Assembly: GCA_001919715.1 (NCBI GenBank)
Contig: MNIJ01000229.1
Span: 1 to 32,696, forward strand
Reading direction: 5' to 3'
DNA length: 32,696 bases
Source: Acidobacteria bacterium 13_1_20CM_58_21
GTDB lineage: Bacteria; Acidobacteriota; Terriglobia; Acidiferrales; UBA7541
The notes beneath the pieces are model-generated. The model searched no databases and was not told the origin of the DNA. It saw nothing but the letters and a program-made list of their open reading frames with translations. Made by a program: the position numbers and the translations under genes. Shown here piece by piece: positions 1-32,696 of this stretch (the stretch's first letter is position 1; each line of letters starts with the position of its first letter).

Positions 1-937
1 TTTCATAAGGCGCAATTCGGAAGCGCAGCAGAAAATCATTCTGCCGCAGGTTGTCGACGAGGGGTCTCAATCGGACTCCGAGAACGCCGAGGTCGAGGGC
101 GCGGGCACGTTCGTGGATCTGAACGGAATCACGCCCGCACATGGTGATACGGGGCTGGGCTTCTCCTTGGAGATAGGTGAAATCGCGCCGGGCGCAGGCG
201 CGGCATTGTGGATTGCGAGCCGCACCGAGGGACTGCATGCGGCCGGTCCACACGTCGCAAGAGAGCAAGCGCCCATGAAGAGCCTCGGGGTGGCCGGAGA
301 GGAGTTTCAAAGCTTCGGCGACTTCCAGCGAGGCGATCAGGTTGACGATCGGCCCGAGAACGCCGATCGTGTCGCAGGTCTCCTCAAGGCCCTGGTCGGG
401 AGTGCCGGATTCGAGAAGACAGGCAAGGCAGGGCGTGGCCCCGGGACGGATGGTCATGGTCAGCCCGTAACTGGCCACGCCGGCCGCGTAGATCCAAGGC
501 CGGCCGGATTTCACGGCCACATCGTTGATCAAGAAGCGAGTTTCGAAATTGTCGGTGCCGTCAAGGAGCACATCGACTTCAGCGAGAACTGCTTCCACGT
601 TGCGCGGGCTGAGATCGGCGACGATACCTTCGACGGCCACGGACGAATTGATCGAGCGCAGCCTGCGCTCCGCGGCGACCGCCTTGGGAAGAACGTGGAG
701 AGCATCGGACTCCTCGAAGAGGGTCTGCCGCTGCAAGTTGGAGGGCTCCACGAAATCGCGATCGATGATTCTCAGGTAGCCGACGCCGGCGCGAACCAGA
801 AGATTCGCTGCCGCGGCGCCGATTGCGCCGCAGCCGACGACGGCCGCCCGGGAGGCGAGAAGCCGTTGCTGCCCTGCCGGGCCGATCCCGGCGAAAAGCA
901 TCTGGCGCGAGTATTTTTCCTGGAGCGCAGCGTTCAC
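1..937 (-). CDS. ThiF/MoeB/HesA-family E1-like adenylyltransferase (partial, C-terminus off the left edge)
   Basis: The minus strand stays open from 937 to the left edge, giving about 312 residues. Family hallmarks appear in order: YSRQ near the N-terminus, a nucleotide-binding GCGAIG glycine motif, an acidic/SNL stretch (IDRDFVEPSNLQRQ) that binds ATP-Mg, DGTDNFETR, a zinc-type pair PCLAC, TCDTIGVLGP with the likely catalytic cysteine, and a second CRAC pair. Such enzymes adenylate the C-terminal glycine of ThiS/MoaD-like sulfur carriers in thiamine or molybdopterin synthesis; which carrier is used cannot be told here. About 55 residues follow the second Cys pair, so there is a C-terminal extension beyond the E1 core. 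The start is GTG at 937 or GTG at 961; 961 has a better upstream AGGCAGG. It is divergent from the Omp85 operon. Confidence 0.88.
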   Translation of the reverse strand, partial: MNAALQEKYSRQMLFAGIGPAGQQRLLASRAAVVGCGAIGAAAANLLVRAGVGYLRIIDRDFVEPSNLQRQTLFEESDALHVLPKAVAAERRLRSINSSVAVEGIVADLSPRNVEAVLAEVDVLLDGTDNFETRFLINDVAVKSGRPWIYAAGVASYGLTMTIRPGATPCLACLLESGTPDQGLEETCDTIGVLGPIVNLIASLEVAEALKLLSGHPEALHGRLLSCDVWTGRMQSLGAARNPQCRACARRDFTYLQGEAQPRITMCGRDSVQIHERARALDLGVLGVRLRPLVDNLRQNDFLLRFRIAPYE

Positions 938-1053
938 GAAAGGTACGGTCCCGGCAGGCACTGTAGCCGCGCCTGCCTAAGTTACATGATAGCGCCAAAG
1001 CGGACCGGGCAGGCAACGCCGCTGTGCTACCCTTCGTCTGAGCGAATGGAAAT

Positions 1054-4000
1054 ATGAAATCGGGCTGGGCCAATGGATGGCGAGGCATTTTCGCGCTTGT
1101 GCTCCTGACGGGAGCCGCGTCAACACGCGCCCAGGCGCCGCCGGGCAGGTCGGTGACAGGTGCCGTCGAGGAAGAACCGAAGATAGTGGCGATCCGCATG
1201 GTCAAAGAAGATGGCCAAGAGCTATCCAACACGCCCTCCGGAATCGCGGCAGAGACCGGCAAAACGTTGGACCAGGGAAAAATCGCGGACAGCCTGCGCG
1301 CGCTTTACCGCACGGGCGATTACGCCGATCTGCGCGCGGTCGTGACTCCGGTAGCGGACGGCGTGCGATTGGATTTCGTGGTGCGGGAGAATCTGTTTAT
1401 CAACCAGGTGCGCATCGCCGGGCTCACCGCGCCACCGAGCGATGCCTCAGCGGCGGCGGCCATGCAGCTCACACTTGGCCAAACCTACCGGGTGGCCGCC
1501 GTCAGCGAGGCGTTGGAACGGTTGCGAGAGACGCTTCGCGAAGAGGGCTTGTATCAGGCCGAGGTCTCCGCGGAAACGGTGCCGCATCCGGAGACCCATC
1601 AGATGGACATTGTTGTGCACGTGAAGCCCGGGCGCCGCGCGCGCGTGGGAATCATCCAGCTGAAGAACGGCACGGAATATCGCGACGCCGAAGTCCTCTC
1701 GCGATTGAGAATGAAATCGGGAGGCCAGATCACTTCGGCCAAGCTGCAGCGCGGGACCGACCGCATCCGGAAATTTCTGGTCAAGAAGGGGCATCTCAGC
1801 GGGCGAGCCGCCGTGCGCCGGGACAACTATGATGCGGCGAAGAACACCATTCCTCTGGACCTGGATGTAACGGAAGGACCGCGCGTACAGGTGACCTTGA
1901 AGGGCGCGACGTTTTCCAAAAGCGAGCTGAAAAAACTGATCCCCATCTATCAGGAGGGCGCGGTTGACGCGGATCTTCTGGAAGAAGGAAAACGTAATGT
2001 TCGCGAGCGGCTCGAACGCCGGGGGTATTTCGACGCCGATGTGAATTACACGACGGAAACGCATGAAATGAAGTCCGATCACGGGGTGGCGCGAGGCACA
2101 GAAGAGGTCATTACCTACACCGTCGAACGGGGCGCTCGCCACAAACTGATGGGAATAGAAATCACCGGAAACCGGTACTTCGACACCGAATTGCTGCGCA
2201 GCCGCTTGCAAGTTTTCGGCGGTGCCTTCGGCTCGGCGGGGCGTTTTAGCCGCCGGCTGGTTGATTCCGACACGCAATCGATACGCACCCTTTACCAGGC
2301 CAACGGTTTTCTCGATGCCACCGTGGAGCAACAGACCGAAGACAACTACAAAGGCAAAGAGGGCGATCTGTTTATCCGCTTCGTGATTCAGGAAGGCAAG
2401 CAGACGCGCGTCGCTTCCCTCTCGATGGAGGGGAATCATGTCTTCAAGAAAGACGAACTGCTCGGCGTGGTCGGCTCGACTCCCGGGCAGCCCTATTCCG
2501 ACTTCAGTGTGACCACCGACCGGGACAACATTCTGGCGCTTTATTTTAACGAAGGATTTCCCGAGGCCAGCTTCACGGCAACCGCTGAACGCGTCTCCCT
2601 AGATCCGGCGGCACAAAAGGCGGATCCCGGCATGAACACGGTTTCCTCCGAGAAAAAGCAAAAAAAAGAAGGGACGGAAAAAGAGTCCATACCGGCCATT
2701 GAGCAAGCCGGGGCGGTTCGCCTGGTGTATCACATCCAGGAAGGTCCGCAAACGCGCGTGCGGCGCATTCTAATCGGCGGCTATGAGCACACGCGACCGG
2801 GAGTGATCCGCCGAGAAGTGCACATCAAAGTCAAAGAACCGCTGCGCGAAGGCGACGTTGTTGAATCGCAAAGGCGGCTGTATAACCTGGGGGTCTTCAA
2901 TCGTGTCACCATCGAGCCTCAGAATCCCAACGGAACGAATCCTGAGAAGGATATCGCCGTTCTGGTTGAGGAAGCCAAGCGTTACACGGTGGCCTACGGC
3001 GGCGGCTTCGAAGTGCAGAGGCTCGCCAGCACGACGAGCCCGACCGAAGCGCAGATCCAGGCCGCTCCTCGCGGAATTCTGGAGGTCAGCAAACTGAATC
3101 TTACCGGGCGCGGGGACTCGCTCTCCTTCAAACTGCGTGGCAGCACATTGCAGGGGCGCGCTTTGCTGGGGTATTCGGCGCCCAACACCTTTGCCAATCC
3201 ACACTTCAGCTTTCAGGCGACCACATTTGCGGAGAAAACGCGCGACATCAATACATTTACGGAAGAACGCTACGAGGGTTCGGTGCAATTGACCGATCAA
3301 GTAACGCCACTGACGACGGTGCTTTATCACTACACCTTCCGCCGCGTTAGTGTTTCGAATCTCAAGATCTTGAGCGAGGAAATTCCGCTCTTCAACCAGC
3401 CCACACTGGTTTCCCAATTCGGACTAACCTGGTTCCGCGATTCGCGCGACAATCCCGCCGACGCCGCGAAAGGCAGTTTTAACAGCGCCGACTTCGGCAA
3501 TGCAGCTACGAGTCTTGGTTCGAGCGCCAGTTTCCTGCGGTTCTTCTTTCAAAACTCCACCTACTACCCGATCAAGCGGCGCTTCAGTTTTGCGCGTTCC
3601 ATGCGCTTGGGCTTCCTGGTACCTTATCGCGACACCGTTTCCCTGAGTTTCCCGGCCCCCGCGCCCGGGCAGTGCACCGCCGGTACGGCACCTTCAGGAC
3701 CGAGCCCAACGATCATCCCCCTACCGGAGCGTTTCTTTGCCGGCGGCGGAACGTCCCTGCGCGGCTTCGCGCTCAATCAAGCTGGACCGCGCGACGCCTG
3801 CACGGGCTTCCCGGTTGGTGGCCAGGCTATGCTGGTGCTCAATCAGGAATTCCGCTTTCCCATGCGCTTGCCCTTCGTCGGCACGTCTCTGGGCGGCGCA
3901 ATCTTCTATGACGGCGGCAACGTGTATAGCCGGCTAAGCCGGATCTCCTTGCGCACCATGCTGCCGGAGCCCACCTTCGCACTGCAAAATCCCGCCTCAC

Positions 4001-4269
4001 CTGCCGGGCCGACGAACATGCCAGTGTGCGCCACGAATTGCACCAATGAGCTCAATTATTTTGCGCACACTTTGGGTTTGGGGGTGAGATATAAGACGCC
4101 GGTGGGTCCGATTCGCATCGATTTCGGCTATCAGCTCAATCGTCCTTCGTTTGTTATTCCGATTCCCTGTCCGGGCGATGCTCCAACTTGCCAGATTGGC
4201 TCGCTGGGGCAGCAAGGCACAAGACTCCCCGGTTTCCAAATCTTTTTCAATCTGGGGTCGACCTTCTAG
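1054..4269 (+). CDS. Omp85-family outer-membrane assembly protein with seven POTRA domains (BamA/TamA-like)
   Basis: This 1071-residue protein has a signal peptide (about residues 1-27, cleavage near TRAQA) and then a long periplasmic part that I divide into seven POTRA-like units, starting near residues 45, 117, 196, 278, 362, 450 and 567. The sixth carries a Lys/Glu-rich insertion of about 30 residues (about 520-551). From about 646 onward it is a 16-strand-type Omp85 barrel with the loop-6 signature SLRGF near residue 900 and a C-terminal aromatic beta-signal ending in GSTF. Omp85 proteins insert or secrete beta-barrel proteins across the outer membrane. E. coli BamA has five POTRAs and TamA three, so this one is longer than either. 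The downstream chaperone and TamB-like genes make a TamA-like or combined role possible. It is the first gene of the operon; the ribosome site before ATG 1054 is weak. Confidence 0.93.
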   Translation: MKSGWANGWRGIFALVLLTGAASTRAQAPPGRSVTGAVEEEPKIVAIRMVKEDGQELSNTPSGIAAETGKTLDQGKIADSLRALYRTGDYADLRAVVTPVADGVRLDFVVRENLFINQVRIAGLTAPPSDASAAAAMQLTLGQTYRVAAVSEALERLRETLREEGLYQAEVSAETVPHPETHQMDIVVHVKPGRRARVGIIQLKNGTEYRDAEVLSRLRMKSGGQITSAKLQRGTDRIRKFLVKKGHLSGRAAVRRDNYDAAKNTIPLDLDVTEGPRVQVTLKGATFSKSELKKLIPIYQEGAVDADLLEEGKRNVRERLERRGYFDADVNYTTETHEMKSDHGVARGTEEVITYTVERGARHKLMGIEITGNRYFDTELLRSRLQVFGGAFGSAGRFSRRLVDSDTQSIRTLYQANGFLDATVEQQTEDNYKGKEGDLFIRFVIQEGKQTRVASLSMEGNHVFKKDELLGVVGSTPGQPYSDFSVTTDRDNILALYFNEGFPEASFTATAERVSLDPAAQKADPGMNTVSSEKKQKKEGTEKESIPAIEQAGAVRLVYHIQEGPQTRVRRILIGGYEHTRPGVIRREVHIKVKEPLREGDVVESQRRLYNLGVFNRVTIEPQNPNGTNPEKDIAVLVEEAKRYTVAYGGGFEVQRLASTTSPTEAQIQAAPRGILEVSKLNLTGRGDSLSFKLRGSTLQGRALLGYSAPNTFANPHFSFQATTFAEKTRDINTFTEERYEGSVQLTDQVTPLTTVLYHYTFRRVSVSNLKILSEEIPLFNQPTLVSQFGLTWFRDSRDNPADAAKGSFNSADFGNAATSLGSSASFLRFFFQNSTYYPIKRRFSFARSMRLGFLVPYRDTVSLSFPAPAPGQCTAGTAPSGPSPTIIPLPERFFAGGGTSLRGFALNQAGPRDACTGFPVGGQAMLVLNQEFRFPMRLPFVGTSLGGAIFYDGGNVYSRLSRISLRTMLPEPTFALQNPASPAGPTNMPVCATNCTNELNYFAHTLGLGVRYKTPVGPIRIDFGYQLNRPSFVIPIPCPGDAPTCQIGSLGQQGTRLPGFQIFFNLGSTF

Positions 4270-4283
4270 TGGGGGGCCTGGCC

Positions 4284-4919
4284 ATGCGCGTTTTTCTGGT
4301 CTCGCTGCTCGTTGGGAATGCGGCGGGACTCCTGGCATCACAGGAGATCGTGGACGGCATTGCCGCGCGGGTTGAAAATGACATCATCCTATTGAGTGAC
4401 ATTCGTGTGCTCAGCCGCTACCAGCGATTCCTTGACGGAAAATCGGAAACCGACGCCCACATTCTCGACCGGCTGATCGACCAGTGGATGGTACGAACCG
4501 AGGCCGATGTGTCGCGATTCCCGCACCCCTCCGACGCCGAGATTGACGGCACCCTGGAGCGTCTGCGGAAGTCGTTCACCTCAGCAGAGCAATACCAGGC
4601 CGGCAGAAAGCAGAGCGGGTTGAGCGATTCGCAAGTGCGGGAAATCGTAGCTTCCGAACTGTACTTGAGCAACTATCTGGACTCGCGCTTTCGCCCTGCC
4701 GTGCAAGTCGATCCCCAGGCGATTGAAGATTTTTATCGCGACACCATCGTGCCGCAGGCCAAGGCTGGCGGGCAGGAACCACCGTCGCTAGATGCCGCGC
4801 ACGACCTTATTCAGGAAGCGTTGGTGCAGCGCGGAATCAACGAACAGTCAGAGAAGTGGCTTAAGGAGAGCCGGGCGCGCCTGCACATCGACATTCTCCT
4901 GGAGGGAGGATCTAAATGA
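4284..4919 (+). CDS. SurA-like periplasmic chaperone, N-terminal-domain type, no visible PPIase domain
   Basis: The product is about 211 residues. ATG 4284 is chosen because GGGGGG lies just upstream (4271-4276) and a hydrophobic signal sequence follows; an in-frame start at 4188 would overlap the Omp85 gene by 82 bp. After the leader comes EIVDGIAARVENDIILLSDI, the typical opening of SurA/PrsA foldases, then a helical region. SurA binds unfolded outer-membrane proteins in the periplasm and hands them to BamA. E. coli SurA also has two parvulin domains, whereas this protein ends after the helical chaperone part and shows none. It sits 14 nt after the Omp85 gene and overlaps the TamB-like gene by ATGA, so all three are probably one translationally coupled operon. 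Confidence 0.8.
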   Translation: MRVFLVSLLVGNAAGLLASQEIVDGIAARVENDIILLSDIRVLSRYQRFLDGKSETDAHILDRLIDQWMVRTEADVSRFPHPSDAEIDGTLERLRKSFTSAEQYQAGRKQSGLSDSQVREIVASELYLSNYLDSRFRPAVQVDPQAIEDFYRDTIVPQAKAGGQEPPSLDAAHDLIQEALVQRGINEQSEKWLKESRARLHIDILLEGGSK

Positions 4920-7900
4920 CGCGCGAGACCCGCCGCCGGAAGTGGCGTTGGCTGCGTCACGTCGCCTGGATTCTCGGCGCAAAGATCTTCCTGATCGTCA
5001 CGGGTCTGATGATTTTTTTCGGCAGCGGCGCGGGCAACCCATTGTTGAGCCGGCTGCTCGTAGGCCGTTTGGAACAGCTGACTGGCGGTAAGGTTGAGTT
5101 GCGGAGTGTATCCATTCAATGGCTCGCCATGCAAGCAACCATAAAGGGTGTGGTGATCCATGGGAGAGAGTCCGCGGGGACGGAGCCTCTTTTTGCCGCC
5201 GAGGAAGTGCGGGCCGGGCTGCGCATCGATTCCTTCTGGGGCCGCAGAATTTCACTGAATGAGCTGGTCGTCCAGAGGCCACACCTGCACATCCGAGTTG
5301 AAAAGAACGGCACGACAAACGTGCCCGCGCCTGCGCGGCCTGCCTCTAAAAATAAGCCATTGCGCGACGCGCTTTTCCAATTGCACATCCGGCGCCTGCT
5401 GCTCGTCGACGGGTGGGTTCTCTACAACAACACCAAGGCGCCGATCACCGTACACGGAGGAGATCTGCGGCTTGGGCTGGATGCCGGAGGTACGCTCGAC
5501 CATCCCTTGTACCTCGGCAACCTGGACTGGCAGACCACGCAGTTCACCTCCATGCACAATGCGCCCCTCGAGGTGAGTCTGGCAGCGAAATTCACGCTCT
5601 GGCGCGACGGGTTTATGCTCGAGCAAGGGGTATTTAGCGCCGGGCGTTCGCATCTCGATGCACAAGCGGAAATGAATGGCTTCTCGGATCCGCAGTGGAG
5701 TTTCCGGTACCGCGGCTGGGTCGATCTCCTGGATTTCCGGGAAACCCTGCGTGAACCTACGGTCCCGACGGGGCGGGTCGATGTGGCCGGAGAAGGCCAT
5801 TTCGCCGGTGGACAGTACCACGGGAGCGGGAGCTATTGGGGACAGAACATCGCGCTCCCGTATGAGGACTTTCATGCGACCGGGCTCACTACCCGCGGCA
5901 GCTATCGAATCGACAACCGTGGCCTCGAGGTGCCCGATTTTTTTGCCGGCGCTTTTGGCGGCCGGGTAACCGGGCGCGTGACCATGCGTTTCGATGGGCT
6001 ACAATTCAAGGCGGACACTCATGTGCAAGATGTTAGGCTCGCAGCGGTGCTGCCCTCCATCGAGCATCGCAACTTCCCGATCGACGAACTGCACTGGGAT
6101 GGACGGATCACTGCAGACACGGTTGAAACCTGGAGCGGCCCTTTCCGGCACTTCGAGATCTCCGCGAAGAGCGTGTGGGAGGCTCCCGAACAGTTGGCGG
6201 AACACCATCAACCGGTGGCGGCGGCATGGAAGTTCCGCTATCGTTACGATCCCAACATCCTGACCATCGATGCGGGTGAATTCGAAACGCCGGCGTCGCG
6301 TGGTAGCATCGACGGAATTCTTGCTCCGCGCAACTCGGCGCTGAATATGCGATTCGAAACGGGAACGATTGAAACCTACAAGGATTTCATTGATGCCCTG
6401 CGAGGCGCGGTGCCTCGTTCTTCCGAGGCAGCCAAGCCCATCTCGGGCAGCGTACGATGGGATGGCAAAATCGCCGGGACCTCCGGCGGCCCTGCATTTC
6501 AAGGCCACCTACGCGGGGAGCGGGTGCGCTACGACGGCGTCTTCCTGGACTACCTCGACGGCGATCTGACCTATTCACCTTTGGAATTCACTTTGGTGCG
6601 TGGTCACGCCAGACGCGGCGAGATGGAAACAGATATTGAGGCCAATCTTTCCCTGACCAACTGGAGTTTTCTGCCGGAGAACAACTGGACAGCTGAAATC
6701 AATTTCGAAAGAGTTCCCGTCGAAGGTGTCGAGCAGTTGCTGGGGTTGTCGTATCCGGTGAAGGGATCGTTGACGGGCCAGTTTCACGGGCGGGGCACTC
6801 GGGAAAAACCCAGTGTCACGGGGCTCTTTGATCTCGCCGATGGCACAGTCTATGGATTCTCCTTCAATCGTCTCCGCGGGCAACTGAATGTCTCGCCGGA
6901 TGAGGTACGCATGGCGGATGCGGAGTTGCGATTCTTGCCACCCGGAAAAGAAAATGGGCGCGGCGCGGGGATTATCACCGGATCGGCTGGTTACCGCCCC
7001 GAGGACCAGACCATTTCCGCTGACCTCGTGGGCGCGGCGCTGCCGCTGGAGAATTTTGAGAAATTGCAGCCGACGCGCCTGCCTGTGGGGGGGCTGGTGA
7101 GTTTCCGGCTGAAGGCCAACGGCCCGGTTAGAACGCCGCTCGGCGACGGGACCTTTCGAGTCGTAGACCTCCGCATTGGCCAGGTGATTGTCGGCAGTTT
7201 CGACGGTAAGCTAACGTCGGACGGCCGCGCGGCACATCTCGAATTGGGATCCGCCATGACCACCGGAGAGCTTACCGGAGGCTGCACACTCGGACTTGCC
7301 GATCCCTACCCACTGAGTGGGAAGGTTTCGATCAAAAACATAAACCTGGACCCTTTCCTGCTTACCGCTTTGCACCTGAAAGAATTCAACGGCCATGCAA
7401 ACGCGGATGGCGATATTTCGCTAAATGGTGCGCTGCAGGAGCCGGAGAGCATCATCGTGGATGCGAATCTCTCGCGCCTGGCAATGAACTACGCAAATGT
7501 GCGGCTGGAAAACGCCGGCCCAGTCCATTTCCGATCGACCAAGAACAGCCTGGAGATCGACCCGGTCACGCTGCGTGGAGTGGACACCGATTTGCGGATT
7601 GCCGGTGCCGTTCAGTTTGCCGGGCGCCGCGCCGTCGGATTGCGCCTCAATGGCGCCCTGGACCTGCGGCTCATCAGTGGTTTTGTGTCCAATCTCGATG
7701 CACGGGGTCCGGCACAAATCAACGCTTCCTTTGAAGGGACGCTGGACCGACCGCGCATCACCGGGCGCGTGCACATCGAGAACGCCTCTGCCCGCGCTGC
7801 GGATTTTCCCGCAGGTCTCAGCGCGATCAAGGGTGACGTGGTATTCGATGCCACGCGCCTGTACTTCGAGAATATGAGCGCGGAATCCGGCGGAGGCATG

Positions 7901-8926
7901 CTGCATCTTTCAGGCGGCGTGAATTATGCCGAGAGCCCGCTTCGCTACGACGTCAGCGTTTACTCCGAGCGCGTACGGATTCGCTATCCGGAGGGCATGA
8001 GTTGGCTGGTGGGGGGTTCGCTCCGGCTGACGGGCACGCCGACAGCCGGGTTGCTGTCCGGGCGCGTGACCATCGAGCGCGTAACTCTCGCACAAGGACT
8101 GGAAGTCGCGGGCATGTTGGTCTCCGCCAAGGAAGGCATCAGCAGTCCGGCCACTAGTTCGCCGTACCTGCGCAACCTGCAATTCGACGTCGAAGCCCTC
8201 TCGGCGCCCGATGCGCGCATGGAATGGCCCGGCGCGGAACTCCAAGCCGATGCGAATCTGCGCGTGCGGGGAACCTGGGAGCATGCCATTCTCCTCGGAC
8301 ACATCCACATCCTTTCTGGTGATTTGTATTTCGCGGGCAACCGTTACCGCGTTGCCCGCGGAGATCTGAATTTCTCCAATCCCTTCCGTCTTGACCCGGT
8401 TTTGAATGTGGAAGCAACAACCACGATTCAGCAATATGAGATCACCTTGAATTTCAATGGTCCGGCCAGCAAGCTCACGCTGGCATATCGCTCCGATCCT
8501 CCCCTTCCGGCCAACGACATCATCACCTTGCTGGCTCTTGGGCAAACTAGCTCTGAAGCAACGGCGCGTAGCGGCGGTACATCACAGAGCGGGACCGCCG
8601 GGGCCTCGGCCATTCTCTCGGAAGCGATTTCCAGCCAATTAGGCGGGCGTCTGGAGCGTTTGTTTGGGATAACGCGCTTTCGCGTTGATCCCGGCCTCGC
8701 AGGAGTTGGCTCGACGGGCTCGGAACAGAACGCCGCGGCACGCATTACCGTCGAACAACAGATTGCTCGTAACCTCACCATCACTTACGTTTCGAATGTG
8801 AGTTCAACTCAGCAGCAGGTCATTCAAGTGGAATACAACGTGGACCGAAACGTCTCCATCGTGGGGTTGCGTGATCAGAACGGAACGTTTGGTATCGACA
8901 TAAAAATAAAGAAACGCTTTCCGTGA
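4916..8926 (+). CDS. tamB: TamB-like translocation/assembly module protein (DUF490, AsmA-like)
   Basis: This is a 1336-residue protein with a basic N-terminus, one membrane anchor (about residues 15-37) and a very long region of repeating amphipathic beta-strands, as in TamB/AsmA-like bridges that span the periplasm. The C-terminal third matches the TamB (DUF490) domain in character: FAGNRYRVARGDLNFSNPF, then LNVEATTTIQQYEI, and a final strand series ending VDRNVSIVGLRDQNGTFGID and a KKRFP tail. TamB partners TamA, an Omp85 protein, and is implicated in outer-membrane protein insertion and phospholipid transport; here the Omp85 gene is two genes upstream. ATG 4916 overlaps the previous stop and has a strong ribosome site, GGAGGGAGG. 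The length fits the family (about 1260 in E. coli). Confidence 0.92.
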   Translation: MTRETRRRKWRWLRHVAWILGAKIFLIVTGLMIFFGSGAGNPLLSRLLVGRLEQLTGGKVELRSVSIQWLAMQATIKGVVIHGRESAGTEPLFAAEEVRAGLRIDSFWGRRISLNELVVQRPHLHIRVEKNGTTNVPAPARPASKNKPLRDALFQLHIRRLLLVDGWVLYNNTKAPITVHGGDLRLGLDAGGTLDHPLYLGNLDWQTTQFTSMHNAPLEVSLAAKFTLWRDGFMLEQGVFSAGRSHLDAQAEMNGFSDPQWSFRYRGWVDLLDFRETLREPTVPTGRVDVAGEGHFAGGQYHGSGSYWGQNIALPYEDFHATGLTTRGSYRIDNRGLEVPDFFAGAFGGRVTGRVTMRFDGLQFKADTHVQDVRLAAVLPSIEHRNFPIDELHWDGRITADTVETWSGPFRHFEISAKSVWEAPEQLAEHHQPVAAAWKFRYRYDPNILTIDAGEFETPASRGSIDGILAPRNSALNMRFETGTIETYKDFIDALRGAVPRSSEAAKPISGSVRWDGKIAGTSGGPAFQGHLRGERVRYDGVFLDYLDGDLTYSPLEFTLVRGHARRGEMETDIEANLSLTNWSFLPENNWTAEINFERVPVEGVEQLLGLSYPVKGSLTGQFHGRGTREKPSVTGLFDLADGTVYGFSFNRLRGQLNVSPDEVRMADAELRFLPPGKENGRGAGIITGSAGYRPEDQTISADLVGAALPLENFEKLQPTRLPVGGLVSFRLKANGPVRTPLGDGTFRVVDLRIGQVIVGSFDGKLTSDGRAAHLELGSAMTTGELTGGCTLGLADPYPLSGKVSIKNINLDPFLLTALHLKEFNGHANADGDISLNGALQEPESIIVDANLSRLAMNYANVRLENAGPVHFRSTKNSLEIDPVTLRGVDTDLRIAGAVQFAGRRAVGLRLNGALDLRLISGFVSNLDARGPAQINASFEGTLDRPRITGRVHIENASARAADFPAGLSAIKGDVVFDATRLYFENMSAESGGGMLHLSGGVNYAESPLRYDVSVYSERVRIRYPEGMSWLVGGSLRLTGTPTAGLLSGRVTIERVTLAQGLEVAGMLVSAKEGISSPATSSPYLRNLQFDVEALSAPDARMEWPGAELQADANLRVRGTWEHAILLGHIHILSGDLYFAGNRYRVARGDLNFSNPFRLDPVLNVEATTTIQQYEITLNFNGPASKLTLAYRSDPPLPANDIITLLALGQTSSEATARSGGTSQSGTAGASAILSEAISSQLGGRLERLFGITRFRVDPGLAGVGSTGSEQNAAARITVEQQIARNLTITYVSNVSSTQQQVIQVEYNVDRNVSIVGLRDQNGTFGIDIKIKKRFP

Positions 8927-8956
8927 CTCAAAGAGCTTCTCGAATTGCGCTTGGCG

Positions 8957-9628
8957 CTATTGCGGATCTTGCTGTCGCGCGGTTTGTTGCTGGGGCGGTT
9001 GTCCCGCTCCTCGCGGTTGTCCACGGCGCTGCTGCCAGCGGCCCTGGCCTTGACCATTCCCGAGCCGTGCCCACTGGCCCATCTGGGGACTCTGCTGTTT
9101 CATTTCCGCCAGCGCTTCCTTGGCAGCTTTGGCGCTCGCTGCACGGGTCGCTGCCTGAGTTTCACGACCGATCTTGGGCATCTCGGCGGCGACTCTCTGT
9201 CCCAGGGGCGAGCCGTAAAACTGCAGCAACCCTTTGATTTCCTCATCCGTGAAGTGCTTGTCGTACACCGCTACGATTTGATCCGTTAGCTGGTTGACGT
9301 CGAATTTCTTCTGGCAGCTGGCGGCGAAGGCATTTACAAACGCCTGGCCTTTGTCGTTGTTGGGCAAGGTGGCGAGTACTTTTTCCCGGGACTGTTGGAT
9401 GGCCGTGTTCTCGCCGTCTTCTACGAGCTCCCGCGCGCCGACGAGCTCCATCAGCGAACGAATGTCCGCTTCTTTCGCCGGGTCAACGGGGGAATTTGCT
9501 TGTGGAAGCGCTGTGTTGCCGAGGGCCGTGCCTGGCGGGACAGCTTGCGCGGGATTCCGCGATGCTCCCTGAATCACCAGGAAAAAAGTTCCAACGTAAA
9601 TAATGACCAGTGCAAGGACCGCCTTCAT
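8957..9628 (-). CDS. DUF2059-containing exported or membrane-anchored protein
   Basis: The 223-residue protein opens with a hydrophobic signal/anchor (MKAVLALVIIYVGTFFLVIQ), followed by a helical domain with the DUF2059 pattern: FTDEEIKGLLQFYGSPLGQR and then repeated Ala/Lys-rich helices. The C-terminal 45 residues are Gln/Gly/Arg/Pro-rich and probably disordered. A good ribosome site, GGAGG, lies 5 nt before ATG 9628. The function of DUF2059 proteins is unknown. The gene converges on the TamB-like gene with a 30-bp gap and diverges from the permease gene. Confidence 0.8.
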   Translation of the reverse strand: MKAVLALVIIYVGTFFLVIQGASRNPAQAVPPGTALGNTALPQANSPVDPAKEADIRSLMELVGARELVEDGENTAIQQSREKVLATLPNNDKGQAFVNAFAASCQKKFDVNQLTDQIVAVYDKHFTDEEIKGLLQFYGSPLGQRVAAEMPKIGRETQAATRAASAKAAKEALAEMKQQSPQMGQWARLGNGQGQGRWQQRRGQPRGAGQPPQQQTARQQDPQ

Positions 9629-9686
9629 GACTGCCTCCGTGGCCGCTTCGCTCGTGTTTGCGCCACGACACCGATTCTAGGAACAG

Positions 9687-9705
9687 CCGTCGCGCGGCGC
9701 GACGG
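9687..9705. repeat. Perfect inverted repeat in a divergent promoter region
   Basis: CCGTCGCGC and GCGCGACGG flank a single central G. It lies between the divergent DUF2059 and permease genes, so it may be an operator for one or both; as RNA it could also form a hairpin with a larger loop. No known regulator site is recognised. Confidence 0.5.
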
Positions 9706-9775
9706 TTTCCGAGGACAGTCGTGCCGCGTCGTTCACTGGCCTAACGTTCAGGCCCGGGAACAGGTGATGAATTTC

Positions 9776-9784
9776 TGTTACGAT
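9776..9784 (+). promoter_or_regulatory. Extended -10 promoter element of the permease gene
   Basis: TGT-TACGAT has the TGn extended -10 layout. Its last base is 8 nt before ATG 9793, and no Shine-Dalgarno sequence is present, so transcription probably starts at or next to the start codon (leaderless). No convincing -35 is seen, as is common with extended -10 promoters. Confidence 0.45.
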
Positions 9785-9792
9785 GCCTGCCC

Positions 9793-11265
9793 ATGCGCAA
9801 AACGGAAATGCCCGGCAGCGCGTCTCTGGGAGCTCCTGATCCGGCGGCAATTGTTGAGCGCGAGGCGGGCCTCCATCAAAACCTCCCCTCGCGACAGGTG
9901 GCCATGATCGGGCTAGGCAGCACGATCGGAACGGGTTTGTTTCTTGGCAGCGCCATTGCTGTGAAGCTGGCGGGCCCCGCCGTGATTCTCAGCTTTCTGG
10001 GCGGATCCCTGATTGCGCTCACGGTGATGTGGGCGCTAGCAGAAATGACCGCCGAGCACCCCGCTGCGGGCTCCTTCGGCCTGCACGCGGAGATTTATCT
10101 TCATCCCTGGGCGGGGTTTGCTATCCGCTACACGTACTGGCTGTGTCTGGTGGTGATTGTTGGTAGCGAAGTAGTGGCCGCAGCCATCTACTGCAAAGTC
10201 TGGTTTCCTGGTATTCCCTTGTGGATGTGGGTGGCGGCCTTTTCCGCCGCGATAATTTACTTGAACACCGTCAGCATCCAGAACTTCGGGCGATTCGAGT
10301 ACTGGTTGGCAATGATCAAGGTATTGACCATCGCGGTTTTCCTGGTGCTGGGAACGGCGCTTCTGCTGGGCATCGGATTCCCGCGCATCGGGGCCGTCAA
10401 CTACAGCGGTTTCTTTTCCAGGGGCTGGACCGGTGTGCTGCTCGGAATCACCATGGCGGTCTTCAGTTTTCTGGGCATCGAGGTGGTGGCCGCCACCGCC
10501 GGCGAAGCGGCAGAACCACGAGTCGCCGTGCCGCAGGCGCTTCGCCGCACTCTGTTCTTCCTGGTGCTGTTCTATCTCGGGGGCCTGACGCTGGTGGTCG
10601 GAATCGTGCCATGGAATCAAATCGGTCTTGGCGAGAGTCCCTTTGTCCGCGTTTTCCAGATCGTGGGCATTCCCGCCGCGGGACATGTGATGAATTTTGT
10701 TGTGCTGACGGCGGCGCTTTCGAGCGCCATGTGCAATCTCTATTTCACATCCAGATTGCTCTTCTCTCTGGCTCGCGGCGGCTATGCGCCGGCGGCACTC
10801 GGCCGCTTGAGCAGACTTGGCATGCCGGTATCCGCGGTGCTGGCCTCCAGCGCCGGAATGGTCGTGGCGGTAATGTTATCCCATTTCCTCGAGGCCACGG
10901 CCTTCGTCTTCATGATCGGCGTGGCGTTCTTCGGCGGGCCCTTCATCTGGATCATGATTCTAATCACCCATCTGGCGTTCCGGCGGGCCAACGCTGGCGG
11001 GGCAAAACCGGTATTGCGCTTCGCGCCGTCCGGTCCGTGGAGCTCGCTGTCCGGCCTTGTTGCTCTTCTCGGGGTCCTCATCTCCACATGGTGGGTCCCC
11101 GGCTTTCGTGTCACGCTGCTGGCCGGGCTTCCTTGGCTGGTCTTTATCACGCTGTGCTATGGGGTTTGGTCACGCGCGAATCGGAATAACCGTGCAGCGT
11201 GCCATTCGCAAGGAGTAAGCACCGGGGTTTCCACACTGCCAAAGAGTTTTCAAAGCCCAGAATAA
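9793..11265 (+). CDS. APC-superfamily amino-acid permease (AAT type)
   Basis: This 490-residue inner-membrane protein has about twelve hydrophobic segments. The first carries the APC substrate-binding signature MIGLGSTIGTGLFLGS at about residues 38-53, preceded by a hydrophilic N-terminus ending LPSRQV. Further features typical of the AAT (GabP/CycA/LysP-like) group are a conserved acidic site around FSFLGIEVVAATAGEAAEP in the sixth segment and a PRVAVPQA loop. It should import an amino acid or amine by proton symport; the substrate cannot be told. The next gene is a kynureninase-like enzyme 234 bp downstream, so a tryptophan/kynurenine-related substrate is possible but unproven. No ribosome site is visible; see the extended -10 just before the start. 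Confidence 0.9.
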   Translation: MRKTEMPGSASLGAPDPAAIVEREAGLHQNLPSRQVAMIGLGSTIGTGLFLGSAIAVKLAGPAVILSFLGGSLIALTVMWALAEMTAEHPAAGSFGLHAEIYLHPWAGFAIRYTYWLCLVVIVGSEVVAAAIYCKVWFPGIPLWMWVAAFSAAIIYLNTVSIQNFGRFEYWLAMIKVLTIAVFLVLGTALLLGIGFPRIGAVNYSGFFSRGWTGVLLGITMAVFSFLGIEVVAATAGEAAEPRVAVPQALRRTLFFLVLFYLGGLTLVVGIVPWNQIGLGESPFVRVFQIVGIPAAGHVMNFVVLTAALSSAMCNLYFTSRLLFSLARGGYAPAALGRLSRLGMPVSAVLASSAGMVVAVMLSHFLEATAFVFMIGVAFFGGPFIWIMILITHLAFRRANAGGAKPVLRFAPSGPWSSLSGLVALLGVLISTWWVPGFRVTLLAGLPWLVFITLCYGVWSRANRNNRAACHSQGVSTGVSTLPKSFQSPE

Positions 11266-11499
11266 TTGACCTCGTGGCGCGCAGCTAGAGGCGGTAACCC
11301 TTCCGGCCCGGGCGTTCTTTCCTTGCCGGACGCTACAGAGGTGAAGAAATTACCTCGCGCTTATCGCCTGGTGCCCGACCCATGGCCGGTTCGACATACG
11401 CGCTCAAGACGTATCGTTTGCTCACCGCCAACCTCTGGCCGCATGATAAAGGGTAAACTTGGTTTCGCGGCCGCAAGGGTGACCGAAGGGGGAGCCGAT

Positions 11500-12684
11500 A
11501 TGGATCCGCTTTTGAAGTGGCGGGGGGAATTTCCGATCCTGGACCACACCACCTACATGATCAGCAATTCTCTCGGCGCGATGCCTCGTGGCGTGTACCA
11601 AGCGGTGCGCGCCTACGCCGATTCCTGGGCGGAACGAGGAGTTCGCGTATGGGAGGAGGGCTGGTGGGAGATGGCCGTCGGCGTGGGCGACCAGATTGCG
11701 CCGCTGATCGGGGCGGGCCGGGGCGAGATATCACTCCACCAGAATGTGACCCTCACCCAGGCCGTGATTTCCTCCTGCTTCGACTTTGGTGGCCCGCGCA
11801 ACAAAGTTGTAATGGTCGAGCTGGAGTTTCCTTCGATTCAGTACTTCTACCACGAGCAACGACGGCTGGGGGCCCGCGTCGAACTCCTTCCGACCACCAA
11901 CCACATTCGCATTGATCTGGATAAGCTGCTCGCGGCCATCGATGAAACTACGCTGCTCGTGCCAATTTCGCTGGTTCTTTTTCGCAGTTCCTCGATCGTA
12001 GACGCGCGTGCCATTGTGGAACGCGCTCACCGTGTCGGCGCGCACGTGATTCTGGATGTTTTTCAGGCTGCGGGAACGATTCCTCTCGATGTGCGCAGCC
12101 TAGGTGTTGATTTTGCGGTAGGCGGAGTCCTCAAGTGGCTGTGTGGCGGACCGGGTGTCGCTTACCTGTACGTCCGCGAAGATTTGCGGGCCAAGCTGCG
12201 ACCCGCGCTCACGGGGTGGATCGCGCACCGCCGCCCGTTTGCTTTCGAAACCGGCACCATCGATGCGCGCGACGACTCCTTCCGCTATCTGAACGGCACT
12301 CCGCACATTCCCGCACTTTACGCGTGCCAGCCCGGGCTGGACATACTCAACAAAATTGGCATCGCCACGATCCGCGAGAAGTCCATGCGTATGACCGCGC
12401 GCTTGATGGAAGGCGCTCGAACTCGCGGCTGGCACCTGAACACTCCGGAAAACCCAGCGGAGCGCGCGGGGACGGTTTCGGTCGAATGCCCGCATGCCTA
12501 CGAGGTTTGCCGGGAACTCCTCGCCCGGGACATCCTCGTCGACTACCGTCCCAAAGCCGGCGTGCGCCTCTCGCCACACTTCTACAATCGAGAGGATGAA
12601 TGCGACTTGGCCCTCTCGCAAATGGAAGAGATCCTGAAAACGGGCGCATGGGAAAAACATACCGCGGCGGTAACGCATGCTTGA
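11500..12684 (+). CDS. Kynureninase-like class V PLP-dependent enzyme
   Basis: This 394-residue fold-type I PLP enzyme has ISNSLGAMP near the N-terminus (the kynureninase substrate/phosphate region), LHQNVTLTQ (PLP phosphate binding), VILDVFQAAG with the PLP-pyridine Asp at about residue 186, and GGVLKWLCGGPG with the Schiff-base Lys at about residue 212. The K-W-L-C-G-G-P-G pattern is close to kynureninase (KYLNGGPG) rather than to cysteine desulfurases. Kynureninase cleaves kynurenine to anthranilate and alanine; because no other kynurenine-pathway gene is in view, a related hydrolase or aminotransferase activity cannot be excluded. ATG 11500 is preferred over an upstream in-frame extension because GAAGGGGGA precedes it. 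It overlaps the methyltransferase gene by 8 bp. Confidence 0.8.
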   Translation: MDPLLKWRGEFPILDHTTYMISNSLGAMPRGVYQAVRAYADSWAERGVRVWEEGWWEMAVGVGDQIAPLIGAGRGEISLHQNVTLTQAVISSCFDFGGPRNKVVMVELEFPSIQYFYHEQRRLGARVELLPTTNHIRIDLDKLLAAIDETTLLVPISLVLFRSSSIVDARAIVERAHRVGAHVILDVFQAAGTIPLDVRSLGVDFAVGGVLKWLCGGPGVAYLYVREDLRAKLRPALTGWIAHRRPFAFETGTIDARDDSFRYLNGTPHIPALYACQPGLDILNKIGIATIREKSMRMTARLMEGARTRGWHLNTPENPAERAGTVSVECPHAYEVCRELLARDILVDYRPKAGVRLSPHFYNREDECDLALSQMEEILKTGAWEKHTAAVTHA

Positions 12685-13336
12685 GAACAAAGACTACGCA
12701 CCCCAGTGTGCGGAAATGATCGAAAACCAGTTGCGCCGGCGCGGCATCAGTGATGCCGCCGTGCTGGCAGCGATGACGGCAGTGCCGCGGCACGAATTCG
12801 TACCGCCCGAGCTGCGATCGCAGGCATATGATGACCTTCCCTTGCCCATCGGCGGCGGTCAAACCATTTCGCAGCCGTATATGGTGGCAGCCATGACCGC
12901 CGCCTTGCACTTGCAACCCGGCGACCGGGTTCTGGAAATTGGCACGGGGTGTGGCTATCAAGCTGCCGTGCTCTCACGTTTGGTCAAGGAAGTTTTCACC
13001 ATCGAGCGGCGGCCAGAGCTGGCGGCCGCTGCTTCCGCCGCGCTTGCTCGGCTCGGCTCCCCCAACGCGCATGTTCACTGCGGCGACGGCACACTAGGTC
13101 TGCCGGAACTCGCTCCTTTCGACGCCATCCTGGTTGCCGCGGCCGCTCCTCGGGTTCCGCAGCCGCTCCTTGCTCAGCTGGCCGAAGGCGGCCGCATGAT
13201 TCTCCCTGTGGGGGATGCGGAACATCAGGAATTGCGGCTCATCGAAAAGCGTGGTGATGCCTTCCCCACCAAGATGCTGGAAGGCTGCCGATTTGTGCCC
13301 CTGGTCGGCTACCATGGGTGGCAGGAACCTTCCTAA
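12677..13336 (+). CDS. pcm: Protein-L-isoaspartate O-methyltransferase
   Basis: The product is 219 residues, the usual length. An N-terminal helical region with MIENQLRRRGISD and VPRHEFVPPEL is followed by GGGQTISQPYMVA, the isoaspartyl-substrate signature, then the SAM motif VLEIGTGCGYQAAVLS at about residues 85-100, and the downstream motif PFDAILVAAAAPRVP. The enzyme methylates isoaspartyl residues in damaged proteins with SAM, starting their repair. It is translationally coupled to the upstream kynureninase-like gene and nearly touches the glycosyltransferase gene, so the three probably share a transcript without an obvious common pathway. Confidence 0.95.
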   Translation: MLENKDYAPQCAEMIENQLRRRGISDAAVLAAMTAVPRHEFVPPELRSQAYDDLPLPIGGGQTISQPYMVAAMTAALHLQPGDRVLEIGTGCGYQAAVLSRLVKEVFTIERRPELAAAASAALARLGSPNAHVHCGDGTLGLPELAPFDAILVAAAAPRVPQPLLAQLAEGGRMILPVGDAEHQELRLIEKRGDAFPTKMLEGCRFVPLVGYHGWQEPS

Positions 13337-13338
13337 CG

Positions 13339-14079
13339 ATGGGCTCTGCGGTCCCCCATCTCTCCATAATCATTCCCTCGTACAATGAGGAATTGCGCCT
13401 CCCGGCCACTCTGGAGCGGATTGCGGCATACCTTTCGACCTATGCGCGTGAGGCGGAAGTCCTGGTGGTGGACGACGGCTCAGAGGATGGCACGGCGGCG
13501 GTGGCGGAATCCTATCGCAGCAAGATTCTGACGCTGCGCGTGATTTCAAACGGTGTCAACCGAGGTAAAGGTTACAGCGTGCGCCACGGCATGCAGGAAG
13601 CGCGCGGGCGCATCGCGCTGTTCACGGACGCGGACCTTTCCGCGCCGATTGAGGAAGCCGGCAAGCTCATTGATGGTCTGGAGACCAATGACGTGGCCAT
13701 TGGCTCTCGGGCCATGGACCGCCGCCTGATCACCGTGCACGAGTCTCCTTTCCGCGAATTCGCCGGAATCATTTTCAACAAGATTGTGCGCAGCATTTTG
13801 TGGCTGCCATTCGTCGATACCCAGTGTGGTTTCAAGGCCTTCCGGCGCGAGCGCTGCGGCATCATCTTCGAACAGCAGACCATTGAGGGTTTCGGGTTCG
13901 ATCCGGAGTTGCTGTATCTGGCGCGGCGCCATGGCTTGCGCGCGGTTGAAATTCCCGTGCGCTGGGGGCATTCACCGGCCACGAAAGTAAGCATGCTGCA
14001 CGACAGCATCCAGATGTTCATGGACATATTCACGATCCGGTGGAATTCGCTGGTAGGACGTTACCCGCGGAAAGCCTGA
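13339..14079 (+). CDS. GT2-family glycosyltransferase, dolichyl/polyprenyl-phosphate sugar synthase type
   Basis: About 246 residues from ATG 13339, 2 nt after the pcm stop and with AGGAA upstream; a GTG at 13318 is an alternative. GT-A fold landmarks are LSIIIPSYNEE, VLVVDDGSEDGT, NRGKGYSVRHGM, and TDADLSAP, the DXD-like metal/nucleotide-sugar site. DTQCGFKAF later in the chain is characteristic of the DPM1/ALG5-like group, which move a hexose from a nucleotide sugar to polyprenyl phosphate on the cytoplasmic face. There are no C-terminal membrane helices, unlike GtrB types. A UppS-like polyprenyl synthase is encoded about 1.2 kb downstream, which fits lipid-linked sugar synthesis; that link is inference. 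Confidence 0.88.
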   Translation: MGSAVPHLSIIIPSYNEELRLPATLERIAAYLSTYAREAEVLVVDDGSEDGTAAVAESYRSKILTLRVISNGVNRGKGYSVRHGMQEARGRIALFTDADLSAPIEEAGKLIDGLETNDVAIGSRAMDRRLITVHESPFREFAGIIFNKIVRSILWLPFVDTQCGFKAFRRERCGIIFEQQTIEGFGFDPELLYLARRHGLRAVEIPVRWGHSPATKVSMLHDSIQMFMDIFTIRWNSLVGRYPRKA

Positions 14080-14093
14080 TTTGTGAAGCCTTC

Positions 14094-14110
14094 ACTTTGC
14101 ATGGCAAAGT
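14094..14110. promoter_or_regulatory. Palindromic operator, copy 1 (ACTTTGC-N3-GCAAAGT)
   Basis: A perfect 7-bp inverted repeat with a 3-bp spacer sits 2 bp upstream of a consensus -35. A near-copy with the same length and same offset to a -35-like box lies at 15189. The likeliest ligand is the winged-helix regulator encoded between the two copies. Confidence 0.65.
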
Positions 14111-14112
14111 AC

Positions 14113-14140
14113 TTGACAGCGGCAATCGCTGTGCTAGACT
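14113..14140 (+). promoter_or_regulatory. Sigma-70-type promoter, probably leaderless
   Basis: TTGACA (14113-14118), a 16-bp spacer and TAGACT (14135-14140). Only six bases separate the -10 from ATG 14147, so the transcript should start at or within a base of the start codon. No Shine-Dalgarno is present. Confidence 0.7.
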
Positions 14141-14146
14141 TCTTCC

Positions 14147-14761
14147 ATGGCCACCGCCGGTCCTTTGCACTCTCCGCCACGCGCGCCCATCCCCATCGAC
14201 GCTCGCGCCGCCGATCATCTCCGCTACATCCGCGAAACCATGGAGCGCGCTGCCGAATTTACCGCTGTGCCCGGTTGGGGCGGCGTGGCCATGGGGGTCA
14301 CTGCGCTGATGGCCGCATTGGCGGCCTCCCGACAGACCACCCCGCGCGCTTGGCTGGCGGTCTGGCTGATCGAAGCCTTCGTCGCCGTGGCCATTGCCGC
14401 GCCCGCGGCGGCCACCAAAGCGCACCGTGCCAACTCCGCGCTTTTCTCCGGGCCTGGCCGCAAATTCGTTCTTAGTTTTGCACCGCCCATTGTCGTTGGC
14501 GGGCTCTTGACTTTCGCTCTTTATCACGCCGACTTCCTTGCCGCCCTGCCGGGTGTTTGGCTCTTGTTGTATGGCACCGCCATCGTGACAGGAGGGGCGT
14601 TTTCCGTTCGCGTGGTGCCGGTGATGGGCCTGTGCCTGATGTTGCTGGGCGCCGCGGCACTCTTCGCCCCCCCACTTTGGGGAGATGCGTTCATGGCTGC
14701 AGGCTTTGGGGTGGTGCAGATCGGCTTCGGCTGGTGGATCGCCCGGCACTTTGGAGGCTAG
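14147..14761 (+). CDS. Unnamed multi-pass membrane protein
   Basis: 204 residues. A hydrophilic N-terminus (about 40 residues, with DHLRYIRETMERAAEFTAVP) is followed by about six hydrophobic segments rich in Ala/Gly. I do not recognise a named family. It is the first gene after a strong promoter with an adjacent palindrome, and a winged-helix regulator gene follows 11 bp after its stop. This two-gene layout (small membrane protein plus its repressor) resembles self-regulated membrane sensor or envelope modules, but no function can be assigned. ATG 14147 is supported by the -10 position. Confidence 0.75.
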   Translation: MATAGPLHSPPRAPIPIDARAADHLRYIRETMERAAEFTAVPGWGGVAMGVTALMAALAASRQTTPRAWLAVWLIEAFVAVAIAAPAAATKAHRANSALFSGPGRKFVLSFAPPIVVGGLLTFALYHADFLAALPGVWLLLYGTAIVTGGAFSVRVVPVMGLCLMLLGAAALFAPPLWGDAFMAAGFGVVQIGFGWWIARHFGG

Positions 14762-14772
14762 CAGGTACGGCC

Positions 14773-15165
14773 ATGGCCAAGTCGTCTACAGCGCATCAAG
14801 AACGTCTGCAGCGGTCTCGCGAGCGCGCCGCGTCCCTGGAAGACATCCGCAATCCGGCGCGGGAGACCGTGCCGGCGGATCTGGACCGGCTGATTCACGA
14901 ACGCATTCGCCTGGGTATCGTCAGCGCGCTGGCGGTTAACCGCTCGCTGACTTTCAACGAGCTGAAAGCGCTGCTGAAAACCACTGACGGCAACCTGAGC
15001 GTTCACGCCCGCAAACTGGAAGAAGCCGCTTACATTGTGTGCACCAAGTCTTTCGACGGGCGCTTACCGAAAACGGAATATCGCCTGACACCGGCGGGGC
15101 GGCGGGCACTGGAACGCTACCTGAATCACATGGAAGCGCTGATCCGCGCGACGCGCGAAGGCTGA
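14773..15165 (+). CDS. Winged-helix transcriptional regulator (MarR/ArsR-like, HTH_34 type)
   Basis: 130 residues from ATG 14773; an in-frame extension back to 14557 overlaps the membrane gene and is rejected. The domain begins around DRLIHERIRLGIVSALAV; a recognition helix follows around LTFNELKALLKTTDGNLSVH, and the wing around TKSFDGRLPKTEYRLTPAGR ends with a helix. This pattern matches the single-domain winged-helix proteins that dimerise on short palindromes. It lies between two related palindromes (14094 and 15189), so autoregulation plus control of the downstream prenyltransferase is the natural model. No metal- or ligand-binding Cys/His cluster is seen, so the signal is unknown. Confidence 0.85.
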   Translation: MAKSSTAHQERLQRSRERAASLEDIRNPARETVPADLDRLIHERIRLGIVSALAVNRSLTFNELKALLKTTDGNLSVHARKLEEAAYIVCTKSFDGRLPKTEYRLTPAGRRALERYLNHMEALIRATREG

Positions 15166-15188
15166 GCGGCAAAAAAATTTAGGTTTTC

Positions 15189-15213
15189 ACTTTGTATTGC
15201 AGAGTAGTTTACA
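15189..15213 (+). promoter_or_regulatory. Operator copy 2 with -35-like box upstream of the prenyltransferase gene
   Basis: ACTTTGT-N3-GCAGAGT (15189-15205) has the same 17-bp length and centre as copy 1, with two changed arm positions. TTTACA (15208-15213) sits at the same 2-bp offset as TTGACA does in copy 1. A matching -10 is not clear (GAGAAG at the expected place), so the promoter itself is less certain than the operator. Confidence 0.55.
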
Positions 15214-15245
15214 GGACTTCCCCGCGGCGGAGAAGGAACATGCTT

Positions 15246-15998
15246 ATGCATCATCCCACGGTACGGCAACTTCCCGCGCTGCCGCCGACCATCGCCCAGG
15301 CCCCGCGGCTGCATGTCGCCATCATCTCGGACGGCAATGGCCGATGGGCCACTTCGCGAGGTTTGCCGCGCTCGGCAGGTCATCGCGCGGGAGCGGAGTC
15401 GGCCCGCCGCGTGGTCCAGGCTGCGCCCCGCATGGGCATTCATACACTGACGCTTTTCGCGCTTTCTTCCGCGAATTGGCAGCGTCCCGCTGCCGAAGTC
15501 CAGGCCATCTTCGGTCTGCTTCAGGAGTACCTTCTTACAGAAACGAACCACTGCATCGACGAAGGTGTGCGGATCAGCATCATCGGGCGCCGGGATCGCT
15601 TGCCCGCCGCGCTCCGCCAGGCCATCGCGGATTCCGAAGCCGCCACGGCAAAGGGCCCGCGGCTGCACCTTCGGCTGGCGGTGGATTATTCCGCCCGCGA
15701 AGCCATCTATCATGCGGCCTGCCGCTTTTACAAAGTTACCGAGCTTTCGCCCCGGTCTTTTAGCACCGTGCTTGCCGAAGTCCACCGCGGGGGCTCGACG
15801 GAAGTCGATTTGTTGATTCGTACCGGCGGCGAACAGCGGCTCTCCGATTTTCTCTTGTGGGAATGCGCCTTCGCGGAGTTCGTGTTTCTGCAAAAACGCT
15901 GGCCGGACTTTACGGCCGCCGATCTGGATAGGGCGGTGAAGGAATTCAGCCGACGCGAACGCACCCGTGGTGCGTTACCGGATGCCATCGCGGGTTAG
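15246..15998 (+). CDS. uppS: Cis-prenyltransferase, undecaprenyl-diphosphate-synthase family
   Basis: About 250 residues from ATG 15246, preceded by AGAAGGA at 8-nt spacing; a TTG at 15192 lies inside the operator and ATG 15240 is too close to the ribosome site. Family signatures are DGNGRWATSRG with the catalytic Asp at about residue 29, GHRAGAESARRVV, FALSSANWQRP, and the C-terminal DLLIRTGGEQRLSDFLLWE followed by WPDF. These enzymes condense IPP units onto an allylic diphosphate to make the polyprenyl carrier lipid. The chain-length product cannot be read from sequence. Many Acidobacteriota seem to have another uppS near cdsA/dxr, so this may be an extra, regulated copy with a specialised role. 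Confidence 0.88.
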   Translation: MHHPTVRQLPALPPTIAQAPRLHVAIISDGNGRWATSRGLPRSAGHRAGAESARRVVQAAPRMGIHTLTLFALSSANWQRPAAEVQAIFGLLQEYLLTETNHCIDEGVRISIIGRRDRLPAALRQAIADSEAATAKGPRLHLRLAVDYSAREAIYHAACRFYKVTELSPRSFSTVLAEVHRGGSTEVDLLIRTGGEQRLSDFLLWECAFAEFVFLQKRWPDFTAADLDRAVKEFSRRERTRGALPDAIAG

Positions 15999-16169
15999 TT
16001 TGATGGACATCCTCCTGTCGTCAACCAGGTTGTTTCACTAGTGTCAGGCAGTTTTTGACCTCGGCAGTAGCATGGCCACGCCACGCACCCCTCCGGTCCG
16101 TCCCGGGGAGTTCTTAAGCTACTCACAATAAGCAGCTTGCGGTTGCAGCCCGCATCCCTAGCCCACCCC

Positions 16170-16196
16170 TGACATTTCATCCTGCGCGGTCGTCTA
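16170..16196 (+). promoter_or_regulatory. Possible ECF-sigma promoter of the sigma-factor operon
   Basis: TGACAT (16170-16175) and CGTCTA (16191-16196) with a 15-bp spacer resemble ECF-type promoters, which have an AAC/ACAT-like -35 and a CGT-type -10. Autoregulation by the ECF factor encoded just downstream is the usual arrangement. The expected start, about 16203, would leave only a very short leader before ATG 16214. Confidence 0.4.
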
Positions 16197-16213
16197 TACG
16201 CCAGGAGCCAGGA

Positions 16214-16894
16214 ATGGGAACTATGGGACTGGCGCTGCCTTGGAAGGCTAGAATCTCTTCCATGCCGCGCGAACGGGGGACGCGAGTGGAACCTTCCGAG
16301 CACTTTGCTGGCGGCCCCAGTCCGGCCGTCGGGGATGCCCGAAGCGAGGATGCCGCACTGGCCGCGGCGTGCCGATCCGGCGATCTGCGCGCCTACGACC
16401 GTCTCTACACCTTGCATGGCGCGCGCATGAAGAACCTGGCGCGAAATGTCCTTGGCAACCCCAGCGACGCCGAAGACGCCGTGCAGGAGACCTTCTTGAA
16501 AGTGCAGCGCAGCATCGCCAGCTTTCGCGGCCATTCCAGTTTCGTCACTTGGACCTACCGCATCCTGATCAACACCTGTTACGACGCGCGGCGCAGCCGG
16601 CTGCGCAAAAAGGAAGTCGCCAACGACGATTCCGAGGAGACCCCGCGGCCTGAGCCCCGTGCACCTGGAGCGCATCCCTCTCTCCGCATGGCGCTGGAGC
16701 GCGCTCTCGCCAAGCTCACCGAGCACCAGCGCGATGTTTTTCTCCTGTACGAGGTCGAAGGATTCCGCCACGCGGAAATCGCCGGGATGCTCGAAATGAC
16801 CGAGACGGCCTCGAAGAACACACTTTTTCAGGCCAAGAAGAATCTCCGCCTGATGCTTGAGCCTCCGCGGGGCAGCGCCAGAGAGACACGGTGA
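16214..16894 (+). CDS. ECF-family RNA polymerase sigma factor (RpoE-like)
   Basis: 226 residues if started at ATG 16214 (AGGAG 6 nt upstream). An alternative ATG at 16262, 7 nt after a -10-like TAGAAT, would remove 16 residues outside the conserved domain. Region 2 is seen in DLRAYDRLYTLHGARMKN and DAEDAVQETFLKVQRS (core and -10 binding), and WTYRILINTCYDARR closes it. Region 4 is the helix-turn-helix from LTEHQRDVFLLYEVEGF to MTETASKNTLFQAKKNLR. The factor would direct polymerase to envelope- or stress-type promoters. Its stop overlaps the GTG start of the zinc-finger anti-sigma gene, so the pair are co-translated. Confidence 0.92.
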   Translation: MGTMGLALPWKARISSMPRERGTRVEPSEHFAGGPSPAVGDARSEDAALAAACRSGDLRAYDRLYTLHGARMKNLARNVLGNPSDAEDAVQETFLKVQRSIASFRGHSSFVTWTYRILINTCYDARRSRLRKKEVANDDSEETPRPEPRAPGAHPSLRMALERALAKLTEHQRDVFLLYEVEGFRHAEIAGMLEMTETASKNTLFQAKKNLRLMLEPPRGSARETR

Positions 16895-17568
16895 AAATCA
16901 TGCAGGTCAGCTGTAACCATCGCGATCGGATTTTCGAAGATGGCACGCTCGCCGAATGGGCCGCGCTGGAAGCGCACGCGGCCACCTGCCCGCTCTGCGC
17001 GGAGGAGGTTCGTGCCTGGAAATCGCTGAGCGTGGCGGCGGGGGAATTGCGCGACTACTCGGACAGCCCTTCGTTCTGGCCGCGGATCGAACGCGCACTG
17101 GCCGAAGAAGCGGCGCGAAATCCGCGGCGCGCCGAGCGCAAGGGTTGGTTCTCGTTCCTGCCAAGCCTTTCGCCTGCATGGCCAGCGGCCCTGGCCGGCG
17201 CGTTGGTTTTGATGCTGACGCTCTCCGCGGCCCGGATCTATCTTCGCCGTCCAGTCAACGGGCGCGGTACCGGAGATCAATCACTTCTAAAGAGCAAGGC
17301 CCTCAAAGAGGTGGAAAGCGCGGAAACGGTTTACCAGCGGTCGATTGACAAGCTCGCGGCCGAGGCCAGGCCGCAACTTGAGAGTCCGGCGACTCCACTG
17401 CTCGCCAACTATCACGAGAAATTATTTGTTTTGGATAGCGCCATCGCTGAGCTGCGCGCCCAAGCGGGAATGAATCCATCGAACGCGCAACTGCGCTACC
17501 AGTTGCTCGCCATGTATCAGGAAAAGCAGCACGCGCTCGAGGAAGTTTTGGAGACTAAACGACAATGA
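16891..17568 (+). CDS. Zinc-finger anti-sigma factor, single-pass membrane protein
   Basis: 225 residues from GTG 16891, overlapping the sigma stop. The N-terminus has the zf-HC2/ZAS pattern: an early CNH, then HAATCPLC (H-x3-C-x2-C). A basic stretch and one membrane helix (about residues 93-117) follow. The extracytoplasmic part is helical, rich in Glu/Lys/Gln and possibly coiled coil, with no enzymatic motif. It should hold the upstream ECF factor inactive at the inner membrane and release it on an envelope signal. ATGA overlap with the next gene suggests tight coupling of all three. Confidence 0.88.
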   Translation: MKIMQVSCNHRDRIFEDGTLAEWAALEAHAATCPLCAEEVRAWKSLSVAAGELRDYSDSPSFWPRIERALAEEAARNPRRAERKGWFSFLPSLSPAWPAALAGALVLMLTLSAARIYLRRPVNGRGTGDQSLLKSKALKEVESAETVYQRSIDKLAAEARPQLESPATPLLANYHEKLFVLDSAIAELRAQAGMNPSNAQLRYQLLAMYQEKQHALEEVLETKRQ

Positions 17569-19214
17569 TTCGTATTCCATCCATTTTCCGAACAGAGCCG
17601 TTGCGGCTGGCCGCGCTAGCGGGACTGCTCTCGGTGATGCTGCTTTTCACGGCCATGCCCGTGCCCGCCGCAAATTCCGCGCAGGAACAAGTGTCGAGAG
17701 ATTTTCAGCAGACGGTGACGCTCGGGGCGGGCCAGTCCGTGCGCGTCGAGCACAAGTTCGGTGACGTCAGGCTCCACGGTGAGGCCGGCCGCGAGGTCAA
17801 GATTTCCGCCACCATCCGGGCGCAGGCGAGTTCGCACCAGGAAGCGGAATCCTTCGCGCAAAAAATCAAGATTGAAGTACAGCAGACCGGCGAAGGAGTC
17901 CGCATCAAGACCATCTATCCCGAGGAAGAGAAGAAATGGTTTCACTCTAGCAAGAACTCTTCGTGGTCCGTCAGTTATGACATTGCCATGCCCTCCGACG
18001 CGCCGATCACGGTGCGAAACAGTTTCGGGAGTGTTGAGGTAGCGGGCCTTCACGGAGCGGCGGATGTCGAGAACGGCTACGGCACGCTCGCCGTCCGTGA
18101 CGCCGGCCCCGGCCGGTGGAACAATGCTTTTGGCAGTATTGAGCTTACCGGGGCCGCGGGAAATGTCTCCGTGAGCGACAACAACGGCTCCGTGCAAGTG
18201 TCGGACGTAAAGGGCACTCTCGAGGTACGCAATCGTTTCGCCAGCATCACAGCACGAAGTATTCAGGGCGCGGCAACCATTACGGGCGGCAATGGCGCAG
18301 TTACCTTGACGGATGCCGCCGCCGCAAACATCACAACTTCGTTCGGCAGCGTCGACGCACGGAATATCCGTGGTGATCTTTCGGTCCGCGACAACAACGG
18401 AAACGTGGAGATCCTGGGTGTCGGCGGTGCTGCCGACATTACCAATAGCTTCGGCAACGTCAGCTTTGCCGATGTTCGTGGCCGCGTGAATTGCACCACC
18501 AACAATGGCCGGGTCAAGGGTAGCTCGGCGACGGGCGGCTCGGTGACCATTCGCGATTCCTTCGGCAACATTGAGTTGGATACCATCAGTGGCACTCTGC
18601 AGGCGGACACTTCCAACGGAAGAATCACGGTGCGCGACGCGCGAGGAAGCGTCACGTTGAAGTCCTCCTTTGGCGCCATCGAAGCCTCCAACGTTCCGAA
18701 AGGAATTCGCGCCATCACGGGGAACGGGGACATCACGCTCACCGACATCGGCGGAGATACTTTTGCCAAGACCAGTTTCGGAAGGGTCTCGACGGAACGC
18801 ATCAGCGGCAATCTGACGGTGGAAAACAGCAATGGTTCGGTCACCGCAAGAAACGTAAAGGCCGACACCGGCGTGAATACCTCTTTTGCTGGCGTCACGT
18901 TGGAATCGATCGGGGGGCGAATCACCGTGGACAATCAGAACGGCGCGATCTCGGTGACGGCCATGCGTCCGGCCAGCGGTTGCCGCGACATTTCCCTCAA
19001 AACATCGTTCTCATCCATCCGCGTGAGCATTCCCGAGGGGTTGGGCTACAACCTCACGGCGAGGACTTCATTCGGCCGGATTTCTTCCCAATTGCCGGTC
19101 ACTTCAACGGGCAGCATCGGGGGCGATACCCTAAACGGCACCATCGGTTCGGGCGGCTGCCAGCTGCAGCTCACTGATTCCAACGGCAACATCGAAATCG
19201 CCAAAGCTCCCTGA
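17565..19214 (+). CDS. DUF4097-family exported beta-helix repeat protein
   Basis: 549 residues with a signal peptide or N-terminal anchor (LAALAGLLSVMLLFTAMPVP). After about residue 140 the chain is a regular solenoid: coils of about 20 residues alternate between a SFG-type turn (NSFGSV, TSFGSV, NSFGNV, TSFGRV) and a NG-type turn (NNGSV, NNGNV, NNGRV, SNGRI, QNGAI). I count about eleven of each, giving a strict two-coil period of about 40-45 residues. This suits the right-handed beta-helix proposed for DUF4097/adhesin-like proteins. No catalytic residues are evident. As the last gene of the ECF operon it may be the envelope structure that the sigma system monitors or builds. Confidence 0.88.
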   Translation: MIRIPSIFRTEPLRLAALAGLLSVMLLFTAMPVPAANSAQEQVSRDFQQTVTLGAGQSVRVEHKFGDVRLHGEAGREVKISATIRAQASSHQEAESFAQKIKIEVQQTGEGVRIKTIYPEEEKKWFHSSKNSSWSVSYDIAMPSDAPITVRNSFGSVEVAGLHGAADVENGYGTLAVRDAGPGRWNNAFGSIELTGAAGNVSVSDNNGSVQVSDVKGTLEVRNRFASITARSIQGAATITGGNGAVTLTDAAAANITTSFGSVDARNIRGDLSVRDNNGNVEILGVGGAADITNSFGNVSFADVRGRVNCTTNNGRVKGSSATGGSVTIRDSFGNIELDTISGTLQADTSNGRITVRDARGSVTLKSSFGAIEASNVPKGIRAITGNGDITLTDIGGDTFAKTSFGRVSTERISGNLTVENSNGSVTARNVKADTGVNTSFAGVTLESIGGRITVDNQNGAISVTAMRPASGCRDISLKTSFSSIRVSIPEGLGYNLTARTSFGRISSQLPVTSTGSIGGDTLNGTIGSGGCQLQLTDSNGNIEIAKAP

Positions 19215-19230
19215 TCGTGGGTGGTCTCCT

Positions 19231-19704
19231 TCATCTTCGGGACTGCCGCGCGTGGGCCATGGCGAACGCTTTCCTCAGGACGCGTGTGGCAGTCTCCGTG
19301 AGATGAAATCGGGCGAGTTCCTCTTGGCGCGCGAATGCCACCTCAGTTACATCGCTTCCCGCGCGGGGTTCGCCGCCGAGGCGTTCGCAAAGATAGTCCG
19401 CAATGACAAAGTGAAATCGCGGCCTTCCTTTAACCGCTCCGCCGGTTGACCCATCCTGCAGGTAAATCCGATCGAACACTTCGATCAGCTCGAGAACGCG
19501 AACTTCGATTCCGGTTTCTTCCAGCAATTCGCGAGCGACACCTTCCTCCAGACTCTCGCCGATCTCCAGTGTGCCGCCCGGAATTGACCATTCACCGAGC
19601 AACGGCTCGTTGCCGCGGCGGATCAGCAGCGTGCGGCCCTGATCGATAATCACGCCCCCGATGCCCACCACGGGCCGTTCGGGGTATTCTCTGGAAGAAC
19701 TCAT
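19231..19704 (-). CDS. Nudix hydrolase
   Basis: 157 residues from ATG 19704; the frame continues open far upstream (to 20589) across genes on the other strand, but the conserved domain starts only here. After VVGIGGVIIDQGRTLLIRR comes a complete Nudix box (G-x5-E-x7-REL-x-EE-x-GI), which binds the metal used to hydrolyse nucleoside-diphosphate-linked compounds. The layout (WSIPGGTLEIGESL, then FHFVIADYL) suits the ADP-ribose/NUDT1-like group, but the substrate is unknown. It converges on the DUF4097 gene with a 16-bp gap and is divergent from the LysW-like gene. Confidence 0.9.
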   Translation of the reverse strand: MSSSREYPERPVVGIGGVIIDQGRTLLIRRGNEPLLGEWSIPGGTLEIGESLEEGVARELLEETGIEVRVLELIEVFDRIYLQDGSTGGAVKGRPRFHFVIADYLCERLGGEPRAGSDVTEVAFARQEELARFHLTETATRVLRKAFAMAHARQSRR

Positions 19705-19766
19705 TTGGCAACATCTTTCTGCCCATAATGCAATGGCATTCAAAGCAGTGCCATCAAGCGCGGGAG

Positions 19767-19795
19767 TTGACTTCATACCCCGGGGTATATAATAC
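19767..19795 (+). promoter_or_regulatory. Promoter with an embedded perfect palindrome before the LysW-like gene
   Basis: TTGACT (19767-19772) with either TATAAT (19788-19793, 15-bp spacer) or TAATAC (19790-19795, 17-bp spacer). Between them lies the perfect 14-bp palindrome ATACCCCGGGGTAT (19775-19788). A GC-rich palindrome over the spacer suggests a repressor or MerR/CsoR-like site; the regulator is not identified. Confidence 0.6.
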
Positions 19796-19861
19796 GCTGC
19801 ACGGGGGTGGGCACGGTCCTCGTACCCCCACTTTGCAAACAATTGTACGGAGGGTGGAGCC

Positions 19862-20107
19862 GTGATCCGTTGCCCTGAATGTTCCGCCGAAATCGATGTC
19901 GACGAAGACGAAGTCGAAGAAGGCGAGATCCTGAGTTGCCCCGAGTGTGAATCTGAACTCGAGGTCTCACAGACGCATCCCGTCCACCTAAACCTCATCG
20001 CCGATGATTCGGACGAAGAGGACGACGAAGAAGACGAAGGCAAGACCGGTGAAAATGGCGACCTCATCGACGATGATGATGACGACGAAGAAGAAGGCGA
20101 GGAGTAA
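19862..20107 (+). CDS. LysW-like zinc-ribbon protein with poly-acidic tail
   Basis: 81 residues from GTG 19862, preceded by GGAGG and GTGGAG. The N-terminal half has CPEC at residues 4-7 and 26-29 around EIDVDEDEVEEGEIL, closely resembling LysW, the amino-group carrier of the AAA lysine/arginine pathway. True LysW is about 55 residues and ends in EDWGE, whose terminal Glu carries the substrate. Here the second half is a long Asp/Glu run ending EEGEE, with no EDWGE, and no LysX/ArgX or other lysine genes are near. It may be a diverged carrier using a terminal Glu or a separate zinc-ribbon protein. The start region has a clear promoter. Confidence 0.8.
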   Translation: MIRCPECSAEIDVDEDEVEEGEILSCPECESELEVSQTHPVHLNLIADDSDEEDDEEDEGKTGENGDLIDDDDDDEEEGEE

Positions 20108-20139
20108 CGGGTACGCCCCGCACCGCATGGCATCCTGTT

Positions 20140-20634
20140 GTGCTCGTACCGCCATCTAAATCTGTAAGGAGCAGAAAACTGCACTTCGCGCGATGGATGG
20201 CAATTCTCTCGACGGCCGGGCTGGTGGCATGCTGGGGCGCGGCATTTGGACAGGTCCAGGAGGCGGTGCCACGGCCGCCTAGTTCCGCCACCACTCCGCA
20301 AGCCCCTGCGGTCACCCCGGGTAAACCGGCCAAGAAAAAATACAGCCACGCAAATGATTTTTTGATTCGCGGAACAGTCTTTACGGACAAAGCCCTTTCG
20401 TTTCCGGGCGTGCAACTCCGCATCCGGCGGGCAGGAGAGAAGAAATTCCGTTGGGAGAGCTACACGAATTCGCGCGGTGAATTTGCAATCCGTGTGCCGC
20501 AGGGCGCAGATTATGAGCTGGTGGTTCGCGTCAAGGGTTTCGCGGAGCAGACCCGCACCATCGACGCCAAAACCGGCGGGAACGAGCAAAGCATGGTGTT
20601 CCGAATGCAGCCGGCTGCAGGAGACCAGGGATGA
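20140..20634 (+). CDS. Exported carboxypeptidase-regulatory-like domain protein (1)
   Basis: 164 residues at most. The start is uncertain: GTG 20140 is the longest, ATG 20197 the nearest ATG to the signal peptide, and a good ribosome site (TAAGGAG, 20165-20171) sits between them, 7 nt before a CTG. A hydrophobic signal sequence is followed by a Pro/Ala-rich linker and one beta-sandwich of the CarboxypepD_reg/Cna-B type: FLIRGTVFTDKALSFPGVQL, TNSRGEFAIRVPQGADYEL and a last strand near QSMVFRMQP. Such domains occur on cell-surface and TonB-receptor proteins. Its TGA overlaps the next ATG. Confidence 0.75.
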   Translation: MLVPPSKSVRSRKLHFARWMAILSTAGLVACWGAAFGQVQEAVPRPPSSATTPQAPAVTPGKPAKKKYSHANDFLIRGTVFTDKALSFPGVQLRIRRAGEKKFRWESYTNSRGEFAIRVPQGADYELVVRVKGFAEQTRTIDAKTGGNEQSMVFRMQPAAGDQG

Positions 20635-20993
20635 ACGTGCGGCGACGCATTTGCGGTCTAGCGGTGCTTCTCTCGCTCTTGGCCGCCGTTGGTGGAGCTC
20701 AGGACAAGAAGCGTGAAGCTCAGCTGCGCACGGTGCGCGGCGTGGTGGCGGACAAGTCCGATAGCCCTCTTTCCGGCAGCGTAGTTTTTCTGAAAAACGT
20801 ACGCACCAATTCCGTCCGCAGCAGTTACACCGATGACAACGGAAACTACCGTTTCAGCGGCTTAGATCCTAATGCCGATTACGAATTGCATGCGGAAAAA
20901 GAAGGCGCCAAATCCCCCACTCGTACGGTCTCCAGCTTCGACAGTCGCAAGGACATCGTTCTGAATCTCAAAATCGAGAAGAAAAAGAGCTGA
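20631..20993 (+). CDS. Exported carboxypeptidase-regulatory-like domain protein (2)
   Basis: 120 residues: signal peptide (MNVRRRICGLAVLLSLLAAV) and then a single CarboxypepD_reg-like sandwich with LRTVRGVVADKSDSPLSGS, TDDNGNYRFSGLDPNADYEL and a Lys-rich end. It has the same architecture as the preceding gene and overlaps it by ATGA, so the pair are probably a tandem duplication translated together. The role is unknown; the domain is typically structural or a binding module. Confidence 0.8.
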   Translation: MNVRRRICGLAVLLSLLAAVGGAQDKKREAQLRTVRGVVADKSDSPLSGSVVFLKNVRTNSVRSSYTDDNGNYRFSGLDPNADYELHAEKEGAKSPTRTVSSFDSRKDIVLNLKIEKKKS

Positions 20994-21218
20994 CTCTCGT
21001 TTTCCGTCCGCAAGCCAGCCAGGTCTAGGGAACTGCCCGTAAATGCGCGCCGTTTTGCTGAAACCACGAGCGACGCGGGGCAAAATCCCGGCTGCCCGTC
21101 CAGCGGGTAAAACCCTTTCTTCATGGAGCGAATCTAAGTTGGGACCAAGCATTGTGGAAACGAGGTCGTCCCTTTTGCTACTGAAATGCCCGGTGCCGGG
21201 AGACAATTAGAGTTATCT

Positions 21219-22016
21219 ATGGTCAGACAAAATGAAATGCAGGGTCACATCGTGCTTGCACTTCTCGTTGGACTATTGATTGTCGTTTCGCCTGCCCTGG
21301 CACGACGGCAAGAGGGCCAGCAGCCCGCTCCGGATCCCCAAAAAAGAAGTACGAAAGAGGGGAAGGAGGATAAAGACAAACCCGGCGCGACGGTTGGGAA
21401 GAGCAAGCTCGAGAAAGAAACCGGAACCATCAATGATCGTATTTTCGAGGTCCTGCCGAACTACGGGACGGTCGAAGACGTCAAGAATCTTCCGCCGCTT
21501 ACCGCCGGCCAGAAGTTCAGATTGGCAACCGCCGGCGTTTTTGATTGGGGGGCTTATCCCTTCAACATCATCCTTTCGGGAATCGCGCAAGCAAAGAATG
21601 ATCCAAAAGAGTGGGGACAAGGATGGGACGCCTACGGAAAACGTTATGGCGCGTCCTTCGCCGATAACAGCATCGGCACCTATATGACGACAGCAATCTT
21701 CCCCACCTTGCTACATGAAGATCCGCGGTACTACCAGTTGGGAAAAGGGCGCTTTGCTCACCGCGCCTACCATGCTATCAACCGGCTCTTTGTTGTTAGG
21801 ACGGATTCAGGACACGAGCGCTTCAATTTCTCGGAATCGACTGGCAATGCGGTGGCCGCAGCACTCTCCAATGCCTACCATGTTCCGGAGGATCGCACCG
21901 CCTCGCGAAACGCCTCCACTTTTGCCTTTTTGATTCTGTATGACGGTATGAACAACGAATTGAAGGAATTCTGGCCGGATATTCGCCGCAAAGTGTTTCA
22001 TAAGAATACGCCGTAG
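21219..22016 (+). CDS. Unnamed exported protein
   Basis: About 265 residues from ATG 21219; ATG 21234 and an upstream start at 21186 are possible, and no ribosome site decides. A signal peptide (HIVLALLVGLLIVVSPALA) leads into a Lys/Glu-rich linker of about 60 residues and then an aromatic-rich conserved domain with FDWGAYPFNIILSG, FPTLLHEDPRYYQLGKG and an ending WPDIRRKVFHK. The family is not named to my knowledge. A short diverged copy of its 3' end occurs near 24886 (see that entry), so paralogues probably exist in the genome. It precedes the TonB-dependent receptor by about 165 bp. Confidence 0.75.
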   Translation: MVRQNEMQGHIVLALLVGLLIVVSPALARRQEGQQPAPDPQKRSTKEGKEDKDKPGATVGKSKLEKETGTINDRIFEVLPNYGTVEDVKNLPPLTAGQKFRLATAGVFDWGAYPFNIILSGIAQAKNDPKEWGQGWDAYGKRYGASFADNSIGTYMTTAIFPTLLHEDPRYYQLGKGRFAHRAYHAINRLFVVRTDSGHERFNFSESTGNAVAAALSNAYHVPEDRTASRNASTFAFLILYDGMNNELKEFWPDIRRKVFHKNTP

Positions 22017-22153
22017 TACCGCGGCTTACTGTTTGCGAAGAGCCCTTCTAGCAGTGTTGGCGCACTGGTAGGTAATTCGGGCCCAGCCGCAAGACTATAA
22101 CGCGACTCCCGGAGTGCTTTGGGCGTCGAATCATCAGTCGAGGGTGAAAATTA

Positions 22154-22169
22154 GTTTTCCTCGGAAAAC
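22154..22169. promoter_or_regulatory. Palindrome upstream of the TonB-dependent receptor gene
   Basis: GTTTTCC-TC-GGAAAAC is a perfect 7-bp inverted repeat with a 2-bp spacer. It lies 11 bp before ATG 22181 (26 bp before ATG 22196). It could be an operator or a hairpin over the translation start. Confidence 0.5.
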
Positions 22170-22180
22170 GTCTTCGGAGA

Positions 22181-24760
22181 ATGCACGCAACCACTATGAA
22201 AACGGCTCGAAGAGTTGTGTTTCCCGCTTGCCGCGCGATTTCCATCGCGCTGCTGCTGCTCGCCTATCCGACTTTCGCTCGACACCCACAGAGCGCAGGT
22301 TCAAACGTTCCCAGGGGCTCTCTTACTGGAAGGATCATGGTAGTCTCCGGGGAAGGGGCTACCAATAATCTTAGCGGAGTCAGTGTGAAGTTGACGGATC
22401 CGTCGGTGGGCGCGGTATCCCGATCGACGGTTAGCGATGCGGACGGCCGCTACGAGTTCACTGCTCTGCCCACCGGAACCTACACGCTGGAAGCGAGTGC
22501 CGATGGCTTTAAGCCCTGGTCGGGCAAGATAACGCTCGGTGCGGACCAGGCGCTCGTCAAAGACCTCGTTCTACAGATTAGTTCCGTCAATCAGCAAGTC
22601 GAGGTTCAAGGAGAGGCCCCAGAAATTGCCACTCAGAATGTAGCGATAACTGCCACGGTCAACACCGAACAATTGGAGAGCCTGCCTTTGCCCACCCAGA
22701 AATTTACTGAGGCTTTGTCCTTGATTCCGGGTGTCATTCGGACCTCCACGGGCAAGCTGACATTCAAGGGCCAGGCTGAAAGCCAGGGGATGCTGGTGGT
22801 GGACTCGGCGGAAAACGTGGATCCCGTCTCGGGAAGCTTTTCGATTCCCATTCCTGTCGACATCATTCAATCCATGACGGTTTACAGTTCGCCCGAGAGT
22901 TCTGCGTACGGAGGCTTTACCGGGGGTCTGACCACCATCGAAACGAAGCCTCCATCTGGCACACGGGATTACAAGCTGCGCGATTTCATCCCGGCATTCC
23001 GGGGAAAGAACGATCATCTCGTGGGGCTAGCCAACTGGACGCCACGATTTGAGTTCGAAGGCCCGCTCATCAAAAACAAGATGAATTTCACAGAGGAGGT
23101 GACCTACGAATTGCGAAGACAGCCTGTGCGCGGGTTGTCGTTTCCGAAGAATGAGATCAAGACGAGAAGTGTCTCGTCCTTCACGAACCTTCAGGTGATA
23201 CTTTCCCCTCGACACGTGCTGAACTTCAACGCCAATGTTTTCCCCATGGAACTCGACTTCGCCAACATCAACGCGCTGATCCCGCAAACCGCGTCCACGA
23301 ACTATGGCCGAAGCGGAGTATCCATCGGCTTCTCCGATTCCTATCAGTTCGGCTTAGGAGCGTTGCTGAACACCGTGGTTCGCTACACCCGCTTCGACAG
23401 TAATGCCCACGGGCAGGGACCCGCCGACATGGAGATCTCACCCGCAGGGTGGGGCGGCAATTACTTCAATAGTTGGAATCGGAAAGCCAACCAATTGGAA
23501 GTCTTGCCCGCGTATCAGCTCTCGGCGAAGTCGTGGCACGGTAGCCACGAAGTGAGATTGGGCACGGATATCCTGTTTCGTGACTATGACGGTAGCAGCA
23601 TTTCCCATCCGCTCGAGCTGTTGAGGCAGGATGGCTCGGTTGCCGAACGGATTGACTTTCAAGGCGCGGGCCTGTTGAGCGCATCGGATGCGGAGGTCGC
23701 GGAGTTTATCCAGGATCACTGGATTCTGAACAGCCATTTGACGCTCAGCTTCGGGACACGTTTGACCACTCAATCCATCGGTCGCGATGCCGCCTTCGCG
23801 CCACGCATCGGCGCGGCCTATTCGCTGAATGAAGGAAAGACCGTAATTCGTGCCGGAGCCGCCGAGGTCTACGGCCATGTCTCGCTGCTCGCGGCCGACT
23901 TCACCAGCAATCAGGCGCGGGTACTCAGCTTCTTCGATTCCTCCGGCGCGCTGATAGGTCAGCCCGTCGTTCTACTAAATTCCTATCTTCTTTCGGGCGC
24001 GCCCCCCAGTGCGCCTGGCGTGCCGCGCGACCCTGGATCAAGCCCTCGCACGTTTAGCTGGAACGTCGTGCTTGAACACCAACTGCGCAAGAATCTTAAT
24101 CTCCGGGCTAGCTATCTTGACAGCCACACCGTGGATCTCTTTTTTCTCGATCCGGTCCTCCCTGCCGCCGGAGGAGGCGGATTGCTGGCTCTCAAGAACT
24201 CAGCAGTCTCAGAGTATCGCCAGGCTGACATCACCGCTCACGTTCGCCTTGGCGAACGCGCCGATATGAGCCTGTCCTACACCTGGAGCCGGGGACGCGG
24301 CGACCTCAACCCGCTCTCGGATACTCTTGTCCCCTTCCAGGTTCCGGTCATTCGACCAAACGCTACGGGTGTCCTGTCCTCGGACGTTCCCAATCGCATG
24401 GTAGCCTCGGGATTCTTCCGTCTTCCCTGGAAAATGGTTATCAGCCCCGTAGCTGACACGCATTCGGGATTGCCATTTTCAAACGTAGACGTTCTGCAGA
24501 ACTATGTCGGTGTGCCCGATGACCAGCGCTTCCCCATTTACTTCTCACTTGACCTAAGGCTTTACCGGGAGTTTGCCGTTCACATACCGCGCACGGAGCG
24601 TTCCAAGACTCACAAGGTTCGTCTCGGCGTATATTCGACCGACATCACGAATCGTCAAAACCCACACGACGTATATAACAACGTCACGTCTCCCATCTTT
24701 GGCGAGTTCGCGGGTTTCCAGCGGCGTTACACCGGCCTGGTATTAGATCTGATTCAGTAA
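22181..24760 (+). CDS. TonB-dependent receptor with N-terminal carboxypeptidase-regulatory-like domain (Oar-like)
   Basis: 859 residues. The start is ATG 22181 or ATG 22196; GGAGA directly abuts the first and is 15 nt from the second. After the signal peptide comes a CarboxypepD_reg domain (about residues 45-135: LTGRIMVV, SDADGRYEFTALPTGTYTLE), then a plug with LPLPTQKFTEALSLIPGV and the SPESSAYGGFTGGLTTIETK region, and finally a long beta-barrel. Oar-type receptors are abundant in Acidobacteriota and import or bind large substrates; the ligand is unknown. The total is shorter than many Oar proteins (about 1100 residues), and the C-terminus (GLVLDLIQ) lacks the usual terminal aromatic. Confidence 0.88.
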   Translation: MHATTMKTARRVVFPACRAISIALLLLAYPTFARHPQSAGSNVPRGSLTGRIMVVSGEGATNNLSGVSVKLTDPSVGAVSRSTVSDADGRYEFTALPTGTYTLEASADGFKPWSGKITLGADQALVKDLVLQISSVNQQVEVQGEAPEIATQNVAITATVNTEQLESLPLPTQKFTEALSLIPGVIRTSTGKLTFKGQAESQGMLVVDSAENVDPVSGSFSIPIPVDIIQSMTVYSSPESSAYGGFTGGLTTIETKPPSGTRDYKLRDFIPAFRGKNDHLVGLANWTPRFEFEGPLIKNKMNFTEEVTYELRRQPVRGLSFPKNEIKTRSVSSFTNLQVILSPRHVLNFNANVFPMELDFANINALIPQTASTNYGRSGVSIGFSDSYQFGLGALLNTVVRYTRFDSNAHGQGPADMEISPAGWGGNYFNSWNRKANQLEVLPAYQLSAKSWHGSHEVRLGTDILFRDYDGSSISHPLELLRQDGSVAERIDFQGAGLLSASDAEVAEFIQDHWILNSHLTLSFGTRLTTQSIGRDAAFAPRIGAAYSLNEGKTVIRAGAAEVYGHVSLLAADFTSNQARVLSFFDSSGALIGQPVVLLNSYLLSGAPPSAPGVPRDPGSSPRTFSWNVVLEHQLRKNLNLRASYLDSHTVDLFFLDPVLPAAGGGGLLALKNSAVSEYRQADITAHVRLGERADMSLSYTWSRGRGDLNPLSDTLVPFQVPVIRPNATGVLSSDVPNRMVASGFFRLPWKMVISPVADTHSGLPFSNVDVLQNYVGVPDDQRFPIYFSLDLRLYREFAVHIPRTERSKTHKVRLGVYSTDITNRQNPHDVYNNVTSPIFGEFAGFQRRYTGLVLDLIQ

Positions 24761-24885
24761 GCCCTGGCAGTTTCCCCTGTTGTGCAGTTGCTCGCCGAAT
24801 CGTCCCAGCCGAGTTTCTTCAGGTAGACGGACCGGTGGCGGCGACCGGGCCGCTCACCTCACTTTCGGCTAATGTCCAGTGAAGG

Positions 24886-24933
24886 GAATCCAGGCCGGAC
24901 ATTAGTCGCAAAGTCTTTCACAAGAAATACGCG
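24886..24933 (+). pseudogene. Remnant of the 3' end of a paralogue of the unnamed exported gene
   Basis: The DNA here is clearly similar to 21967-22014, the C-terminal codons of the unnamed exported gene. In frame it reads PDISRKVFHKK where the intact gene reads PDIRRKVFHK. A TGA lies two codons before the fragment and no coding sequence precedes it. Only about 45 bp are recognisable. Confidence 0.6.
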
Positions 24934-24965
24934 GTGGTTCGGCGCCGCCTGCCAGGAGCGAACGC

Positions 24966-25910
24966 CTATGGCCGTACGGGAGCCCAGACCTGCACGGCCT
25001 TGGGGACCACTTCGATTTCCACGGGCGTTGGCCCGAGAATCTCTCCGTCGCCGTGGAACATGCATGGCCGGTCGGTGGTGAGCCGCACGTGTTGGGCGCG
25101 CCAGCGTTTCACGCCTGAAGTTCGAAGTTCACCGCTGCCCATCAGTCGCGGCAGTAGTCGCAACACTCCGAGCGTACCGATATCTTCGATCAGGACCACG
25201 TGGAGCGAGCCGTCGTCGAGGGTCGCGCCGGGAGCCAGTCTCAAACCGGCACCATAGGTCGGAGAATTCAACACCGCTGCCAGCAGCGCTTTCGCTTCCC
25301 AGGAGATGAACTGGCCCTCCGGAAAGTCGATGCGGACTTCGAGGGGTATGTAGCTCACCAGCGCTCGTAGTGCTGACGCGATGTAACGCAATCGACCGGG
25401 GAGCCAACGGTACGGACCATTCGCGTAGCGCGCTGCCTCGGCGTCAAGTCCAACACCTCCCCCGCCTGCATAAAATCGCGCTCGCCCCTCGGCGGTGCGT
25501 ACTCTCACAAGATCCACAAAGCGCGGCTTGCCCCGCAGAATGGCTTCCGCCGCTTTGACGGGATCATCCGGCAAGGCGAGTGCCGCGGCGAAATCATTTC
25601 CTCCTCCGATAGGGAGAACACCCAAGAGCGTGTCGGCCCCGAATGCCGCGTTCGCTAGCGCCTGAAACGTTCCATCTCCACCCATCGCAAACAGCGCACG
25701 CCTTCCTTGCGATATGGCATTTTTCGCGCACGACTCGAGTTCCGCCGCACTGTTCGTCATCACAATTTGCGCATGAATGCGGAACGCTTCGAATAGTTTC
25801 TGGATCTGTGGCAGACAAGACCGTGCCCGGCCTCCGCCGGCCACGGAGTTGACGAATACGGTGACCGTAGACTCACGCAGAATGCTAGACGCTTCCGCGC
25901 GATCAATCAT
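24966..25910 (-). CDS. YegS/DAGK-family lipid kinase
   Basis: 314 residues from ATG 25910, chosen over TTG 25931 because GAGGAG lies 7 nt upstream of it. The diacylglycerol-kinase catalytic domain is clear: VFVNSVAGGGRA at the N-terminus, FAMGGDGTFQALAN (the ATP-binding GGDGT), LPIGGGNDFA, and the C-terminal FHGDGE of the beta-sandwich domain. These cytosolic enzymes phosphorylate diacylglycerol or similar lipids (YegS acts on phosphatidylglycerol). The substrate is not predictable. It stands alone, with about 160 bp to the next plus-strand gene. Confidence 0.92.
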   Translation of the reverse strand: MIDRAEASSILRESTVTVFVNSVAGGGRARSCLPQIQKLFEAFRIHAQIVMTNSAAELESCAKNAISQGRRALFAMGGDGTFQALANAAFGADTLLGVLPIGGGNDFAAALALPDDPVKAAEAILRGKPRFVDLVRVRTAEGRARFYAGGGGVGLDAEAARYANGPYRWLPGRLRYIASALRALVSYIPLEVRIDFPEGQFISWEAKALLAAVLNSPTYGAGLRLAPGATLDDGSLHVVLIEDIGTLGVLRLLPRLMGSGELRTSGVKRWRAQHVRLTTDRPCMFHGDGEILGPTPVEIEVVPKAVQVWAPVRP

Positions 25911-26070
25911 GCTTCTGCTCCTCGGCTCCAACCGGCAGACCCAGGCAGAGCGATTCCCGCTCTACGCTCTCAATCTCTTTCGAGGGAGTTTAGCGTTCAG
26001 GATGCGCCTTGAGCATACTACCTGGGAACCCAGCGGGGCCATTTTGGCACGATAGGCGCGAGGGTAGCTT

Positions 26071-26289
26071 ATGAGCAGTGTCCTTGGAGGTTTTATTTCG
26101 GGCAGCCTTATCGGGGTGGTGGTCGCTGTTCTGGTGCTGATCATGGTGGCGACCTGGCGCGGCGCGGAACGCTTCGACACAGCTCTCGAAAAGGATTACA
26201 AGAAGATGCGTGTCTTGATTTTTGGCGCGCAACCGCCATTCGGCTGGATTCTGGAGCGTCTCAGCGCGCTCGAAAACAGAATTGAATAA
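26071..26289 (+). CDS. Small single-pass membrane protein, unrecognised
   Basis: 72 residues: a hydrophobic N-terminal helix (about residues 8-28, GSLIGVVVAVLVLIMVATW), then a charged stretch and RVLIFGAQPPFGWILERL near the end. A purine-rich GAGGG lies about 10 nt upstream of ATG 26071. No family is recognised. Coding is supported only by the ribosome site, the membrane helix and a plausible ending; it could be spurious. Confidence 0.5.
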   Translation: MSSVLGGFISGSLIGVVVAVLVLIMVATWRGAERFDTALEKDYKKMRVLIFGAQPPFGWILERLSALENRIE

Positions 26290-26403
26290 GTAACCCGCGC
26301 AAGCGAGGAGGCCAGAGCGGACTTCCTTTTGCCTCGTTGAGATCGTTCAGGCCAGCAAAGCATCCTCCGAGCCAATTCCGCGAATGGTCTGAGATTTTTC
26401 GCG

Positions 26404-27681
26404 CTACCTGAGTAGGTGTTGACATTCTTTGGCTCTGACGATGAGTCTGTCCGAAAGTCGGCCCAAAATCTCATGAGTAAGCCCCTCACGCCTGGCACGT
26501 TGTTGCACAGTTAAGACACGGTCGGACATAGCTTCGGCAGTCGCGCGAAGATTCGCGAGAACCTCCTCTGGTTTTTGATGCGTGTCAACAGCAAGCTTTC
26601 GCCAGTGCCTCGCGGCGATGTTCCGCAAGCCATACTCTCCTCCGATTTTCATCGCGAGTTTCAATCCGATGGGACGCATGCCAGGATACGGTAGAGCGCT
26701 TGCGAGATCGTATAGTGGAGCGAGACGGATTCGTGATTCCGAACCCAGAAGCAGGGCATAGTTTTTTGCGTGGGCGTCCGTACCCGCCACAAGCCAGTTA
26801 AAGGCGATGGTGCCGGCAAAGGTTTTTATGTCTTCGACGGGCGCGGTCGAAAAAGTGGTCAGAAGTTCTGCGATTTCACGGACGCCGGGACCACCATCAC
26901 TTTGGTACTTTTTTGTTGGGGGCAAGCCCATTGCCTGACAAACGTCCTCTTGATGGACTCTATGAATCGTGCCGCCAGTTTTAAAGCGGTCGTACCGTTC
27001 GATTACGATCGCGATTTGGTCTTCAAATCGGCGAATCTCTGAGTTTGCCACTGGTAGGTTGAAAGAGCGCGCCAATTCCAGACAGAAGTGTTCGTTCTCG
27101 GCGTGTCCGTCGAATTCGCCCGTTGGAGGTTTGAGAATGTGTGTAGTAGGCAGGCGGCCCGAAGGAACTCCCCATCGGCCATTCTCCAATAGGAGCGCAG
27201 TTTTCGGTTGAGCACCGGCCAGACTGAACTGCCCTGTGTCACGGGCCATACGCCACGCAGATTGATCTTGACGCAAGGCGCGCAGCCGGTCGGCGACGCC
27301 AGCCTCATCTAGCCACTGGACTTGGGGCCGCGCTCCTAATCGAATGGCATCGAGCCGTTCTGGCCGCACGAACTGTACCGCGCCCGCGCAATCTTCGCCT
27401 ACGTTTGCAATGAGCCCGAAAACGTTTCTGGGCGAAACATGGAACTTACGGGCCCATTGGCCAAGTACAATTTCGTTGTCGGGGAGTAATCCCCATAGGA
27501 ACGGTTCGATTTTTCGCTGTCCCTGTTGACCAGGTGCCAAGGGGATGGAAACGGACAGGGGATACGCACCGGATGACGCAAGCCATTCGTCGGCATAGAG
27601 AAAGGTGAGTCGCCCGCCCTTGGCCTGCGTCACGGTTCCCATGACCAAATCTTCCGCAAATGCAATGAGCTGTGTGTTCAT
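26404..27681 (-). CDS. hipA: HipA-family serine/threonine kinase toxin
   Basis: 425 residues, the normal length (about 440 in E. coli). Features in order: the N-terminal subdomain with FLWGLLPDNE; FSLAGAQPKTAL, the flexible P-loop that carries the autophosphorylated Ser; VIERYDR; the catalytic loop NWLVAGTDAHAKNYALL with the catalytic Asp; and LAPLYDLASA, the DFG-like metal site. HipA phosphorylates a glutamyl-tRNA synthetase and halts growth until HipB neutralises it. All catalytic residues appear intact, so the toxin is probably functional. Its ATG overlaps the antitoxin stop. Confidence 0.94.
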   Translation of the reverse strand: MNTQLIAFAEDLVMGTVTQAKGGRLTFLYADEWLASSGAYPLSVSIPLAPGQQGQRKIEPFLWGLLPDNEIVLGQWARKFHVSPRNVFGLIANVGEDCAGAVQFVRPERLDAIRLGARPQVQWLDEAGVADRLRALRQDQSAWRMARDTGQFSLAGAQPKTALLLENGRWGVPSGRLPTTHILKPPTGEFDGHAENEHFCLELARSFNLPVANSEIRRFEDQIAIVIERYDRFKTGGTIHRVHQEDVCQAMGLPPTKKYQSDGGPGVREIAELLTTFSTAPVEDIKTFAGTIAFNWLVAGTDAHAKNYALLLGSESRIRLAPLYDLASALPYPGMRPIGLKLAMKIGGEYGLRNIAARHWRKLAVDTHQKPEEVLANLRATAEAMSDRVLTVQQRARREGLTHEILGRLSDRLIVRAKECQHLLR

Positions 27682-27965
27682 TTGCGTGGTTCACGCGCGG
27701 TCGCGACGATTCGGTCGATGTCTACGGTGCTCCCGGGACGATTTAGCGATTGGCTTTCCGGCGGTGTTGCGTTCAAGCTTATGCCAAGCGCGTCCAGGGT
27801 TCGAAGTACCAAGCCAATTTCCGCGCGAGGCTTTCCTTTTTCGATCTCGACCAGCCAAAGGCGACTGACGCCAATTTTTTTGGCCAGTGTTGATTGGTCG
27901 AGCTGAAGCTTTTTTCGGGTGCTGCGAATTAAGGTGCCAAGGTCAGCGGGGGTCCGGATTCTCAT
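27678..27965 (-). CDS. hipB: HipB-like XRE-family antitoxin
   Basis: 95 residues with a single XRE/Cro helix-turn-helix: IRSTRKKLQLDQSTLAKKIG, then VSRLWLVEIEKGK and LVLRTLDALGI. An unstructured tail of about 25 residues follows. AGGAGG lies 6 nt before ATG 27965. It overlaps hipA by ATGA, giving the normal antitoxin-first order. It should repress the operon through the three operators immediately upstream. Confidence 0.92.
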   Translation of the reverse strand: MRIRTPADLGTLIRSTRKKLQLDQSTLAKKIGVSRLWLVEIEKGKPRAEIGLVLRTLDALGISLNATPPESQSLNRPGSTVDIDRIVATAREPRK

Positions 27966-27977
27966 GGGCGGCCTCCT

Positions 27978-28047
27978 GTAATCGAGCGCTTACATGATAG
28001 CAAAGTAAGCGAACGCTTACAACTCGAGCAGGTCCACGAGCGCTTAC
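27978..28047 (-). promoter_or_regulatory. hipBA promoter with three evenly spaced operators
   Basis: The promoter on the minus strand is TTGTAA (28017-28022), a 17-bp spacer and TATCAT (27994-27999). Three 16-bp sites of the form GTAAGCG-N2-CGCTTAC start at 27978 (one arm mismatch), 28005 (perfect) and 28032 (three mismatches in one arm). They repeat exactly every 27 bp. The middle site overlaps the end of the -35 and the spacer, so its occupation should block RNA polymerase. Confidence 0.82.
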
Positions 28048-28211
28048 TAAAGATATCCGTAGTGGCGAAGAGCCGAGTTCAATGGCAATAGCCCTAAGCG
28101 ATTGGAAACGAGCGGGCACTTTGGTGACGTGCGCTGGACCGTGCGTTTGTGCGGCTCGCATCTCGTGTCCTAGACTCTTGCATCTGACTTCTTTGAAATC
28201 TGGAGGTTCCC

Positions 28212-28460
28212 TTGGCGTCTGAGAAACTCTCAATGACTCGCATCGAACTCTACGAGAGAGTTTGGGCGACGCCGATGCGGACGCTAGCCAAAGAGTTTGG
28301 GATCTCAGACGTTGGCCTGGCAGAGGCTATTGGGCACGGAGGGGAGCTAGAGACAATGGTCGAGTGGGGCCTGCGACACTCCAACTACCTTGATCCACTG
28401 ACCGATCTGAAGGGGGTTGCCCAACAATTCAAGAACCCGCCGCGGTTGTTTGGATACTGA
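28212..28460 (+). CDS. Small orphan protein, probably an internally deleted gene
   Basis: 82 residues from TTG 28212, with GGAGG 5 nt upstream; the alternative ATG 28233 has no ribosome site. The N-terminal MTRIELYERVWATPMRTLAKEFG...ISDVGL resembles the opening of longer hypothetical proteins in mobile regions (ELYE-VW-x-PM-LA...YGISDVGLAK). The end, RHSNYLDPLTDL, resembles their C-terminal part. The middle appears missing, so an in-frame internal deletion is inferred. It may no longer have a function. Confidence 0.5.
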   Translation: MASEKLSMTRIELYERVWATPMRTLAKEFGISDVGLAEAIGHGGELETMVEWGLRHSNYLDPLTDLKGVAQQFKNPPRLFGY

Positions 28461-28511
28461 CGAGATTTCTCAACGTTCGGTTGGCTTCAAGGCTTCATGA
28501 TATTCATCGGC

Positions 28512-29144
28512 CTAACCTCGGCTGTCGGTCGTGGGAATTTGTGACGGGTAGGCTGTTTCAACTAGCAAATCCTTAATCGTCTCGCTTACTGTGCGCGGAA
28601 ATCGCAGTGCGTAGGTTCGAAGCTTGGCCGGGTTCAGAAACTGCAAATGAAGTTCGTCTAAGGGTGTCGGGAGTCCTTCTTGGCGATTTAGGTAGATCCA
28701 ATCCAGTAGCGCCTTCTCAGGTTCCGCGATGAGATATTTGTTGTAACGAGTAGCTTTTTCCTCATAGCCCCAATAGAGTGCAGGAGAGATCTTTCTATAC
28801 ACAATAGTGACAGACTTGCTTCGGAAAGCCTGCGGATAACCGGGCGTGACACAAATCAATACCGATGGATTTTGACTTATGATGCCTCGCTCAACCAAGG
28901 CGGACTCAAGAGAAATGTATGAACGAGGCCGCAGAACGTTTACGAGATCGCGAGGTGAAAAATGCTGATTGAGGTGGTTGATGTAAATCTTTGTTGAAAC
29001 GCGTTCGACCAACCCCTGTGCCTCATATCTGCGCAAAGCATTGCGTACAACACGTTCGGACAACTGGTATTTGCGCGCTATATTGTCCGTGCGCACGATG
29101 CAATTTTGTCGTGCTTCTTTCGTCAGAATGGTCGTCCAATTCAT
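28512..29144 (-). CDS. AbiEi-family (type IV) antitoxin / transcriptional regulator
   Basis: 210 residues from ATG 29144, chosen because GGAAGG lies 7 nt upstream and the start overlaps the toxin-frame stop by ATGA; an ATG at 29165 is also open. An N-terminal winged helix (CIVRTDNIARKYQLSERVVRNALRRYEAQGL) is followed by the AbiEi C-terminal region, including YISLESALVERGII and the signature AEPEKALLDWIYL. AbiEi antitoxins repress their operon and neutralise an AbiEii nucleotidyltransferase. Unlike the canonical order, it lies downstream of the toxin gene. The frame is intact although the toxin gene is not. Confidence 0.85.
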   Translation of the reverse strand: MNWTTILTKEARQNCIVRTDNIARKYQLSERVVRNALRRYEAQGLVERVSTKIYINHLNQHFSPRDLVNVLRPRSYISLESALVERGIISQNPSVLICVTPGYPQAFRSKSVTIVYRKISPALYWGYEEKATRYNKYLIAEPEKALLDWIYLNRQEGLPTPLDELHLQFLNPAKLRTYALRFPRTVSETIKDLLVETAYPSQIPTTDSRG

Positions 29145-29939
29145 TGCCGTACCTTCCCGGGCCAATGAGAGAACACGATTCGTAGCGAATCGCGGATAGT
29201 CTCGAATTCGTTTTTGGCTAGGTCGTCAAAAACGGCTTGTGGTAAAACTGGGCGGAGCTCGACTGTGCAGAGTTTGGCATCGATGTTTTGAATCCGAGTT
29301 TCGATGCTTTCTCTTTCGATCTCCTTCATTGTGATGAAGTCCTCTAGGTGTGCTTGAAGATTGTTGGCCAGCTGCGCTCCACGCGTGAGTAGGAGATGGA
29401 TATCGAAGGCGTCCCTGGCTTTCAGCATGACGGCGACCAAGAAAGGTCTCACATTTCTGAAACAGGAGATAGTTCGCGCTGGGAGTGGCGACGATTTTTT
29501 CTGGAGCACTGGCAATTGCCTTTTTGACGACCTGGGTTTCCAAGACAGTCCCGCCGATTCTGGTCAGATCGATGCTGAATAGCGGCTTTTCATTAGCAAT
29601 GACCCACTGCTTGACGAAGTCAGGCCCGTCGATATCTTTGCGGAATTCCAACTGACCGAGGCCGAGAGCCTCGGCAATTGGCTGGATGCCGGAACGAACG
29701 GCAGCTTGGATTTCTTCTGGTCTTGGGATCTGTGATGGTGAGGCGAGCAGGTCCAAGTCTCGGGACAATCGGGGGCTCTCATAGAAAAGTACGAGGGTAG
29801 CGCCACCAAATAGGATGAAATGGTCGGGGAACGAGCCGAAAAGGGCCGCCGCACTTTCCTCCATAAGGACGAGGATTTCGGCTTCTAATTGCTGGAAGCC
29901 CCGTTCTTTGTACCGATCTATTCTGGCTTGCAAGTTCAT
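29141..29939 (-). pseudogene. AbiEii-like nucleotidyltransferase toxin, frameshifted
   Basis: From ATG 29939 the protein opens MNLQARIDRYKERGFQQLEA and carries the nucleotidyltransferase core FGGATLVLFYESPRLSRDLD, with the GG motif and a D-x-D pair. The frame then fails near 29429. Removing one base there joins FLGRR to MLKARDAFDIHLLLTRG in the next frame, which continues to the stop at 29141. Both halves are well preserved apart from this single shift, so it is a recent inactivation or a sequencing error. Intact AbiEii toxins inactivate tRNA or other targets by nucleotide transfer. As written it would give a truncated product of about 240 residues with a garbled end. Confidence 0.8.
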
Positions 29940-29941
29940 GA

Positions 29942-30011
29942 TTGCCAAAAATACCATATTCTGTGATAAACACAACTATATCTTATAGCATAGTTGCCAA
30001 AAGTACCATAT
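29942..30011. repeat. Direct repeat pair in the AbiE-type promoter region
   Basis: TTGCCAAAAATACCATAT (29942-29959) and TTGCCAAAAGTACCATAT (29994-30011) differ at one base and are 52 bp apart. They sit just upstream of the toxin start. AbiEi-type antitoxins bind repeats in their own promoters, so these are likely operators. The region is notably AT-rich. No confident -35/-10 pair was picked. Confidence 0.65.
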
Positions 30012-30059
30012 GTGATGTCTACAGCAATTATGAGGCAGTCTTGAGCAAAGTACCCCGAT

Positions 30060-30150
30060 GAACAGAAGAACGCTCCAGCGCGATCTTAAATTACTGGTTG
30101 AAGAGGCCTAAGTCCGCGAGATTGGCACTGGTCCCACGGATCCCACAAAT
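30060..30150 (+). pseudogene. Helix-turn-helix fragment, possibly Fic-family C-terminus
   Basis: ATG 30060 opens MNRRTLQRDLKLLVEEA, then a stop, then in the same frame VREIGTGPTDPT. This resembles the winged-helix tail found on some Fic or related regulatory proteins (RTLQRDLK-LVE...GTGPTDPT). Nothing recognisable precedes it. In the same frame it runs into the integrase remnant. Confidence 0.4.
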
Positions 30151-30930
30151 GAATTCGATGTTGACGCGGTTCGACGATTCCACGCGTCCTGGCCGAATAA
30201 GAATATTGCAGCGCGGCAAAAAGCTCGAAGCTTTCCGCGCATTCTTCCGGTTTGTACATGAGGGGAGTGGCTGGATTCCGACGAATCCGACAACTCCTCT
30301 CTAAAACCACCAAAGATCACCGAGCCGCCCACTGCTCCATTTACGAAGGAAGAGGTTAGGAACACCCTGGATGCTTGCGATATCTATCCAGACAGAGCAA
30401 ACGCAGTCCGTTTGCGTGCGCTTGTTTTGCTTCTTCGCTATAGCGGACTACGAATACGAGATGCGGCTACGCTCAGTCGAAACCGCATTCAGGGGGACAA
30501 ACTTTTCTTGTACACAGCAAAGACCGGAACGCCGGTCTATTGCCCGCTGCCGCCCGTTGTCATCGAAGCACTGAATGCGATTCCTGAAAGCACATATTTT
30601 TTCTGGACGGGACTCTCGACTCCCAAAACCGCAGCGGGAATCTGCAAAAGAGTCTGAAGCGGCTCTTTGTATTGGCCGGTATTGCTGACGGTCACGCACA
30701 CCGCTTTCGGGATACCTTCTCGGTTGAGCTGTTACTTGCTGGCGTACCCATCGAGCGCGTATCAATTATTTTGGGGCATCAGAGCGTGCGAATTACGGCG
30801 AAGCACTACGCGCCTTGGGTGCGTGCGCGTCAAGAGCAGTTGGAGGCCGATGTTCGTCGCACTTGGGAAGCTCCTGAACCACAACGAAGGGTACACGGCG
30901 GTTACCCGAAAAAACGCACGCGTGTAATTC
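30111..30930 (+). pseudogene. Tyrosine recombinase/integrase, broken by three frameshifts
   Basis: Four reading frames must be joined. The core-binding domain is split between FDVDAVRRFHASWPNKNIAA (to about 30220) and KLEAFRAFFRFVHEGSGWIP (to a stop at 30302-30304). The catalytic domain follows in a third frame: YSGLRIRDAATL (first Arg) and continuing to about 30630. The rest is in a fourth frame: HAHRFRDTF (H-x-x-R), ILGHQSVRITAKHYAPW with the His and the nucleophile Tyr. All active-site residues survive but the gene cannot be translated whole. Its 3' end is about 20 bp from the 3' end of a tRNA-Met gene, the usual attachment site for this class. Confidence 0.85.
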
Positions 30931-30952
30931 CTTTCAAATCAAGACGAAAGAA

Positions 30953-31027
30953 TGGTGCCGGCGGGGGGAATCGAACCCACGGCCTAGGGATTATGAGACC
31001 CTCGCTCTTCCACTGAGCTACGCCGGC
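30953..31027 (-). tRNA. tRNA-Met (anticodon CAT)
   Basis: 75 nt including an encoded CCA. Acceptor stem GCCGGCG pairs with CGCCGGC. The D stem is GCTC/GAGC. The anticodon loop is CTCATAA, giving CAT, and the T arm contains GGTTCGATTCC. The anticodon stem has one U-U at its last pair. CAT could also be a lysidine-modified Ile tRNA or an initiator; the absence of the initiator GGG/CCC stem and the GGGTCTCATAATCCC context favour elongator Met. It is preceded by a strong promoter. Confidence 0.93.
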
Positions 31028-31043
31028 AGGACGCAGTTCTTTT

Positions 31044-31073
31044 ATGCTACGGATTCGCCTGCGAATGTGTCAA
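31044..31073 (-). promoter_or_regulatory. Promoter of the tRNA-Met gene
   Basis: On the minus strand TTGACA (31068-31073), an 18-bp spacer and TAGCAT (31044-31049). The predicted start leaves about 10 nt before the tRNA 5' end. The spacer contains the perfect inverted repeat ATTCGC-N2-GCGAAT (31053-31066). Confidence 0.65.
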
Positions 31074-31400
31074 GGCGCTGTATTTGTCGGGACGGCGTAG
31101 TCCTTCTCGAGAAGGTTCTGGCCAGGAGCCGAAGCAAGCCGCAACACACTGACTGAACCAAGAGTAGAGAACTGCGGTCATCGGCAATCCCGCGGAAATC
31201 CCTGGCAGCCTTCCTACGAGACTCACGATTCCAATGGTCCTATAAATTCTAGTACCTCAGTACCGTTGACCCACACAGTCGCAAAAACTATCCTGCACTG
31301 GATGGAACACGTCCCACACACCGAGGTAGGCGAAAGCTTATCGAAAGAATGGGATGAGTAGCTGTGTATTGATAGGAAACAGGCTTATCGTCTAAACCGC

Positions 31401-31426
31401 TTGACATTGGTCCCATAAGATATACT
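31401..31426 (+). promoter_or_regulatory. Likely promoter of the repeat-peptide operon
   Basis: TTGACA (31401-31406) and TATACT (31421-31426), with a short 14-bp spacer. GGAGG (31451-31455) gives a clear ribosome site before ATG 31460. The spacing is below optimum, so the exact elements are uncertain. Confidence 0.4.
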
Positions 31427-31459
31427 CTTTCCGGGGTTGTTTCTTACCTCGGAGGCACC

Positions 31460-31684
31460 ATGTCACGTAAACTAGCGGTTATCTTCCTCGCCATGCTCGT
31501 ACTGGTGGGGGCAATGAGTCTGAAGACGATAGTCGTCACTCATGGTAGTAGTAATAGCTCCATAATCATGGCGAACGGTGGGGCACCACAGCCGCCGACA
31601 CCATGGAAGAATGGTGGAGCGCCGCAGCCACCAACGCCTTGGAAGAACGGTGGAGCGCCGCAACCGCCGACGCCTTGGAAGTAA
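31460..31684 (+). CDS. Small exported peptide with three 12-residue C-terminal repeats
   Basis: 74 residues. An N-terminal hydrophobic signal or anchor (MSRKLAVIFLAMLVLVGAM) is followed by a short Ser/Thr/Asn linker and then three exact tandem copies of NGGAPQPPTPWK to the C-terminus. The three 36-bp DNA copies (31574-31681) differ only at synonymous positions, so selection seems to keep the peptide constant. A strong ribosome site precedes ATG 31460. No domain is recognised. Possibilities include a cell-wall or envelope peptide, a secreted signal, or a multi-core precursor peptide. The next gene, 53 bp downstream on the same strand, encodes a membrane protein. Confidence 0.8.
   Translation: MSRKLAVIFLAMLVLVGAMSLKTIVVTHGSSNSSIIMANGGAPQPPTPWKNGGAPQPPTPWKNGGAPQPPTPWK
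31574..31681 (+). repeat. Three tandem 36-bp coding repeats
   Basis: Units at 31574-31609, 31610-31645 and 31646-31681 encode the same 12 residues, NGGAPQPPTPWK. Nucleotide differences are at third codon positions (for example GGG/GGA, CAG/CAA, CCA/CCT). Confidence 0.95.
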
Positions 31685-31737
31685 TCCGCTGAACTGATCG
31701 TTCGCGGGAAGGACCGGGGCGCGGCAAGGATGGTTTC

Positions 31738-32436
31738 GTGCTTGGTCCTTACGAATATGTTGTCTGGCTGATGTGCACTCTGCTGGAGACAGCAGTAGTG
31801 GTGTGTGCATACAAGAAGGACGCGCTTCGGCGCTATATCCTTCTGAATGTGTACATGGCTGCATCCGTGGTGTTCAGCATTGCCCGCTTCAACATCCTCA
31901 ACCACTATGGTTTTACGTCCAAGGAATATCTCTACTTCTATTATTATTCGGACGCCCTGCTCACCATTGTCCTTTATTTTGCCTTGATGAGCCTCTATTC
32001 GCACATCTTCAGTGATTTGAAAGCCGAGCGGTACATCAGGATCGGGACGCTAATCCTATTTTCCGGCACGGCATTGTTTTCCTACGCCGTGGTTCAGCAG
32101 TCCAGTTCCAAGCTGGTGACACATTTCGTAGTGGAGCTTTCCCAGAATCTCTACTTTGTCGGTCTCGTCCTGACTTACATCCTGTGGGCCGCCGTGATGA
32201 AAATGCGTGAAACGCGCACGCGCTTGATTCAACTGGTACTCTCGATGGGTGTGTATTTCAGCCTGTTTGCGGCCAACTTTGCGTTGCAAAACCTTTATCA
32301 AAGCCGCGGCAATTTCTTTGAATTTCTGACGCCCTTGTTCGGCTGCTTCCTCCCGTTGTCGTGGGCTTATACCTTCTGGCACCTTCCAGAAGATGCCCGT
32401 ATCGTGCCTTCCAGGCTCGCCGTGGTGCCCCGATGA
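31738..32436 (+). CDS. Unnamed multi-pass membrane protein of the repeat-peptide operon
   Basis: 232 residues from GTG 31738, with AAGGA 7 nt upstream. About seven hydrophobic segments are seen, with conserved-looking features YLYFYYYSDALLTIVLYFAL, FVVELSQNLYFVGLVLTY and LPLSWAYTFWHLPEDAR. It belongs to a recurrent acidobacterial hypothetical family, to my recollection, without an assigned function. The N-outside/seven-helix layout would suit a sensor or transporter, but no active-site motif is visible. Its stop overlaps the next ATG by ATGA, so the two are coupled. Confidence 0.85.
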   Translation: MLGPYEYVVWLMCTLLETAVVVCAYKKDALRRYILLNVYMAASVVFSIARFNILNHYGFTSKEYLYFYYYSDALLTIVLYFALMSLYSHIFSDLKAERYIRIGTLILFSGTALFSYAVVQQSSSKLVTHFVVELSQNLYFVGLVLTYILWAAVMKMRETRTRLIQLVLSMGVYFSLFAANFALQNLYQSRGNFFEFLTPLFGCFLPLSWAYTFWHLPEDARIVPSRLAVVPR

Positions 32437-32696
32437 TGGCCGGGGTCATTTTCGTTTTCTCGGCAGCGGCGTTGTTGCAGTTTTTCATCTCTTATTGCCG
32501 CTCGCTGATCGCCGCGTCCTCGAAGCAGGTTCTCTCGGCCGAGGTAAAGGACGTTACCGGCATCCAGAGAATTGCTTCCGGTGACGATTTCAAACGGGTC
32601 ATGCAGCTTCTGCAGCTCTGTCCGGAGCGCCCGGAAGACCGCAATTCCGTCCAGGCGATCGGTGCCTATTTCAGCCTCTTGAATTTCGTGCGCTCG
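32433..32696 (+). CDS. Unnamed protein with N-terminal membrane helix (partial, runs off the right edge)
   Basis: At least 88 residues from ATG 32433, overlapping the previous stop. It opens with a hydrophobic segment (MMAGVIFVFSAAALLQFFIS) and continues as a soluble, helical region (DFKRVMQLLQLCPERPED). No stop is reached in the window. The family is not recognised. It is the third gene of the repeat-peptide operon. Confidence 0.8.
   Translation, partial: MMAGVIFVFSAAALLQFFISYCRSLIAASSKQVLSAEVKDVTGIQRIASGDDFKRVMQLLQLCPERPEDRNSVQAIGAYFSLLNFVRS

Follow-up and report, generated by a model that had tools for sequence, protein, structure and literature searches.

A multi-core peptide gene linked to a seven-helix membrane protein in Acidobacteriota: a candidate peptide-signalling cassette

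What might a bacterium do with a small exported-type peptide whose gene ends in three identical units and stands directly before the gene for a seven-helix membrane protein? We asked this of a locus in the 32,696-nt stretch referred to here as the window, which is the whole contig MNIJ01000229.1 of a 63%-complete MAG (Acidobacteria bacterium 13_1_20CM_58_21) and which cuts off the third gene of the locus at its end. A first-pass annotation, made from the letters alone, had left the peptide as a secreted signal, an envelope-binding peptide or a multi-core precursor.

A linked triad of genes

The locus comprises the following features.

31401 to 31428, + strand: promoter-like element TTGACA-N16-TACTCT, read from the sequence and unlisted by a generic scan
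31451 to 31455, + strand: ribosome-binding site GGAGG, read from the sequence directly 5' of the ATG
31460 to 31684, + strand: 74-aa exported-type peptide precursor (ORF, homologues and silent-site pattern)
31460 to 31513, + strand: signal-peptide-like N-terminus, aa 1-18, with a possible cut after VGA (residue pattern)
31514 to 31573, + strand: spacer, aa 19-38, with MA just before the first core (alignment of relatives)
31574 to 31609, + strand: core unit 1, NGGAPQPPTPWK, aa 39-50 (ORF translation)
31610 to 31645, + strand: core unit 2, NGGAPQPPTPWK, aa 51-62 (ORF translation)
31646 to 31681, + strand: core unit 3, NGGAPQPPTPWK, aa 63-74 (ORF translation)
31738 to 32436, + strand: 232-aa seven-helix membrane protein (7TM), a putative receptor, with a GTG start (ORF and AlphaFold2, AF2)
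32433 to 32696, + strand: third gene, truncated, encoding an N-terminal membrane helix and a helical domain (ATGA overlap, homologues and AF2)

The 74-aa peptide consists of MSRKLAVIFLAMLVLVGAMSLKTIVVTHGSSNSSIIMA followed by three NGGAPQPPTPWK units; its signal-peptide cut site was placed by eye, from basic and then hydrophobic residues with small residues at -3/-1, a pattern kept in relatives. The peptide gene is separated from the 7TM gene by 53 nt, and the ATG of the third gene (32433) lies within the ATGA of the 7TM stop, a 4-nt overlap in keeping with the translational coupling of these two genes noted in the first-pass annotation. TTGACA-N16-TAGAGT-like elements stand about 33 nt 5' of the peptide start in most loci of the genus, and CGGAGGCAC precedes that start in most relatives. 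The spacer of this promoter is often an inverted repeat, such as TCCCTATTCATAGGGA (L044, L047, L071, L074, L076, L079), as if a regulator might bind there. Further upstream in the window, the C-terminal piece of a phage integrase (PF00589, 30672-31027) ends at a tRNA-Met gene (30953-31027, - strand) that was the only match in an Rfam scan; this remnant directly 5' of the cassette likely marks an old integration site. An AbiEii-type nucleotidyltransferase (PF08843, E 1.4e-6; 28512-29975, - strand) adjoined by an HTH protein resembles a type IV toxin-antitoxin pair.

A protein search located the peptide in 56 of the 95 genomes of the same order, and the 7TM is present in 72 of them. With the 7TM alignment as query, a scan of 84,980 species genomes yielded 63 loci, many from "gp2" or Ca. 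Acidiferrum/Acidiferrales MAGs, and this narrow scan returned only Acidobacteriota loci if L113 (CAJCHZ010000062.1) is counted as such. The record of L113 is titled Betaproteobacteria bacterium; it holds an acidobacterial cassette, matches a contig of order member G038 and is probably a mislabelled MAG. The best relative, L090, has a 7TM that is 97% identical. For 57 of 59 peptide genes a 7TM profile match lies at most 1.6 kb downstream, and in the other two cases the contig ends 14 or 34 nt from the peptide gene, so that the pairing of peptide and adjacent membrane protein is far tighter than could be seen from one locus. The third gene lies 3' of the 7TM gene nearly everywhere among relatives. 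The triad occurs in two settings, before a Zn-ribbon/RDD-like gene in the genus and before tilS-hpt-ftsH in other genera (names that are our reading of the sequences, not profile matches), and it stays intact while its surroundings change. At L034 (reverse orientation, 9615-10635), the triad is followed by a gene for a zinc ribbon plus an RDD-like membrane protein. Clustering the neighbours of 58 loci revealed no further gene conserved beside the triad in all settings, and no conserved known regulator or kinase. Homologous loci lacking the peptide gene, which the first-pass annotation had named as the finding that would speak against its reading, occur only in the form of a few second 7TM paralogues. 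Under the filters used, no peptide was visible at the order loci L235-L238, L240 and L254.

Uniformity of the repeated cores

Of the two tandem arrays that TRF reported in the window, the one at 31573-31681 (36-nt unit, 3 copies) is by a wide margin the stronger, and the ORF at 31460-31684 contains exactly three NGGAPQPPTPWK units whose DNA differences are all synonymous, as had been noticed at first reading. An exact 9-aa internal repeat is found in 43 of 58 homologous peptide ORFs, compared with 12 of the 5104 remaining ORFs (40-150 aa) at these loci. Across the genus the N-terminus and spacer of the peptide are similar and the cores differ from species to species; variants include NGGAPQPPTPW, NGGAPAPPVPW, NGGAPLPPNPW, NGSAPVPPVPW, NGSSPAPITPY, NGTGPVPNPPW, WGGAPLPPTPW, NTSGPVPPSPW, STGNPVPILPD and IGPGTPP, in a list that is open-ended. 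The comparison of repeat number and conservation among homologues that the first-pass annotation had proposed gave one to eight core copies per gene (1-8, some genes being single-core), with the cores of any one gene identical or almost so. Linkers, where present, are variable while the cores stay constant: LI and RT in L114, LV and LA in L133, A or VA in the eight-copy L138, ISLLNSPVNL in L084, and SSAK, TNAK and SNAK in L127. At L123 (the same locus as L243), just upstream of 5001, the peptide frame is broken after the export signal with the 7TM and third genes intact, which reflects either decay or an assembly error.

Summed over the three pairs, the window's copies show 18 synonymous and 0 non-synonymous differences (pS 0.67, pN 0). 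When imperfect copies are counted as well, 44 genes have repeated units, and their within-gene means are pS 0.57 and pN 0.025; picking the unit boundaries from the repeated sequence lowers pN somewhat, but the contrast with pS is still large. In some genes (L044, L047) serine is switched between TCN and AGY codons among units. Between species the cores have a higher pN, up to 0.25 and often about 0.15, at similar silent divergence, and a core change reaches all copies together. The selection on the peptide that had been proposed from the window alone is therefore borne out in numbers. Codon identity is 0.47 for same-numbered copies across species and 0.42 for copies inside one gene; since identity across species is at least that within a gene, the copies are old. 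Recent homogenisation as the sole cause of repeat identity was rejected because silent sites within a gene differ about as much as between species. Amino-acid changes have spread to all copies of a gene and the DNA differences among copies have not been erased; partial gene conversion may contribute to this uniformity, and, judged from these codon patterns, selection for one uniform core is needed. Such selection is a prediction of a processed peptide read by a single partner, which would require all copies to remain alike.

The selection and linkage data would also fit with an exported, possibly uncleaved, multivalent Pro-rich tail whose copies engage the 7TM or a partner in the cell wall by avidity, with no signalling. 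Repeats of the PxPP type commonly serve as binding motifs, the signal anchor might escape cleavage and the cores could be active without being cut out. We consider such a structural or envelope ligand unlikely, given that the cores change fast between species while the 7TM and spacer change slowly, that linkers vary freely and that single-core genes exist. A fast-changing core in a small exported peptide next to a membrane protein would also suit an antimicrobial with its membrane immunity protein, and multi-copy precursors do exist among antimicrobial peptides, as in the apidaecins. The cores here, however, are short, neutral and Pro-rich, with no cationic or membrane-active character, and, across most genomes of the order, the genes keep to conserved chromosomal places (at tilS-hpt-ftsH or the Zn-ribbon gene), which makes an antimicrobial role very improbable.

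The seven-helix protein and its co-translated partner

An AlphaFold2 model built from 60 natural sequences (pLDDT 82) has seven helices, at residues 4-26, 34-57, 62-93, 97-121, 126-156, 161-186 and 188-215, the same count as in the first-pass annotation. The solved structures nearest to this model were GPCRs and microbial rhodopsins, with a Foldseek best E of 0.04 that is not significant; VIA gave Z up to 14.5 (TAS1R2 7TM, rmsd 4.2, 215 residues aligned) and 13.6 each for LYCHOS and a designed GPCR-like fold. Seven-helix bundles match one another easily in structure searches, and for an all-helical protein these model-based matches point to a similar arrangement and fall short of demonstrating homology. 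An N-out/C-in orientation is suggested by the basic residues, which are concentrated in loops 1-2, 3-4 and 5-6 and in the tail. The modelled bundle is shared with microbial rhodopsins and other 7TM bundles, but similarity to rhodopsins was not found in sequence, and a retinal protein was ruled out because helix 7 (188-215) has no lysine in the window protein and no conserved lysine in relatives. Pfam and NCBIfam scans of the 232-aa protein returned no domain, and no kinase domain among them.

The full third protein is about 133 aa long in relatives and has a single N-terminal membrane helix followed by a helical domain; the AF2 model of the L090 homologue is all helical (pLDDT 81), and C63 and C108 are invariant. 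A fold search with this protein gave no match, and neither Pfam nor NCBIfam has a domain for it.

If the core is read by the 7TM, then the two should change together. Core distance correlates with 7TM distance when the third protein is controlled for (partial Mantel r 0.29-0.43, p 0.001-0.002, in every subset), in a test that removes phylogeny incompletely and is imperfect for related species; with the 7TM controlled for, core distance shows no clear correlation with third-protein distance. Within the 7TM there was no periplasm-side coevolution signal, the outer and inner halves tracking the core equally. Tight 1:1 linkage and coevolution would also be expected if the 7TM, together with the third protein, were a machine that processes or exports the peptide, the receptor being elsewhere or the product acting on others, and the conserved polar residues E133, Q136 and N137 of helix 5 could serve such a role. 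We regard this as quite improbable: no protease or transporter family was matched, the triad has no ATPase and, as weak evidence, the fold is nearer to receptor bundles than to known membrane proteases.

A candidate signalling system and its spread

Of the three possibilities named at first reading, the evidence favours the multi-core precursor of a secreted signal. We give about an even chance to the locus being a peptide-signalling cassette, in which a multi-core precursor yields a species-specific peptide that is sensed by the 7TM, with the third protein as relay. The small gene would encode a Sec-exported precursor, which signal peptidase and a periplasmic or extracellular protease would cut into copies of a short Pro-rich peptide, at this locus about NGGAPQPPTPW, several copies per precursor giving a higher peptide output. 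The kinase-less, GPCR/rhodopsin-like 7TM would bind the peptide on its periplasmic side and pass its state to the co-translated third protein, which would have its single membrane helix followed by a helical domain on the cytoplasmic side.

The closest parallels are the yeast pheromone/GPCR pairs (P-factor/Mam2 in S. pombe, alpha-factor/Ste2 in S. cerevisiae), in which a short peptide is likewise repeated in tandem in one precursor, copy number varies (4-8 for P-factor in wild S. pombe strains; PMC6342294), the partner has seven helices, and peptide and receptor diversify; here secretion is predicted from the export-type leader. In contrast to the yeast precursors, dibasic (Kex2-type) sites between units are not general here, the linkers being absent, single residues or variable, with KR/KK-like residues in L046 only. 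The system also differs in being bacterial, in encoding the 7TM directly beside the peptide, in its extra third protein and in having no known G protein. With Agr/Com quorum sensing (AgrD/AgrC, ComX/ComP) it shares a gene for a small exported peptide next to one for a polytopic membrane protein, with a core that tracks this partner, but the cassette lacks a receptor histidine kinase (neither the 7TM nor the third protein has such a domain) and a conserved AgrB- or ComQ-like enzyme gene, has several cores per precursor and belongs to a Gram-negative-type phylum. Multi-core RiPP precursors such as those of cyanobactins also combine identical cores with variable linkers, whereas here no modification enzyme is conserved among 58 loci and the leader is of the export type.

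Pfam, NCBIfam and PADLOC held no family match for the peptide, the 7TM or the third protein, a few distant relatives giving no more than sub-threshold noise, and no PADLOC (anti-phage defence) model matched up to E 0.1. A literature search, mostly outside subscription journals and preprints, returned nothing relevant on Acidobacteria peptides or pheromones, and the searched sources thus named no described function, as in the first-pass annotation. We rate the gene system as categorically new, although specialists might, once signalling had been demonstrated, prefer to place it within peptide quorum sensing as a new branch. The phylum Acidobacteriota ranks with the most abundant groups of bacteria in soil, and our searches turned up no description of peptide communication in it. 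A multi-core pheromone-like precursor with a stand-alone 7TM would, if confirmed, add a new type of peptide signalling to those of bacteria, and its likeness to fungal mating factors would have arisen by convergence. Since the cores are legible in genome sequences, synthetic peptides are directly testable. Should the 7TM turn out not to be a receptor, there would still be three linked, unannotated protein families to explain, together with strong protein-level selection for identical repeats.

Profile-profile comparison connected the 7TM of the order, at 95-97% probability, with distant paralogues from other classes, and of 297 genomes sampled from the phylum, 45 had a match to a wide 7TM profile. 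Many of these paralogues adjoin exported small Pro-rich peptides, several with tandem cores of unrelated sequence: three copies of AGPWPFPDDSAGGNIA in L156, five of NMPVFPTPPAVKTA in L160, five of SSIPMSPIPVGRVV in L163, seven of SPHPVPPPAL in L189, eight of KVAFSPMVVPPNPFPQPQPKGNSS in L176 and several of AHGPVRPPGGDGNIV in L187. The source genome itself has two such peptide-7TM pairs on other contigs (L154, L155). The distant-paralogue loci L159, L200, L203, L227 and L228 had no peptide under the filters used, and the third proteins at distant loci showed no detectable homology to that of the order. Tentatively, and with rather more doubt than belief, we propose that these loci represent an undescribed form of bacterial signalling across Acidobacteriota, with multi-core exported Pro-rich pheromones, kinase-less GPCR-like seven-helix receptors, a separate single-helix relay and species-specific cores that coevolve with the receptors.

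In deeper lineages the 7TM gene and a peptide gene, for instance one whose product ends in CCPIPPPPPPCPDC, are divergently oriented; these peptide ORFs were chosen by eye and are weaker evidence. This arrangement bears on whether the peptide could be an arrest-type leader that controls 7TM translation in cis. Secretion-monitoring arrest peptides carry a C-terminal arrest unit behind an export signal, to which the PP-containing cores can be likened, and the PP units here do stand at the C-terminal end, behind an export signal and 53 nt before the 7TM gene. Arrest motifs, however, are fixed and single, whereas the cores vary and repeat, and the divergent orientation in deeper lineages speaks against a leader in cis, so that we hold this explanation to be extremely improbable. 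In one family of the class, represented by near-complete genomes, single-core peptide genes of the PVPTCAPNDPNACG type are often duplicated before the 7TM. Tandem duplication of single-core peptide genes was seen at L205, L206, L207 and L210-L213, and a tandem duplication of the 7TM gene itself at L163 (1476-3025, - strand), all of them in a different family of the class from that of the order's cassette.
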